Source of the DNA: Lactobacillus kimbladii
Lineage (GTDB): Bacteria; Bacillota; Bacilli; Lactobacillales; Lactobacillaceae
Assembly (NCBI RefSeq): GCF_014323605.1
Contig: NZ_SCMB01000001.1
Coordinates: forward strand, 62,001 to 126,000
DNA length: 64,000 nucleotides
Direction of reading: 5' to 3'
Shown here: positions 1 to 64,000 of the stretch, piece by piece
Numbering within the stretch: the first letter of the stretch is position 1
How the letters are laid out: each line of letters starts with the position of its first letter
The notes under the pieces: generated by a model
What the model was told of the DNA's origin: nothing
Database searches by the model: none
The model's input: only the letters and a program-made list of their open reading frames with translations
Position numbers and translations under genes: made by a program

Positions 1-215
1 TCCCAATCAATACCAAGCCAGTGCAAGTTTTCCATTTGCGACTCTGAACCGCCTGCAACATTACGCTTCTGGTCAGTATCCTCAATTCTCAAAACAAAAG
101 TTCCCTTATTATGACGCGCAAATAAATAATTAAATAGCGCAGTTCGTGCATTTCCAATGTGTAAGTGCCCTGTTGGACTTGGGGCATATCTTACCCGAAT
201 TTTTTGTTTAGCCAA
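1..215 (-). CDS. gltX: Glutamyl-tRNA synthetase, N-terminal part (cut by window edge)
   Basis: Only the first ~71 codons are inside the window. The translation starts [16 protein letters not shown] and contains the class I synthetase signature as [17 protein letters not shown], followed by the LRIEDTD motif. The enzyme charges tRNA-Glu (in many Firmicutes also tRNA-Gln, later amidated). The start is a TTG at 213-215, eight bases after an AGAGG Shine-Dalgarno; the nearby ATG at 220-222 is in another frame and stops after four codons. It lies 73 bp downstream of radA on the same strand, a common Firmicute order. Confidence 0.95.
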
Positions 216-288
216 AATTCATGCCTCTTTCAAAAGTAAATATAAACAATTTAAGTTTACGCGTAATAGAAAAAAAGTTCAATGTTCG

Positions 289-1665
289 TTAGCCTAAAAC
301 TAGTTTTAAGGCTTGCGGAATACTTGAAATGGGAATAACTTCAATTCCAGCATTCTTTAGACTTGCGCGCATATTGTGCTTCGGAATAAAAATACGCTTA
401 AAACCGGTTTTAGCAGCTTCTTTAATACGTGCATCTATTTGGTTGACGCGTCTGACCTCACCAGTCAAGCCAACTTCACCAACAAAACAATCAGTTGGCA
501 AAATTTCCTGATTTTTATAACTTGATGCGATAGCCATGACGACAGCTAAGTCAACTGCCGGTTCGTTCAAGCGAATTCCACCAGTAGCAGTTAAATATAC
601 ATCCTGATTTTGCAACATCAAGTTGCCTCGTTTTTCTAGAACAGCCAGCAATAATCCCGCTCGATTATAGTCAATGCCCGAAGTAGTTCTTTTGGCATAA
701 CCAAAAGCTGTGGGCGTAACCAAAGCCTGAATTTCTGCCAAAATAGGTCTTGTTCCTTCAAGAGAGACAACAATCGCGGAACCAGTAGATTTGGGCAACC
801 GTTCATCTAAAAATATAGCTGAAGGATTAGTAACTTCTTTTAAACCTTTATTAACCATTTCAAACATGCCTATTTCATTAGCAGCACCAAATCTGTTTTT
901 CACAGAATGTAAAATACGGTAGGCATGGTGTTCATCACCCTCAAAATAAAGAACGGTATCTACCATGTGCTCTAGGATTTTAGGACCGGCAATCGCACCT
1001 TCTTTTGTCACGTGCCCAATAACAAAAACGGTAATCGCATCCATTTTGGCAATCTTCATTAGTTCACTAGTAACTTCTCTTACCTGTGAAGCTGATCCCG
1101 TCATTGAATCTAAGCTTGGTTCATTCATTGTCTGAATTGAGTCAATGACAACAAAATCGGGCTCTAGCTCGGAAATTTGTTGGCGAATGTCTTCCATGTC
1201 TGTTTCAGGATAAAGCATCATATCATTAGCTGGCAGTCCTAAACGGTCAGCCCGTAGCTTAATCTGATTGGCTGATTCTTCCCCCGAAACATACAGCACT
1301 TTATATTGATTTGCAAGTTCGCTCATAATTTGCAACATTAAAGTTGACTTGCCAATGCCAGGGTCGCCGCCAATCAAAACTAATGAACCTGGAACAATAC
1401 CTCCGCCTAAAACTCTGTTGAGCTCTTCCATACTGGTTTGTACACGTTCTTCTTTTTCTGCCTTAACATTTTCCAATTTAACCGGTTCACTAATTCCGGT
1501 TTTCTTGATAAGCCTGCTGGGACTGCCTTTAGTTGAACGGTTTTGCACTGCTTCAGTTTCTTTTTCAAACTGATTCCAAGCGCCGCAATTGGGACAGCGC
1601 CCTAAATAACTAGCAGAAATGTAACCACAAGAACGACATTTATACTTTGTTTTTAGTTTTGCCAT
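289..1665 (-). CDS. radA: DNA repair protein RadA
   Basis: 458 residues, the usual length. An N-terminal four-cysteine zinc finger (CRSCG and CPNCG, residues ~10-27) is followed by a RecA-like ATPase with Walker A GGDPGIGKST (~residue 99), the RadA-specific KNRFG motif (VKNRFGAANEIG, ~256) and a C-terminal Lon-protease-like domain. RadA helps process branched recombination intermediates and acts as a DnaB-like helicase in natural transformation. It starts directly after the dut stop codon, so the two are probably cotranscribed and coupled, with gltX following. Confidence 0.96.
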   Translation of the reverse strand: MAKLKTKYKCRSCGYISASYLGRCPNCGAWNQFEKETEAVQNRSTKGSPSRLIKKTGISEPVKLENVKAEKEERVQTSMEELNRVLGGGIVPGSLVLIGGDPGIGKSTLMLQIMSELANQYKVLYVSGEESANQIKLRADRLGLPANDMMLYPETDMEDIRQQISELEPDFVVIDSIQTMNEPSLDSMTGSASQVREVTSELMKIAKMDAITVFVIGHVTKEGAIAGPKILEHMVDTVLYFEGDEHHAYRILHSVKNRFGAANEIGMFEMVNKGLKEVTNPSAIFLDERLPKSTGSAIVVSLEGTRPILAEIQALVTPTAFGYAKRTTSGIDYNRAGLLLAVLEKRGNLMLQNQDVYLTATGGIRLNEPAVDLAVVMAIASSYKNQEILPTDCFVGEVGLTGEVRRVNQIDARIKEAAKTGFKRIFIPKHNMRASLKNAGIEVIPISSIPQALKLVLG

Positions 1666-2217
1666 TTAGCTTCCCTTCTTATTTGTGGAACCAAAGCCAT
1701 TTATTCTTTGTCTGTCAATAGGCACATCATTATCAGTTTTTAAATAATGAACAAAAATTCCCTGACCGATTCGGTCACCTTGATGAATCTGAATAGGTCT
1801 TACCCCATAGTTAATTAATTGAACAAAGATCTCGCCTTCATTGGCATCATTATTATAATAATCGGAATCAATGACACCAACCCCATTTGGCAATGCAAGG
1901 TTTCTTTTAAAAGTATTTGATGACCGATTTGCCAGCAATAATACCTCGTCCTCAGGCATATATGCTTTCACTCCTGTGGGAATTAAAAAAGGTTTAAGGA
2001 CATGTTCAGCCATTTCATAATCTTGTTCGTATAGTTGGTGACCATTACGAATCAACCTAAAAATACGGACAAAATTAAGCCGCCAAATACTGGGAATTAA
2101 TACATCTTTTGCTGCAGCTAAATCATAGCCTGCACTGGCAATCGTTTGTCTTCTTGGTAAAGTAACATTTTTATTTTTATATTTAGATACAATTTCAAAG
2201 CCCCGAATCTTTTCCAT
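1666..2217 (-). CDS. dut: dUTP diphosphatase (trimeric family)
   Basis: 183 residues. It hydrolyses dUTP to dUMP and pyrophosphate, keeping uracil out of DNA and feeding thymidylate synthesis. Trimeric-dUTPase motifs are present in order: AGYDLAAA (motif 1), ANRSS (2), GVGVIDSDYYNN (3), RIGQGIF (4) and the C-terminal NGFGSTNK (5). The chain is longer than E. coli Dut because of an insertion between motifs 1 and 2. The start is the ATG at 2215-2217 behind AAAGGAG; a longer frame reaches 2244 without a better ribosome site. First gene of the dut-radA-gltX cluster. Confidence 0.93.
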   Translation of the reverse strand: MEKIRGFEIVSKYKNKNVTLPRRQTIASAGYDLAAAKDVLIPSIWRLNFVRIFRLIRNGHQLYEQDYEMAEHVLKPFLIPTGVKAYMPEDEVLLLANRSSNTFKRNLALPNGVGVIDSDYYNNDANEGEIFVQLINYGVRPIQIHQGDRIGQGIFVHYLKTDNDVPIDRQRINGFGSTNKKGS

Positions 2218-2258
2218 GTTATCTCCTTTAAAACTTTTAAACACTATTTTACATTAAA

Positions 2259-2288
2259 TTGCAGATATTATCTGAAATCTTATATAAT
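2259..2288 (+). promoter_or_regulatory. Promoter of the 2326 gene
   Basis: TTGCAG (2259-2264) and TATAAT (2283-2288) are separated by 18 bp, about 38 bp upstream of the 104-residue protein gene, in the divergent space between it and dut. Confidence 0.55.
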
Positions 2289-2325
2289 TAGGTACGTAAA
2301 ATTTTTACTTTTGAAGGGAGAATAA

Positions 2326-2640
2326 ATGTTTAATGTAGATGATCCTCACCAATTTTTTCGCGAAGACGATGATAATGGGGAAATGGTTTATAGCTGGACA
2401 ATGGATAAAATTGAGCGTAAAGATGCTACAGTTTGGATTATGAATCACTTTTTCATCAATCCCAAAATGGATAGCAAAAAGATTTTACATGATCAAATGA
2501 AAATAGTAATGTTTATTGCTCAAAAATCTCATCTACCTGTTTGGCCGCTTGATCCTTTAGTTATTAACTACTTTAATGAGCATCCAGATTTTGAATCAAT
2601 TTGGTATCACAAACCAAGTCCAAAAAACGGTTCTCTCTAG
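2326..2640 (+). CDS. Small protein resembling a YjdJ-type GNAT without its acetyl-CoA loop
   Basis: 104 residues, acidic N-terminus, no signal peptide or membrane segment. The order of elements recalls the short YjdJ-type GNAT family (COG2388): a strand ending in NHFFINP, a helix (KKILHDQMKIVMFIAQK), then LPVWPLDPLVINYFNEHPDF, which matches the family pattern of a hydrophobic strand, P-L-x-P, helix and HP-acid-aromatic. The expected RGxGI/A pyrophosphate-binding loop is replaced by KMDSKKIL, so acetyl-CoA binding is doubtful. Start ATG behind GAAGGGAG. The GNAT relationship is inference from pattern and is not certain; the gene may simply be described as hypothetical. Confidence 0.7.
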   Translation: MFNVDDPHQFFREDDDNGEMVYSWTMDKIERKDATVWIMNHFFINPKMDSKKILHDQMKIVMFIAQKSHLPVWPLDPLVINYFNEHPDFESIWYHKPSPKNGSL

Positions 2641-2768
2641 TATTGAAAGATTAAATAGATAAAGTAAAAACAAATACTTTTTTAACAATAATTAAATTTT
2701 CAGAGATAGACTACTTCAGCCGGATAAGCTAAAATAGTATTAATTTGTTTAAGGAGGATCTATTTAAT

Positions 2769-4115
2769 ATGACAAAAGAAATTACAAGTGCAGCCATTGA
2801 TGATTTCACAAAAGATTTGGCGAATCACTCTGGTATTAATATTGCCAGTCATGCTGCCCAAGAAAATGGCATCTATAAGGCTAGTCAAAACCTGCAATCT
2901 AAGATTGATTTAACACCAACCTTTTCAGTAGAAATTGATACTGGCAAGCCTGCTGATCAAAAGCAGTCCGGTCGTTGCTGGATGTTCTCTGCATTGAATA
3001 CTATGCGCCACCCAATCCAAAAGGAATATAAGATTAAGGATTTTGAATTATCACAAAATTACACTAATTTCTGGGATAAATTTGAAAAATCAAACTTTTT
3101 CTTTGAAAATGTGATTGCTTCAGCCAAGAAACCACTAGGTGACCGTAAAGTTAGCTTCTTGTTTGCAACACCACAACAAGACGGTGGTCAATGGGATATG
3201 CTTTGTGGACTAGTAGAGAAATACGGAATCGTACCTAAGTCAGTTTATCCAGAAACAGCTAATTCCAATAATTCAAGTGCTTTAAATGATACTTTGAATA
3301 CCCTTTTGCGTAAAGATGGCTTAGAATTACGCAATTTAGTTAACGCCGGCAAGTCAGAAGATGAAGTTGAGCAACGCAAGAATGACTTTTTAAACGAAGT
3401 CTTCCGCATTTTGGCTATTTCATTAGGAGTTCCGCCAAAGAAATTTGACTTTGAATATAAAGATGATGATGGTAATTATCACCGTGAAGCAGGAATTACG
3501 CCTAAGGAGTTCTTTGATAAATTCATAGGCATGAATTTGGAAGATCACGTTTCAATCATTAATTCACCTACAGATGATAAACCATATCATAAAGTTTTTT
3601 CCGTTGAGTACTTAGGTAATGTTGTTGGTGGTCGGCAAGTTCGCCATCTTAACGTCAAAATTTCTGAAATGAAAGATTTGATTATTAAACAACTTAAAGC
3701 TGGAGAAGTTGTTTGGTTTGGTTCAAATGTTGGTAAAGATTCAGAAAGACAACTTGGTTTGCTAGATACAGATATTTACAAGCGTGATGAGCTATTTGAC
3801 GTTGACTTTTCAATGTCAAAAGCAGATATGCTTGATTCCAGTGAAAGTATGATGGATCACGCTATGGTTATCACTGGTGTTGACTTAGTTGATGACAAGC
3901 CTACTAAATGGAAGATTGAAAACTCTTGGGGAGAAAAGCCTGGCTTTAAAGGTTACTTTGTAATGAGCGATTCCTGGTTTGACAGTTTTGTTTACCAAGC
4001 AGTTATCAACAAGAAATTCTTACCTGATGACTTAAAGAAAGCTTTTGATGAAGGTGCTAAAGACCCAATTCAATTATTACCTTGGGATCCAATGGGCGCT
4101 TTGGCTTTTAAATAA
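2769..4115 (+). CDS. pepC: Aminopeptidase C (bleomycin hydrolase family, C1B)
   Basis: 448 residues, matching lactobacillar PepC. This cytoplasmic cysteine aminopeptidase trims peptides from casein-type proteolysis. The catalytic cysteine lies in QKQSGRCWMFSALN, the histidine in MMDHAMVITGV, and the asparagine in KIENSWG. The C-terminus that projects into the hexamer's active-site cavity is present. The start is the ATG at 2769-2771 behind AAGGAGG; the open frame extends further upstream into the Shine-Dalgarno itself. Single-gene unit ending in a bidirectional terminator. Confidence 0.97.
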   Translation: MTKEITSAAIDDFTKDLANHSGINIASHAAQENGIYKASQNLQSKIDLTPTFSVEIDTGKPADQKQSGRCWMFSALNTMRHPIQKEYKIKDFELSQNYTNFWDKFEKSNFFFENVIASAKKPLGDRKVSFLFATPQQDGGQWDMLCGLVEKYGIVPKSVYPETANSNNSSALNDTLNTLLRKDGLELRNLVNAGKSEDEVEQRKNDFLNEVFRILAISLGVPPKKFDFEYKDDDGNYHREAGITPKEFFDKFIGMNLEDHVSIINSPTDDKPYHKVFSVEYLGNVVGGRQVRHLNVKISEMKDLIIKQLKAGEVVWFGSNVGKDSERQLGLLDTDIYKRDELFDVDFSMSKADMLDSSESMMDHAMVITGVDLVDDKPTKWKIENSWGEKPGFKGYFVMSDSWFDSFVYQAVINKKFLPDDLKKAFDEGAKDPIQLLPWDPMGALAFK

Positions 4116-4147
4116 AATTATTATTTCTGTTCAAAAAGTTAAATATT

Positions 4148-4206
4148 AAAAAGCATTGAGAAATTAAGTGGTTATATCGCCTAGCAATTTTCCCAGTGCT
4201 TTTTTA
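4148..4206. terminator. Bidirectional terminator between pepC and the ABC operon
   Basis: An imperfect long hairpin has arms AAAAAGCATTGAGAAATT and its near-complement AATTTTCCCAGTGCTTTTTT around a ~20-base loop. A-runs and T-runs flank both sides, as expected between convergent genes. Confidence 0.75.
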
Positions 4207-4224
4207 TACGCTTTGAATAAGTAT

Positions 4225-4830
4225 TTAAAGTTGTTTTTCCTGTAGTATTCCCCGCTGCAATACGAATTGACGATCATATTTAAGTTCATTAATTTGATCA
4301 TGGCTAGCAACTACAACGATTTTATTTTGCTGTTTTAATTTTTTTAGCAGGGCCACAAATAAGCTAATGCTCTCTTGATCAATTCCACGAGTTGGCTCAT
4401 CAAGCAAAATGACATTTTGGTTTTCCATCACAGCTTGAATAATACCTACCTTTTGTCTCATACCGACAGAATAGTTAGCTATGGGTTCTGGATCATCAGG
4501 ATCAAGCATAAAATGCCTTAGTAAATCCCTAACTATTTTCTCATTAAACCGTTTATTAAGATTAGCCAGAAAATGAAGATTGGACATGGCCGATTCATAT
4601 TCTAAAAAATCAGGATTTTCAATTAACGCGCCTACAACATCATTTTCACCCAGCCTAATTTCACCGCTGTCTGCCTTTAATAAACCGGTAATAATTTTAA
4701 AAATGGTGGACTTCCCAGAACCATTAATACCTGAGATATGAATCAGCTCACCAGGTTTAGCTAGCAAAGATACGTTTTTTAAAACCAGCTTCTGACCGAA
4801 AGACTTTTTTATTTGCCTAAGCTCTAACAT
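4225..4830 (-). CDS. ABC transporter ATP-binding protein (ABC-2 type exporter)
   Basis: 201 residues, a minimal nucleotide-binding subunit. Walker A is ISGINGSGKST, the signature loop is the divergent YSVGMRQK, Walker B is VILLDEPTRGID, and the switch histidine is in ASHD. It would energise the two membrane proteins encoded just upstream. Its Shine-Dalgarno (AAGGAG) overlaps the stop codon of the preceding gene, so the three genes (6254 down to 4225) form one operon. Such short ABC-2 sets commonly export antimicrobial peptides or drugs or give immunity to them; the substrate here is unknown. Confidence 0.9.
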   Translation of the reverse strand: MLELRQIKKSFGQKLVLKNVSLLAKPGELIHISGINGSGKSTIFKIITGLLKADSGEIRLGENDVVGALIENPDFLEYESAMSNLHFLANLNKRFNEKIVRDLLRHFMLDPDDPEPIANYSVGMRQKVGIIQAVMENQNVILLDEPTRGIDQESISLFVALLKKLKQQNKIVVVASHDQINELKYDRQFVLQRGILQEKQL

Positions 4831-4839
4831 TATTTCTCC

Positions 4840-5424
4840 TTAAAAGCCACCATAAATTTCATGAATAGCCCGATATAATTCGTCATACAAAGGACTATAA
4901 CTAACCAAAATATTCTTCTCTATATAGTAATGGTAAATTAAGTCTATGAGTATGACTATTAACAATAATAAATATGGTCTATGCCAGTTGTAGCCTCCAA
5001 CTAGGAACCAAAGCAGAAGTAAAAAAACAAGCACATGCAGTATTATGAGTTCAGTGCCCAAAATAGGGCTGCCAAATTTAAATAGAGGGTAACTAGTTAA
5101 TAAATAGGGACCAAATAATCCTAATACAAATAATAAGCAATAAATTGCAGCCAGTACCATTAAGTGAAACATCATCCACTTATTCTTTCTTCTCACCGTT
5201 ACAAATACGTTGATGTTGCGAAAAGTAAGTACCTGCTTATAAAATAGCAAGAAGACCGCTGGTTGCAAATACAGTGATACCATGTGAAAATTGAGATATT
5301 CATTTGGCAATTCCATAGTTTCTGGTGAACTTGTTTTTATCAGAATAATGCTTCCTATTAATCCTATAAAAAATATGATAAAACCAATTAAAACAAGTCT
5401 GCGGGATATTCGCTTTAAACGCAT
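4840..5424 (-). CDS. Membrane subunit of the ABC-2 type exporter
   Basis: 194 residues with about five or six hydrophobic segments and a basic N-terminus (MRLKRISRRLVLIGF). No recognised family beyond its place between an ATPase and another permease. The start chosen is the ATG at 5422-5424, which lies two bases after the upstream stop codon and follows AGAAGG; the longer frame to 5457 overlaps the upstream gene and lacks a ribosome site. Probably forms the channel together with the product of 5427-6254. Confidence 0.78.
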   Translation of the reverse strand: MRLKRISRRLVLIGFIIFFIGLIGSIILIKTSSPETMELPNEYLNFHMVSLYLQPAVFLLFYKQVLTFRNINVFVTVRRKNKWMMFHLMVLAAIYCLLFVLGLFGPYLLTSYPLFKFGSPILGTELIILHVLVFLLLLWFLVGGYNWHRPYLLLLIVILIDLIYHYYIEKNILVSYSPLYDELYRAIHEIYGGF

Positions 5425-5426
5425 AA

Positions 5427-6254
5427 TCAGCCCAGCCTTCTTTTCTGCTGCTGCCATAATTTAATTAGGTAAGCCGCAAATAACAAATAAAGCAGCGCCA
5501 CTACCATAAAAAGCAAATAGGAATTAATCGGCGGCAAGTGGGATCCTAACGCAAACTGTCCCGGTGCAAGTACAGCAAATGGAAACCACGAATACGAGAC
5601 AAAAAGCAAAAATTTATTGCCCATGGATATTAAAATTGACAATAAAGTCAGACCTAAACCCACACACGGACCTAAAACTAAATAAATACTATTTTTTGAA
5701 ACAAAAAGACCAATGCTGAAAATTAAAATAGCAAAAATACCCCAACCAACAGCAGCTAAAGTAACATACGAACATAAATCGATCAGCTGGTTAGTAGAAA
5801 AATATCCTGGTCTGGCACCAATATATAATTTTAGAGGTCTGGTTTTAAAGAAAACCGGATAATAAAATACACTAATCAATGCTAACTGGTAGATATTAGT
5901 TATTAAAGAAAAAAGAAATCCAACAATAAAGGAGTTAATGACCCCGGTTTTCAGAAATTTATGATAGCCGACTCTTTGCTGAACAGCGCCGAACATATTA
6001 TTATTTTTAAAATAGATTAGGAGACCTGTTCCAAAAGTGGGAACGAATGCCAACATCATAACTAAACTTATGATATTTTCATTCCAGCCATTCGGTTGAA
6101 TGGAAAAGAAAAGCATTACAGAAATGTCAACTGCTTTGCCGTTTGTTGGAATTAATCCTGCCCCATCTTTAGCAGCCGTTACAAATTGCCAGGTAATCAA
6201 AAGAAGATAAATAATTAAAATAATCAGAACAAATTTTTTGGTTCGGCTTAGCAT
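5427..6254 (-). CDS. Membrane subunit of the ABC-2 type exporter (first gene)
   Basis: 275 residues with about six predicted membrane helices: one near the N-terminus (FVLIILIIYLLLITW), a cytoplasmic stretch containing VGYHKFLKTG, then several more. The layout is that of an ABC-2 permease. Start taken as the ATG at 6252-6254, nine bases after GAGG; two in-frame ATGs upstream (to 6269) overlap that ribosome site. First gene of the three-gene exporter operon; substrate not recognisable. Confidence 0.8.
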   Translation of the reverse strand: MLSRTKKFVLIILIIYLLLITWQFVTAAKDGAGLIPTNGKAVDISVMLFFSIQPNGWNENIISLVMMLAFVPTFGTGLLIYFKNNNMFGAVQQRVGYHKFLKTGVINSFIVGFLFSLITNIYQLALISVFYYPVFFKTRPLKLYIGARPGYFSTNQLIDLCSYVTLAAVGWGIFAILIFSIGLFVSKNSIYLVLGPCVGLGLTLLSILISMGNKFLLFVSYSWFPFAVLAPGQFALGSHLPPINSYLLFMVVALLYLLFAAYLIKLWQQQKRRLG

Positions 6255-6421
6255 TTGCACCATCCTCATAATAATATATCTTTGAATACTATATCAGATA
6301 TAACATTAATTATCAAATAAATGGTGTGCCAAAAAAGTTACAAAAAATTCACCTATTTTTTATAGGAAATTGTCTTATTTTTGCTTTTGCACATATGGAT
6401 CTTTTAAACAAAAGCCAAAAT

Positions 6422-7900
6422 TTAATTTAGCCCGACCTCCTTAACAAAACGCATAAAGGCTGCTTTACCATCAGCTGTTTGCTTGAAAACTCCTGCATCT
6501 TCTAAAACACGAGCAAAAATGAAACCCAATTCTTTTTGCAAAATCTGATCTGCATTTTCACTAGTTATTTCATACTTGCTTTTAATTTTCTTAGCCCAGT
6601 CAAGGTGGATTGGTGCAATTCTGTTAGGCTGGTCAAGCAAAAATTTTTTAACCTCAAGAAACTCTGGCTTCAAGCGCGGCGGAAAAACCGCTAATCCCAT
6701 TACTTCAATTAAGCCGATATTTTCCTTTTTAATGTGTTGTACATCAGCATGGGGATGGAAAATTCCATCAGGATATTTATCTGAAGTCTGATTGTCTCTG
6801 AGAACTAAATCAAGTTCATAAGTTTGTCCATGTAAACGAGCAATTGGGGTAATAGTATGGTGGGGGATATTGTCCGTAAATGCCCGGACTGCTACTTTTT
6901 CATCACTATAATTGCGCCAGTTTATTAAAATTTTATTTGCTAATTTGATCAAACTATTTTTATTCAGACCGCTTAAACGGATTACAGACATGGGCCACTT
7001 GACAATACCCGCTTTGACATCATCAAATCCCTTAAAGTTAAGTTCTTTAACAATTGGTGCTTTCTCCATCGGAAAGCGATGCTTGCCGCCCTGATAATGT
7101 TCGTGTGCTAAAATCGAGCCGCCCACAATTGGCAAGTCCGCATTGCTACCAACAAAATAACCTGGGAATTTAGCAACAATTTCCAGCAAATTGGCAAAAG
7201 TTTGTTTATTGATTACCATTGGCTCATGCTTTGGCGCTAAGAAAATGCAGTGCTCATTAAAATATGCATAAGGGGAATATTGAAAACCCCAAGTTTCATC
7301 TCCTAAATGAAAGCGAATGATACGGTGATTGGTACGCGCAGGATAATTTACATGACCTAGGTAGCCCTCATTCTCCATACACAACTGACACTTTGGGTAT
7401 GATTTTACTTTGGCGCTTTTGGCTGCAGCAATTTCTTTGGGATCCTTTTCCGGTTTGGAAAGATTAATTGTAATTTCAAGATCACCATATTTACTTGCTG
7501 TTGTAAAATAAATATTTTTTGCAATAGCTCTAGTTTTAATATAATTACTATCTTTACCCAATTGGTAAAAATCAGCTATCGCTTTTTGTGGGGAATGCTC
7601 ATAAGTTTGCCAAAAGTTGTGATTAACAACGCTTGGTCTGGGGACAATCAAATTCATTAATTGTGCATCGAGGACATCTTTGGCGGAATTATTGGCCAAG
7701 CACTTCCCTGAATTTTGGGCAGCCTGAATTAACTCGTCTTTAAGATTCAATAGATCTTCCCTACTGGTTGTTACCTTTCTAGCTTCATCGCCTACAAGGG
7801 CCAAAATTCTATTTCTCAAATAAATACGATCAAGTTCTGTAAAATCGCTGTGGGCAATAACTTGCGTAATGAAATTCTCAATTAGATTCGTTTTATCCAT
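6422..7900 (-). CDS. galT: UDP-glucose--hexose-1-phosphate uridylyltransferase (Firmicute type)
   Basis: 492 residues, the length of the Firmicute GalT2 class (COG4468), unlike the ~350-residue enterobacterial enzyme. It exchanges UMP between UDP-glucose and galactose-1-phosphate in the Leloir pathway. Family features include [10 protein letters not shown] near residue 90, the substrate-contacting [15 protein letters not shown] near 260, and the late [12 protein letters not shown] region. It follows galK by 15 bp with GGAAAG five bases before the ATG, so it is cotranscribed with it. Confidence 0.96.
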
Positions 7901-7915
7901 CTCAACTTTCCAACA

Positions 7916-9079
7916 TCATAAAACTTTTGTGCCATCAGCTGTTTCTGCAATATAAAATGAAGGTAAATAGCCAATCTTTTCTTGATAAATATCAGCGACA
8001 TTCTTTTTAAAAGCAGCAACCTCATTTTTGGCAACCAAAGCTATTGCACAGCCGCCAAAACCGGCACCAGTCATTCTCGCACCTAAGACACCAGATTGTT
8101 TCCAGGCTGTATGAACTAAAGTATCGAGTTCTTTACCAGTAACTTCATAGTCATATTCTAAAGAAATATGTGATGCATTCATTAAGTGACCAAACTCATT
8201 CAAATCACCCTTTTGCAGTGCTTTTTCAGCATTTAATGTCCGTTCATTTTCCCAGACTGCGTGACGACAGCGTTTCAGCAGGTTTTCTGTTGGCAAAAGA
8301 TAACTATTTTCATCAAAAGCTAAACTATCCAATTCACCAAGCGACTTAATTGACAGTTTCTCCTGCAAAAAGTGCAGACCTTTTTCACATTCTGCTCTGC
8401 GCTCATTATATTTTGAGTCCGCTAAGGTCCGCTTTTTGTTAGTGTTCATAATAACAATAACATTATCTTTCAAGTCAAGGGGTACCAGCTCAGACGCCAC
8501 CCTTTCGGTATCAAGCAAAATGGCATGATCCTTTTTACTCATTGCTACAGCATATTGATCCATAATGCCCGAGTTAACACCAATAAATTCATTTTCGGTC
8601 TTAACTCCCATTTTAACAATTTCCAATTTAGTAAAAGACAGATGGAATTGATCCTGCAATAAAATGCCAATTAACATTTCTAATGCTGCAGATGAGGACA
8701 AACCGGCACCATCAGGAATATTGCCATTAATGTAAATGTTAAGGCCATGTTCAATCTTTGCCCCATTTTCGAGCATAAAATGGAGCATTCCCTTAGCATA
8801 ATTTGCCCAAGAATCTTCTTTGGCAAACTGCAACTGGTGCATATCAGTTTCAACTACTCCCATATTGGCAAAATTAGCTGAATAAAAACAAAATCTTTCA
8901 TCTGTTCGAGAACTGGCTGCACCATAAATTCCTAAAGAAATTGCACAAGGGAAAACATGGCCACCATTATAGTCAGTATGCTCACCAATTAAGTTAATTC
9001 TACCAGGCGAAAAATAACAGCCGGTTGGTTCTTGGTGATAAATATTACTAAATTCTTGTTTGAGTTCTTTAATTTTCAT
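7916..9079 (-). CDS. galK: Galactokinase
   Basis: 387 residues. It phosphorylates galactose at C1 with ATP. GHMP-kinase motifs: the galactokinase signature [15 protein letters not shown] (~residue 26), the phosphate loop [13 protein letters not shown] (~125) and the C-terminal [16 protein letters not shown]. Start chosen at the ATG 9077-9079, eight bases after AAAAGGAAC; the frame runs open to 9118 but upstream starts lack a ribosome site. First gene of galK-galT, with its own promoter and a cre-like site in the leader. Confidence 0.96.
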
Positions 9080-9096
9080 TTTTATCTGTTCCTTTT

Positions 9097-9110
9097 TAAA
9101 AGCGCTATCA
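9097..9110 (-). promoter_or_regulatory. Candidate CcpA (cre) site in the galK leader
   Basis: TGATAGCGCTTTTA matches the Gram-positive cre consensus TGWAARCGYTWNCW at 12 of 14 positions. It sits between the galK promoter and the start codon, a place where CcpA acts as a roadblock. Inference from sequence only. Confidence 0.45.
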
Positions 9111-9125
9111 AAAGTCAATAAATTT

Positions 9126-9153
9126 ATTATACTTCTTTTTTTATTACCAGCAA
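9126..9153 (-). promoter_or_regulatory. galK promoter
   Basis: On the minus strand, TTGCTG (9148-9153) and a perfect TATAAT (9126-9131) are separated by 16 bp, about 50 bp before the galK start. Confidence 0.65.
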
Positions 9154-9182
9154 TGCCCGTCCAAAAAGTAAGAACAAACTAA

Positions 9183-9210
9183 AAGAGTTTCACATCAACA
9201 TGAAACTCTT
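9183..9210 (-). terminator. Terminator after the 9221-10156 gene
   Basis: Perfect 10-bp inverted repeat (arms AAGAGTTTCA and TGAAACTCTT, 8-base loop) followed on the minus strand by TTTTAGTTTG, just past the stop codon of the kinase-like gene. Confidence 0.7.
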
Positions 9211-9220
9211 CTTAAGTTTA

Positions 9221-10156
9221 TTACCAAATATGTAGCAGTCTATCGGGATGCAACTTGCATAAATTAAATTGGTGCACATGCTGCGGACGGCTTTGCGGAA
9301 ATGATTCCAAGAAATCCGCTGGATTGGCCAGACCAGTAGAATACGACCACACACTTTTAACTTTTTTAATCGGATCAAGCATTTCATTTCTAACCGGATA
9401 TGCCGAAATTAAAAAGTGTTTATGATGAAATTTAAATACAAAAAACGGTAACCGAAATTGATTAACAACTTCATCTTTAGTTTTCCCTATCGTAACCACG
9501 TTGCGATAGGTGCCATACTTTTCGGTAAACAAATCGTTAAACGAAAAATAGAAATTCGAAATATGTACATGGGGAAAATTATCTTCAGTCACTTGATCAG
9601 GAACTGCAATCACATGAGCAAAATGATCTAAATTGCTTTCTTTTTGCGAAAGTGCTCTGCCCAATTGATTGGGATTAATAACGTGAGCCCATTCCGGCAC
9701 ATCCAGATTATCTTGATAAGATAAAAACATTTCCCTAATCACATCTGGCTTTACCCAATCATATTGTCTGCGAACTTCGTTGCGATTTAACAAACTACGT
9801 AAGCTCTTATGATACATTAAATCGACAACAAATAGCTCATAACGATAACGTTCGACCCAGGGTTGATAATGCTCAATATTCTCCGCAAAGATATGCGTAC
9901 TATCTACAATAACCGTTTCGCCACGTTTCATTTTTTCTTCTACGAGGTAATCCACCACTTTTTCCGTTTGCTCATTTGCATAACGCGGAATTACTTGATG
10001 TAAGCAATCGGTATCTTCTTCATAATAATAGGTTAAATTCGCCAGCAACAATCTAATTTGATCACGACTAATTGCATATGGCTGTAAGTGATGACGAGAA
10101 ATAAATGAAGATTTACCGGAGCCGGGTGCGCCTCGTAATAAAAATATTTTACGCAT
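9221..10156 (-). CDS. Polynucleotide-kinase-like P-loop protein with unknown C-terminal domain
   Basis: 311 residues. The N-terminal ~160 residues look like the AAA_33/T4 Pnk kinase fold: Walker A GAPGSGKSS at residue 9, SRDQIR at ~30 (compare NRDD in T4 Pnk), VIVDSTH at ~82, and an arginine-rich lid NRNEVRR at ~125. Such kinases phosphorylate nucleic acid 5' ends or small molecules. Residues ~165-311 match no family I recognise; they are rich in aromatics and His (KFHHKHFLISAYPVRNE). No ligase or phosphatase motif is seen. It stands alone between galK and gpmA, start ATG behind GGAGTAGAGG, with its own terminator. Substrate unknown. Confidence 0.8.
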   Translation of the reverse strand: MRKIFLLRGAPGSGKSSFISRHHLQPYAISRDQIRLLLANLTYYYEEDTDCLHQVIPRYANEQTEKVVDYLVEEKMKRGETVIVDSTHIFAENIEHYQPWVERYRYELFVVDLMYHKSLRSLLNRNEVRRQYDWVKPDVIREMFLSYQDNLDVPEWAHVINPNQLGRALSQKESNLDHFAHVIAVPDQVTEDNFPHVHISNFYFSFNDLFTEKYGTYRNVVTIGKTKDEVVNQFRLPFFVFKFHHKHFLISAYPVRNEMLDPIKKVKSVWSYSTGLANPADFLESFPQSRPQHVHQFNLCKLHPDRLLHIW

Positions 10157-10240
10157 GCCTCTACTCCAAACTAAAAATGTAAATTTTAAATGATATCGTA
10201 ATAAATTTTAACATACATTTGTAGAAAACCTTACTATGAA

Positions 10241-10921
10241 CTAAAAGCAACGTAAAATCTTTTTGTCGACAATATTCATTTGCTGATCAAATGTATAAGC
10301 TATTGGCTGTGCATTTGGAACTTCAAGATTAATAATTTCTTGATCATCAATACTTTCTAATTCTTTAATTAATGCTCGTAAACTAGAACCATGAGCAATG
10401 ATTAATTGATCTTCCCCTTTTTTTAATCTGCTAGCTACATTGTCATAGTAATAAGGCATAACTCGCTGTTGTGTTTGGTAAAGACTTTCAGTTCGCGGCA
10501 AAAAGTGCGGATCAAAATTAGCATAACGTCTGGATGTTACTTTTTTACCTTCAGGTGGAATCGCATAGAATCCACGCCGCCACTCCAGCACTTGTTCTTT
10601 ACCAAAAATTTTACGCGATTCGTCTTTATTAATGCCCCGTAAATTACCATAGTGCCTTTCATTCAAACGCCAAGTTTTAGTAATGGGCAAATATAAAAAA
10701 TTACAAATATCTGCAACTATATTAGCAGTAATGATTGCCCGCATTAATACCGATGTGTGAATATGAGTAGGGTGAAAATCGATAATACTCTTAATCAAAT
10801 TGCCAGCCATTTTAGCCTGCTTTCGCCCCTTCTCAGTTAGAGCAACATCATTCCAACCCGTGTAAACATTGGCTTTATTAGCAGTACTTTCACCGTGTCT
10901 TACAAGCACTAATTTGACCAT
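10241..10921 (-). CDS. gpmA: 2,3-bisphosphoglycerate-dependent phosphoglycerate mutase
   Basis: 226 residues. It interconverts 3- and 2-phosphoglycerate in glycolysis. The phosphohistidine motif VRHGES is at the N-terminus, LNERHYGNLRGINKDE carries the catalytic glutamate, and IIAHGSSLRALIKELES holds the second histidine; the tail IINLEVPNAQPIAYTFD follows the GpmA pattern. Lactobacilli often carry several paralogues, so this may not be the main glycolytic copy. Its Shine-Dalgarno (GGGTGAG) lies inside the end of the small upstream gene, implying translational coupling. Confidence 0.9.
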   Translation of the reverse strand: MVKLVLVRHGESTANKANVYTGWNDVALTEKGRKQAKMAGNLIKSIIDFHPTHIHTSVLMRAIITANIVADICNFLYLPITKTWRLNERHYGNLRGINKDESRKIFGKEQVLEWRRGFYAIPPEGKKVTSRRYANFDPHFLPRTESLYQTQQRVMPYYYDNVASRLKKGEDQLIIAHGSSLRALIKELESIDDQEIINLEVPNAQPIAYTFDQQMNIVDKKILRCF

Positions 10922-10922
10922 T

Positions 10923-11099
10923 TTATCTCACCCAATGCATAATTATTAAAGCTAAGCCGCTAATTGTAAAAATGATTCCCAATATCATAAAAGGAGTTAC
11001 TCCGTGATTATGGTTGCGGTAACGTCTGTTGTACGCATAAGCAATATCATATAAGCCTACTATTAAAACAATAACGGCAGTAAAAATACTAACTTTCAA
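10923..11099 (-). CDS. Small two-helix membrane protein upstream of gpmA
   Basis: 58 residues from a TTG at 11097-11099, ten bases after AGGAG. It has two hydrophobic helices (SIFTAVIVLIVGLYDIA and FMILGIIFTISGLALIIM) joined by a basic, histidine-containing loop (YNRRYRNHNHG), and ends HWVR. The stop codon is one base before the gpmA ATG, so the pair is tightly coupled. I recognise no family. The sound Shine-Dalgarno, amphipathic pattern and tight linkage argue that it is a real gene. Confidence 0.6.
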   Translation of the reverse strand: MKVSIFTAVIVLIVGLYDIAYAYNRRYRNHNHGVTPFMILGIIFTISGLALIIMHWVR

Positions 11100-11116
11100 C
11101 TTTAATTTTCTCCTGA

Positions 11117-12004
11117 TTACTCTTGATTACGATCATTTACAATCATTTTATCATTTTTTCCTCGTTCACATTCTGCTTGAAAATTAATATGGTTAATTCC
11201 TAATTTTTGTAATTTTGCACTAATTTGTTGCGTTAAAAATTCAAATTTACCAGCTGTTAAATCAGCATCAACATTGACGTGTGCATCAAGCATGACATAA
11301 CGATCACTATAACGCCACACATGTACATGATGAATATTTTTTATTTCAGGAAAAGATAAAACTATCTTATTAACTTCATCCAGATCAATGTCAGGATTAG
11401 ATTCCATTAGCACATTTGCTGCCTTTTCTGTTATTTCACAAGCTTCATGAAAAACGAAGACCGACACTAATAAAGTCATCACCGGATCAATCCAGCTAAT
11501 GTGCCAATAATAAATAAAAATCGCACCAATTACAACTGCTACGCTGGAAAGAGCATCACTTAGCATATGCATAAAAGTGGATCGCACATTTAGATTTTGC
11601 TGTCCACCTTGATGCATTACCAACATTGAAACTACATTTGAAATCAAACCAATAATTGCAACAATCAGCATTATGCCGCCACTGATTTTTGTTGGTTTCC
11701 AAAATCTTTCAATAGCTTCCACAAATAAAACAATACTAATTAAAATTAGAATAATACCGTTGGTAAAGGCAGCCAAAGTTTCAGCCCTGTCATAGCCAAA
11801 AGTTTTTCGCTTATTACTGCGTCTATTGCTGATGATATGTGCCACAAACGAAATAATTATTGCCCCGACATCGCTCAGATTGTGTACCGCATCAGATAAT
11901 AAAGACAAAGAACCAGATACGAAACCACCAATAAATTCTGCAACTGTAATAACAACATTAAGTGCAGTTACATAGGCAAATTTTTTTGTAGTATGATCTT
12001 TCAT
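11117..12004 (-). CDS. Cation diffusion facilitator (zinc/cadmium/cobalt efflux, CzcD-like)
   Basis: 295 residues with six membrane helices and a cytoplasmic C-terminal domain, the classic CDF layout. Metal-site HxxxD motifs are in helix 2 (HNLSD) and helix 5 (HMLSDALSS). The C-terminal domain has HHVHVWRYSDRYVMLDAHV, the usual dimerisation and metal-sensing fold. It exports divalent metal by proton antiport. The start is the ATG at 12002-12004 behind AAAGGAA; a TTG at 12019 in the same frame overlaps the ribosome site. Metal specificity cannot be told from sequence. Confidence 0.92.
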   Translation of the reverse strand: MKDHTTKKFAYVTALNVVITVAEFIGGFVSGSLSLLSDAVHNLSDVGAIIISFVAHIISNRRSNKRKTFGYDRAETLAAFTNGIILILISIVLFVEAIERFWKPTKISGGIMLIVAIIGLISNVVSMLVMHQGGQQNLNVRSTFMHMLSDALSSVAVVIGAIFIYYWHISWIDPVMTLLVSVFVFHEACEITEKAANVLMESNPDIDLDEVNKIVLSFPEIKNIHHVHVWRYSDRYVMLDAHVNVDADLTAGKFEFLTQQISAKLQKLGINHINFQAECERGKNDKMIVNDRNQE

Positions 12005-12035
12005 ATTTTTTCCTTTCAAGCACTAAAGGTAAAAA

Positions 12036-12059
12036 AAGCCCTACTTTTAAGCAGGACTT
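12036..12059 (-). terminator. Terminator of the 12059-12739 gene
   Basis: Nine-base-pair stem with two G-U pairs (AAGTCCTGC / GTAGGGCTT, minus strand) followed by seven T. The stem overlaps the stop codon of the phosphatase gene. Confidence 0.7.
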
Positions 12060-12739
12060 TACATATCTTCAGCATTTACATTATAATCTACAATTTCAAA
12101 GTTACCGTTATCACGAAGAATTCCCCGAGTGACACTACCGTTATTAGGAAAAATAATATCATGGAGACCATCACTCTGGTTCCAATACTTAATGGCTAAG
12201 GTTTTGATAAAATCGCCATGAGAAACTATTAAAACTCTTTTTTCATTTTTAGTCAGCTCATGGAGAACGTCAATCGCCCTTACCATCCGTTCATCCAGCT
12301 CTTTTTTATTCTCTGCCAAATGACGCGGATCAGCCTTTTTTGTAGCCTCACGAAATTCATAAATTCCAACCTGATTGATAATTTTGGTTACATCTGTTTG
12401 CGGACCAACTCCAGCTGCCAGTGCAACTTCCCTCCAGGTTTCCTCTATATCATCACCTTCGAAAGAACCAAAAAATACTTCCCGAAACTCAGGCAATTTT
12501 TTAATCTTGCCAATTTCTGAAACCTGGTTAGCGTCCTTCATTAAGTGAACTGTATCAATCGCACGCTTCAAATCGGAAGAATACATGTTGTCAAAACGAA
12601 CTTGACTCAGGGCATTTGCAGTTACTTTTAGGTCATTAATACCCTTGACTGTCAGAGGAGAATCACACCATCCCTGAACTTTGTTTAACTGGTTAAACAT
12701 TGTTTCGCCATGACGGACAATATAAATTTCTGTTGCCAA
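12059..12739 (-). CDS. Histidine phosphatase superfamily protein
   Basis: 226 residues. Starts MATEIYIVRHGETMFN, with the catalytic RHGE histidine, a second arginine in SSDLKRAIDT, the acid-base glutamate region EFREVFFGSFEGDD and the C-terminal histidine in VLIVSHGDFIKTL. The family includes phosphoglycerate mutases and broad small-molecule phosphatases; this sequence fits a phosphatase better than GpmA. The start is TTG at 12737-12739, eight bases after AAAGGAG, since the ATG of the longer frame overlaps that ribosome site. Follows the TSUP permease on the same strand. Confidence 0.88.
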   Translation of the reverse strand: MATEIYIVRHGETMFNQLNKVQGWCDSPLTVKGINDLKVTANALSQVRFDNMYSSDLKRAIDTVHLMKDANQVSEIGKIKKLPEFREVFFGSFEGDDIEETWREVALAAGVGPQTDVTKIINQVGIYEFREATKKADPRHLAENKKELDERMVRAIDVLHELTKNEKRVLIVSHGDFIKTLAIKYWNQSDGLHDIIFPNNGSVTRGILRDNGNFEIVDYNVNAEDM

Positions 12740-12772
12740 TTTGCATTCTCCTTTCATTTAACGTGCTTTAAA

Positions 12773-13534
12773 CTATAACATATATGCCTTATAAAAGAAA
12801 TACCCAGCTTGAATAAATGCTAGTGCTGCAATAAAGATACGAACATATTTGGCTGGAACCTTGCGCAAAATATCCATTCCTAAATAACCACCGATGAACA
12901 TGCCGACAGCAAGAGGAATTGCCTGCATCCAGTATATTCGCGAAGTAAAAATAAAAACAATTAGAGCAACCAGATTCGCTAGTCCACAGATGACATTTTT
13001 AATTGCATTGACAAGTATAAACTTTTCATCAGTAATATAAGTTAATAAAACTAGCACAATTACACCACCGGCGGCTCCAAAATAGCCGGTGTAAACACCC
13101 ATCCCTAATAATGCAGCAATATAAAAAATTTCCTGCCAAAGTGGTCTTTTATGCGGTTCTAAACTATGATGCTTACCTGAAACAATTACCATAACACCCG
13201 AGCCAGCAATAAAAATTGGTACCACTTTTTCAAAAACACTAGATGGAAAAGCTAACAATAAACGACAGCCAATTAAAGAACCTACAATAGTAAATATCGA
13301 GTAAAATGCCACTTGGTGCCAATGTCCCTTAAGTTCCTTTGTTGAAGAAATAGTCGAACCAATACTAGTCCAAATCAAGGCGGCATCATTTGTGACATTG
13401 GCATAAACTGGTGGAATACCAACTGCCAGCAATACCGGATATGATGCAAGAGAAGCCATTGAAGCCACTGACGACAACAAACCGCTGGCTACACCCCCTA
13501 TTAGTATAAAGATCAGTGAAAAAATAGATGCCAT
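12773..13534 (-). CDS. TSUP family membrane permease (TauE/SafE)
   Basis: 253 residues with about eight membrane helices in two related halves, each half beginning with a glycine-rich helix (GGVASGLLSSVASMAS; GMGVYTGYFGAAGG). TSUP proteins export sulfite, sulfoacetate or other small anions; the substrate here is unknown. Start ATG behind AAAGGGAG. It is upstream of the histidine phosphatase with ~30 bp between them, so they may share a transcript. Confidence 0.88.
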   Translation of the reverse strand: MASIFSLIFILIGGVASGLLSSVASMASLASYPVLLAVGIPPVYANVTNDAALIWTSIGSTISSTKELKGHWHQVAFYSIFTIVGSLIGCRLLLAFPSSVFEKVVPIFIAGSGVMVIVSGKHHSLEPHKRPLWQEIFYIAALLGMGVYTGYFGAAGGVIVLVLLTYITDEKFILVNAIKNVICGLANLVALIVFIFTSRIYWMQAIPLAVGMFIGGYLGMDILRKVPAKYVRIFIAALAFIQAGYFFYKAYML

Positions 13535-13698
13535 TCAAATTAACTCCCTTTTAAAAGTTAATTTCTATTATAATGCTCTTGCAAAATAATTTAAGCAGAT
13601 ATTTTAATTCTGACCAATTGTCTATTTAATAATGAAGTTTGATTTAACAAATTAGTCTCTAAATAATAATTACTGAAACATTATAGTTTTTGCACACA

Positions 13699-13737
13699 AA
13701 AAAGGAATTAACTTTAGTCGATAACAAAGCCAATTCT
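13699..13737 (-). terminator. Terminator after the sdpI-like gene
   Basis: On the minus strand a ~12-bp stem (GAATTGGCTTTG against CTAAAGTTAATTC, with G-U pairs) is followed by CTTTTTTG, about 50 bp past the stop of the SdpI-like protein. Confidence 0.55.
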
Positions 13738-13789
13738 TCTCTAAAATAAATATTTTGTTTTAAATTCATCTCTCAGTTTCTTAAGTTAC

Positions 13790-14425
13790 TTAATATCCTT
13801 TCTTACTCAACAGATATGAGTAACAAGTTGGAAGTAAAATAACTATAATAGTGACGGATATAACGGTCCAATACATTTCCCAATAAGAAGTTAGAAGCAG
13901 AACCATGCCGCTGATAAAAAAGATCCATCCGGCAAATCTGTGTGTTTTACGCCAATTTTCCGTATTATTCAAAGTCCATGGTAATTTAATGCCAACGACA
14001 TGATTGGGACTAACTTTAGGCAGATAATTACCAAAAATAATAAAGAACAGTCCCAAAAAAGCACTAAGCATAAAGGAGCCTTTTACTTTATGACCCAGTG
14101 CATAGGCATAAAGTGACAGATTTACGATATTAGTAATAACAGGAACAAGCCAAAGGGTAATATTAACTATCTTAAAATCAAGATTTTTGGTTTCTTTTTG
14201 ATTGTGTAATATAAAAAAAACCATTACTTGAAGCATAATTCCCAAAAAAGGCAGACCAATAATAACCCATAATTTATTGCTAAAAGCATTTGGCATATCA
14301 GTCATCCCAAAGTGTGTGGCCATTTTTTGCGGCAAACGATTATATAAAAATGCTCCGGTCAAAATTGGAAATAAGATTAGCAGAAGCGAGATTAATTCTG
14401 TTTGACGAATACTATTCTTTTTCAT
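13790..14425 (-). CDS. SdpI-like membrane protein (DUF1648/SdpI family)
   Basis: 211 residues with about six membrane helices. The N-terminal half has the DUF1648 pattern (RLPQKMATHFGMTDMPN) and the C-terminal half the SdpI pattern GIKLPWTLNNTENWRKTHRF. In Bacillus subtilis, SdpI gives immunity to the SdpC toxin and binds the repressor SdpR at the membrane. Start ATG 14423-14425 behind AAGGAG, overlapping the end of the ArsR-type regulator by 14 bp. The family is recognised; the toxin it protects against, if any, is not encoded in the window. Confidence 0.87.
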   Translation of the reverse strand: MKKNSIRQTELISLLLILFPILTGAFLYNRLPQKMATHFGMTDMPNAFSNKLWVIIGLPFLGIMLQVMVFFILHNQKETKNLDFKIVNITLWLVPVITNIVNLSLYAYALGHKVKGSFMLSAFLGLFFIIFGNYLPKVSPNHVVGIKLPWTLNNTENWRKTHRFAGWIFFISGMVLLLTSYWEMYWTVISVTIIVILLPTCYSYLLSKKGY

Positions 14426-14690
14426 CATGATCTCCTTTCAGATCAACAAGCCAACCCATAATTTCTTCTATAATAGAAGTATTTAGCGAATAATAAATAA
14501 AGTTTTTTTCGTGTTCCTCTTCAATTAAATCAGCCTTTTTCAGCATATTAAGATGGTATGAAATAGTAGCTTTAGTCATATTAAAATGATTAGCAATATC
14601 TCCTGCCGACATTGGTCCATTTTTTAAAAGCTGCAATATTTTGCGACGCACTGGATCTGACAAGGCCTTAAAACTAGACTCAAAACTCAC
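14412..14690 (-). CDS. ArsR-family transcriptional regulator, SdpR-like
   Basis: 92 residues, a winged helix with FKALSDPVRRKILQLLKNGP and recognition helix MTKATISYHLNMLKKADLI. No metal-binding cysteines are present, as in SdpR. Overlap with the SdpI-like gene gives the sdpR-sdpI order seen in B. subtilis, where SdpR represses its own operon. Start is GTG at 14688-14690, with AAAGGA about 12 bases upstream. A 40-bp palindrome lies directly upstream and is the obvious operator. Confidence 0.88.
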   Translation of the reverse strand: MSFESSFKALSDPVRRKILQLLKNGPMSAGDIANHFNMTKATISYHLNMLKKADLIEEEHEKNFIYYSLNTSIIEEIMGWLVDLKGDHDEKE

Positions 14691-14708
14691 ATTAGTTTCT
14701 TTTCCTTT

Positions 14709-14748
14709 CTATTTAGATAAATATCTAATTAGATATTTGTCTAAATAG
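14709..14748. promoter_or_regulatory. 40-bp near-perfect palindrome, candidate SdpR-like operator
   Basis: The dyad centred between 14728 and 14729 pairs 19 of 20 positions (mismatch 14718/14739). Core half-site is TTAGATATTT. It lies 18 bp upstream of the regulator's start, where promoter or leader would be, so autorepression is the simplest reading. Confidence 0.7.
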
Positions 14749-14952
14749 TATCACAATTTTCGTAAAACACAATAATTTTTAACATATTAATTACAATTTC
14801 TTGAACTATAGTAAAAATAATAAAACAACGTAGGTGGCTTTGTGAGAACTCAGAAAATTATGAGTAAAAACTTGTTCATGAATATTTGTCTTTAATTTGG
14901 GTTAGCTAATCGTTATAATGCAGAGGGTTGGTTAATGAAAGGAAAAGTACAC

Positions 14953-15609
14953 TTGGCAAAATATGAAACTTTAATTTTTATTCTTGAAGGAAGCTTATTA
15001 AACGAAAAAGTTGCAGAACAAAATGCACTTAGGCAAACTTTGAAATTAACTGGCAGAGAATATGGTCCAGCTGAGCGCATACAATATAATTCATTACAAG
15101 AAAAGATTAAATTACTAGGATTTGATGAGCGCATTAAATTAACTTTGCAGGAATTCTTTAAAAATGACTGGATTTCTGCGAAAGGCACTTTTTATAACCA
15201 GTTGCAAAAACAAGATCAGTTAAATAAAGATGTAGTGCCCTTTTTAGATGAGGTGAAAAACAAAGTTAACTTGGTTTTGCTGACAAAAGAGAAAAAAGAT
15301 GTGGCTTCATACCGCATGCAAAATACAGAACTAATAAATTATTTTTCCGCAGTTTATTTTAAAGATGATTTTGCATGTAAGTTTCCAAATAAGAAGGTTT
15401 TGACAACAATCTTGCAGCAGCAAAATCTGACGCCAGCTACTTGTCTTGTAATTGGGACAAACTTAGTCGATGAAATTCAGGGTGCCGAAAATGCTAACCT
15501 GGATTCTCTTTGGCTAGCGCCCAAGAAAGTAAAAATGCCAATTAGTCCACGTCCAACTTTACATTTAAATAAATTAAGTGATTTATTATTTTACCTAGAA
15601 TTAAGCTAG
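14953..15609 (+). CDS. Degenerate HAD-family protein (YjjG-like), probably not a phosphatase
   Basis: 218 residues with the overall YjjG/HAD layout and a helical cap (~residues 15-80). The motif I position reads LIFILEGSLL where an active enzyme has DxDGT: both aspartates are gone. Motif IV reads VIGTNLVDEIQGAENAN where GDxxxxD is expected: the first Asp is Thr. Motif II survives as LVLLTKEKK. Likely a binding or structural role. Start taken as TTG 14953-14955 behind AAAGGA, because the TATAAT at 14914-14919 would place the transcript start beyond the ribosome site of the alternative ATG at 14935. Confidence 0.8.
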   Translation: MAKYETLIFILEGSLLNEKVAEQNALRQTLKLTGREYGPAERIQYNSLQEKIKLLGFDERIKLTLQEFFKNDWISAKGTFYNQLQKQDQLNKDVVPFLDEVKNKVNLVLLTKEKKDVASYRMQNTELINYFSAVYFKDDFACKFPNKKVLTTILQQQNLTPATCLVIGTNLVDEIQGAENANLDSLWLAPKKVKMPISPRPTLHLNKLSDLLFYLELS

Positions 15610-15645
15610 TTTATAATAAAGTATAAGAATTGTGAGGTAAAACAA

Positions 15646-16230
15646 ATGAAAAAAGTAGCTGTGATTTTTGCCGATGGTTGTGAAGAAGTTGAAGGCTTAA
15701 GCGTTATTGATGTATTACGACGCTTAGGTATTCAAGCTGATATGGTTGGGCTTACTAGTACAACGGTAAATGGTGCACACAATATCAAACTTACCTGTGA
15801 TAAAACTGTTGACGATAGTCTATTGGATTATGACGTAGTAGCTCTTCCAGGTGGAACAACCGGAGCAGAAAATTTACGTGATAATAAAAAACTGGCAGAT
15901 CTAATGATAAAACGGCATAACGCTAACCAATGGGATGCCGCAATGTGTGCTGCCCCCATTGCTCTTGCCCGTTATGGCGTTATAGCTGGCGTTGACTACA
16001 CATGTTATCCGGGTTTTGAAAAACAAACAGAAAAAGATGCTCCAAGCGGTCACTTCAAGGAAGATATTACTGTAACTGATGACGAACATAAAGTCATTAC
16101 TAGTCGCGGTCCGGCAACTGCTTGGGCATTTGCATATGCAATTGCGGAAGCGCTGGGAATTGACACTAAGAACCTAAAGGCGGGCATGTTATACAATTAC
16201 CTAGCCGACAATATTCAAGATAGTTTGTAA
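15646..16230 (+). CDS. DJ-1/PfpI family protein
   Basis: 194 residues. The nucleophile-elbow cysteine is in DAAMCAAPIALA and the acidic partner in FADGCEEVE near the N-terminus; PGG (ALPGGTTGAENL) is also conserved. DJ-1-type proteins are linked to oxidative and carbonyl stress (glyoxalase or deglycase activity is claimed for several); the precise reaction is not clear. A TATAAT sits at 15612-15617 and GTGAGG precedes the ATG. Ends in a strong terminator. Confidence 0.9.
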   Translation: MKKVAVIFADGCEEVEGLSVIDVLRRLGIQADMVGLTSTTVNGAHNIKLTCDKTVDDSLLDYDVVALPGGTTGAENLRDNKKLADLMIKRHNANQWDAAMCAAPIALARYGVIAGVDYTCYPGFEKQTEKDAPSGHFKEDITVTDDEHKVITSRGPATAWAFAYAIAEALGIDTKNLKAGMLYNYLADNIQDSL

Positions 16231-16251
16231 ATTTTTCTCTGATACGAAAAG

Positions 16252-16277
16252 GTGAAGTTTTAAACTTCACTTTTTTT
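16252..16277 (+). terminator. Terminator of the DJ-1 family gene
   Basis: Nine-base-pair perfect stem GTGAAGTTT / AAACTTCAC with a one-base centre (a tight palindrome) followed by seven T. Confidence 0.85.
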
Positions 16278-16456
16278 ATTACGATAGATTATTAACTTAT
16301 TCATAACTTTAGATAACATCAAAAGTAAAATAATTCCTGAACCACCTATCAAAAGACCATTATCAAAAATGATTTGTGGTAGTTTGTCCCGCAAAATTTG
16401 AGTTAAAAAATTGACTATAACAATTAATAAGTAAATTTAACATTTGTATTAGTCAT
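16260..16456 (-). pseudogene. Possible broken small membrane protein ORF
   Basis: On the minus strand an ATG (16454-16456) reads M-T-N-T-N-V-K-F-T-Y then stops. A second frame opens at the same place and runs to a stop at 16260-16262, encoding a hydrophobic stretch (YLLIVIVNFLTQILRDKL ... GGSGIILLLMLSKVMNKL) ending in a basic tail. A single frameshift would join them into a ~65-residue membrane protein. No good ribosome site is visible, so this may be chance. It is most of what the 16278-16671 gene-free stretch holds. Confidence 0.25.
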
Positions 16457-16671
16457 TTTATTCTTTAGAATATTTATTAAGTGACAGTAATTAACATTAA
16501 GATAACAATTTTTTTGTAGCAGGAAATTGGTATTAATTTATTTTTACTGCTAAACACCTATGAACTAGTACTTCTTATTTACAAAAAATATTTTTTTAAG
16601 AGGTATTTTAAAAATATGATAAAATTAAATTACCCTTAAAAGGGGGAAACAAATAATGGGAGGTATTAAGC

Positions 16672-17706
16672 ATGTGTACAACTATTGCAATTAAATCTGA
16701 TAGTGGTGACGTATTTTGGGGACGGACAATGGACTTTACATTTGATCCCTTTAAACCTAGTGCAGATAGCAAAATGACTACTTTTCCTGCAAACTATGAA
16801 TTAAAGGGTTTGCACCAAAGCTGGACGACCAAATATCCCTTTATGGGTATCAACGTCAATAATTCACTTTTCTTTAATGATGGTATAAATAGTGCAGGTA
16901 TAGTTGGTGATGCACAATTCTTAGAAGAGGCTTCTTGGGATACAGTAGAAAGTCTTAAAAAGCGCGGATTAAAACCTATAATTGGCGAAGAAGTTGTCGC
17001 ATATGTTTTAAGTAATTTTGGCAGTATCGCTGAAATAAAAGAAGCTTTTAAGCATCTTGGTCAAGAGAAAACGAATTATCCTGATTGGGAAAATGCAGAC
17101 ACTGGCATCCCTACTCCAATTCCAATGCATTACACTTTCTGTGATCCAAGTGGCAAAAGCGTTATTTTGGAGCCGGTTAAGAATGGAGCCTTCAAAATAT
17201 ATGATGGTATTGGCGTTATGACCAACAGTCCAGAATATCCTTGGCACCTCGCCAATTTACGGAATTACTTGCATTTAACTAATCACAATTTGGGTCATCA
17301 CCAAATAAGCGATCAGCTAGACATTAAACAAATTGAAAGTGGTTCTGGATTATTAGGATTACCTGGTGACTATACTGCTCCATCACGTTTTGTTCGTGGA
17401 ACATTTATTTCTAAATTTTTAGCACCATTTCATTCAGATCAGGGAATTCCTCAACTGTATAATGTATTCAAATCCGTCATGATTCCACGGGGACTAGAGC
17501 ATCTTCACGAAGGTGAGGACAAATGTGATTATTCAGGTTACTGGGCAGGATATGATGTTTCAAGCAGAAGTTTATATATTCAACCAGAGGATTGCCCAAC
17601 AATGACAAAATTCGTTCTAGACCCTGACACAACTACTAAAATTACCCAGCCTATTCAACATGACTTTAAAGTGTTAGAAACTAAAAGAAAAAAAGCTTTA
17701 GCTTAA
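16672..17706 (+). CDS. Choloylglycine hydrolase family enzyme, penicillin V acylase-like
   Basis: 344 residues, an Ntn hydrolase. Cys2 becomes the N-terminal nucleophile after removal of Met, which fixes the start (ATG eight bases after GGGAGG). Other active-site positions: Arg and Asp in WGRTMDF, Asn in VMTNSPEYPWHLANL, Arg in APSRFVRG. The family splits into bile salt hydrolases and penicillin V acylases; MHYTFCDPSGKS and the length look closer to the acylase branch, but activity must be measured. No signal peptide. Some relatives hydrolyse N-acyl homoserine lactones. Confidence 0.9.
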   Translation: MCTTIAIKSDSGDVFWGRTMDFTFDPFKPSADSKMTTFPANYELKGLHQSWTTKYPFMGINVNNSLFFNDGINSAGIVGDAQFLEEASWDTVESLKKRGLKPIIGEEVVAYVLSNFGSIAEIKEAFKHLGQEKTNYPDWENADTGIPTPIPMHYTFCDPSGKSVILEPVKNGAFKIYDGIGVMTNSPEYPWHLANLRNYLHLTNHNLGHHQISDQLDIKQIESGSGLLGLPGDYTAPSRFVRGTFISKFLAPFHSDQGIPQLYNVFKSVMIPRGLEHLHEGEDKCDYSGYWAGYDVSSRSLYIQPEDCPTMTKFVLDPDTTTKITQPIQHDFKVLETKRKKALA

Positions 17707-17760
17707 AATTTATTACCAGTTAATTTGAGTTTTTAGTTTTTTAATTGTTCTATTTGAAAC

Positions 17761-17799
17761 AAAATGCGCGTAAAAGTTTGATACTTTTACACGCATTTT
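17761..17799. terminator. Bidirectional terminator
   Basis: A 17-bp stem (AAAATGCGCGTAAAAGT / ACTTTTACACGCATTTT, one mismatch) with a 5-base loop sits between the convergent hydrolase gene and the secreted-protein gene. Confidence 0.85.
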
Positions 17800-17811
17800 T
17801 ATAAATAATTA

Positions 17812-18459
17812 CTATTTACCAACTAATAGTGACGGATATTGTGTATACGATAAATCACCTTTATCAGCAAACCAGTCTTTTATTTCCTTTATTGATTTAT
17901 TGGCAATTTTTTTGTTTTGACCGTGTAGCTTTTTAGCCTCATTTTTAGTTTGAATTAGTGATGGCTTTTTGCTTTCAAACTGTGAATCCATGACTTTTAA
18001 CTCGGCTTTGATCAGTGGCTGTAAAGCTTTTCTCTTAGCATATATGTTATAAAGATCACCGTTAAAGAAAGTAACCCAGCCTTGATTTTTGCCACTTTGA
18101 TCAACTATGTGAGCGACCAATTCAACCCTACCGGTACCAAATTCAGTAATCTTAAATTTTATATTTTTATCTGCCATTTTCTTAACCCAACTTTTGTCAA
18201 ACGGTTTAGAAGTATCATTGATGACATCATTAACTTCGTGATAAACAATAGCATTCCTAGATAATTTAAATACGTAACCTTCTTTAGAAAACCGTTTAGC
18301 AGGCGTAACGGTCATACCTGGGTCGGTTGTAGGACTAACTGCTGCTGGCTTAGCAGTATCAGTACTTTCTGCTTTGGTCACGGTTAAAGTGGTCAATGGC
18401 GTAAAAGAAAAAAGGATGGCTGCAGAACATAAAACTGTTCTAAAATACTTGTGTTTCAT
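17812..18459 (-). CDS. Secreted protein of unknown function
   Basis: 215 residues with a typical signal peptide (basic MKHKYFR, hydrophobic core, probable cleavage after TVTKA at residue ~30). A Thr/Pro/Ala-rich linker (DTAKPAAVSPTTDPGMTVTP) follows, then a ~150-residue lysine-rich domain with YVFKLSRNAIVYHEV and GWVTFFNGDLYNIYAKRK. No LPxTG anchor, no cysteine and no catalytic motif. I do not recognise the family; similar lactobacillar proteins are annotated as hypothetical extracellular proteins. Confidence 0.75.
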   Translation of the reverse strand: MKHKYFRTVLCSAAILFSFTPLTTLTVTKAESTDTAKPAAVSPTTDPGMTVTPAKRFSKEGYVFKLSRNAIVYHEVNDVINDTSKPFDKSWVKKMADKNIKFKITEFGTGRVELVAHIVDQSGKNQGWVTFFNGDLYNIYAKRKALQPLIKAELKVMDSQFESKKPSLIQTKNEAKKLHGQNKKIANKSIKEIKDWFADKGDLSYTQYPSLLVGK

Positions 18460-18583
18460 TTTTTAACCTCAAAAATAAACTATAATAATAATTTGTAACA
18501 AAATTGTAACTTTATTACATTTATATGTCAATAATAATTAATTATTTAACTATAAAAGAAAAAAATTTTATCAGTAATGACAA

Positions 18584-18625
18584 AAAATAAGCCTTGAAAG
18601 TTAGCCAGCTTTCAAGGCTTATTTT
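18584..18625 (-). terminator. Terminator of the cation ATPase gene
   Basis: Perfect 17-bp stem (AAAATAAGCCTTGAAAG / CTTTCAAGGCTTATTTT), 8-base loop, followed by a T-run on the minus strand. Confidence 0.9.
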
Positions 18626-18637
18626 GAAATCAATTCT

Positions 18638-21241
18638 TTAGCAACTATTTTTTTCTACTTCCATTTTAATGTTGTTAGTCAAACGTTTATTAACTTCCAG
18701 AACAAAAACAGGAATTAAACTACCAATCAAAACGACCAGCCAGCCCTGAACAGGTAACAAGGCAAAGTGCAAAAATTGTCGCAAACGAGGTAAGAGTGTC
18801 AGTGATAAAACTAGTATCATGCTTAGTAATAGTCCCCAATTAAGCATTTTATTGGTTTTAAATGTTTGCACAGTGATTGGTTGAGAATCTTTAATAGCGT
18901 AGATATCAATCATAGATCCTAGTGCTAATACTAGAAAGACCAGTGTCATCCCAACTTGTGAATTGTTAGTTGAAAGAATAAACCTGCCATAGGCATAAAC
19001 GCTCAATGTTAAAATCGTAAAAGTAACCGCACGGATAATCATCCTTTGCATTAATCCACGGCCAAGAATGCTTTCATCATTACCTATTGGATTTTGGTCC
19101 ATTATGCTTGGTTCACCAGGTTCTTTACTGATAAAGAATCCAGGTATTCCATCGGCAAGTACATTAATAATTAACAATTGTTCTGCTAAAAGTGGTGCAC
19201 CCCAACCTATAATTGTACTAATAACCATTAAGAAAATTTGCGCGAAATTGACACCAATTAAGAATTCAACAGCCTTAATAATATTTTGATAAACAGTTCT
19301 GCCTTCTGCCACAGCTTTAATAATTGTGGCAAAATTATCATCCGTCAAAATCATGTCAGCAGCTTCTTTTGCCACTTCTGTACCTGTCATGCCCATCGCA
19401 ATTCCAACATCCGCTGCTTTAAGAGCCGGTGCATCGTTCACGCCATCGCCTGTCATTGCAACTGTTTTATCAAGATCTTGCCAAGCTTGAACTATTCTGA
19501 TTTTGTCACTGGGAGAAACACGAGCAAAAACTCTTATATCTTGAATACAGTCTTTCAATTCAGAATCTGTCATTTTTTGTAATTCTGACCCTGTAATTGC
19601 TTTTTGATCAGAATCTAAAATACCTATTTCTTCAGCTATTGCTTTGGCGGTTACAAGATGATCTCCAGTAATCATTACAGTCTTGATGCCGGCTTGTTTT
19701 GCTTTAGTAACAGCTCTGGATACTTCAGGTCGAGGCGGATCAATTAATCCGATCATACCAGCAATTTTTAAATTGGAATTATTTTTAGCCCAATCAGTTG
19801 GATCCGCATTAGAAGCTATTACCTTATACCCAACTGCTAATACTCTTAACGCATTTTTAGCAAAATCATCATGAGCTTTTTGACCAGATTTAACTGGTTC
19901 TTTTTTATCTAAGTGCAGCCTGTCCCAGGCACCTTTAACGATTACTACTTGACGTCCATCAGTTAATCGATGAACCGTCGTCATCATTTTTTTATTAGAA
20001 TCAAACGGATCTTCTGCTATACGAGGTGCTTCATTTTCCAGCTCTTGGCGTGAGCTGCCCTGTTGGTGTAACCAGTTTACAATCGCAACTTCGGTAGCAT
20101 CGCCAACAACTTCTTCCGAGCCATCTTTTTCCATAATTTTGGCATTGTTAGCTAACCCAAGCATTTTCAATAAATTTTGCCCTGCTTTAGGTAAATCAGC
20201 CGCTTTCTTAATACCCGTTTCAGGTGTCCAATATTTAGTAATGGTCATTTTATTTTGAGTTAAAGTGCCAGTTTTGTCAGTAGCAATAACATCCACGTTA
20301 CCGATAGTCTCCACAGCACCAATGTGTCTAATAATAGCATTGCGCTCAGCCATTTTTTTGACACCACGAGATAAACTGATTGTCACAATAATTGGCAAGG
20401 TTTCGGGAACAGCCGCAACTGCTAAGGAAAGTCCAATCATTAAGCTGTCTGCTAAAGTCTTATTCTGCATACCCATGCTTAAAACAAAAATTATCAGACC
20501 ACCTAGACCAGCAAAAGCTGTCATCCATTTTGATAAATGATCCAGTTTGCCCTGCAAAGGAGTTGCTCTTTTTTGAGTTTTATTCAAAAGGTTGGCAATT
20601 TTGCCAAGCTCTGTTGCCATTCCGATTGCTGAAACTTGAACCAAGGCTCTACCACCAACAACAGCTGTGCCAGAATAAACGCGTTCATCGTCAGATAAAT
20701 GGCCTTTGAGACGATAACATGTTTTCGAAACGGGCAAACTTTCACCAGTTAAAATTGCTTCATCAACAGTTAAGTTAGTTTCTTTTAATACTACAGCATC
20801 CGCTGGTACCTGATCACCGGTGTTTAAATAGATTAAATCACCTGGCACTAATTCGGATGCAGCTACTGTAATATCATGATTATTTCTTCTACCATTAGCC
20901 GTTGGCAAACTCATTGCCTTCAAAGCCGCCAGTGATTTTTCGGCTGAAGCTTCCTGATACAAGCCAATTACAACATTAATTATTAAAATCAGGCTAATTA
21001 CAATTGTCTTGGTCCAGCCACCGTTTTGAAAAACAGCCAAATACGTCGCTAATACTACCGCCAATAAAAGGACTAAGGACGAAATATCTTTTAGATGATG
21101 CCATATTTTTATATATAGTGGAATAGCTTGTTTTTCAAGCAATTCATTAGGGCCAAATTCACTGCGCTTTTTTTCTATCTCAGCATCAGTTAAACCGGAC
21201 TCGGGGGTTAATTTGAATAGTAGTTCTGATTTTTGGGACAT
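18638..21241 (-). CDS. P2-type cation-transporting ATPase (calcium-ATPase-like)
   Basis: 867 residues. N-terminal cation_ATPase_N domain (LTDAEIEKKRSEFGPNELL), actuator loop TGES, PEXLP in helix 4 (AVPETLPIIVTIS), the phosphorylation site DKTGTLT, nucleotide-binding and hinge motifs (MTGDGVNDAPALK), and a helix 6 segment INVLADGIPG similar to the N-x-x-x-D of Ca-ATPases. About ten membrane helices. It likely exports Ca2+ (or Mn2+) using ATP; the ion is inferred from subfamily resemblance. Start ATG behind GGAGGAG. Monocistronic. Confidence 0.9.
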   Translation of the reverse strand: MSQKSELLFKLTPESGLTDAEIEKKRSEFGPNELLEKQAIPLYIKIWHHLKDISSLVLLLAVVLATYLAVFQNGGWTKTIVISLILIINVVIGLYQEASAEKSLAALKAMSLPTANGRRNNHDITVAASELVPGDLIYLNTGDQVPADAVVLKETNLTVDEAILTGESLPVSKTCYRLKGHLSDDERVYSGTAVVGGRALVQVSAIGMATELGKIANLLNKTQKRATPLQGKLDHLSKWMTAFAGLGGLIIFVLSMGMQNKTLADSLMIGLSLAVAAVPETLPIIVTISLSRGVKKMAERNAIIRHIGAVETIGNVDVIATDKTGTLTQNKMTITKYWTPETGIKKAADLPKAGQNLLKMLGLANNAKIMEKDGSEEVVGDATEVAIVNWLHQQGSSRQELENEAPRIAEDPFDSNKKMMTTVHRLTDGRQVVIVKGAWDRLHLDKKEPVKSGQKAHDDFAKNALRVLAVGYKVIASNADPTDWAKNNSNLKIAGMIGLIDPPRPEVSRAVTKAKQAGIKTVMITGDHLVTAKAIAEEIGILDSDQKAITGSELQKMTDSELKDCIQDIRVFARVSPSDKIRIVQAWQDLDKTVAMTGDGVNDAPALKAADVGIAMGMTGTEVAKEAADMILTDDNFATIIKAVAEGRTVYQNIIKAVEFLIGVNFAQIFLMVISTIIGWGAPLLAEQLLIINVLADGIPGFFISKEPGEPSIMDQNPIGNDESILGRGLMQRMIIRAVTFTILTLSVYAYGRFILSTNNSQVGMTLVFLVLALGSMIDIYAIKDSQPITVQTFKTNKMLNWGLLLSMILVLSLTLLPRLRQFLHFALLPVQGWLVVLIGSLIPVFVLEVNKRLTNNIKMEVEKNSC

Positions 21242-21375
21242 GCTATCTCCTCCATTATTCGATTAAATTTACAATTAAGCTGTTTGAATAGAAAAGCCAT
21301 ATAATCGTAATTAAGCCGATTTTATAAAAGCTAAGCTTGATTAATGCAATAAAGATAATTTTTAAATTTTTAAAA

Positions 21376-21548
21376 AAGCAGAAAGCCTCTGGTAATTATC
21401 CGAAGTTTTCTGCTTACATGATTATTAAAAAGTAATTGTTAATTAACAACGTTTTTTTAAAAATTATCTTTAGTTTAAAAAATCCTATTTCTAAACTAAA
21501 CATCCTCTTTCCCATAAAAGCTTATAATTAGTATACAGGAACTGGCAA
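21376..21548 (-). ncRNA. Candidate short transcript (sRNA or small peptide mRNA)
   Basis: Minus strand: TTGCCA (21543-21548), 16 bp, TATAAG (21521-21526), with TATACT overlapping at 21530-21535. The transcript would end at a hairpin with arms AAGCAGAAA / TTTCTGCTT plus six T (21376-21415). The only ORF inside, complement 21414-21515, would give a 33-residue basic hydrophobic peptide starting MGKRMFSLEIGFF; its stop touches the terminator stem. No Shine-Dalgarno is present, so it would be leaderless or nearly so. Speculative. Confidence 0.3.
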
Positions 21549-21690
21549 TTTTTGGCTATTTTTATGCTTTTAGTGTTTGCACTATATGTTTTAAATAGCT
21601 TTTCTTCTTTTGCTAAATGCTATTTAAAATTTAGATTTCACCAAGTATCTTTTAAATATGTTTGGCACACATTTAAATTATGCAAAAAGA

Positions 21691-21724
21691 CAAGAAATCT
21701 AATTTAAAATAGCAAGATTTCTTG
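21691..21724 (-). terminator. Terminator after the 21756-23105 gene
   Basis: Ten-base-pair perfect stem (CAAGAAATCT / AGATTTCTTG) with a 14-base loop, followed on the minus strand by GTCTTTTTG, 32 bp past the stop codon. Confidence 0.65.
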
Positions 21725-21755
21725 AATTTTTTGGCTCATAAATTTTAAACCTGTT

Positions 21756-23105
21756 TTACTCTACTTCTGCTCTTACATCAGCTAAGGCTTCCAAACTATC
21801 TGATACCTCACGCCAATTATTCTGGTAAGGTCCATACGCAGTATGAATCAAACTACCAACTGGTAGTGAGGGACACTCATTTTCTGCATTAGTTCCCCAA
21901 TTTTGCCAGCCAGATTGTGGTCTCTGAACAATTTGAAAAGCATTTGAGGCATGTTCAGTTTGCCAAACCATGGCCTGACCGGTTTGAGTATTAATTTCAG
22001 CACTCTTAGTTGCGGGCCCAGCAAAGACAGTCTGATCCTTAACTGCACTCACATTGACAGGATCAGCACTAAATAACCACGGACGATCATTCAACTCAGC
22101 CAACACAAAAGCTTTCTGACGCACATCATGCAAATTAGTCTCTATTTCAACTTGAGATAATGCATTTTCCCAAACAGAGAATAAGCGCCAATACAGGTCC
22201 CAATGTGCATTAGCCATATTGCTGGTAAGTTGCTTTCTAAAATCTTCAAACCGATCACTCCGTTTTTGACCATCATGAACTAACTCTTGTACTTTATTTG
22301 CCAGTTGACCAGAATATGGATCTCCTTCGCGATACCATACACCGTCATAAGTGGCAAAGCGATCAAATACTAATTGTCCAATCCCGCTTTCAAATTCATC
22401 ACCGACAGTGATTTTGTCCACAATAGAGCGCTGATTAACTGTGGTTTGAAAATGATCTACATGGTAAACGCGCGAAAAGAAAGGAACATCGTAATAAAAA
22501 GACCAGTCCAAAGCAAAACGCTTTCCGTGTAATTCCGGTTTTAAACCGTCTGGTATTCTGCCTGATAAACGGTACTCTTTCATAACAGGACCATTTTCAA
22601 TTGGTTTGATATCTACAATTAAATGTTCAGCCGGATTAATTAAACCATTATCAGGAGTAAAGAAGGGACCATAAAAGCCACCCATAGCATTATTTCCTGA
22701 TGGCAGCAAATCCCGTTTTTCATCCACAGCCATAAAATGTCGTAAACCCCATTTAGATGAACCTTCACCTTGAGCAGTACCACGACAAAGTTCGAAATCA
22801 AATTTACCAGTATTCAAATGTACATAAGCATCATTTTCTTTAGCTGTAGGTATCTCTTTAATACCTTTAACTTTGTCCTCCTCAATTTCGTGATCAAAAG
22901 ATAATTCTTCTTCAGGACCAGAGAAATTGACAATAGCGACAAAATTATGATCTGAATCGTTATGTAACCTCTGCGCTACACAAGTCTTTCCAGAATTATT
23001 CTTAACAACCCAATAATCCCCTGTTATATCATCGGAAACCGAAAACTTAACTGGAACAGGAATTTTAATTTTCTCTTGGGGATTAGTAATCTTTACTTTT
23101 ACCAT
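21756..23105 (-). CDS. Unrecognised 449-residue protein, possibly carbohydrate-active
   Basis: 449 residues, no signal peptide, no membrane segment. Rich in aromatics and short beta-prone stretches, with conserved-looking blocks SSKWGLRHFMAVDEKRDLL, GGFYGPFFTPDNGLINPAEH, LDWSFYYDVPFFSRVYHVDH and FATYDGVWYREGDPYSGQ. The pattern recalls beta-sandwich domains of polysaccharide lyases or mutarotase-like folds, but I cannot name a family and assign no reaction. Start ATG 23103-23105 behind AGAGG; the longer frame begins at a TTG overlapping that site. It follows a SemiSWEET sugar transporter by 27 bp, which suggests a sugar-related substrate. Confidence 0.75.
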   Translation of the reverse strand: MVKVKITNPQEKIKIPVPVKFSVSDDITGDYWVVKNNSGKTCVAQRLHNDSDHNFVAIVNFSGPEEELSFDHEIEEDKVKGIKEIPTAKENDAYVHLNTGKFDFELCRGTAQGEGSSKWGLRHFMAVDEKRDLLPSGNNAMGGFYGPFFTPDNGLINPAEHLIVDIKPIENGPVMKEYRLSGRIPDGLKPELHGKRFALDWSFYYDVPFFSRVYHVDHFQTTVNQRSIVDKITVGDEFESGIGQLVFDRFATYDGVWYREGDPYSGQLANKVQELVHDGQKRSDRFEDFRKQLTSNMANAHWDLYWRLFSVWENALSQVEIETNLHDVRQKAFVLAELNDRPWLFSADPVNVSAVKDQTVFAGPATKSAEINTQTGQAMVWQTEHASNAFQIVQRPQSGWQNWGTNAENECPSLPVGSLIHTAYGPYQNNWREVSDSLEALADVRAEVE

Positions 23106-23132
23106 TTTCTTACCTCTCAAACTTTAACAAAA

Positions 23133-23393
23133 CTATAGTGCAGTGAAAAATGTGATTAATCCAAACACAACTCCTGCTGCGTTGCAAGCAGCTAAAGGAA
23201 TATCTCGATCTTTTTTAAACAAGGCATAAATCACCCATAAAAATGTATTAATTGCCGTTGCTAATGGCTGAATGGGACTACCCTTAACGCCATGTAAATT
23301 GTTAATAATTTGTGGTATATAAGACACATACATTATGATAGCCGTTATAGAAGCAATCCATCCAAGAACTGTCATAGCTTTTTCTAATTTCAT
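23133..23393 (-). CDS. SemiSWEET-type sugar transporter (PQ-loop)
   Basis: 86 residues with three membrane helices, the size of a bacterial SemiSWEET, which works as a dimer. The PQ motif is in YVSYIPQIINNL, and TAINTFLWVIYALFKKDRD matches the second family block with its conserved Asn and Trp. SemiSWEETs equilibrate small sugars across the membrane. First gene of a two-gene unit with the 449-residue protein. Confidence 0.88.
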   Translation of the reverse strand: MKLEKAMTVLGWIASITAIIMYVSYIPQIINNLHGVKGSPIQPLATAINTFLWVIYALFKKDRDIPLAACNAAGVVFGLITFFTAL

Positions 23394-23982
23394 AATTTCA
23401 TCTCCTATTAATCATCTTAGCATCATGTAATCGCTCTCTCCAGTATACCTGTACATAGAGTAGACATATTTTTATATTTAATTATTAAAAAAAGCACAAT
23501 CCGCCCGTTTTGTAGATCTTCGTGTAACTTATATCATTTCCTATATGAAATATATAGATATAAAAATAGCCCTGAAAACTATTTGGCGTTTAGGACTCAG
23601 TTTGCTTAAGACAGACAACGGATATAAATTTTATTTAATAGCCGTATTTCCTTCTGTTGAATCAGCCAGAAGGAAATTTTTCTTGAAATTATTTTGATAA
23701 AGTTCATCAGGCTTTGAACCCTTGTACTTAATGCTTTACCATTTGTTGTTAGCTAGTAACTCTAATTGCGTGCATTTATAATTATACTTTTAATCTGGTT
23801 TTACCTGAAACAGTAATTTGATAAACTATCTGGTTCTTCCTTGAAAGAACTTAGCATAACATAAAATGATAAAAATCTATTCTTCTTTAATCTCTTGACT
23901 TCTTTAAAAGGTTTTTAAGAATAGAATTTTATTGTATAATTTTTTAAAAAATAAACCCGTTAAAAAGGAGTATATGTGAACT
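23394..23982. other. 590-bp stretch without a clear gene
   Basis: Contains an intrinsic terminator on the plus strand at 23646-23682 (11-bp stem ATTTCCTTCTG / CAGAAGGAAAT followed by five T), with no recognised gene ahead of it. A 50-codon plus-strand ORF (23545-23697, MKYIDIKIALKTIWRLG...) runs through the hairpin and lacks a ribosome site, so it is probably not coding. A promoter-like TAGACA-16-TATTAA near 23461 could drive a short RNA ending at the terminator. The rest is upstream region of the S66 peptidase, with TATAAT at 23935-23940. Confidence 0.4.
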
Positions 23983-25056
23983 ATGTTAGCAAAACCCAAG
24001 CAATTACATGTAGGTGATAAAGTAGCAATCGTTAGTTTATCAGCTGGTACTCTAGGTGAGAGTTTTGCTTCCCATGAACTAAAACAAGGAATTAAGCACA
24101 TGAAACAACTTGGCATAAATCCTGTATTTATGCCACATGCCCTTTCAGGTAGTACTTATGTTAAAAGTCATCCAGCCGAACGTGCCGCCGATTTAAAAGC
24201 AGCATTTCTAGATCCAGAAATTAAAGGTATTTTTGCTGCTATTGGCGGAGATGACACTTACAGAACTTTGCCCTATTTAATGGCAGATCAGGAATTTAAA
24301 AAAACTGTCTGTGATCATCCCAAGTTATTTAGTGGCTTCTCTGATACTACGAATAATCATCTAATGTTTTACAAAATGGGCTTGCAAACATTCTATGGAC
24401 CGAGCTTTTTAACTGATTTTGCAGAACTGGCTAATGAACTTTTACCTTATACAAAAAAGACTTTAATACATTACTTTAAAAATCCATCGGTTACTCTCAT
24501 TCCTGCAAGTGAAAACTGGTATGAAGAAAGAACTGATTTCTCAATTAAACAAATTGGTAAAGAAAGAATAAGCCACAAAGACACCGGTTATGAAGTTTTA
24601 CGTGGCCATGGAAAAGTTCGAGGTAGACTATGGGGTGGCTGCATCGATAGCCTTTATGATGACTTAACAACAAATCGATATCCAGATGAACCATCAGTTA
24701 TTAACCAGTATCAGCTTATACTCACACCGGAAGAAGCCAAAGATAAAATACTTTTCATAGAAACATGTGAAGAAAAACCAGCTCCTCAACTTTATCGTCA
24801 AGAATTAGCTAAATTAGAAGAAGTTGGTATTTTAGGAAATGTTCGCGCAATTTTAGTAGGCAAACCTCAAGATAAAAAGTATTTTGCAGAATATAAACAA
24901 ATCTTGTTGGAAGAAACTGCTAAGTTCAATACACCAATTTTATATAATGTAAATATTGGCCACGCTTATCCAAAGACCGCTCTACCTTATGGCGCACTCA
25001 CACAAATTAACTTTGAAAAACCAGAGATAAAAATTATGGAATCCTGGTTTGCCTAG
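23983..25056 (+). CDS. S66 family peptidase, MccF-like (LD-carboxypeptidase superfamily)
   Basis: 357 residues, cytoplasmic. S66 catalytic triad candidates: Ser in FSGFSDTTNNH (~residue 125), Glu in LFIETCEEKPAPQ (~264), His in NIGHAYPKTALPYG (~327). The substrate loop AAIGGDDTYRTLPYL is typical of the MccF branch, which cleaves aminoacyl-nucleotide antibiotics such as processed microcin C, rather than the LdcA muropeptide branch. It precedes a MacB-like exporter by 88 bp. AAGGAG lies about 12 bases before the ATG, a long spacing. Confidence 0.87.
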   Translation: MLAKPKQLHVGDKVAIVSLSAGTLGESFASHELKQGIKHMKQLGINPVFMPHALSGSTYVKSHPAERAADLKAAFLDPEIKGIFAAIGGDDTYRTLPYLMADQEFKKTVCDHPKLFSGFSDTTNNHLMFYKMGLQTFYGPSFLTDFAELANELLPYTKKTLIHYFKNPSVTLIPASENWYEERTDFSIKQIGKERISHKDTGYEVLRGHGKVRGRLWGGCIDSLYDDLTTNRYPDEPSVINQYQLILTPEEAKDKILFIETCEEKPAPQLYRQELAKLEEVGILGNVRAILVGKPQDKKYFAEYKQILLEETAKFNTPILYNVNIGHAYPKTALPYGALTQINFEKPEIKIMESWFA

Positions 25057-25079
25057 TCTGAAAAATTTTTAAAAAATAT

Positions 25080-25107
25080 TTGCCTTTTTTTAATCATGGT
25101 GTATTAT
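25080..25107 (+). promoter_or_regulatory. Promoter of the MacB-like operon
   Basis: TTGCCT (25080-25085) and TATTAT (25102-25107) with 16-bp spacing, about 38 bp before the ATPase start. Confidence 0.55.
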
Positions 25108-25110
25108 ATA

Positions 25111-25127
25111 TGTATTACAGTAATACA
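25111..25127. promoter_or_regulatory. Perfect 17-bp palindrome, candidate operator
   Basis: TGTATTACAGTAATACA has perfect 8-bp arms and a single central base. It covers the expected transcription start just after the -10 box of the exporter operon, the usual place for a repressor. No regulator gene is adjacent. Confidence 0.6.
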
Positions 25128-25144
25128 AGAAAGAAGGAGAATCT

Positions 25145-25828
25145 ATGAGTTTACTTGAAACCCGTGAGGTAACCCGCACCTATGGCAAGGGAGCAACCAA
25201 ATTTGAAGCCTTACGAGGAATTAATTTACAGATTGACAAAGGTGATTCTGTTGCTATCATTGGCAAAAGTGGTTCAGGCAAGTCTACCTTAATGCACATC
25301 TTGGCACTCCTCGACCAACCTACTACTGGTAGCGTATGGCTAAATAATGAGCCCACAAGTAAAATTAAAAACAAAACATTAAATAAATTGCGCAATCAGA
25401 CCTTTGGCTTTGTTTTTCAACAATTTTTCTTAAATGCTCAAGATAGCGTGTTAGAAAATGTAATGCTTCCTTTAAAAATAGGTGGAATTACAGGAAAAGA
25501 ACGCAGATCAAAGGCATTGGCAGCCATCAAAGCAGTTGGCTTAGAAAGTAAAGTTAAAAATAAAGCAAGTGACTTGTCAGGGGGTCAAAAGCAGCGCGTT
25601 TGTATTGCACGGGCCTTAGTGAACAACCCAGAAATTATTTTTGCAGATGAGCCGACAGGAAACTTGGATTCAGCTACTAGCGAAAATATTGAAAATATTT
25701 TATTTAAACTACATCAAGAAAAAAATATTACCTTAATAATTGTTACTCACGATCCTGATTTAGCGAAAAAGTGTGCGCGTCAAGTTCAGATTAAAGATGG
25801 TCAAATAGTGGGAGGAATACAGCAATGA
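25145..25828 (+). CDS. MacB/LolD-type ABC transporter ATP-binding protein
   Basis: 227 residues. Walker A IIGKSGSGKSTL (~residue 40), Q-loop FGFVFQQFFLNAQ, signature [15 protein letters not shown] (~140), Walker B IIFADEPTGNLDS, and switch THDPDLA. The SGGQ-DEPTGNLD pattern is that of the MacB/LolD/FtsE group working with FtsX-like permeases. Its last four bases overlap the permease start, so translation is coupled. Probable role: mechanotransmission-type export or resistance to peptides or drugs. Confidence 0.93.
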   Translation: MSLLETREVTRTYGKGATKFEALRGINLQIDKGDSVAIIGKSGSGKSTLMHILALLDQPTTGSVWLNNEPTSKIKNKTLNKLRNQTFGFVFQQFFLNAQDSVLENVMLPLKIGGITGKERRSKALAAIKAVGLESKVKNKASDLSGGQKQRVCIARALVNNPEIIFADEPTGNLDSATSENIENILFKLHQEKNITLIIVTHDPDLAKKCARQVQIKDGQIVGGIQQ

Positions 25829-27090
25829 GATTCCATGATATTCTAAATTCTGCGGCTACAAACTTATGGCACAATAAAGGGAGAACATTCCTAACCATTA
25901 TAGCTGTTTTCATTGGCTCCTTAACTATTGCCTTTACTATGGGTATTAATAATGGTGTTAATGATTATTTGAAAAAGCAGGTCGGTAATGTAGGTAAAAC
26001 TGAGCAAATGTCTATTTTGCCTGGGAGTTCCAGTCAAGATACGAATGAACCTCAAAAATATAATACCAAGAAGAGCAGTCAAAACGCTGATGGTATGATG
26101 GACAAAAACGACGTTAAAAAAATCAAATCAGTTAAAGGCTTAAAAGATTTTAAAGCGTTAAAGGACTGTGATGTTGACTATGTCCAAGGGCCTAATAAAA
26201 CTAAATATCTTATAATTGCGCAAATAACCGAAGGGATCAACTACGACTTAAAAGTTGGTCACCAAGTTGCTACTAGCGGAAAAAAATCTCAGATCCTAAT
26301 CACTAAACCAATGGTTAAATCCTACGGCTTCAAAAATGCTCAAGATGCTCTTGGTAAAAAAGTAACTTTAGTCACAAAATCACCCCTTACTAAGAAAAGA
26401 GCAAAAATATCTGCTACGGTTGTTGGAATAAGAAATGACAGTATAGTATCAAAAGGTTTTGCCATTTACAGTAATGGCTTAGGACAAAAAATAGTTTCAG
26501 CCAACCAAAAAGGACTTCCGCAAGCATTAAAAGATAAGTATACCAGTGTTATGGCTACCCCTATTAACAAGAGTGCTAGCAGTATTAAAAAAATTGAGGA
26601 TAATCTAACTAAAAAAGGATATTCGTGTATGACTCTTAAGGAAGCAGTCAATGAACTTTTTCTAACATTCAACGCAGTCACTGGGGTTTTAATCGTTTTT
26701 GGAGCTATCGCATTGGTAGCTGCCAGCTTTGGAGTAATCAATACTCTGTACATGTCAGTGAGAGATCGTACAAAAGAAATTGGTCTTATGAAGGCATTAG
26801 GGCTCAGCAAGGGTAAAGTATTTTCCATTTTTAGCTGTGAAGCAATCTTAATTGGTTTGCTTGGCTCTTCATTGGGATTACTACTAGCAATGGGTTTAGG
26901 CAATGCCTTAAACAATTTTGCTGCTAAATCATTCTTAAAAGGTCTAGATGGCTTTACTTTAATTCAATTCAACTGGTCAAGCAGTTTACTAATTATTGGC
27001 ATTATCTGTCTAATTACCTTTTTAGCAGGTACGTTACCAGCCAAACGAGCAGCAAAACTAGATCCAATCACTGCTTTAAGATATGAATAA
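25825..27090 (+). CDS. MacB-like ABC transporter permease
   Basis: 421 residues. One N-terminal helix (TFLTIIAVFIGSLTIAFTM), a ~230-residue lysine-rich extracellular domain of MacB_PCD type, then three C-terminal helices of the FtsX fold, with the conserved cytoplasmic block RDRTKEIGLMKALGLSKGKV and the ending PAKRAAKLDPITALRYE. No gene for a MacA-like adaptor adjoins it, as in several Gram-positive antimicrobial peptide exporters. Operon with the ATPase; ends in a strong terminator. Confidence 0.92.
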   Translation: MRFHDILNSAATNLWHNKGRTFLTIIAVFIGSLTIAFTMGINNGVNDYLKKQVGNVGKTEQMSILPGSSSQDTNEPQKYNTKKSSQNADGMMDKNDVKKIKSVKGLKDFKALKDCDVDYVQGPNKTKYLIIAQITEGINYDLKVGHQVATSGKKSQILITKPMVKSYGFKNAQDALGKKVTLVTKSPLTKKRAKISATVVGIRNDSIVSKGFAIYSNGLGQKIVSANQKGLPQALKDKYTSVMATPINKSASSIKKIEDNLTKKGYSCMTLKEAVNELFLTFNAVTGVLIVFGAIALVAASFGVINTLYMSVRDRTKEIGLMKALGLSKGKVFSIFSCEAILIGLLGSSLGLLLAMGLGNALNNFAAKSFLKGLDGFTLIQFNWSSSLLIIGIICLITFLAGTLPAKRAAKLDPITALRYE

Positions 27091-27102
27091 AAATCAAATA
27101 AT

Positions 27103-27132
27103 AAAAACGTCAGACTAGAATCTGACGTTTTT
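27103..27132. terminator. Terminator of the MacB-like operon
   Basis: Perfect 12-bp stem AAAAACGTCAGA / TCTGACGTTTTT with a 6-base loop. It is symmetrical and can also serve the convergent DUF6176 gene. Confidence 0.9.
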
Positions 27133-27168
27133 CATTCTTCTTTTATTCAAGTAGCCTAACATTTTCAC

Positions 27169-27525
27169 TTAGTCAGCATCTATAATGCTATTAATTTTAG
27201 GTGCTACTAGTTTTTCCATCACTTTCATATTCACCGGCTTATAAGCAGTATCTATACACTCCTCCCAATACCCTAAGTGTTTTTGATCAATATAGCTTTC
27301 CGAATCTTCAACAGCACTGCCTCCTTCTCCTTGGATAGAATACCAATAAAAGTATGTGTAACCATCCGAACTTTCCTCTTTAAATACAGTCTCAATATAC
27401 ATTTTTTCTCCAGCCATTGTTGCCACAGTATCTTGATGATGTTTATTTAAAAAATCCATCCATTCCTGTGCTCTTAATTCTTTACCTTTTTTAATACGAA
27501 AACGTGTTAATTCAATTTTTGTCAT
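27169..27525 (-). CDS. DUF6176 family protein
   Basis: 118 residues, cytoplasmic, one domain of probable ferredoxin-like alpha-beta (ABM/dimeric barrel) type: ELTRFRIKKGKE, EWMDFLNKHH, EKMYIETVF, YFYWYSIQGEGGSAVEDSES, HLGYWEECID. The blocks match my memory of DUF6176; no function is established. Single gene with its ATG behind AAAGGTAGG. Confidence 0.7.
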   Translation of the reverse strand: MTKIELTRFRIKKGKELRAQEWMDFLNKHHQDTVATMAGEKMYIETVFKEESSDGYTYFYWYSIQGEGGSAVEDSESYIDQKHLGYWEECIDTAYKPVNMKVMEKLVAPKINSIIDAD

Positions 27526-27584
27526 AATCCTACCTTTGATAATTATTATAATAAATAATGCAATACACTAAGAATTAGTAAATA

Positions 27585-27632
27585 GCGCTTACTAAATCGT
27601 GAAGCGTTACGAACCTGCTTAAGATCTGGTTT
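27585..27632 (-). pseudogene. Degraded duplicate of the rpsI 3' end
   Basis: This 48-bp segment matches 29616-29663, the last 16 codons of the intact rpsI, at 39 of 48 positions and in the same orientation. It reads K-P-D-L-K-Q-V-R-N-A-S-R-F-S-K-R against [16 protein letters not shown] in rpsI; the stop codon TAA has become TAT. The two copies are direct repeats around the ABC operon 27945-29410, as left by an element integrated at the rpsI 3' end. A decayed second rpsI is the alternative. Confidence 0.75.
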
Positions 27633-27847
27633 AACTATATTTCAAAAGACTTTACTATCAGGTGTCTTCTCGCTTTTCTGAAACTAGTGCTTCAATAAGT
27701 TTCAACTAATTTCAAATGAATGATATGAGTTTCACTTCTAAAATATATGAATTGAGTTGATAAATACTAAAAGTTCACACTACTCAATAACTTACTTTGG
27801 TAAACTTTTGTAGAATACTCCCAGTTAATTATTTCAATAGAACATAA

Positions 27848-27888
27848 ATTAGAAAGACACTTTTATATTCAGCTAGTGTCTTTCTAAT
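27848..27888 (-). terminator. Terminator of the rpsI-linked ABC operon
   Basis: Perfect 13-bp inverted repeat (ATTAGAAAGACAC / GTGTCTTTCTAAT) with a 15-base loop, about 55 bp past the last gene of the operon. The T-run is weak. Confidence 0.55.
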
Positions 27889-27944
27889 ATTCAAAAGTTA
27901 AGAACAAAAAGCATATTTTCAACAATCAATAGATTTACGCTTAC

Positions 27945-28109
27945 TTATTTTGCTTTCTTTCCCTTACGTTCTATTAAATCTGCAATTAAGGCGGGAATAA
28001 TTGCAATAAAAGCAGTCTCTTTTTCTCCCCAAACTAGTATCCCGACTGCGAGTACAATTGAAACTATTGCTAAAGCAACGGCTATTTGATGATATAATTT
28101 TTTAGTCAT
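27945..28109 (-). CDS. Small membrane protein, third gene of the ABC operon
   Basis: 54 residues. ATG at 28107-28109, GGAG 11 bases upstream. A basic N-terminus (MTKKLYHQ), a hydrophobic helix (IAVALAIVSIVLAVGILVW), a second one (TAFIAIIPALIADL) and a basic tail (IERKGKKAK). It starts 18 bp after the permease stop codon. I do not recognise a family; small accessory membrane proteins are common beside ABC-2 peptide exporters. Confidence 0.65.
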   Translation of the reverse strand: MTKKLYHQIAVALAIVSIVLAVGILVWGEKETAFIAIIPALIADLIERKGKKAK

Positions 28110-28127
28110 AATAGTTCAAACTCCTAA

Positions 28128-28778
28128 CTACTTAAATGTGTTGGAATATACTTTTGTTGAAATTATCATTGAAACGATTGATATTACGGCAATTAAGATA
28201 CAGCTTGTGATTACTAGCAGGAAAGAATTAGTATTACCAATCCAAGCGATGAACGATAGACCCCAAGTCGTTTTCTGCAAAATATAAACCCCTCCCATAA
28301 TAAGGACTAAAACCAGTATATTTACAATTGTGATTCCAAACGTGCCTGAAGCGTAAACTGCTGGGAGTAAGAGTACTACATACATGATACCAATCAATAA
28401 GCCAACTATCGATATCAATATATGAATTTGCAGGCTAAATTGTTGGAAAATTAGAGCAGTGGCAATGCTTAAAATTAAAGTTATAAAGCTAATAGATACA
28501 ATTAAAGAAATACAAAAAATATATCTAGCCAAAACTATATTTCTTTTGGGAATAGGAAAAACACCTACGAATCTGTTCCATCCACTTTCTTGGTCAGCAA
28601 TCAATAGACCAGTTGGCATTGATGCTAAACTAATCGGTCCCATTATTGAGAGAAAAATCGTTCCAGACTCCCTACCAAAAATTGTCACCAAAAGTAGTAC
28701 TAATATGATTAGCAATCTACTTTTTACACTTATCTTATTTAGTATAAGTTGAAAATCCTTATAGAGAAGTCCGCTCAT
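28128..28778 (-). CDS. ABC-2 type permease (PmtB/ABC2_membrane_5-like)
   Basis: 216 residues with six predicted helices. The start MSGLLYKDFQLILNKI and the block GWNRFVGVFPIPKRNIVLARYI follow the ABC2_membrane_5 pattern (LxKD near the N-terminus; W-x-x-F-x-x-x-x-P-x-x-R). Relatives include PmtB, which exports phenol-soluble modulins in staphylococci. It overlaps the ATPase gene by 4 bp, and its ribosome site (AAAAGGAG) lies inside the last ATPase codons. Substrate unknown. Confidence 0.87.
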   Translation of the reverse strand: MSGLLYKDFQLILNKISVKSRLLIILVLLLVTIFGRESGTIFLSIMGPISLASMPTGLLIADQESGWNRFVGVFPIPKRNIVLARYIFCISLIVSISFITLILSIATALIFQQFSLQIHILISIVGLLIGIMYVVLLLPAVYASGTFGITIVNILVLVLIMGGVYILQKTTWGLSFIAWIGNTNSFLLVITSCILIAVISIVSMIISTKVYSNTFK

Positions 28779-29410
28779 CTATCTTTACTCCTTTTACTAA
28801 AAATAAAATAGTTAGCAACTTGTTCTAAATCGCTTAAGATATGTGAAGACAATAATACCGTCATTTGATTATCATTGACATATTCTTTTAACATAGATAA
28901 GATTTCTTTCCTTACAATGGGGTCAAGCCCACTGGTTGCTTCATCAGCAATTAAGAGTCTTGGGTGATGAGAAAGTGTGGCAGCAAAATTTAATTTAGCA
29001 AGCATCCCTCTTGAAAAATTACTAATAGGCTTATTGGTAGGCAAATCAAACTCATCAATCAAATTGTGATAGAGTTTTTTATCCCAACATGGATAAACCT
29101 TTTCTAGCATTTTTTCAATTTGTTGAACAGAAAATGAGTTTGGAAAATAATTTTGCTCCAAAATTACACCTAAGTTAAGTTTTATCTGGCATTCATCTTT
29201 AACATAATCCAAACCAAAAATTTTTACATTGCCTATTTCACTTTTTATTTGATTTAATAGTAAATTCAAAAAAGTTGACTTACCTGACCCATTTTCACCA
29301 ATTAAACCAACAATACTACCTTCATTTATTTTTAAATTGTTAATTTGTAGCTGAAAATTTTTATATCGCTTACTTAAATTTAGCACATCTATTACTGGTT
29401 TTGTGTCCAT
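28775..29410 (-). CDS. ABC transporter ATP-binding protein, short form
   Basis: 211 residues. Walker A LIGENGSGKST (~residue 38), Q-loop LGVILEQNYF, signature NFSRGMLAKL (~133), Walker B LLIADEATSGLDP, and switch SSHILSDLEQ. Relatives of PmtA/YtrB type usually carry a further ~80-residue C-terminal region; here the chain ends soon after the switch histidine (FSKRSKDR). The ATG is behind GTGAGG. First gene of the three-gene operon next to rpsI. Confidence 0.87.
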   Translation of the reverse strand: MDTKPVIDVLNLSKRYKNFQLQINNLKINEGSIVGLIGENGSGKSTFLNLLLNQIKSEIGNVKIFGLDYVKDECQIKLNLGVILEQNYFPNSFSVQQIEKMLEKVYPCWDKKLYHNLIDEFDLPTNKPISNFSRGMLAKLNFAATLSHHPRLLIADEATSGLDPIVRKEILSMLKEYVNDNQMTVLLSSHILSDLEQVANYFIFSKRSKDR

Positions 29411-29558
29411 TTTTATACCTCACTATGATTGCAACATCATATATACAACCATTAAACTACTTCAAATTAGGATTATCAAAGTCAGTAGTGCATATTGATT
29501 TTTAAAGTAATGGTGTGAATTTGGTTGGTGTAAATTTTGCAAAAAAATTATAAAAAAA

Positions 29559-29584
29559 CACCTCATGGTATAAACCATGAAGTG
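29559..29584 (-). terminator. Terminator of rplM-rpsI
   Basis: Eleven-base-pair stem with one G-U pair (CACTTCATGGT / ACCATGAGGTG, minus strand), 4-base loop, followed by seven T. It stops the ribosomal operon before the ABC genes. Confidence 0.85.
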
Positions 29585-29612
29585 CTTTAAAACGCTGATA
29601 TAATCGTACTGA

Positions 29613-30008
29613 TTAACGTTTACTAAATTGTGAAGCTTTACGAGCTTTCTTAAGACCAGGTTTCTTACGTTCAACCATTCTTGGATCACGAGTCAAGAAT
29701 CCCGCTTTCTTTAAAGGACCACGAAAATCAGGGTCAACTTCTAGAAGAGCGCGTGCAATTCCTAAACGAATAGCTCCGGCTTGCCCAGAGAAACCACCAC
29801 CATTTACGTTAACCTTAACGTCGTATTGATTTTCAGTTTCAGTCAAAGTCAATGGTTGTTTCAAATCCTTAACTAAGTTAGGAAATGGAATGTATTGATC
29901 AATATCTTTGTTATTAGCAGTAATCTTGCCGCTACCTGGTACTAAACGAACACGCGCAACAGAATTCTTGCGCCGACCGGTACCTGCATATGCAACTTGT
30001 TGTGCCAT
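29613..30008 (-). CDS. rpsI: 30S ribosomal protein S9
   Basis: 131 residues, usual length. Family blocks [35 protein letters not shown] and the basic C-terminal tail ending QFSKR, which reaches the tRNA anticodon in the P site. It follows rplM by 11 bp. Its 3' end is duplicated in degraded form at 27585-27632. Confidence 0.97.
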
Positions 30009-30019
30009 TATTTAACCTC

Positions 30020-30463
30020 CTAGATTAATTTGTTAATGTCTAATTCTTCAGGCTTTTGTGCTTCATGCTTGTGATCAGCACCAGCATAAACATGCATCTT
30101 CATAAACTCTTGATGACCGAGAGTATTTTTAGGAAGCATACCCTTAACTGACAATTCAACTAATCTAACTGGATTATTAGCCAGCAAGTCTCCAGCTGGA
30201 GTGGCTTTTATACCACCACGGTAATCAGAGTGATGGTAATAAATCTTGTCAGTAGCTTTCTTACCCGTTAACTTTAGTTTAGCGGCATTAATAATAATGA
30301 CGTTATCACCAGTGTCAACGTTTGGTGTATATTGAGGCTTGTTCTTACCTCTTAAAATAGTTGCTACTGCAGTTGACAGACGACCTAAAGATACATCTGT
30401 TGCGTCAATAACATACCACTTACGTTCAATTTCATTAGGTTTCGCTAATTGTGTAGTACGCAA
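30020..30463 (-). CDS. rplM: 50S ribosomal protein L13
   Basis: 147 residues. Starts [20 protein letters not shown] from a TTG (30461-30463) eight bases after GGAGG; contains the signature region [19 protein letters not shown]. First gene of rplM-rpsI, with its own promoter and leader. Confidence 0.97.
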
Positions 30464-30532
30464 TTTAATTTCCTCCGTTTATACGTTGTTTGAAAACAAT
30501 AAGATTCCGGGGCCTATCGTGGACAAACATAC
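30464..30532 (-). ncRNA. Candidate L13-type ribosomal leader
   Basis: The ~69-base leader of rplM contains a region closed by GTTTG / CAAAC around CCACGATAGGCCCCGGAATC, with a GC-rich core unusual for this AT-rich genome. L13 autoregulatory leaders are known in Bacillales and Lactobacillales. A match to the Rfam L13_leader model is expected but not computed. Confidence 0.5.
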
Positions 30533-30538
30533 TTAAAT

Positions 30539-30567
30539 ATAATAAGTCTTTTTAATTAAAAAGTCAA
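30539..30567 (-). promoter_or_regulatory. rplM-rpsI promoter
   Basis: Minus strand TTGACT (30562-30567), 17 bp, TATTAT (30539-30544), directly after the truA stop codon. Confidence 0.75.
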
Positions 30568-30569
30568 TA

Positions 30570-31355
30570 TTAATCCCTATCAAGCCTGTACTTTTCCGGT
30601 ATATTTTCATAAAAAACATGATACAAAAATAGTCCACTTGCTGGAGCAGTTTCTCTCACCTGTTCTCGATCCTTAGCAGATATTACCCGGGGAATATCAT
30701 TTACAGAACGTTTACCTCTGCCAATCTCTAATAACATAGCTACTAAAATACGAACCATGTTATAAAGAAATCCTGAACAAATAAAATCAAAGATAATTTC
30801 ATTATTTCTTTGATCTTTTTGTATATTTACGTAATACATCGTACGCACTTTGTTTTTTATTTGGCCACCACTAGCAGCAAAACTAGTGAAATCATGAGTA
30901 CCCAGCAAATCAGCAGCTGCTTTTTTCATTTTTTCTATATCAACTGGATAAGGATAGTGTCCTGTATAGAAACGTTTAAAAGGGTCAACAAACCTATCCA
31001 GACTAACACAGTACCGGTACCACTTACCTTTTGCACTATATCTAACATGAAATTTTTCATCGACTACTGCGCAATTTTTAAATATAATATCTAGTGGCAT
31101 CATTGAATTCAATGCACAAATCATTCTTTCAGGTGGAATTTGTTTACCTGGATAATCAAAATGAATTACTTGACCTAGTGCATGAACACCAGCATCTGTA
31201 CGACCTGAACCTTCGACAATCACGGTTTTGCCTTTTGTCATTTTATATAATGCTGTTTCAATTGTACCTTGCACAGTTCTTTGGTGTGGCTGATACTGAA
31301 ATCCGTGAAATAGATGGCCGTCATAAGCGACTGTCATTTTATATCTTGTTGTCAT
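30570..31355 (-). CDS. truA: tRNA pseudouridine synthase A
   Basis: 261 residues. It isomerises uridines 38-40 in the tRNA anticodon arm. The catalytic aspartate is in [31 protein letters not shown] and the [15 protein letters not shown] block are conserved. ATG at 31353-31355 overlaps the ecfT stop in a TGATG junction. Last gene of the ecfA1-ecfA2-ecfT-truA unit. Confidence 0.96.
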
Positions 31356-32152
31356 CAATGTGTCCTAAATACTAATAGAAGTCCTAATAATAAAACAAAA
31401 TAAAACAAATTTATAAAGTCTACATTAGACCATTTTAATACTCTAAATTTTGTTCTTCCCTTATCACCGCGATATCCGCGAGACTCCATCGCAGTTGATA
31501 AATCAATTGCTGTTTCCAAAGAATTAATAAACAGTGGCACTAAAAGTGGTGTGATTGCCTTTGCTCTAGTAACTAATCCGCCGTTATTAAAATCTGCACC
31601 ACGTGAGCGCTGAGCATTCATTATTTTAAAAGTTTCATCAAATAGAGTGGGCACAAAGCGAAGTGCTATTGACATTACAAGTGCTATCTTATCTACTGGA
31701 ATACGAATCAATTTAAGCGGTTTTAATAGCCATTCGATCGCATCAGCAATTTCAAGCGGCTTAGTTGTAACCGTCATTACTGTAGAGATTAAAATAATTA
31801 CAGTGAAACGAATAAATATAAAAATTGCGTTAGTGATCCCGTAACTTGACAAGGCAAAGATCGTCCAACGCCAGTATACAGTTCCTCCTACAGTAAAAAA
31901 TAATTGTAAAAAAGAGGTAAACAAAATCAACCAAATTAATGGCTTTACTCCATCCCAGAAGATTTTGGGCTTTAGCTTTGTAGCAGCAACTGCGGCTAAA
32001 CTAAAAATAGTCACTATAATATATGAAATTGGATTATTAGCCAAAAAGACAAACAAAATAAAGAGAATAGTTGCGAGTAATTTCCCTCGAGGGTCCATTC
32101 TATAGACTATCGAATCACCAGCTACATAACGACCAATTAAGATTTTACTCAC
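31355..32152 (-). CDS. ecfT: Energy-coupling factor transporter transmembrane protein EcfT
   Basis: 265 residues, with four to five membrane helices and a cytoplasmic coupling region carrying the two Ala-Arg-Gly-type motifs ([10 protein letters not shown] and [11 protein letters not shown]). It links the two ATPases to interchangeable S components for vitamin uptake. One such S component (52080-52592) is in this window. Confidence 0.95.
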
Positions 32153-32156
32153 GCAA

Positions 32157-33002
32157 TCACCCCTTCAAATTGTCTTCTATTTCTTTTACTAAACTATTTA
32201 TATTTAATGGCATTTTTGTAAATTTATAATTAGTTAATTTAGCTGCAAACAAAGAAGCTTTAGGTTCTTCAAGGTGATGCTCTTGCAACCACTTACGATT
32301 TTTAAAAATTTCTGTAGGTGTGTCTTGCTTAATAAGTTTACCTTGTTCCATAACTAAAACATTGTCAGCATATTTAGCCACATCATCCATATTATGGGTA
32401 ACTAAAATTACCGTATGCCCGTCTTTTTGGTAATCAGAAAAAAGTGCCATCATTTGTTTACGCGCTTCTGGATCAAGACCAGCTGCTGGCTCATCCAAAC
32501 AAAGAATATCTGGTTCATATGCCATTACTCCAGCTATTGCCACTCTCCTCATTTGTCCACCAGAAAGTTCAAATGGTGACCTTTTGCCAATTTCTTCAGA
32601 TAAGCCAACTTTTTTTAGCCAATATTTAGCACTTTCAAGAGCTTTTTCATTGTCATAACCAAAATTTTTAGGACCAAAGGCAATGTCATCTAAAACTGTA
32701 TTTTCAAACAATTGCGTTTCAGGAAACTGAAAAACCAAACTTACATGTCTTCTTAAATCTTTTAAATTTTTATTTGTAGTTTCTGGTGTTATAGTTGTGC
32801 CAGCTATTTCTATTTTTCCTGTTGCAGGTTTAATAAGAGCATTAAAATGCTGCATAAGAGTCGATTTTCCACTCCCAGTATGTCCAATTATTGCATTAAA
32901 AGAACCATCTTTTAACTCAAATGAAACATTATCTAAACCCTTTTTTGCCATTGGAGTTTCGGGAGAATAAATGTAGCTTACATTTTTGAATTTAATTGAC
33001 AT
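32157..33002 (-). CDS. ecfA2: Energy-coupling factor transporter ATPase EcfA2
   Basis: 281 residues. Walker [14 protein letters not shown]-loop [13 protein letters not shown], signature [15 protein letters not shown], Walker [14 protein letters not shown], switch VTHNMDD. The FPETQLFE element is typical of EcfA2. It overlaps ecfA1 by 25 bp. Confidence 0.95.
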
Positions 33003-33829
33003 AGATAATTAATCAACTCTTTTTCTAAATCTAAGTTATCAGGTAATTTTATTGCATCTTGCTGCAATTTTTCTTTAATTTGCTCAAAGAAGGGCACATC
33101 TAACCCTATACTTTTAAGAAGACTAACCTGACTAAAAACTGTTTTAGTACTTCCTTGTGTAATTAATTTACCATCATTCATTACTAAAACTTGATCAGCC
33201 AGATTAGCTTCATCAATATCATGAGTAATAGAAATTACAGTCAAGTCATACTTATCCTTCATATCTTGAACAATTGATAATATTTGATTTCTTCCTTCAG
33301 GATCAAGCATTGAAGTAGCTTCGTCTAACACAATTATTTTGGGTTTAATAGCTAATATACCAGCAATAGCCACTCTTTGCTTTTGACCACCGGATAAATT
33401 TGCAGGCTCAGAGTTGGCATATTCACTCATTCCGACGGCTTTAATTGCTTCCGGAACTATTTTAACCATTTCTGAATGAGGAATGCCACGATTTTCTAAA
33501 CCAAATGCAACATCATCAGCCACCGTTGCTCCCACGAACTGATTATCAGGATTTTGAAAGACAATGCCTACTCTATTGCGAACTTCCCAAACTGTATCGT
33601 CCGTTAGTTTTATTCCATCTACTTCGATTAAAGGGCTTCCGCTTTCATCAGGTACCAGCAAGCCATTAATTAGGCGGATAATTGTTGATTTACCACTACC
33701 ATTATGACCAATAATTGAAGTCCATGAACCCCGTCTCACATTGAAACTAATATTGTCTATAGCGGGAGTGTCTGACTCTGGATACGAAAAACTTACATTT
33801 TTTATTTTAATAATATTATCATTTGCCAT
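32978..33829 (-). CDS. ecfA1: Energy-coupling factor transporter ATPase EcfA1
   Basis: 283 residues. Walker [14 protein letters not shown]-loop [13 protein letters not shown] (typical of EcfA1), signature [14 protein letters not shown], Walker [14 protein letters not shown], switch ITHDIDE. First of the ecfA1-A2-T-truA group that follows rplQ, the standard arrangement in lactobacilli. Confidence 0.95.
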
Positions 33830-34135
33830 ACTCTCACCGTCCTAAAAGTCTGATTCAATTGTACCAAAAATATCAACAATTCTGAATACTGATTGGCACC
33901 TTTGCACATCAAAATTATCAGTTTCACTATTTAATATGCTTTAACCCGTTCTGAATTCAATTTTAAAAATATCTTCCTGTTTTGTGCTTAAACAAAATTA
34001 AAAGAGCAAAAAAAATCACCCATGAGGAGGGATAATATAATTATCTAAGCTAGACTAAACTTTCGTCATCATCTTAACGCTTATTCTCACTCTCACGGAT
34101 AATTCTTAATAGCTATTAAGTTTGGATTATTTGAA
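33830..34135. terminator. Intergenic stretch with the rplQ terminator
   Basis: This 306-bp gap separates the alpha operon from the ecf genes. Around 34008-34033 the minus strand has a short hairpin (ATCCC with GGGTGAT, bulged) followed by eight T, a probable terminator for rplQ. The remainder should hold the ecfA1 promoter; no clear hexamers stand out and no small gene is seen. Confidence 0.5.
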
Positions 34136-34519
34136 TTAAACTAATTCTAAAATAACCATTGGAGCTGCATCACCCTTACGAGCTGTAGCAAGCTTCATAA
34201 TTCTGGTGTATCCACCATTTCTATCTTTGTAACGCGGTGCAATATCGCTAAAAAGCTTTTGCAAAGCTGATTTAACAACAACTGCATCTTTTTCTTCATG
34301 AATATCTGCAACCTCATCACGAACAAAGGCAGCTGCTCTTCTTCTTGCAGCCAAATCTCCACGTTTGCCTAAAGTAATCATCTTTTCGGCGGTTTTGCGA
34401 ACTTCTTTAGCACGAGCTTCAGTAGTAGTAATGCGTTCCTTCATGATTAATTGAGTAGTCATTTCTCTCAGCATTGCTTTTCTATGTGCACTGTCGCGAC
34501 CCAATTTACGGTATGCCAT
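34136..34519 (-). CDS. rplQ: 50S ribosomal protein L17
   Basis: 127 residues, starting [19 protein letters not shown] with the family block [20 protein letters not shown]. Last gene of the alpha operon, 25 bp after rpoA. Confidence 0.97.
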
Positions 34520-34544
34520 CAGTTTACCTCCTTTATTTTTTAAA

Positions 34545-35483
34545 TTAATCTTCTTGACGCAATGATAGTCCCAAGTCAGCTAATTTATTTTTAACTTCTT
34601 CCAACGATTTACGTCCTAAGTTACGTACACGCATCATATCTGCTTCTGTTTTGTCAGTTAGTTCTTGCAGTGTATTAATACCGGCACGTTTAAGACAATT
34701 GTATGAACGAACAGAAAGATCAAGCTCTTCAATTGTCATTTCAAGCTTCTTTTCAGCTGTATCGTCCTCTTTTTCAACCATTACATCATTGAATTTAGTA
34801 TTTGCATCAGCAGTTTCAAACACTTTAAAGTGTGCAACTAATATTTTTGCTGCGAAACTGAGGGCATCGTTAGGCTTGATTGAACCATCTGTCCAAATCT
34901 CTAAAGTGAGCTTGTCAAAATCGTCTCTTTTACCAACACGAGTTGATTCAACTTGGTAATTGACCTTCTTTATTGGAGAAAATAAAGAATCAACAGGAAT
35001 AACCCCAATTGGCATATCCTCGCTCTTGTTGTCACTTGCTGCAACATAGCCGCGACCATTTTTAACAGCAATTTGCATATGCAAGTGGCCACCATCAGCA
35101 ATTGTACAAATATATTGATCAGGATTCAGGATTTGAATATCTGCGTCAGCTTTAAGATCATCGGCGGTTACAGTAGCCGGACCCTCTACGTCAATTTCAA
35201 TAATCTTTTGTTCATCTGAAAAAGACTTTAATTCAAGTTTCTTAAGGTTCAGGATTATCTTAGCGACATCTTCTCTTACGCCCGGAACGGTTGAGAATTC
35301 GTGTAAGACATCATCTATTTGAACGTAAACAAGTCCTGTACCTGGGATAGATGTCAGTAAAACTCTACGTAATGAGTTACCTAAAGTAGTACCAAAGCCT
35401 CGTTCAAGTGGTTCAATAACAAATTTACCATAAGACTTTTCTTGGTCCACAACGGTAATATTTGGTTTTTCAAATTCAATCAT
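34545..35483 (-). CDS. rpoA: RNA polymerase alpha subunit
   Basis: 312 residues. The N-terminal assembly domain has [16 protein letters not shown], and the C-terminal domain that binds UP elements and activators has [19 protein letters not shown] and [11 protein letters not shown]. Start ATG 35481-35483 behind AAAGGGG; the open frame extends to 35507 over the ribosome site. Confidence 0.97.
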
Positions 35484-35528
35484 TACTAGGCCCCTTTCAA
35501 AACGCAATGTCCTTCAATAAGAACAAAA

Positions 35529-35912
35529 TTAAACACGACGACGTTTTGGTGGTCTAGAACCATTGTGAGGAACTGGAGTAACATCGCGAATAGCGGTGAT
35601 TTCAAGTCCAGTCGCTTGTAGCGATCTAATAGCAGATTCACGGCCAGCACCAGGACCTTTAACAGAAACTTCTACATGTTTCATGCCTTGATCCATTGCA
35701 CTCTTGGCTGCTGCTTCGGCTGCCATTTGTGCTGCAAATGGTGTAGACTTACGACTACCTTTAAAGCCTAATGCACCAGCTGAAGACCAAGCAATTGCAT
35801 TGCCTTGAACGTCAGTAATCATGACTAAAGTATTGTTAAACGTAGAATGAATATGAGCAACGCCTTTTTCAACGTGCTTCTTCACACGGCGTTTACGTGC
35901 TGTTTTAGGCAT
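35529..35912 (-). CDS. rpsK: 30S ribosomal protein S11
   Basis: 127 residues after removing one spurious upstream codon; ATG 35910-35912 is seven bases after GGAGG. Conserved [15 protein letters not shown] and the C-terminal [10 protein letters not shown] are present. Platform protein of the 30S subunit, in the alpha operon. Confidence 0.97.
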
Positions 35913-35934
35913 CAATAAACCTCCTTAAAAATTT

Positions 35935-36285
35935 TTATTTATTTTTCTTGCTACCCTTGCGTGTACGGGCATTATTCTTGGTATTTTGACCGCGAACCGG
36001 AAGTCCTCTACGGTGACGAATACCACGGTAAGAACCAATATCAATTAACCGCTTGATGTTCATGCTTACTTCTCTACGTAAGTCACCTTCAACACGGTAT
36101 TTATCAACTTCTGCACGAAGCTTCTCTTGGTCATCTGGAGTCAAATCTTTTGAACGTATGTCTTCAGAAACACCAGCATCCGCACAAATCTTTTGTGCTG
36201 TTGGTTCACCAATTCCATAAATATATGTTAATGCAACAACTATTCTTTTATCTCTTGGTAAGTCAACACCAGCAATACGTGCCAT
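35935..36285 (-). CDS. rpsM: 30S ribosomal protein S13
   Basis: 116 residues from ATG 36283-36285 ([14 protein letters not shown]), with GGAGG eight bases upstream. Ends in the basic tail [10 protein letters not shown] that contacts P-site tRNA; includes the [11 protein letters not shown] signature. Confidence 0.97.
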
Positions 36286-36305
36286 AAATTGCACCTCCTA
36301 TTATC

Positions 36306-36422
36306 TTAACCTTGACGTTGCTTGTGCTTTGGATTTGCAGAGCAAATAACCATTACACGACCATTTCTTTTAATTATCTTACAATGTTCACACATTGGTT
36401 TAACAGATGGTCTAACCTTCAT
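36306..36422 (-). CDS. rpmJ: 50S ribosomal protein L36
   Basis: 38 residues, read directly from the sequence: [20 protein letters not shown] and on to KHKQRQG. Zinc-binding Cys-x-x-Cys (CEHC), a later Cys and His (CSANPKH) make it the zinc-containing form. It lies between infA and rpsM, the usual place. Confidence 0.97.
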
Positions 36423-36436
36423 GTTTCCCTCCGTTA

Positions 36437-36658
36437 TTACTTTATAAATCGATAAGTTATTCTACCTTTAGTTAAATCATAAGGAGAAAGTTCAACAGTA
36501 ACACGGTCTCCAGGCAAAATTCGAATATAATGCATCCTAATCTTACCGGAAACATGTGCTAAAATCACAGCTCCATTTTCCAATTCAACTTTAAACATAG
36601 CATTAGGCAGGGTATCAACAACCTTACCCTTCACTTCTATGACATCATCTTTTGCCAA
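36437..36658 (-). CDS. infA: Translation initiation factor IF-1
   Basis: 73 residues, an S1/OB-fold protein: [37 protein letters not shown], ending [10 protein letters not shown]. It blocks the A site during initiation. Between adk and rpmJ in the spc-alpha cluster. Confidence 0.97.
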
Positions 36659-36723
36659 AGCCGTTCCTCCGCATTTAAACAGTCATACTTTGAAATTATA
36701 ACACGGAAAAGTAAATATACAAA

Positions 36724-37380
36724 TTATTGCTTTTTACTTAAAACCGCATCAACGTTCTTAAAAACTTCTTCAGGCGTCTGTTCACCATTTACAACAGCTA
36801 ACAAACCTTTTTTCTCGTAAAAGTCTTTCAGCGGTGTGTTCATCTTTTCGTTTACTTCTAAACGATTTTTTACTACTTCAGGTTTGTCATCTTCACGTTG
36901 GTAAAATTCATGCCCACCACAACGATCACAAATATCCTTAACTTTAGGCATCTTTGTAATTTTATTATATGTTGCACCACAGTTTTTACACATAAAACGT
37001 GCTGATAAACGTTTTATCAAAGTTTCTTCTTTAACTTCGAGTGAAATTACATTTGTTAATTGCTTATTCATGCGCTTAGCAATATCTTCGAAAAGTTCCG
37101 CTTGAACAATTGTCCGAGGAAAACCATCTAAAATATACCCTTCATTAATATCGGGCTGGCCTAAACGTTCTTCAACTAACTTGGCAGTAACTTCATCTGG
37201 TACCAAATTACCTTTATCAATGTAACTTTTGGCTTCAAGACCAACTTTAGTCTCATTAGCCATTGCTTCTCTAAACATATCCCCAGTTGAAATATGAGTT
37301 AGATGGTATTTGTCGACAATTTGTTCTGATACCGTACCTTTGCCAGCACCAGGCAAACCTAAAAGAAATATATTAATCAT
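36724..37380 (-). CDS. adk: Adenylate kinase
   Basis: 218 residues, long (LID-containing) form. P-loop [10 protein letters not shown] at the N-terminus, AMP-site GFPRT, and a zinc-binding LID with four cysteines (CKNCG and CDRCG), typical of Gram-positives. It keeps the ATP/ADP/AMP balance. Ten bp after secY. Confidence 0.97.
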
Positions 37381-37390
37381 TTATCCGTTC

Positions 37391-38686
37391 CTATCTGATG
37401 AATCCAACGTATTCTCTCTTCATTAACAATCCGTTAATTTGACGAGATAGTTCCAAGACGACACCAATAACGATTAAAAGACTGGTACCGCCTAATCCAA
37501 TTGAGCTTGGTAAATCCCAAAAATTAGTAGCAAGTTGTGGCAGTAATGCTACAAGTCCTAAAAATACAGAACCTACAGTTGATAATCTAATTAAGACCTT
37601 TGATACGTAATCTTGTGTATCTTTGCCGGGCCAAACACTCGGAATGTACGCACCTTGTTTTTGCAAATTCTTAGCCAGCTTCTCAGGATTAACCTGAACA
37701 AAAGCATAGAAGAACGTAAACAAGATGATTAAAACTGTATAGATTATGACTCCCGGTGTAGTTTGCATACTAAATATGTTGGTCATTATTTTATACCATT
37801 GTTGGTCACCCTGAGATTTCTGAAAGGCCATCAAAATTGTTGCCGGTGTAATAATAAATGAACTAGCAAAAATGACTGGAATAACGCCAGAAACGTTAAC
37901 CTTTAATGGCAAAAAACTTTCAGAGCCACTAATAGTTGCCCGTCTTGTGTATTGTATTGGAATCCGGCGATCTGCCTGTTCTACCCATGTAACTAATTGG
38001 GTTACGATAAGTATTGCAATGATAATCGCGATGAAGAACAAAATCCCTTGCCAACGATCACTAGCATTATTATTGATAACTCCATCTTTATAAAGTTGCC
38101 ACAAGCCACGGGGTAACCTAGCTATAATACCAGCAAAAATAATTACTGAAACTCCGTTGCCTAAACCTTTATCAGTAATTTCATCACCAAGCCAAGTCAA
38201 AAGCATCGTTCCTGCTGTCATAATTATTGCAATTTCAATGTATGTTTGAGGAGTCTGATTTTTAACTAAACCCATTTGAGTTAATGCGTTAAAACCAAGT
38301 GTAATTCCCAAACTTTGAATAAAAGCAACAAATAAAGCAAGCCATCTGGTTACTTGATTAGTTTTGCGACGTCCAACCTCACCTTGTTTACCCCACTCTA
38401 CCAACGTAGGTACAATATCCATCTGCAACAATTGAATAACAATTTGTGCGGTTATATAAGGGGAAACACCTAATGAGAAAATTGAATAATTATCTAGTCC
38501 ACCACCAGAAACTGTATCCAGCATTGGAACTAAACCAGTTTGTGCAACTTGAGTAATCGCTTTTGCGTTGACACCTGGAACAGTAATATTCGCTCCAATT
38601 CGGTATATCAAAAGAATAAAGAGTGTAAAATAAATTTTATTTCTTATTTCTTTATCCTTAAAGGCGTTCTTCAAGGTCGAAAACAT
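37391..38686 (-). CDS. secY: Protein translocase subunit SecY
   Basis: 431 residues with ten membrane helices forming the channel for secreted and membrane proteins. Conserved IRNKIYFTLFILLIYRIG, GVSPYITAQI, the plug region after helix 1, and the C-terminal QINGLLMKREYVGF. Its start overlaps the rplO stop by one base, so it is translationally coupled. Confidence 0.97.
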   Translation of the reverse strand: MFSTLKNAFKDKEIRNKIYFTLFILLIYRIGANITVPGVNAKAITQVAQTGLVPMLDTVSGGGLDNYSIFSLGVSPYITAQIVIQLLQMDIVPTLVEWGKQGEVGRRKTNQVTRWLALFVAFIQSLGITLGFNALTQMGLVKNQTPQTYIEIAIIMTAGTMLLTWLGDEITDKGLGNGVSVIIFAGIIARLPRGLWQLYKDGVINNNASDRWQGILFFIAIIIAILIVTQLVTWVEQADRRIPIQYTRRATISGSESFLPLKVNVSGVIPVIFASSFIITPATILMAFQKSQGDQQWYKIMTNIFSMQTTPGVIIYTVLIILFTFFYAFVQVNPEKLAKNLQKQGAYIPSVWPGKDTQDYVSKVLIRLSTVGSVFLGLVALLPQLATNFWDLPSSIGLGGTSLLIVIGVVLELSRQINGLLMKREYVGFIR

Positions 38687-39126
38687 TAGATCACCTCAAC
38701 AGATCCGCCAGCAGCCTCTACTGCTTTTTTAGCAGCGGCGGAAACTTTGTTAATCTTTACGTTTAACTTAACTTTTAACTCACCTTCAGCAAGCAATTTA
38801 ACGCCTGATAATTCTTTCTTTACCAAACCTTTTTCCTTGAGATTGGCAACAGTAACTTCGCTGCCCTCCTCATACTTGTTCAAGTCATCTAAGTTAATGA
38901 TTGCATACTCTTTGCGGTTAACGTTCTTAAATCCACGTTTTGGCATGGTTCTGAATAATGGCATTTGACCACCTTCAAAACCTAGACGGGTATGACCGCC
39001 TTGACGAGACAATTGTCCCTTTTGGCCACGTCCAGAAGTTTTTCCAAAACCACTTGAAGTACCACGACCAACACGTTTTCTTGTATTGCGTGACCCCTCA
39101 GCAGCATGTAATTCATGAAGCTTCAT
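38686..39126 (-). CDS. rplO: 50S ribosomal protein L15
   Basis: 146 residues: [20 protein letters not shown], the glycine-rich [15 protein letters not shown], and [18 protein letters not shown]. Between rpmD and secY in the spc operon. Confidence 0.97.
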
Positions 39127-39149
39127 TAATTTGGCACCTCCTCAATTAA

Positions 39150-39335
39150 CTATTTATTAATTTCTTCAACTGAAATCAGGTGGGCGATTTTCATTAATGC
39201 CCCACGAGTTGCAGCATTGTCTGGTAAAGTAGCTGTACTATTAATCCTACCTAAACCAAGAGCTTTCACAACTTTTCTTTGGTCAGGCAGACGGTGTGCA
39301 GCACTTCTAATTAAAGTAACTTTTAATTCAGTCAT
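39150..39335 (-). CDS. rpmD: 50S ribosomal protein L30
   Basis: 61 residues: [20 protein letters not shown] and [16 protein letters not shown], the short bacterial L30. Thirteen bp after rpsE. Confidence 0.96.
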
Positions 39336-39348
39336 TTATCCAGTCTCC

Positions 39349-39855
39349 CTAATCTAGTTCAGCGTGACGAAGCTTTTCAACATCTTCACTTGTTCTAAGT
39401 TTCTTCAATCCATCTATTGTCGCACGAACAACATTAATAGGAGTATTAGAACCAAGTGATTTAGAAGTAACATCCGCAATACCGGCCATATCCATAACGA
39501 TACGAACGGCACCACCAGCAGCAACACCTGAACCAGCTGGAGCAGGTTTGATCATAATACTGCCTGAGCCATAATGACCGATTACTTCATGAGGAATAGT
39601 AGTACCAACCTTAGGAACCTTGATCATATTCTTTTTACCAGCTTCAACGGCCTTACGGATTGCTTCTGGAACTTCTTGAGCTTTACCAGTACCAAAGCCT
39701 ACACGACCTTTTTTGTCGCCAACAATTACCAGAGCAGCAAATCTCATTCGTTGACCACCTTTGACAACCTTGGTGACACGATTAATTGCTACTAACTGAT
39801 CTTCAATGTCGTCTTTATTTCTGCGATTATTGCGAGAATCGTTGCGGTTTGCCAT
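39349..39855 (-). CDS. rpsE: 30S ribosomal protein S5
   Basis: 168 residues. Double-stranded-RNA-binding N-terminal block ([20 protein letters not shown]) and the [15 protein letters not shown] and [14 protein letters not shown]-like region. Involved in decoding accuracy; in the spc operon. Confidence 0.97.
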
Positions 39856-39871
39856 GTATTTATCTCCTTTC

Positions 39872-40231
39872 CTAGAACTCTAATCCGTTTTCACGAGCGG
39901 CGTCTGCCAATGCTGAAATACGGCCGTGGTATAAATAACCACTTCTATCAAACACTACGCTAGTAATGTTTTTAGCTTTGGCTGCTTCGGCAATACCTTT
40001 ACCAACAGCTTGAGCTTGTTCTACTTTAGTTTGATCCTTTGATACAGAATCATCTAAAGTTGAGGCACTTGCTAGCGTTACACCCGCTACGTCATCAATT
40101 AATTGAGCGTAGATGTTTTTGTTTGAACGGAAAACGCTTAAGCGTGGGCGCTCAGCAGTACCAGAAATTTTGCTACGAATACGTTTATGACGCTTTAAGC
40201 GCAATTTGTTCTTATCTGGTTTCGAAATCAC
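39872..40231 (-). CDS. rplR: 50S ribosomal protein L18
   Basis: 119 residues: [38 protein letters not shown], and the C-terminal [19 protein letters not shown]. Binds 5S rRNA. Confidence 0.97.
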
Positions 40232-40252
40232 AATTTCACCTCAAAATTTTTA

Positions 40253-40783
40253 CTATTTACCTGTCTTACCTTCCTTACGACGTACGTATTCATTAGTATA
40301 ACGAATACCTTTACCCTTATAAGGCTCTGGCGGACGTACATCGCGAATTTCAGCAGCAAATTGTCCTACATTTTGCTTAGAAATTCCTTCTACTTCAATA
40401 TCAGTTGCTGAAGTAGCTTTTACTGAAACACCTTCTGGTGCAGTCATTACAACTGGGTGAGAATAACCGACATTTAAAGTTAATTTGTTACCTTGTGCAG
40501 TGGCACGATAACCAACACCAATTAATTTTAAAGTTTTCTTGTAACCATCAACCACACCTTCAACCATAGAAGCTAGATTAGCTCTTTCAGTTCCATGAAG
40601 TGCTTTATCATTTTCATTTGAACGTGAAAAGTTGATCTTGCCATCTTCTTGTTTAAAGGTAATTTTTGGATCAAAATATCTAGTCAATTCACCCTTAGGT
40701 CCTTTAACAGTGATATTGTCACCATTTTTGGTAACAGTGACACTATCTGGGACTTCAATTGTTTTTAAACCGATACGGCTCAT
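40253..40783 (-). CDS. rplF: 50S ribosomal protein L6
   Basis: 176 residues: [27 protein letters not shown]-type centre ([20 protein letters not shown]) and the C-terminal [20 protein letters not shown] signature. Confidence 0.97.
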
Positions 40784-40807
40784 TGATTGCTCTCCTTTCT
40801 GTCAGAA

Positions 40808-41206
40808 TTACCAAACGTAAGCGATAACTTCGCCACCAACATCTTTTTGTCTTGCTTCTTTGTCAGTAATCACACCTGCAGAAGTAGATACGATGGCTAT
40901 ACCCAAACCATTAAGTACTTTAGGTAGGTTTTCGGCACTAACATAATTTCTAAGACCCGGCTTAGAAATTCTCTTTAAGCCTGAAATGACACGTTCGCCG
41001 TCAGGACCATATTTCAAGAAAATCTTAATCATACCCTGTTTATTATCATCGGTAACTTCGTAATCACGGATGAAGCCTTCGCGTTTCAAGATTTCTGAAA
41101 TAGATTTTTTAATGTTTGATGCAGGAATTTCAACAGAATTATGTTTTGCCATATTGGCATTTCTAATTCTAGTCAAGTAGTCTGCGATCGGATCTGTCAT
41201 GACCAT
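40808..41206 (-). CDS. rpsH: 30S ribosomal protein S8
   Basis: 132 residues: [20 protein letters not shown] and the C-terminal [18 protein letters not shown] signature. In this frame the ATG at 41206 is nine bases after GGAGG, giving an M-V-M-T-D start. Binds the central domain of 16S rRNA. Confidence 0.96.
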
Positions 41207-41228
41207 TTATGCTATCCTCCAATCCGTA

Positions 41229-41414
41229 TTACCAACTAGCCTTTTTGAGGCCTGGGATTTGACCTTTGTGAGCTAAATCTTTCAAGCAAATACGGCATAA
41301 GCCAAACTTACGATAAACGGAGCGTGGACGACCACATCTCTCGCAACGAGTATATTCACGTGAAGAAAATTTAGCAGGACGATGATTTCTAATTTTTTGT
41401 GATGTCTTAGCCAT
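41229..41414 (-). CDS. rpsN: 30S ribosomal protein S14, zinc-binding type Z
   Basis: 61 residues, the short zinc form: [20 protein letters not shown] supplies two Cys pairs. Some lactobacilli also carry a zinc-free paralogue elsewhere; not seen here. Confidence 0.97.
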
Positions 41415-41426
41415 TAATGTCCTCCA

Positions 41427-41969
41427 TTATTTTGCAAACGGCATACCAAACTGACCTAGAAGCTCACGAGCTTCTTCGTCTGTATTGGCAGTAGTAACGA
41501 TAACAACATCTAAACCCCTAGTTCTATTAACTTTATCAAAGTCAATTTCTGGGAAAATCAATTGTTCCTTAATACCTAAAGTGTAGTTACCACGACCATC
41601 AAACGAACGGCTTGATACACCGCGGAAGTCGCGAACACGAGGAAGTGAAACACTGATTAACTTATATAAGAAATCGTACATTCTATCGCCTCTAAGAGTT
41701 ACCTTAGCACCAATAGACATACCTTCACGCAAGCGGAAGTTAGCAATTGACTTTTTGGCTTTAGTAACCAGTGGCTTTTGACCTGAGATTAAAGTCAATT
41801 CCTCTACAGCTTCATCTAAGTTTTTAGCATTAGAAACAGCGTCTCCAACACCCATGTTCAAAACTATTTTTTCAATCTTTGGCACTTGCATAACTGAGCT
41901 GTAATCAAACTTTTCTTGCAATGCAGGAACAATTTTTTCTTTATATTCTTGAGCTAAATAATTTGCCAT
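41427..41969 (-). CDS. rplE: 50S ribosomal protein L5
   Basis: 180 residues: [40 protein letters not shown], and [17 protein letters not shown]. Binds 5S rRNA and the P-site tRNA elbow. Confidence 0.97.
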
Positions 41970-41983
41970 TTGTGTCCTCCCTT

Positions 41984-42247
41984 CTACTTCTTAGTTTCTT
42001 CTTTTTTGTCATTGGTTTTGCCTTCTGACTTAGCAATGACCTTAACATTTGATGCATGGATTGAACCCTCAGATTCAACAACACCACCATTAGCATTAGT
42101 CTGAGAAGGTTTTTGATGCTTCTTGATCTTATTAACGCCTTTAACAACTACACGGTTTTTCTTAACGTTAACAGATAAAACAATACCTTCTTTACCTTTG
42201 TCTTTTCCGGTAATAACTTTTACTTTGTCACCAGTTTTAACAAACAT
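41984..42247 (-). CDS. rplX: 50S ribosomal protein L24
   Basis: 87 residues: [20 protein letters not shown] (KOW motif). The C-terminal tail ([19 protein letters not shown]) is charged and slightly longer than the core family. Confidence 0.96.
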
Positions 42248-42263
42248 CAGTGCACCTCACTTA

Positions 42264-42632
42264 TTATATGACTTCAGGAGCAAGAGAGACGATTTTCATA
42301 AAGTCGTGCTCACGTAGCTCACGTGCAACAGGCCCAAAGATACGAGTACCGCGTGGACTCTTATCTGCATTGATAACTACACCAGCATTTTCATCAAATT
42401 TGATGTATGATCCATCTTCACGACGTGCGCCTGATTTTGTTCTAACAATGACAGCCTTGACAACGTCACCTTTTTTGACAACGCCACCTGGTGTTGCTTG
42501 TTTAACAGTTGCAACAACAATATCACCAATGTTACCAGTCTTACGTCTTGATCCACCTAAGACTCTAATAACTAAAAGTTCTCTGGCACCTGAGTTATCA
42601 GCAACCTTCAAACGGGATTCATTTTGAATCAC
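42264..42632 (-). CDS. rplN: 50S ribosomal protein L14
   Basis: 122 residues: [20 protein letters not shown] and the signature [20 protein letters not shown]. Forms part of the intersubunit bridge. Confidence 0.97.
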
Positions 42633-42664
42633 TATATAATCCTCCCCTCACTAAATCCGCAAAA

Positions 42665-42931
42665 TTAAACAGATTTTTTAACAATTTTAACTAAACGAAA
42701 GCGCTTTGTACGAGATAATGGACGAGTTTCCATGATACGAACAGTATCGCCAACTTTAGCTTCATTTTTATCATCTTGTGCGTAATATTTCTTTGAATAT
42801 CTAATACGCTTTTTGTAAACAGGGTGGTTCTTATAAGTATCAACAACTACTGTGATAGTCTTGTCATTCTTATCAGAAATTACTTGGCCTTGATATACGT
42901 GACGATGATTTCTTTCGATTGATTCGCTCAA
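42665..42931 (-). CDS. rpsQ: 30S ribosomal protein S17
   Basis: 88 residues: [20 protein letters not shown] and [20 protein letters not shown] (family signature). An OB-fold protein of the 30S body. Confidence 0.97.
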
Positions 42932-42949
42932 GTTAATAACTCCCTTCCA

Positions 42950-43147
42950 CTAATCTTTTTCCAATGCTTTTTCGCTAAGAATTGTTTTAATTCTAGCAAT
43001 ATTTTTACGAACTTTGCCTAGGCGAGCGGTATTTTCTAATTGACCCGTTGCTTGTTGAAAACGCAAATTAAAGAGTTCTTCTTTATATTGCTTTTCCTTA
43101 TCTAACATTTGATCAGTGGTTAATGCTCTGATATCTTTAGCCTTCAT
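42950..43147 (-). CDS. rpmC: 50S ribosomal protein L29
   Basis: 65 residues from ATG 43145-43147 ([20 protein letters not shown]), eight bases after AGGTGG; it overlaps the rplP 3' end by 11 bp. Conserved [20 protein letters not shown] present. Confidence 0.96.
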
Positions 43148-43577
43148 TAGAATTGCCACCTACTTCCGAACTTTTAGTCACAAATTTACATTTAATTGGT
43201 AGCTTCGTTGCAGCAAGTCTTAGTGCTTCACGAGCTGTTGCTTCATTAACGCCACCGATTTCAAACATAATCTTTTCTCTCTTGACTACAGCTACCCAGC
43301 CTGCAGGTGCACCTTTACCAGAACCCATACGTACACCAACACCTTTAGCAGTGTATGACTTTTGAGGGAAAATTCTAATCCAAACCTTACCACCACGTTT
43401 CATGTAACGAGTCATCGCAACACGAGCAGCTTCGATTTGTTGTGTAGTAATCCAGTGCGATTCAAGGGCTTGTAAACCATATTCACCAAAAGCAATGGTT
43501 TTACCACCCTTAGCAGCACCACGCATCTTACCACGAAACTCACGACGGTGTTTTACCCTTTTTGGTACTAGAGGCAT
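43137..43577 (-). CDS. rplP: 50S ribosomal protein L16
   Basis: 146 residues: [40 protein letters not shown], and [20 protein letters not shown]. Sits near the A site and 5S rRNA; its start follows the rpsC stop directly (1-bp overlap). Confidence 0.97.
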
Positions 43578-44248
43578 TATTTGTTTCCTCCCTTCGCAGC
43601 TTTTTCGGGCTTCTTACTTTTAGAAGGTAAGATTTCACCCCGGTTAATCCATACTTGAACACCAATTTCACCATATGTAGTGTAGGCATTTACCCAAGCA
43701 TAATCAATATCTGCTCTTAAAGTTTGTAATGGAACACGACCTTCTGTGTGCCATTCTCTTCTTGCCATGTCAGCGCCGTTCAAACGGCCAGATGTTTGTA
43801 CTCTGATTCCCTTGGCACCGGCACGCATAGTTCTTTGAGTAGCTTGACGAGTAGCACGTCTAAAAGCGATACGAGCTTCAAGTTGACTAGCGATACTTTC
43901 AGCTACTAATTTGGCATCAAGATCAGGTTTCTTGATTTCAACAATATTAACGTGGACTTGTTTCTTAGTCAAAGCATTTAATTCTTTTCTCAATGCTTCA
44001 ACTTCAGAACCACCTTTACCAATTACCATACCTGGTTTAGAAGTATTGATTGATACGTTGATCCTATTAGCTGCACGTTCAATTTCAACAGTAGAAACAG
44101 AGGCATTCTTTAACTTCTTATCAATGAATTTTCTGATGCGAAGGTCTTCATTTAAGGTTTCTTTGTATCCTCTGTCAGCATACCATTTAGATTCCCAGTC
44201 ACGAATTACGCCGAGACGAAAACCATTTGGGTTAATTTTCTGACCCAT
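43577..44248 (-). CDS. rpsC: 30S ribosomal protein S3
   Basis: 223 residues: [22 protein letters not shown] domain motif [15 protein letters not shown], and the C-terminal [20 protein letters not shown]. Contributes to the mRNA entry helicase. Confidence 0.97.
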
Positions 44249-44261
44249 TAATATACCTCCC

Positions 44262-44615
44262 TTAATCGTTCTTTTCTGACACTACTACAACTACATGACT
44301 AGTTCTCTTATTAATAGGAGAAGCCATACCTTTGGCACGTGGTCTAAATCTCTTTAAAGTTGCTCCTTCATTTACGTATGCTTCAGATACATAAAGATTG
44401 GCACTTTCAAGATCGTAATTGTGTTCTGCATTTGCAATTGCTGAGCGTAAAACTTTTTCAACGATTGGGGAAGCAGCTCTAGGCGTAAATTGCAAGATTG
44501 CCAATGCTTCAGCAACGTCTTTGCCACGAATCAAATCAACAACTAAACGTGCTTTTCTTGGAGCAATACGAACTGTTCTTGCTTCCGCCCTAGCTGAACT
44601 AACTTGTTCTGCCAT
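44262..44615 (-). CDS. rplV: 50S ribosomal protein L22
   Basis: 117 residues: [20 protein letters not shown] and the beta-hairpin loop [19 protein letters not shown], which lines the exit tunnel and is a macrolide-resistance site. Confidence 0.97.
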
Positions 44616-44634
44616 TTAAGTGTTTCTCCTTTCT

Positions 44635-44916
44635 TTATTTTGCAGTAGCCTTGTCGTCAGATGTCTTATGTCCACGAAAAGTTCTCGTTGGAACAAATTC
44701 ACCTAACTTATGACCAACCATATCCTCAGTAATATATACTGGAACATGCTTTCTACCATCGTAAACAGCTATAGTCAAACCAACAAAAGAAGGAAAAATA
44801 GTTGAACGACGTGACCAAGTTTTAATAACCTGTTTTTTATCTGTATCTGCTTGTGCATCAACTTTCTTTAATAAGGATGCATCAGCAAAAGGCCCTTTTT
44901 TAATACTACGGCTCAT
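44635..44916 (-). CDS. rpsS: 30S ribosomal protein S19
   Basis: 93 residues: [40 protein letters not shown], and [19 protein letters not shown]. Forms a complex with S13 at the head. Confidence 0.97.
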
Positions 44917-44934
44917 TAAATTACCCTCCTTCTA

Positions 44935-45771
44935 TTATTTGCTACCTTTACGGTGACGAACAATTAGCTTCTCACTGGCTCTCTTACTATTTCTAGTCTT
45001 GATACCACGAGCTTTCTTGCCCCATGGAGTCATTGGTTGTGGACGACCTACAGGAGCTTTACCTTCACCACCACCATGTGGGTGATCGTTAGGGTTCATT
45101 ACAGAACCACGAGATTGCGGACGTCTGCCTAACCAGCGACTACGGCCAGCTTTACCTAATTGAATTAACGAATGTTGTTCATTACCAACAACACCAATAG
45201 TTGCACGACAAACTGATAAAATTTTACGAACTTCACCACTCTGTAATTTAACTAAAGTGTACTTACCATCATTACCCAAAACTTGAGCACTGGCTCCAGC
45301 ACTTCTAACAAGCTGACCACCTTTACCAGGACTTAATTCAATATTGTGAATTGATGTACCAGTTGGAATATTCTTTAATGGCAAAGCGTTTCCTGGCTTA
45401 ATATCTGCATTAGCGCCAGATTCAACCACATCACCAACTGTTAAACCTTTAGGTGCTAAGATATAAGCCTTAATACCATTAGTATAGTGAAGAAGCGCAA
45501 TGTTAGCAGTTCTGTTTGGATCGTATTCGATTGCTTTAACTACAGCTTTAGCGTTATCTTTATTGCGTTTAAAATCGATGATACGGTACTTTTGCTTATG
45601 TCCACCACCACGGTGTCTGCTAGTAATATGACCATAAGAGTTACGACCTGCAGTATGTGATTGTGACTCAAGTAAAGTACGCTCTGGCTTGCTCTTAGTA
45701 ATTTCAGCAAAGTCAGAAGTAGTCATATTACGGCGACCATTTGTGGTTGGCTTATAAATTTTAATAGCCAA
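44935..45771 (-). CDS. rplB: 50S ribosomal protein L2
   Basis: 278 residues: [36 protein letters not shown], and the C-terminal signature [20 protein letters not shown], containing the conserved histidine near the peptidyl transferase centre. Confidence 0.97.
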
Positions 45772-45786
45772 TTGACTGACCTCCTA

Positions 45787-46098
45787 TTACTTATTTTCTT
45801 CTTTATTATCGTTATCGTCTTTGAAAATTTTGATGTCATTTGAATCTTCAGTTAAGGTGACAATTGCTTTACGTGTCCGAGCAGTTTTACCTGAATAACG
45901 ACCAACACGCTTATCCTTACCACGAACATTCATGATATTAACTTTTTTGACCTTAACATCAAAAATTTCTTCAACAGCATCACGAACTTGAGTCTTGGTT
46001 GCAGTTAAAAGCACGTTGAAAGTGTATTTCTTATCATCCATTAAGTTCGTTGACTTTTCAGTAATGACAGGTCTTAAAATGATATCGTGTGCACTCAT
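45787..46098 (-). CDS. rplW: 50S ribosomal protein L23
   Basis: 103 residues: [20 protein letters not shown] and [20 protein letters not shown]. Lies at the exit tunnel where trigger factor and SRP dock. Overlaps rplD by 4 bp. Confidence 0.97.
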
Positions 46099-46727
46099 TT
46101 CGTCGAAGCCCCCTCAACATTCTTTTCTATCTTTTCAATAGCTTCTTTTGTCAAGATTAATTTGTCATAGTTGACAACATCTTCTACATTCAAGCCATTT
46201 GCAGTGATAACCTTAACGTTTGGCAAATTCCTAGCTGAGTATTGAATATTTTTATCTTCAGAAACAACTAAAACTTTACCTTCAACCTTTAAGTCGTCCA
46301 AGATTGACTTAAATTCTTTTGTTTTAGGAGCTGACATAGTCAATTGATCTAAAACAATCAAATCTTTATCAATCAATTTTTGGGAAAGAACAGACTTGAT
46401 AGCCAAGCGCCGTTGCTTTCTTGGCATTGAGTATGCATAAGAACGTGGAGTTGGTCCAAAAACAACACCACCACCGCGCCATTGTGGTGAACGGATAGAC
46501 CCTTGACGAGCACGTCCAGTACCCTTTTGTTTCCAAGGCTTCTTACCACCACCGCGAACAGCAGATCTATTTTTAACCTTCGAGGTTCCTTGACGTCTGC
46601 CAGCTCTTTGTCTGATAATTGCGTCAAAAACTACGCTTTCATTTGGTTTAATACCAAATACTTCATCATTTAAAGTAACTTCACCAGCATCTTTGCCTTT
46701 TTGATCAATAACTTTTAAATTAGCCAT
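46095..46727 (-). CDS. rplD: 50S ribosomal protein L4
   Basis: 210 residues: [20 protein letters not shown], with the tunnel loop [19 protein letters not shown] and [20 protein letters not shown]. In some bacteria L4 also represses its own operon. Confidence 0.97.
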
Positions 46728-46741
46728 TCTAGTCCTCCTTC

Positions 46742-47371
46742 CTATTTATTATTTTTTACAGCAGATCTAACAGTAAGCAATGAATTCTTAGCGCCAGGAA
46801 CGTTGCCTTTAATTAACAAAACATTCTTATCTGCTACAACTTTTTCAATTACTAAGTTTTCAATGGTAACTTTCTTCATTCCCATGTGACCTGGCAGACG
46901 TTTGCCTTTAGGCACACGGTTAATGATTGAACCCATTGAACCAGGAATTCTATGGTACCTTGAACCGTGAGTTTCTGGTCCACGTGATTGGCCCCAACGT
47001 TTAATGTTACCTTGGTATCCATGACCTCTTGTAGTACCAGTGACGTCAACTACGTCACCTTCCTTAAATGTGTCCACAGTAACTTCTGAGCCGACTTCAT
47101 AGTCCTTAAGCTCAACTCCGCGGATTTCACGTATGAAGCGCTTAGGCGAAGTCTTTGCTTTTGCAGCATGACCTTTTTCTGGTTTGTTGCTCAAAACTTC
47201 ACGCTTATCTTGATATCCTAATTGAACTGCTTCGTAGCCGTCTGATTCAACTGTCTTAACTTGCATAACTACGTTAGGCGTTGCTTCAACAACTGTTACA
47301 GGCACGAGGATACCATCTTTAGTGAAGATTTGGGTCATACCAACTTTTCTTCCTAAGATTCCTTTGGTCAT
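46742..47371 (-). CDS. rplC: 50S ribosomal protein L3
   Basis: 209 residues: [20 protein letters not shown] and the loop [20 protein letters not shown] that approaches the peptidyl transferase centre. Confidence 0.97.
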
Positions 47372-47395
47372 GATTACACCTCTTTCTTTTTAAAA

Positions 47396-47704
47396 TTAAA
47401 GTTTAATTTCGATGTCAACACCACTTGGTAAATCAAGCTTCATTAAAGAGTCAACAGTTTTAGGTGTTGGATTTAAAATATCGATTAAACGCTTATGCGT
47501 ACGAATTTCAAATTGTTCACGTGAGTCCTTGTTCTTGTGTGGTGAACGCAAAACAGTGAACAATACCCTTTCTGTTGGCAATGGAACTGGACCTGAAATT
47601 TCAGCTCCAGTTCTCTTTGCAGTAGCTACAATTTTAGCAGCTGATTCATCGAGAATACCATGTTCGTATGACTTAAGTCTGATACGAATTGATTGACTTG
47701 CCAT
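47396..47704 (-). CDS. rpsJ: 30S ribosomal protein S10
   Basis: 102 residues: [20 protein letters not shown] and [20 protein letters not shown]. First gene of the S10 operon; S10 (NusE) also takes part in antitermination. GGAGG eight bases before the ATG. Confidence 0.97.
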
Positions 47705-47861
47705 TAAATTACCTCCTCAACGTCTTCTTTAAAAGATGACTAGCTTCCACAAAAATTACCGACACAACCTCTGTGGCAATGCAGCCTGGTGTGCCGCAAC
47801 CTTTTGTATCAATGCTTTACAACAAAATGTGCTTTAAGGCAGACTATGCCCTAGACACACA
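47705..47861 (-). promoter_or_regulatory. Structured leader of the S10 operon
   Basis: The ~157-base leader from the promoter to rpsJ can form a nine-pair stem CGGCACACC / GGTTGTGTCG (one bulge; 47788-47796 with 47760-47769) and a short palindrome TCTTTTAAAGA close to the ribosome site. This is a possible site for ribosomal protein feedback; no known family is assigned. Confidence 0.4.
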
Positions 47862-47867
47862 AAAAAT

Positions 47868-47896
47868 AGTATAACCGTTTTAAGCTTAATTATCAA
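47868..47896 (-). promoter_or_regulatory. S10 operon promoter
   Basis: Minus strand TTGATA (47891-47896), 17-bp spacer, TATACT (47868-47873). Confidence 0.8.
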
Positions 47897-48048
47897 GGAT
47901 TAAAGGAACTTTTTTCATCTTTTAGAATAGAAAAATACAATTTTTATACTTTTTTAAATAAAATCCTTAATTTTATGTTTAAGAAGTCTACTACAAACAG
48001 AAAAATTCTCAAATAATTTATTCAGAAACGAAATTTTTGATAAAAAAA

Positions 48049-48073
48049 GAGCCACTGGCTTTACCAATAGCTC
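48049..48073 (-). terminator. Terminator of the str operon (after fusA)
   Basis: Ten-base-pair stem GAGCTATTGG / CCAGTGGCTC with G-U pairs, 5-base loop, then seven T on the minus strand. Confidence 0.85.
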
Positions 48074-48120
48074 GATTTTTATAGTTAATAACTTGTTTTT
48101 ATATTATTAATTATTGAAAA

Positions 48121-50214
48121 TTATTCAGCGTTACCGCCACGTTTTTTGATGATATCCTCTTGAATAGACTTAGGAGTTGGTGAGTAATGATCAAAGACCA
48201 TCGTAAATGTACCACGGCCTTGAGTTGAAGAACGTAAGGTGGTAGCATAACCAAACATTTCTGCCAGAGGAACCATTGAATTCAATACTTTAGCGCCGGC
48301 ACGATCTTGCATGTTATCCATTGTACCACGACGAGCAGTAATTGAACCCATTACGTCACCTAAGTAATCTTCAGGTGTGATAACTTGAACCTTCATAATA
48401 GGTTCAAGGATAACTGCACCAGCCTTAGGTGCAGCATTTCTCAATGCCAATGATGCAGCAACTTTGAAGGCAGCTTCAGAAGAGTCGACTTCGTGGTAAC
48501 TACCGTCATAAAGTTTAGCTTTTACATCAATCAGTGGGTAACCTGCCAAGATGCCGTTCTTCATAGATTCTTGCAAACCAGCATCAACAGCAGGGATAAA
48601 TTCACGAGGAACAACACCACCAACAATGGCGTCTTCAAATTCGTAACCTTTTCCTCTTTCATTTGGTGTAAATTCAATCCAAACGTCACCATATTGACCT
48701 TTACCACCTGATTGACGCACAAATTTACCTTGTGCTTTAGCAGGCTTAGTGAAGGTTTCACGGTAAGCAACTTGTGGTTCACCAATCTTAGCTTCAACGT
48801 GGAATTCACGCTTCATACGTTCAACCATGATTTGCAGGTGTAATTCACCCATTCCGGAAATCAAAGTTTGACCTGTTTCAGCGTTTGTTTCTGCTCTAAA
48901 GGTTGGATCCTCTTCAGTTAATTTTTGCAAAGCAACATCAAGTTTGTCACGGTCAGCTTTTGATTCTGGCTCAATTGAAACTTGAATAACCGGATCTGGA
49001 ACTTCCAAACTTTCCAAAATTAATGGGTGATCAGGATCAGTTAATGAATCACCGGTAGTAGTATTCTTTAAACCGATAGCACCAGCAATATCACCGGAGA
49101 ATACTTCAGAAATTTCACTTCGTGAGTTAGCATGCATTTGCAACAAACGACCAACACGTTCACGACTATTCTTAGAAGCATTCAAAACATATGAACCTGA
49201 TTCAAGTGAACCAGTGTAAACACGAATATAAGTCAAACGACCAACAAATGGATCAGTAGCAATCTTAAACGCCAAAGCGGAAAATGGCTTTTCATCTCCA
49301 GCAACTAATTCAACTTCTTCACCAGTTTTTGGATCATGAGCAACATAAGGCTTAACATCTAACGGAGATGGTAAGTAATCAACAACACCATCAAGCATCA
49401 TCTGTACACCCTTGTTCTTAAAAGCTGAGCCTGCAAATACAGGGAAAATCTTCAAGTCCAATGTAGCTTTACGAATAGCAGCTTTTAATTCATCAACGGA
49501 AATCTCATCACCATTAAGGTATTTTTCCATGATGTCATCATCAACATCAGCTACTTGTTCAATTAATTCGGAGCGACGTTTTTCAGCTTCTTCTTTGTAT
49601 TCATCAGGAACAGGAATAGTATCCCATTTGGATCCAAGCTTATCTTCATCATAAACATCAGCTACCATGTCAAGTAAGTCAATAACACCTTCAAAGCTTT
49701 CGGCAGAACCAATTGGCATTTGCACAGCTAGAGCATTGGCATTTAAACGTTCGTGCAAAGACTTAACAGATTTGTCAAAGTCTGCTCCAATCTTATCCAT
49801 TTTGTTTACAAAAACAATTCGAGGAACACCGTAAGTTTCAGCCTGGCGCCAAACATTTTCAGTTTGAGGTTCCACACCAGCTTGAGCGTCAAGAACAGTT
49901 ACGGCACCATCAAGAACACGCAAGGAACGTTCAACTTCGATAGTGAAGTCAACGTGTCCAGGGGTATCGATAATGTTAATTCTGTAATCTTTCCATTGTG
50001 CAGTAGTAGCTGCAGAAGTAATAGTGATACCACGTTCTTTTTCTTCATCCATCCAGTCCATTTGTGAATCACCCTCATGGGTTTCACCAATTTTATGGAT
50101 CTTACCAGTGTAATAAAGAATACGCTCTGTTGTGGTAGTCTTACCCGCATCAATATGGGCCATAATACCAATGTTACGTGTTTTTTCTAATGGAAATTCA
50201 CGCTTATTAGCCAT
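48121..50214 (-). CDS. fusA: Elongation factor G
   Basis: 697 residues. G-domain motifs [15 protein letters not shown] (G1), [11 protein letters not shown] (G2), DTPGHVDF (G3), NKMDK (G4); domains II-V follow, including the [13 protein letters not shown]-type region of domain IV and a normal C-terminus. It catalyses translocation. Third gene of rpsL-rpsG-fusA. Confidence 0.98.
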
Positions 50215-50238
50215 AGATTTTTTCCTTTCCCTAAAAAA

Positions 50239-50709
50239 TTAGAAACGATAGTGTGCAAATGCACGGTTAGCTTCAGCCATACGGTGAACATCTTCACGCT
50301 TTTTAACAGCTGAGCCAGTATTGTTTGAAGCATCAATAATTTCGTTAGCCAAGCGTTCATCCATAGTATGTTCATTACGTAAACGAGCGTAAGAAACTAA
50401 CCATCTTAAACCTAAAGTAGTTCTTCTTTCAGGACGAACTTCAACTGGAATCTGATAGTTTGAACCACCAATACGGCGAGCTCTAACTTCCAAAACAGGC
50501 ATAATATTATTCATAGCTTCTTCAAAAACATCAAGTGGCTCTTTGCCGGTCTTTTCTTTAACAATGTCAAAAGCATCATAAAGAATGGATGAAGCCTTAG
50601 CTCTTTTACCATCGATCATTAAGTGGTTGATCAACTTAGTTACAAGCTTTGAATTATATACTGGATCCGCTAAAATATCTCTTTTAGCTACATGTCCTTT
50701 TCTAGGCAT
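50239..50709 (-). CDS. rpsG: 30S ribosomal protein S7
   Basis: 156 residues: [40 protein letters not shown], and the C-terminal NRAFAHYRF. Organises the 3' major domain of 16S rRNA. Confidence 0.98.
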
Positions 50710-50723
50710 TATTTAACTCCTCC

Positions 50724-51131
50724 TTAATCTTTCTTGGCACCGTATTTGGAACGTCCTTGCTTTCTGCCTTCAACACCAGCAGTATCAAGAGCACCACGAA
50801 TAATATGGTAACGAACACCAGGAAGGTCCTTTACACGACCACCACGAATTAACACAACAGAGTGTTCCTGTAAATTATGGCCTTCACCTGGAATATAAGC
50901 AGTTACTTCAATCAGGTTAGAAAGACGAACACGAGCATACTTCCGCAAAGCTGAGTTTGGCTTCTTTGGTGTCATAGTGCCGACACGAGTTGCAACTCCA
51001 CGCATTTGGGGCGCTGGGTTAGCTACTAATTCTTTCTTCATACTGTTGTAGCCATAGCTTAAAGCTGGTGACTTTGATTTAGTCGTCTTAGTATGACGGC
51101 CTTTTCTTACCAATTGGTTAATGGTTGGCAT
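50724..51131 (-). CDS. rpsL: 30S ribosomal protein S12
   Basis: 135 residues: [39 protein letters not shown] (lysine of streptomycin-resistance position 42) and [17 protein letters not shown]. First gene of the str operon. Confidence 0.98.
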
Positions 51132-51224
51132 TAAATTTTCCTCCTAAAAAAATTCATTATTTTGTTCACACATCCAGGAGTTTCTTTTTTAAGTCCCAGA
51201 TAATCATCAAAATACACATTGACT

Positions 51225-51252
51225 ATTGTACTCGCTTGTCGCAAAAAAGCAA
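51225..51252 (-). promoter_or_regulatory. str operon promoter
   Basis: Minus strand TTGCTT (51247-51252), 16 bp, TACAAT (51225-51230), leaving a ~90-base leader before rpsL. Confidence 0.65.
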
Positions 51253-51318
51253 ATTATTTTTACTAATTGAAAAGCAGATGATATTTTTTGCGTATTTGAT
51301 TTAAGCGAGGTAAACAAT

Positions 51319-52008
51319 ATGAAATGGATTTTTGGAATCAGCAATTTTTTGATTGGTACATGTCTAGCTTCTCATGCATGTGTAATTATCGAAAGACTCG
51401 GCAAAGAAGACTTTATCTTCAGTCGCTCAAAATGCACTAATTGTAATCAACAGCTGTGCTTGTTAGATGAAATACCTTTAATTTCCTATTTAATACTTAA
51501 AGGTCGTTGCCGTTATTGTAAAATTCACATCCCCTGTGAATATTTTTTAACAGAATTTTTAGGCGGTTTCGCTTTTTATAAAATTGATTTTAGCAGCATG
51601 CATGACATTTGTACGGCGATTGTTTTGTTTAGTCTTCTACTAGCTGCTATCAGCGATTATCAGGTTCAGGAATTCGATATTATGCTGGTACTGCCTGCAT
51701 TTGTTATTTCTCTTCAACATTTAATGAATAATTTTTATAGAATTAACACTACCGATCTCATAGAATTTTTACCTATTTTTTTGTTTTTTCTTTTTGAGAC
51801 AGTTAGAAAAAAATGTGGTAGTGGAGACTTAATAGTCTACCTAATCTTATCTTTCTACTTTAACTCCCAATTCGCCAATTTAACTTTTTTAACTGCTTCA
51901 ATAGCTCTGCTTATTGTTTTTTTGGGCAGTAAAATGAGCAAAAAGGAGCCTGTTGCTTTTATTCCTTTTATTTATATTGGATTAATCATTCAACTTTTGT
52001 GCAAATAA
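51319..52008 (+). CDS. comC: Prepilin peptidase (ComC/PilD family)
   Basis: 229 residues with about seven membrane helices. It cleaves the leader of type IV pilin-like proteins such as the ComG competence pseudopilins. The zinc-binding N-terminal loop is present (CTNCNQQL and CRYCK), and the two catalytic aspartates lie in AISDYQVQEFDI and the GxGD motif CGSGDLIV. It sits alone on the plus strand between rpsL and the ECF S component, start ATG eight bases after GAGG. A weak hairpin (AAAGCTG / CAGCTTT) follows at 52009-52044. Confidence 0.9.
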   Translation: MKWIFGISNFLIGTCLASHACVIIERLGKEDFIFSRSKCTNCNQQLCLLDEIPLISYLILKGRCRYCKIHIPCEYFLTEFLGGFAFYKIDFSSMHDICTAIVLFSLLLAAISDYQVQEFDIMLVLPAFVISLQHLMNNFYRINTTDLIEFLPIFLFFLFETVRKKCGSGDLIVYLILSFYFNSQFANLTFLTASIALLIVFLGSKMSKKEPVAFIPFIYIGLIIQLLCK

Positions 52009-52079
52009 AAAGCTGGGATCCATATAAAATGAAATAGCAGCTTTAATAAACTAGTAAAAATAATTTTTTCACGTAAGTA

Positions 52080-52592
52080 TTAGTTATATCTTGCCATCAG
52101 GTTTTGAAAACTAGGCAGCAGTACTATGGCTATAACAACTCCGACTACTCCTTGAATTGTATTGGTAAAAAGACTGGCAAGTCCTGCAGCCCAAGTATAA
52201 AGAACTGTATTAGTGATAAAATAGCCACCTACCATAAAGAATACTCCTATAGCTCCGGCGACAGCACCTTTGACTAATTGATTTTTTAAATTCCAGTATT
52301 TAAAGACTAAACCAACAAAAAAACCTTCTAAACCATGGACAACAAGAGAAAATAACATGAACTGTCCATATCCACCAAGAAGATCAAGCAAAAATCCAGA
52401 AAGACCTCCAACTATGCCTCCGGCCATTGGACCGTATAAAAGCGCCACTATATAAATAATCGCCTCACATAAATTAATATTTCCATGAGTCAAGGGCATA
52501 GGAATAATAAAAATTCGACTAACCACAACGTTAATCGCTGTTAGTAATGCCAATAATACAAGTCTCTTTAAAGAAAAATCATTTTCTCTCAA
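52080..52592 (-). CDS. ECF transporter S component (COG4720/HmpT-like)
   Basis: 170 residues with about five or six helices. LVLLALLTAINVVVSRIF at the N-terminus, then INLCEAIIYIVALLYGPMAGG and LDLLGGYGQFMLFSLVVHGLEG, which fits the COG4720 S-component pattern often linked with thiamin-precursor uptake. It would use the EcfA1-A2-T module at 31.4-33.8 kb. Substrate is inferred only. Start TTG about eight bases after GGGGGGA; no riboswitch is visible in the short upstream region. Confidence 0.82.
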   Translation of the reverse strand: MRENDFSLKRLVLLALLTAINVVVSRIFIIPMPLTHGNINLCEAIIYIVALLYGPMAGGIVGGLSGFLLDLLGGYGQFMLFSLVVHGLEGFFVGLVFKYWNLKNQLVKGAVAGAIGVFFMVGGYFITNTVLYTWAAGLASLFTNTIQGVVGVVIAIVLLPSFQNLMARYN

Positions 52593-52673
52593 CTTCTACA
52601 TCCCCCCTCATAATTTTTCTGATTATAACATTTTCTAATAAAAATATCACTAATAATTCATAAAATTTCAAGC

Positions 52674-52717
52674 AAAAAACTGTCCCGTTAGTATTTTCTA
52701 ACAGAACAGTTTTTTTA
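52674..52717 (-). terminator. Terminator of rpoB-rpoC
   Basis: Long stem on the minus strand (AAAAAAACTGTTCTGTTAG against CTAACGGGACAGTTTTTT, with mismatches), 6-base loop, followed by TTTTTTG. Confidence 0.85.
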
Positions 52718-52728
52718 ATTAATTTAGA

Positions 52729-55700
52729 TTATGATTCCTTAGCTTGGTCTGCTTCCTTCATCTTTTTCTCAATATCAGCAATTGAATAAACAGATTTAGG
52801 TTTCTTTACATCTGACTCAGGTTCCATATCACGATAAATCGGAAGACCAGTACCAGCTGGAATTATCTTACCAATAATAACATTTTCTTTTAATCCAAGT
52901 AGCGGATCATTCTTTCCTCTGATAGAAGCATCAGTTAGAACACGAGTTGTTTCCTGGAAGGAAGCAGCTGACAAGAAACTGTTGGTTTCAAGAGCGGCTT
53001 TAGTAATACCTAAAATTACACTTTGTGCAGTTGCAGGAATACCACCAGAAATAATCACAGCCTTGTTACGTTCCTTAAACTGATTGATATCCATTACCTC
53101 ACCAGGTAAAAGATCAGTTTCTCCAGGATCGAGCACACGAACTTTTTGCAACATTTGTCTAGTTAATACTTCAACGTGCTTATCTGAAATATCAACACCT
53201 TGCATCCTGTATGCTTTTTGGACTTCGACCAAAATATACTCTTCAGTAGTTAATGTATCAGTAACCTGAATTAATTCTTTCGGATCTATAGATCCAAGAG
53301 TCAACTTGTCACCGCGATGAACTTCGTCACCTTCAGCAACAGCTACCGAAGCAGTATAAGGCACGCTGTAACTTCTAGTATCGATCCTACCCTTAACAGT
53401 AATTTCACGAGTATGTTCAGCAGGATTCTCCTGAATTGAATCAATTACTCCATCTACTTCAGAAATTATCGCACGACCCTTAGGATTACGAGCTTCAAAC
53501 AATTCCTGCACACGAGGAAGACCTTGCGTAATATCTTCAGCACCGGCAACACCACCATTGTGGAAAGTACGTAAAGTAAGCTGAGTACCAGGTTCACCGA
53601 TAGATTGAGCAGCAACTGTACCAACTGCTTCACCAACTTCGACTTCTTCTCCAGTGGCAAGGTTCATACCGTAACACTTGCGACAAACTCCATGTGGTGT
53701 ATCACAAGTTAGGATCGAACGGATCTTCACGTTAGTTACACCAGCATCACAAATCTGATGTGCTAAGTTTTCATCCATCATGACATTTCGACCAACAATT
53801 GTAGCACCAGTCTTTGGATCCTTCACTGTTTCGGCAGTAAAGCGACCAAGTAAACGATCATAGAGCGGTTCAATTAATTCGTCACCCTCCATAATTGCAT
53901 GAACATTAATGCCACGGTCAGTCCCACAGTCATCATCACGAATAATAACATCCTGTGCAACGTCTACTAGACGACGAGTCAAGTAGCCAGACTGAGCAGT
54001 CTTTAAGGCGGTATCGGTCATTCCCTTACGAGCACCATGAGTAGACATGAATAATTCTAGAACTGACAAACCTTCCTTAAAGTTAGAAGTAACTGGAATT
54101 TCGAACAATCCACCGTTTGGTGTAGCCATCAAGCCCCGCATACCGGCAAGTTGTGTAAAGTTGGAAATGTTACCACGAGCTCCTGAATCGGCCATGATAG
54201 TAATAGGATTACGTGGGTCATAAATCTGGGCAATTTCATCTTGAACTTGATCTTTACAATCATTCCAAATGCTAATTACCCGGTCGTGTCTCTCATCTTC
54301 AGTGATTAAACCACGTCTAAACTGTTTAGACACAACATCAACTTGTTTATGGGCTTTAGCAACTTTTTCATCTTTATCTTGAATTTCAGGAACATCGGTC
54401 ATGCCGATTGTAATACCAGAAGTAGTTGAACTGGTATAACCTAAAGTCTTTAAGTCATCAAGATATTCAGACGTTCTTTGAACCTTATAATATTTATAAA
54501 TTGTAGCAATTGAATCAGACAGGAATGATTTCTTAAAAGGTGTAGAAATCAAATCACTTGCGACACTATCAATTTTTTCATGAATATCTTCGCCCGGTTC
54601 CAAGAAATACTTGGAAGCAAGTGGGTTATTTAAATTTTCTTCAGTTGGCTCATTAACATAAAAATAGTCATCTGGGAAAATCTGATTGAAGATGATTCGA
54701 CCATAAGTAGTGACAAAAATACCATGTTCATAACCTTTTGGCCATGCCTTTTCTGGCATCGAGTCAGCTGACATTCCAATAATGGTGTGATAATGAATGT
54801 CACCATTATTATATGCAACGGTTGCTTCATCAGGTGAGTTGAAAATCATACCTTCACCTTCACGACCCTTTTCAGCTTGAGTTAACCAATAATTACCCAA
54901 AACTATATCTTGAGATGGAGTAACAATTGGCTTACCGTCCTTAGGAGCCAAAATATGGTGAGCAGCCAGCATTAGCATCCGTGATTCAGCAACAGCTTCG
55001 TCAGATAGTGGCACGTGGATAGCCATCTGATCACCATCAAAGTCGGCATTGTAAGCCTCACAGGCAAGAGGGTGCAGACGAATTGATTTGCCCGGCACTA
55101 AAACAGGTTCAAAAGCTTGGATACTCAAACGGTGTAAAGTAGGAGCCCGGTTTAATAATACCGTTCTTTCCTTAATCACGTCTTCAAGTACATCCCAGAC
55201 ATCATCATCTTCACGATCAATTTTACGCTTAGCACTCTTAATATTTGTAGCAATCTTGCGTTTAACTAATTCGTGCATTACAAATGGTTTGAACAATTCT
55301 AGAGCCATCGGGCGAGGAACACCACATTGATAGAACTTAAGCTTTGGTGAAACATCAATAACTGAACGACCTGAATAGTCAACACGCTTACCTAATAAGT
55401 TTTGACGGAAACGTCCCTGCTTACCCTTAAGCATGTGTGATAAAGATTTAAGTGGACGATTACCTGGTCCAACCACAGAACGACCACGACGACCATTATC
55501 AATCAATGCATCAACGGCTTCTTGCAACATCCGTTTTTCATTTTGCACAATAATATTAGGAGCATTTAAGTCAAGTAATCTCTTTAACCTGTTGTTACGG
55601 TTGATAACACGACGGTATAAGTCATTTAAATCAGAAGTTGCAAACCGACCACCTTCTAGTTGGACCATTGGTCTTAAATCTGGTGGTATAACCGGAACAG

Positions 55701-56388
55701 CATCAATAACCATCCATTCAGGTTTGTTACCAGAATCTTTAAAGGCGTCAAGAATATCAAGACGTCTGATTGCTCTAGTCCGTTTTTGACCGGTTGCAGT
55801 TTCCAATTCTTTCTTTAAATCGGTAACTTCTTTATTCAAATCAACCTTACGGAGTAAATCACGAATTGCTTCTGCACCCATTTTTGCGGTAAAACGATTG
55901 CCATATTTTGCCTTTTGTTCACGGTACTCAGCTTCCGTCAAAAGTTGTTTAAATTCAAGGTCAGTATCGCCTGGATCAATTACAATATAAGCCGCAAAAT
56001 AGATAACTTCTTCGAGAAGTCTGGGAGAAATATCCAAAATAAGTCCCATTCTTGATGGAATACCTTTAAAGTACCAAATATGAGTAACTGGGGCAGCCAA
56101 TTCAATATGACCCATTCGCTCCCTTCTAACTTTAGAGGAGGTAACTTCAACACCACAGCGATCACAAACGATGCCACGGTATCTCACACCCTTATATTTA
56201 CCACATGCACATGACCAATCTTTAGTCGGTCCAAAAATTCTTTCATCGAACAAACCGTCTTTTTCTGGCTTTAAAGTACGGTAATTAATAGTTTCTGGCT
56301 TTTTGACTTCACCATATGACCAGCTACGAATTTTATTCGGAGAGGCAAGACCAATTTGCATGCTTTCAAATTTATTTACGTCGATCAA
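52729..56388 (-). CDS. rpoC: RNA polymerase beta' subunit
   Basis: 1219 residues. N-terminal zinc site (two CxxC pairs near residues 60-78), lid/rudder region, the catalytic magnesium motif NADFDGDQM (~448), trigger-loop region [16 protein letters not shown], and the second zinc site ([13 protein letters not shown]). It starts 16 bp after the rpoB stop with GGAGG ahead of the ATG. Confidence 0.98.
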
Positions 56389-56404
56389 AAGTTTAACCTC
56401 CTAC

Positions 56405-59400
56405 TTATTGAGAAATCTTATTATCATCGTCTGATTGATCTATAGGTACATTAGATTCCTCTGTCTCCGTTTCATCATCTTCGGAATCAGCGGTTTCTTC
56501 GGCTAACTTCTTCCGTTGTTGCTCTTCCGCCATCTTGGACAGGGTGTCGATATTCAAATGCTCATTTGAATCATCATCCATATCACGCAATTCAATTTCT
56601 TTATGATTCATATCAAGAACACGTATATCCAGTCCTAGTGATTGCAGTTCTTTAACAAGAACGCGGAATGATTCTGGGACACCAGGTTTAGGAATTCTTT
56701 CTCCTTTAACAATTGCCTCATATGCTTTAACACGACCAACAACATCGTCTGATTTGTATGTCAATATTTCCTGCAAAGTATAAGCTGCACCGTATGCTTC
56801 GAGTGCCCAAACTTCCATTTCACCGAAACGCTGACCACCAAATTGTGCTTTACCTCCAAGAGGTTGTTGAGTAACCAATGAGTAAGGCCCAATTGACCGT
56901 GCATGAATCTTATCATCAACCATGTGAGTTAATTTCAGATAATGCATGATACCGACAGAAACACGGTTATGGAATGGCTCACCTGTGCGGCCATCATAAA
57001 GAACAGTTTTACCATCTTTATCGATACCAGCCTTATGAACAGTGTCCCAAACATCGTCTTCGCTGGCACCATCAAATACTGGTGTTGCCACATGAATACC
57101 TAAATTAGCTGCAGCACGACCAAGGTGCAATTCCAAAAGCTGACCAATATTCATACGTGAAGGAACACCCATTGGGTTCAAACAAATGTCTACTGGAGTA
57201 CCATCTGGCAAGTATGGCATATCCTCTTCGGGAACAACTGCAGCAACAGTACCTTTGTTACCGTGACGACCAGACATCTTATCCCCGACTTGAATCTTTC
57301 TCTTTTGCGCAATATATACACGGACTAATGTATTAACACCAGGAGATAGTTCATCACCATTTTCTCTAGTATAAACTTTGACATCGCGGACAATACCACC
57401 ACCACCGTGAGGAACACGCAATGATGTATCACGAACTTCGCGTGCTTTTTCACCAAAGATAGCATGAAGAAGTCTCTCTTCTGCTGATAATTCAGTAACA
57501 CCTTTAGGTGTAACTTTACCAACCAAAATATCTCCGTCATGTACTTCAGCACCTACACGGACAATACCTTGACCATCAAGATCTTTAAGTGCATCTTCAC
57601 CAACATTTGGCAATTCACGAGTGATTTCTTCAGGGCCAAGCTTAGTGTCTCGAGCTTCTGATTCATAATCTTCAATACTAATTGAAGTATAAACGTCATC
57701 CTTAACAAGCCGTTCAGAAAGCATGATGGCATCTTCATAGTTATACATGTTCCATGTCATAAATGCGATAACGGGGTTTTGACCAAGAGCCAGCTCACCA
57801 TGATCCATTGTCGGACCATTGGCAATAACTTCACCTTCTACAACTTTATCACCCAAGTTAACGTTTGGAGTCTGGTTGTATGATTTCGAGTTATTTGAAC
57901 GACGATATTTTTCAAGTGTATATTTATCTAATGTGCTGTCATCACGTCTAACTCTGATTGTGTTGGCATCAACGTATTCAACGGTACCAGCAGCTTTTGC
58001 CAAAACAGCAGCTCCAGAATCATGAGCCGCACGATATTCCATACCAGTACCCACAAGTGAACTGTGAGGATTAATCAAAGGTGCAGCTTGTCTTTGCTGG
58101 TTAGCTCCCATCAAAGCACGGTTAGAGTCATCGTTTTCCAAAAACGGAATACATGCAGAAGCAACCGAAACAACCTGCTTAGGAATAACGTCCATGTAGT
58201 CAATTTTATCTGGACTGACTTCGACGTTATCTTCTTTATGACGTGCTAAAACAAGATCATCTTTAAATGAACCGTCTGGATTAAGTGGAGTATTAGCACC
58301 AGCAATAATATAGTTATCTTCAACATCAGCTGTAAGATAATCAATCTTGTTAGTAACTTTGTGTGTCTTCCAAGAAACACGACGGTATGGTGTCTCAATA
58401 AAACCGTATTTGTTAATCACCGCATATGTAGCCAGTGAGTTAATCAAACCAATGTTTGGACCTTCAGGAGTTTCAATAGGACATAAACGACCATATTGGG
58501 TATAGTGAACATCACGCACTTCGTATCCTGCACGATCACGAGTTAAACCACCAGGCCCTAAAGCTGACATACGACGCTTATGCGTTAATTCTCCTAATGG
58601 GTTATGCTGATCCATAAATTGTGACAATTGTGATGAACCAAAGAACTCTTTGATGCTGGCAACAATCGGCCTAATATTAATCAATTGTTGTGGTGTGACG
58701 GTTGAAGGATCCTGAATTGACATTCTTTCTCTTACAACACGTTCCATACGAGCCAAACCAATTCTAAATTGATTCTGCAATAATTCGCCTACACGACGAA
58801 TACGACGGTTACCAAGGTGATCAATATCATCGGTTGTACCAATTTCATCTTGTAATAGGAAGAAATAATTAATTGATGCCAGAACGTCAGCCGGTGTCAG
58901 ATATTTAACTTTCTTATCAATATGACCATTAGAAATCAATTTGACAACGCGTTCTGGATTTACTTTGGAGTAAACTTTAATTTCCTGTACGTTAATTGGA
59001 TCAGGTAACACGCCTTCTTGAGATGGCTGGTAAGTAACCATCTTAAAGTCATCACGATCAAGATACTTTTCAAGTGTCTCCATTACTTCATGGGTCACAA
59101 CAGTACCCTTTTTAGCAATAATTTCACCTGTATCTGGATCTGCTAGCGTTTCTGCCAAAGTTTGACCATATAAGCGACTCTTTAAAGATAATTTTTTGTT
59201 AACTTTGTAACGACCAACAGGCGCTAAATCGTAACGACGTGGGTCAAAGAAACGTGCATAAAGCAGTGATCTTGAGGAATCAGTTGTTTTTGGTTCACCA
59301 GGGCGAAGACGTTCATAAATATCTTTTAATGCTTCTGCTACTCTAGAATCAGCGGGGTTTTTATGGACATCCTTATCCAAAGTAAATTGTAATGTATCAC

Positions 59401-60043
59401 TTTGACCAAAAACATCTAAAATTTCATCATCTGAACCAATTCCAAGAGCTCTGACTAAAACTGTCAGAGGCAGTTTACGAGTACGGTCAACACGAACATA
59501 AGATACATTTTTAGCATCAGTTTCATATTCAAGCCAGGCGCCACGGTTAGGAATTACGGTAGTACCAAAGATTTGACGCCCATTTTTATCATAATCACCA
59601 GAATAATAGACGCTTGGAGATCTAACCAGCTGAGAAACGATAACTCTTTCAGCACCATTAATAATAAATGAACCGGATTCAGTCATTAAAGGTAAATCAC
59701 CGAAGAAAACATCCTGAGTTTTGATTTCACCGGTTTTTTGATTGGTTAATTTTAAAGTCACGTGCATTGGAGCAGCATAAGTTGCATCATGGTCACGTGC
59801 TTCGTCAACAGTATATTTTGGCTTTTGCAGTTTATAACCCAAATATTCCAGGGAAAGCTTACCAGAAAAGTCACTAATTGGCATAATATCGTCAAAAACG
59901 TCTTTAATACCCTCATCCAAAAACCATTGGTATGATTCGGTTTGAACATCTGTCAAATTAGGCAGGTCCAGCACTTCTTTAATGCGGGAAAAGCTACGTC
60001 TTGTCCGATGTTTGCCAAAATTCACTACGTGTCCGTTTAACAA
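56405..60043 (-). CDS. rpoB: RNA polymerase beta subunit
   Basis: 1212 residues. Rifampicin-pocket region [20 protein letters not shown] (~residue 475), [27 protein letters not shown] and the C-terminal [20 protein letters not shown]. An acidic tail follows ([16 protein letters not shown]). Start is a TTG (60041-60043), with AAAGGG about ten bases upstream, giving M-L-N-G-H-V-V-N-F. Preceded by a structured leader. Confidence 0.98.
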
Positions 60044-60121
60044 GGAGAAAACACCCTTTCTGTCAGAGAAAGCTAATATTACATTTTGATTACAAATTCA
60101 AAAAGCCGGAATTTTATGCAT

Positions 60122-60202
60122 AAAAAAGACAAAAACAACAAATGTCGTTTTTGTCCATTATTATTTTGCTGGACAATAGATCAGCAAAATCCTGAAAATC
60201 AG
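60122..60202 (-). ncRNA. rpoB leader with attenuator-like terminator
   Basis: Downstream of the rpoB promoter the leader holds, in order, a small hairpin CTGATTTTCAG (60192-60202), a nine-pair hairpin ATTTTGCTG / CAGCAAAAT (60163-60190), and a 13-pair hairpin GACAAAAACGACA / TGTTGTTTTTGTC followed by six T (60122-60155), which is an intrinsic terminator. It lies between promoter and gene, so it can attenuate rpoB as well as end clpC transcripts. A Lacto-rpoB RNA motif has been described upstream of rpoB in this order; correspondence not tested. Confidence 0.6.
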
Positions 60203-60219
60203 CCTTTTAATCACGCACT

Positions 60220-60248
60220 ACTATAACAAACTATTACAAGTGTGTCAA
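60220..60248 (-). promoter_or_regulatory. rpoB-rpoC promoter
   Basis: Minus strand perfect TTGACA (60243-60248), 17 bp, TATAGT (60220-60225), just after the clpC stop codon. The strongest promoter match in the window. Confidence 0.85.
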
Positions 60249-60253
60249 TTAAT

Positions 60254-62746
60254 TTACTTCGCTCCTACTAAGTTATTTTCTTTATCAATATCAAATTTTA
60301 AATGATTATGACTACAACCAATTTTAAGAATATCGCCACTATTAAGATCACCCTTGATTAACATTGTGGCAATTTCATCCTCAATATCCTTTTGAATTGC
60401 ACGTCGCAGCGGTCTTGCACCCATTTCAGGATTATAACCATCTTTTGCAATTTTATCGAGTGCTGCACGAGAAATTCTTAATTGAACTCCTTGTTTATGC
60501 AAACGATCTATTAGTTTACGAGTTAATAGAGTAACAATTTGACGTAACTGTTTTTGATTGAGTTCATCAAAAATGACTGTTTCGTCTATTCTATTCAAAA
60601 ACTCAGGTCTAAAGAATTGCTTTAGTGCTTCGCGTACCCGATCCTGACGTAATTTTACTTGACTAGTATTATCAGCATTAAATCCTACAGCCTTAGTTTC
60701 AAATAGTGAACGGGATCCTAGATTAGAAGTCATAATAATAATAGTATTTTTAAAGTCTATTTTACGTCCTTTGGAATCAGTTAAAAAACCATCTTCCAAA
60801 ACTTGTAACAGCAAATTAAATACATCTGGATGCGCCTTTTCTACTTCATCAAATAGTATTACAGAATATGGATGACGACGAACTTGCTCAGTCAACTGAC
60901 CGCCTTCATCATAACCTACATATCCCGGAGCAGAACCAATTAGTTTGCTGTTAGCAATTTGATCCATATATTCTGACATATCAATTCTAATTAAATTGTT
61001 TTCAGAACCAAATATAGCTGCGGCAATTGCTTTTGCTAATTCAGTTTTACCAACACCTGTCGGTCCTAAAAACAAGAAGGAACCAATTGGTCGATTTTCA
61101 TCTTTAATGCCGCTGCGACTACGGCGAACTGCTCGGCTGACAGCAGAAACAGCTTTTTCCTGACCAATAATCCTCTTATGCAAGTCTTTTTCCAGGTTGG
61201 CTAAGTGCTTGGTTTCATCACGATTCATCTGGGTAACCGGAACACCAGTCCAATTTGAAACTACCTTTGCAACATCTTCTGCTTGCACTGTAGCATCCTT
61301 GTTAGTTGCCAAATCAAATTTGGCTGTTAATTCGTCCTGTCTTCTTTGTAAACTGTTTTGTCTTTCTTGGAGTTGCGCAGCCTTGACAAAGTTCTGATTA
61401 ACAGCAGCATGATTTTTTTCACTAATAACTTTTTCAATTTGGTCATTAATTTGCAGCAACTGGTTATTAGAGCCTTTACCGGATTTAATTTTAACAGCAG
61501 CACTTGCCTCATCAATCAAATCGATTGCTTTATCCGGTAAGTAACGATTAGAAATATATCGACTTGAAAGATCAACAGCATTTTCTAATGCAGACTGTGA
61601 TATTTTTACGTGATGAAATTTTTCATATTTTGATTTCAGTCCGTTTAAAATTGCCAGCGTTTCAGTGCGAGAAGGTTCATTCAATCGTACAATTTGAAAA
61701 CGACGTGCTAATGCTTGATCCTTTTCAACATATTTTTGATATTCATCAAAAGTTGTGGCACCGATCATTTGAATATCGCCTCTAGCTAAAGATGGCTTTA
61801 GAATATTAGCCGCATCAATTGATCCTTCAGCTCCACCTGCTCCAATCAAAGTATGCATTTCATCTACAAAAAGAATGATATTGCCATTTGCAGTGATTTC
61901 TTTAATGATTTTTTTCATTCGGTCTTCAAATTCACCACGGTATTTAGTGCCGGCAACAAGACCACCTAAATCAAGTGATACCACTTGCTTTTTTAATAAA
62001 TCGTGTGGAACTTTTTTAGCAACAATTGCAGTTGCTATTGCTTCAGCAACAGCGGTTTTGCCAACTCCTGGTTCCCCAATTAAAACTGGATTATTTTTAT
62101 TTCGCCGGGATAAAATTTCAATAACTCGAGCTACTTCTCGATCTCGACCAATAGCAGGATCTATTTCACCATTTTCAGCTCGTTCGTTTAAATTAACTGA
62201 AACCTGATCAAGAGTTGGCGTACTTGAATTTTTATTAGTGCTTTCTTCAGTGCCATTAAAACTGGACCAGCTACTATCATCAGATTGATCACTGTTATCC
62301 ATGTCTTGTTCGTCTTCACCTAAACTGTGTAAAATGTCATTACGCAAACCATCAAGATCAATATTTAAATTACGTAAGATTACAGATGCCAATATTTGTT
62401 CATTGAGCACCATGCCTAACAGAATATGGCAGGTTCTAATCTTAGAGGAACCCTCACGTTCTGCTAAAGTGCCAGCATATGCCAAAACCATGCTTAATCT
62501 GGGTGACATTTGCATGTAACTAGTTTTGCCAGCTGAACCATAGCCTGTATAACGTTCAATTTCTTCACGAATCGCTTTCGGTGTTGCACCCCAGGCCCGC
62601 AAATTCTTGCCGGCTTCACCATCAGATTCAATTACCATCGCAAGTAGTACGTGTTCAGTACCAATTAAACGATGATGAAAATTCTGTGCTTGTTCACGTG
62701 CAATTTCTAATACTTGATTTGCACTGGTTGTATAAGATTTTTTCAT
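60254..62746 (-). CDS. clpC: ATP-dependent Clp protease ATP-binding subunit ClpC
   Basis: 830 residues. Two Clp_N repeats, first AAA+ module ([14 protein letters not shown], ~residue 215), a middle domain with a UVR-like segment ([19 protein letters not shown]), and the second AAA+ module ([14 protein letters not shown], ~560) with the ClpC C-terminal domain. It unfolds proteins for ClpP. Start taken as the second of two adjacent ATGs, seven bases after AGGTGG. No ctsR gene precedes it here, and no clear CtsR heptad repeat is seen upstream. Confidence 0.95.
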
Positions 62747-62933
62747 CATTGCACCACCTTTAAAAATGACGTGTATACACTATAAACCTTTTTGACAATT
62801 TGTAAAATATTCTGTTTGAAACATACTTTTCTGTCAAAAAACTTTGAAATCATTATATCAAAGACAGACACATCATGCGAATTAACATTCTTATATAGTT
62901 ATATTGTTACTAAAGACAGTCAACGTAATTAGA

Positions 62934-63122
62934 TTATTTGGTTTTTAAATAGGATATAATTTTGCCAAATAATAAGGCAAAAAGCAGATAGGCAATCATT
63001 CTAATTAAATTCTCGACGACTTTATTGGCAAAAACAATTTTTAGGTCAATAAATATACTATAACAAAATCCAAAAATAAAAAACGAAATGCCGTAAATAA
63101 GGTTCTTTTTCATGCAGTTCAT
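62934..63122 (-). CDS. Small membrane protein of unknown function
   Basis: 62 residues from ATG 63120-63122 (eight bases after GAAGAG). Two hydrophobic helices (LIYGISFFIFGFCYSIF and LIRMIAYLLFALLFGKII) separated by a short charged loop, and a basic tail (SYLKTK). A longer frame to 63155 begins at a TTG without a ribosome site. No family recognised; stands alone between clpC and the tRNA genes. Confidence 0.55.
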   Translation of the reverse strand: MNCMKKNLIYGISFFIFGFCYSIFIDLKIVFANKVVENLIRMIAYLLFALLFGKIISYLKTK

Positions 63123-63311
63123 AGTTAAAACTCTTCTAAAATAACTTCTCACCAAAAATTAATAATTAATTTTTATTAGTATGTTATTTTCAGTCTTAAA
63201 ACTCAGCTATCTTTTTTGATCCCTAGTGTCTGCTTTTCTTACATTAATTATATGATTGTAAATTAAAATTGCTAAGAAATATTTGGTCTTGACTTTGTAA
63301 AATATGAAAAA

Positions 63312-63349
63312 ATCTCATACTTGCAAGTTTAAAATTACAAGTATGAGAT
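63312..63349 (-). terminator. Terminator after tRNA-Pro
   Basis: Perfect 12-bp inverted repeat (ATCTCATACTTG / CAAGTATGAGAT) with a 14-base loop; on the minus strand it runs into TTTTTTCAT. Confidence 0.85.
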
Positions 63350-63357
63350 AAGGATAA

Positions 63358-63431
<74 letters not shown>

Positions 63432-63436
63432 TTTAT

Positions 63437-63463
63437 TAAAAAAACTCACCAAAAGCGGTGAGT
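63437..63463 (-). terminator. Hairpin with T-run between the two tRNA genes
   Basis: ACTCACC / GGTGAGT stem with a 6-base loop, followed by seven T on the minus strand. It lies between tRNA-Gly and tRNA-Pro, so it may limit transcription of the second tRNA or mark a processing site. Confidence 0.7.
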
Positions 63464-63475
63464 CTTTTTCTTGAG

Positions 63476-63547
63476 AGCGGAAGACGGGATTCGAACCCGC
63501 GACCCCCACCATGGCAAGGTGATGTTCTACCACTGAACTACTTCCGC
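63476..63547 (-). tRNA. tRNA-Gly (anticodon GCC)
   Basis: 72 bases including the discriminator T. Acceptor GCGGAAG / CTTCCGC; D-arm GTTCAGTGGTAGAAC; anticodon arm CACC-TTGCCAT-GGTG region giving GCC; T-arm CGGGTTCGAATCCCG. CCA not encoded. Confidence 0.95.
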
Positions 63548-63559
63548 AAGACAAATATT

Positions 63560-63587
63560 ATTATAGCAAACCAAACTAAATTTGCAA
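63560..63587 (-). promoter_or_regulatory. tRNA-Gly/tRNA-Pro promoter
   Basis: Minus strand TTGCAA (63582-63587), 16 bp, perfect TATAAT (63560-63565), 12 bp before the mature tRNA-Gly 5' end. Confidence 0.75.
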
Positions 63588-63741
63588 CCTTTTTTATTAA
63601 AAAAATCGCTTAAATATGCATTCTAACGGGAAAGATTGCCTTGTGAAAATTTCTAAAACATAATTTCTGATAAGTGATAATATTCTGTTATACATAAATA
63701 TTAAATTTTAAAATAATTAGTGTGGAAAAGAGGCTACAAAA

Positions 63742-64000
63742 TTGCAAAAAGAACTGGAAAAACTGGTTAATTTAGATTCTGGAAAAATCACTTTTAAAGA
63801 TAGTCAAATCGACTATATGTTGCAAAATATCGGAAATCTTGACCCACATCTTCGTGATGATGTTGTTTATACGCTTTTTGCTCGTGGTTTTCTTGAAAGT
63901 TCACTTATATCAGAACAGAAAGCAAAGATTGTTACCAGTTTTATCAATTCAAAAAGTCTGTTTAAGGGTATCGAACAGCCAGAAAATGATTTAGTTTTTC
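63742..64000 (+). CDS. DUF2785 family protein, N-terminal part (cut by window edge)
   Basis: Open to the end of the window (86 codons). Translation begins QKELEKLVNLDSGKITFKD and continues through IDYMLQNIGNLDPHLRDDVV and YTLFARGFLESS, which I recognise as the start of DUF2785 proteins (all-helical, function unknown). The start is TTG at 63742-63744, eight bases after AGAGG; an in-frame stop (63718-63720) excludes longer forms. Confidence 0.75.
   Translation, partial: MQKELEKLVNLDSGKITFKDSQIDYMLQNIGNLDPHLRDDVVYTLFARGFLESSLISEQKAKIVTSFINSKSLFKGIEQPENDLVF

Follow-up and report, generated by a model that had tools for sequence, protein, structure and literature searches.

The short insert behind the ribosomal protein S9 gene (rpsI) of Lactobacillus kimbladii is best explained as the att-flanked scar of an rpsI-specific integrative element, a reading to which we give a probability of about 93%, the arrival of the exporter operon as cargo not being included in this figure. 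In the window, i.e. the whole stretch of 64,000 nucleotides that was analysed, rpsI is intact and the insert is flanked by a direct repeat of the rpsI 3' end, as is characteristic of long-repeat rpsI elements. Since an integrase is absent from the window copy, the locus is classed as a remnant and not as an element. The scar is old, and it should be immobile, because there is no integrase and the distal repeat has decayed. The features of the locus are as follows, with genomes of the survey given here and below by our own handles (G017 and the like):

27169..27525, minus strand: DUF6176 gene (Pfam PF19673), the neighbour of rpsI before the insertion
27526..27581, minus strand: native downstream flank of rpsI; the old terminator is traceable in G037 and G065
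27582..27632, minus strand: copy 2, the probable displaced original rpsI 3' end (48 bp), plus the former stop codon
27640..27678, minus strand: distal att arm, degenerate, probably element-derived
27848..27888, no strand: inverted repeat after the operon, terminator-like, with perfect 14-nt arms
27945..28109, minus strand: small protein of 54 aa, of membrane type as judged by eye, encoded by the third operon gene
28128..28778, minus strand: ABC-2 permease of 216 aa, open in the window (Pfam PF13346, ABC2_membrane_5)
28775..29410, minus strand: ABC ATPase of 211 aa, C-terminally truncated (Pfam ABC_tran)
29504..29612, minus strand: proximal att arm after the rpsI stop codon, probably element-derived
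29511-29522 and 29526-29537: two AAATTYACACCA repeats in the proximal arm
29552-29588: terminator in the proximal arm
29579-29606: core-like CGATTATATCAGCGTTTTAAAGCACTTC in the proximal arm
29613..30008, minus strand: rpsI (Pfam Ribosomal_S9), its 3' end probably supplied by the element

The repeat itself is as the sequence-only reading had described it: the rpsI end at 29616-29663 recurs in the same orientation at 27585-27632 with 39 of 48 positions matching, and TAT stands where copy 2 would have the stop codon, which had been reported as lost. When the whole window was scanned with the rpsI end on both strands, no other 48-mer scored above 29, and among the direct-repeat families of the 5.5 kb searched this repeat ranks first. 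In the carriers the similarity to rpsI is confined to the 3' end and covers no second full rpsI. In order to see how the locus is distributed in the genus, the rpsI end was searched in 75 same-genus genomes, 70 of which match, and apart from the window the region was taken from 68 of the remaining 69; G039, where rpsI is split between contigs, was left out, and G012, with 15 bases after rpsI, was not counted. The survey for a second copy thus comprises 68 loci with usable downstream sequence, the window included, and in four of them (G062, G040, G022 and G058) less than 2 kb follows rpsI, where a distant second copy could be missed. A second copy of the genome's own rpsI end is present in six of the 68 loci (G000, G030, G029, G019, G025 and G037), matching at 39-41 of 48 positions and lying 1.9-3.5 kb downstream of rpsI, while the best same-strand second match in the other 62 loci is at most 27 of 48. 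G065 is a seventh carrier, in which about 26 bp of the rpsI-end copy are deleted. The ABC operon lies between rpsI and DUF6176 in these seven carriers only (69 loci; the neighbour map omits ABC and MacB ATPase rows below 45% identity). Its conservation beside rpsI across the genus with no repeat, which had been named beforehand as an outcome speaking against integration, was therefore not seen.

Strains in which DUF6176 directly follows rpsI had been proposed as a check on the integration and were found: six genomes (G006, G007, G017, G032, G041 and G062) have empty sites with DUF6176 98-379 bp after rpsI. DUF6176 was not found in the remaining 55 of the 69 loci within the sequence examined. 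In a tree of five flanking genes from 13 genomes, G017 branches outside the carriers (88% support), followed by G065 and G037 (96%), which is consistent with a single insertion in the ancestor of the carriers.

Both ends of the insert are homologous to the arms of integrase-bearing elements, the distal one weakly so in the window itself. After the rpsI stop codon the window carries CGATTATATCAGCGTTTTAAAGCACTTC, the terminator and AAATTTACACCA / AAATTCACACCA, and this pattern recurs in four genomes of g43, a genus in another family of the same order. In three of the four g43 genomes (G449, G477 and G484) the arm pattern follows rpsI, a convergent tyrosine-integrase frame of 405-425 aa is found from 104 bp on, and long rpsI repeats accompany the integrase-bearing insertions; the fourth, G470, has no rpsI coding sequence before the arm pattern, no listed integrase frame and no long repeat. 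The g43 integrase shares 80% identity with the integrase of Streptococcus phage Javan88, and g43 is for this reason regarded as a probably streptococcus-like genus. No rpsI end was found in the last 3 kb of the Javan88 record. The proximal arm of the window aligns with the G484 junction (L121) at 79% identity over 263 bp, a span that takes in the rpsI end and reaches 109 bp past the stop codon; the empty-site genome G017 aligns with the g43 junction only over the rpsI part plus 7 bases. Across the 68 loci the proximal-arm scores are 120-137 in the seven carriers and 36 in the next locus, and the element terminator and the TTCACACCA-type repeats after rpsI are common to all seven, including G025, which an arm-pattern search of 100 relatives missed owing to a one-base gap in its arm. 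For the distal arm, scored as the best of 12 g43 stretches, G065 and G037 reach 49 (0 of 300 mononucleotide shuffles), and for the window the score is 29, where mononucleotide shuffles average 15 and attain 29 in 0-1 of 300 cases.

Each of G449, G477 and G484 contains the 51-nt rpsI end three more times, at distances of 24-54 kb downstream of the gene and with matches at 41-51 of 51 positions (39 in one case), and G470 has no further copy; multiple copies are as expected for elements integrated in tandem. One of the G449 copies agrees at all 51 nt with the rpsI end now found in G019 and G025 and at all but one with that of the window, which is no proof of origin, since the native G017 end also differs by only one base.

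The comparison with empty sites suggests which of the two rpsI ends is the original one. What follows copy 2 in G037 and G065 aligns with the rpsI terminator region of G017 (score 41, 0 of 300 shuffles), and the window gives a weaker match to the same region (score 31, 2 of 300 shuffles). This link to the old terminator, by which the native flank can be placed at the far end of the insert, comes from G017 as one of five empty-site genomes compared, since the other four (G062 not among them) gave no signal against the sequence past copy 2. Moreover, rpsI ends in AAA-CGT-TAA in all seven carriers and in AAG-CGT-TAA in all seven near relatives compared, and the penultimate codon is AAG in all six readable second copies. 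AAA is also common at this position in more distant members of the genus which do not carry the element, so the codon alone proves little and serves as supporting evidence. Taking together the AAG codons, the flank match to G017 and the foreign arm after the present rpsI end, we infer that copy 2 is the original end of rpsI, displaced and decayed, and that the present end came with the element.

The mobility genes are missing. The window copy has no integrase match at E values up to 10, and no relaxase, coupling-protein or phage gene lies between the window copies, where only the three operon genes are found; the other listed frames are below 100 aa, overlapping the operon genes or rpsI. One of the seven carriers, G019, preserves 31 aa of an integrase C-terminus as a remnant located between its arm and its operon (64.5%, E 2.9e-5, in a search of eight loci of 4.4 kb). 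The earlier proposal that an element integrated at rpsI and then lost its mobility genes is thus supported by the empty sites, by both arms and by this integrase remnant.

The exporter operon had been read as complete and as having its own terminator. The ATPase, the permease and the 54-aa frame do lie between the copies, but the operon is not complete, as the ATPase is truncated to 211 aa from the 285 aa which it has in G019, G065 and Kandleria vitulina, about 80 C-terminal residues having been lost through a deletion of about 205 bp with a frameshift. As for the terminator, the inverted repeat after the operon is real but absent from the list of the terminator scan, whose limit is exceeded by its loop of 13. 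The ATPase is cut at the same place by a deletion of about 205 bp and a frameshift in G037, and it is frameshifted in G030, G025 and G029, so that it is broken in five of the seven carriers. The permease is open in five of the seven, with stops in G037 and a run of N in G029 that may be an assembly gap, and the 54-aa gene is open in all seven. Pairwise dN/dS is 0.19-0.52 for the permease (five open copies), 0.22-0.31 for the ATPase core (four genomes) and, in the pairs for which it is defined, 0 to 0.61 for the 54-aa gene, which is short; DUF6176 has 0.11-0.29. On the basis of these values and of the broken ATPases, the exporter was under purifying selection in the past and has been broken recently, mostly in the ATPase. 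The G+C content is 30% in the insert versus 36% in the window.

The identical ATPase deletion occurs in two distant carriers, the window and G037 (L039), with short T-rich similarity at the deletion ends; recurrent slippage or exchange between species is suggested as alternative causes.

Relatives of the permease are found in L. huangpiensis (98% identity), L. laiwuensis (97%), L. kullabergensis (95%, partial), Lactobacillus sp. W8174 (92%), L. melliventris (88%), an uncultured Lactobacillus MAG (86%) and Kandleria vitulina (75%). Most of the permease-bearing Lactobacillus species are bee-gut species. Among the 397 family and 398 class genomes sampled (E up to 1e-8 and 1e-10, respectively), the permease was found beyond the window only in G162 (50%), G111 (25%) and G836 (57%), and it has no match in the plasmid collection. 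A frame resembling the 54-aa gene, as judged by eye, follows the permease in Kandleria, G836 and G162. The best NCBIfam match of the ATPase is PmtA (8e-58), the ATPase of the Pmt exporter of phenol-soluble modulins; its 195.9 bits are below the cut-off of 350 bits, as are the 213.4 bits of the full-length Kandleria homologue. Unlike Pmt, the locus has a permease with no NCBIfam match and only three genes between the copies. A role of the operon in the export of small peptides or in immunity would be a guess.

That the exporter operon arrived as cargo of the element, as had been proposed, is likely: it is present in all seven carriers, decaying rather than complete as first described. No intact element with this exporter was found, which counts against the main reading. 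An alternative compatible with the scar is that the operon was inserted later and independently, which we regard as unlikely. It would fit with the relatives of the operon elsewhere, which have no integrase or att site nearby in the stretches examined (20.6 kb in Kandleria and about 3.5 kb each in G162, G836 and G111), and with the distances in the carriers, the operon of G019 starting about 280 bp after the integrase remnant and those of the others at most about 100 bp after the arm repeats. However, the permease was found in six of 16 genomes queried, all six of them carriers, and the other ten, which belong to the same genus, gave no match; one arrival of element and operon together is therefore simpler. 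A further explanation dispenses with an integrase and invokes homologous recombination, namely the single crossover of a circle bearing an rpsI end and the exporter. The 48-bp homology and the restored gene would also result from such an event, but it is made very improbable by the integrase remnant in G019, by the homologous arms at either end of the insert and by arm repeats of the kind seen in integrase-bearing elements. Least probable is a tandem duplication of full-length rpsI that decayed in place to its 3' end. Such an origin would account for the orientation of copy 2 and for its 48 bp of similarity to the end of rpsI, and it had been named as a possible refutation. It is rejected because the similarity in the carriers is limited to the 3' end, what precedes copy 2 resembles the distal arm of the elements and not rpsI, the intact rpsI is followed by a terminator and arm repeats of foreign origin, and none of the relatives examined (68 loci) has a longer second copy.

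Considering these results, we assume that the common ancestor of the seven Lactobacillus genomes, after its split from G017, acquired an integrative element at the 3' end of rpsI. This element would have had a tyrosine integrase specific for rpsI and have belonged to the type with long direct repeats that streptococci are known to harbour. In its attP a copy of the 3' end of rpsI would have been joined to the element's own terminator and arm repeats, so that recombination could have kept rpsI whole with an end and a terminator supplied by the element. According to the comparison of genomes, the original end (copy 2) and the native flank were displaced to the distal end of the insert, next to DUF6176. 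The integrase, with whatever transfer or phage genes there were, is now absent and was probably lost afterwards, leaving behind the operon for the ATPase, the ABC-2 permease and the 54-aa protein, which is now breaking after a period of purifying selection. The element may have been an ICE, an IME, a prophage or a satellite. A wider scenario is tentative and slightly less probable than its contrary: an element of streptococcal type would have crossed families into the ancestor of a group of bee-associated Lactobacillus species and been domesticated there, with the rpsI end and its terminator permanently replaced throughout the clade and the exporter still selected for some time after the loss of mobility. 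The kind of element is already known, and the locus is a clear but ordinary new example of it; as the general phenomenon is not new, the gain lies mainly in the annotation and in a series of decay stages that can be dated. With its empty sites, larger short-repeat insertions and an old long-repeat scar sharing its arms with a streptococcus-like genus, rpsI of Lactobacillus offers a before-and-after series, which suggests that an essential gene can permanently acquire a foreign end from such an element and that a rare exporter operon can be left stranded by it.

The 3' end of rpsI had been put forward as a known attachment site, which agrees with the literature: PMC5357655 describes three families of integrases that target rpsI, two with long repeats and one with short repeats, and rpsI is given as an ICE target of streptococci in PMC4701971. 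The present locus shares with the long-repeat elements of PMC5357655 the target gene, the targeted end and the long direct repeat, but it differs from them in its Lactobacillus host, in having no integrase or mobilisation gene, in its size of only about 2 kb and in the decay of the displaced repeat. The terminator and arm repeats at the integrase-side junction of G449, G477 and G484 are also like those here. IMESag-rpsI of Streptococcus agalactiae likewise lies 3' to rpsI between two att sites; it measures 9496 bp and encodes an integrase, a replication initiator and a MOBV relaxase according to PMC5090054, none of which is present at our locus. No report of this locus appeared among the matches listed in the literature for rpsI together with Lactobacillus or honey bee.

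Larger insertions with integrase-like frames at the same site, which the earlier reading had proposed to look for, do exist in the genus, though with shorter repeats and another arm. Integrase-like frames lie 0.1-1.1 kb after rpsI in four genomes (G005, G018, G057 and G071), as detected by tblastn with rpsI-site integrases (23-27% identity, E 2e-8 to 1e-11 for the best query); a regular expression for tyrosine-recombinase motifs gave one unrelated match and missed these frames. The native flank together with the last 15-19 nt of rpsI is displaced downstream in five of 12 genomes tested, by 10.1 kb in G071, 10.5 kb in G018, 11.1 kb in G005, 4.9 kb in G057 and 2.5 kb in G067. These five insertions resemble the scar in using the rpsI 3' end and in moving the native flank, but only 15-19 nt are repeated, the left-arm score is at most 36 versus 120-137 in the carriers, and they are larger and contain other genes. 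In G018 (L095) and G005 (L100), integrase-like and replication-initiator-like frames follow rpsI, and further on there is an open frame of at least 1129 aa in G018 and at least 554 aa in G005, restriction- or methylation-like by eye. In G064 rpsI is separated from the recognisable pieces of DUF6176 by some 3 kb of other DNA, which apparently starts a few codons into DUF6176 and appears to be a different insertion at the same place.

In phage and plasmid collections copy 2 has no match as DNA, and the 24-residue rpsI end matches as protein in 24 phage and 139 plasmid records, several of which simply carry rpsI. No viral contig matched in a scan with the arm pattern. In a scan by coding pattern three did, two of which have an integrase-like frame beside the site by eye, and the third has none in the stretch examined. 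In the one phage record inspected, that of Listeria phage vB_LmoS_188, an annotated integrase lies beside the rpsI-end site. Enterococcus accounts for 65 of the 139 plasmid records; in the one inspected, the Enterococcus faecium plasmid NZ_CP045013.1 (L116), an unannotated rpsI end lies 0.9 kb from an annotated integrase, and these are possibly plasmids or elements that are able to enter rpsI.
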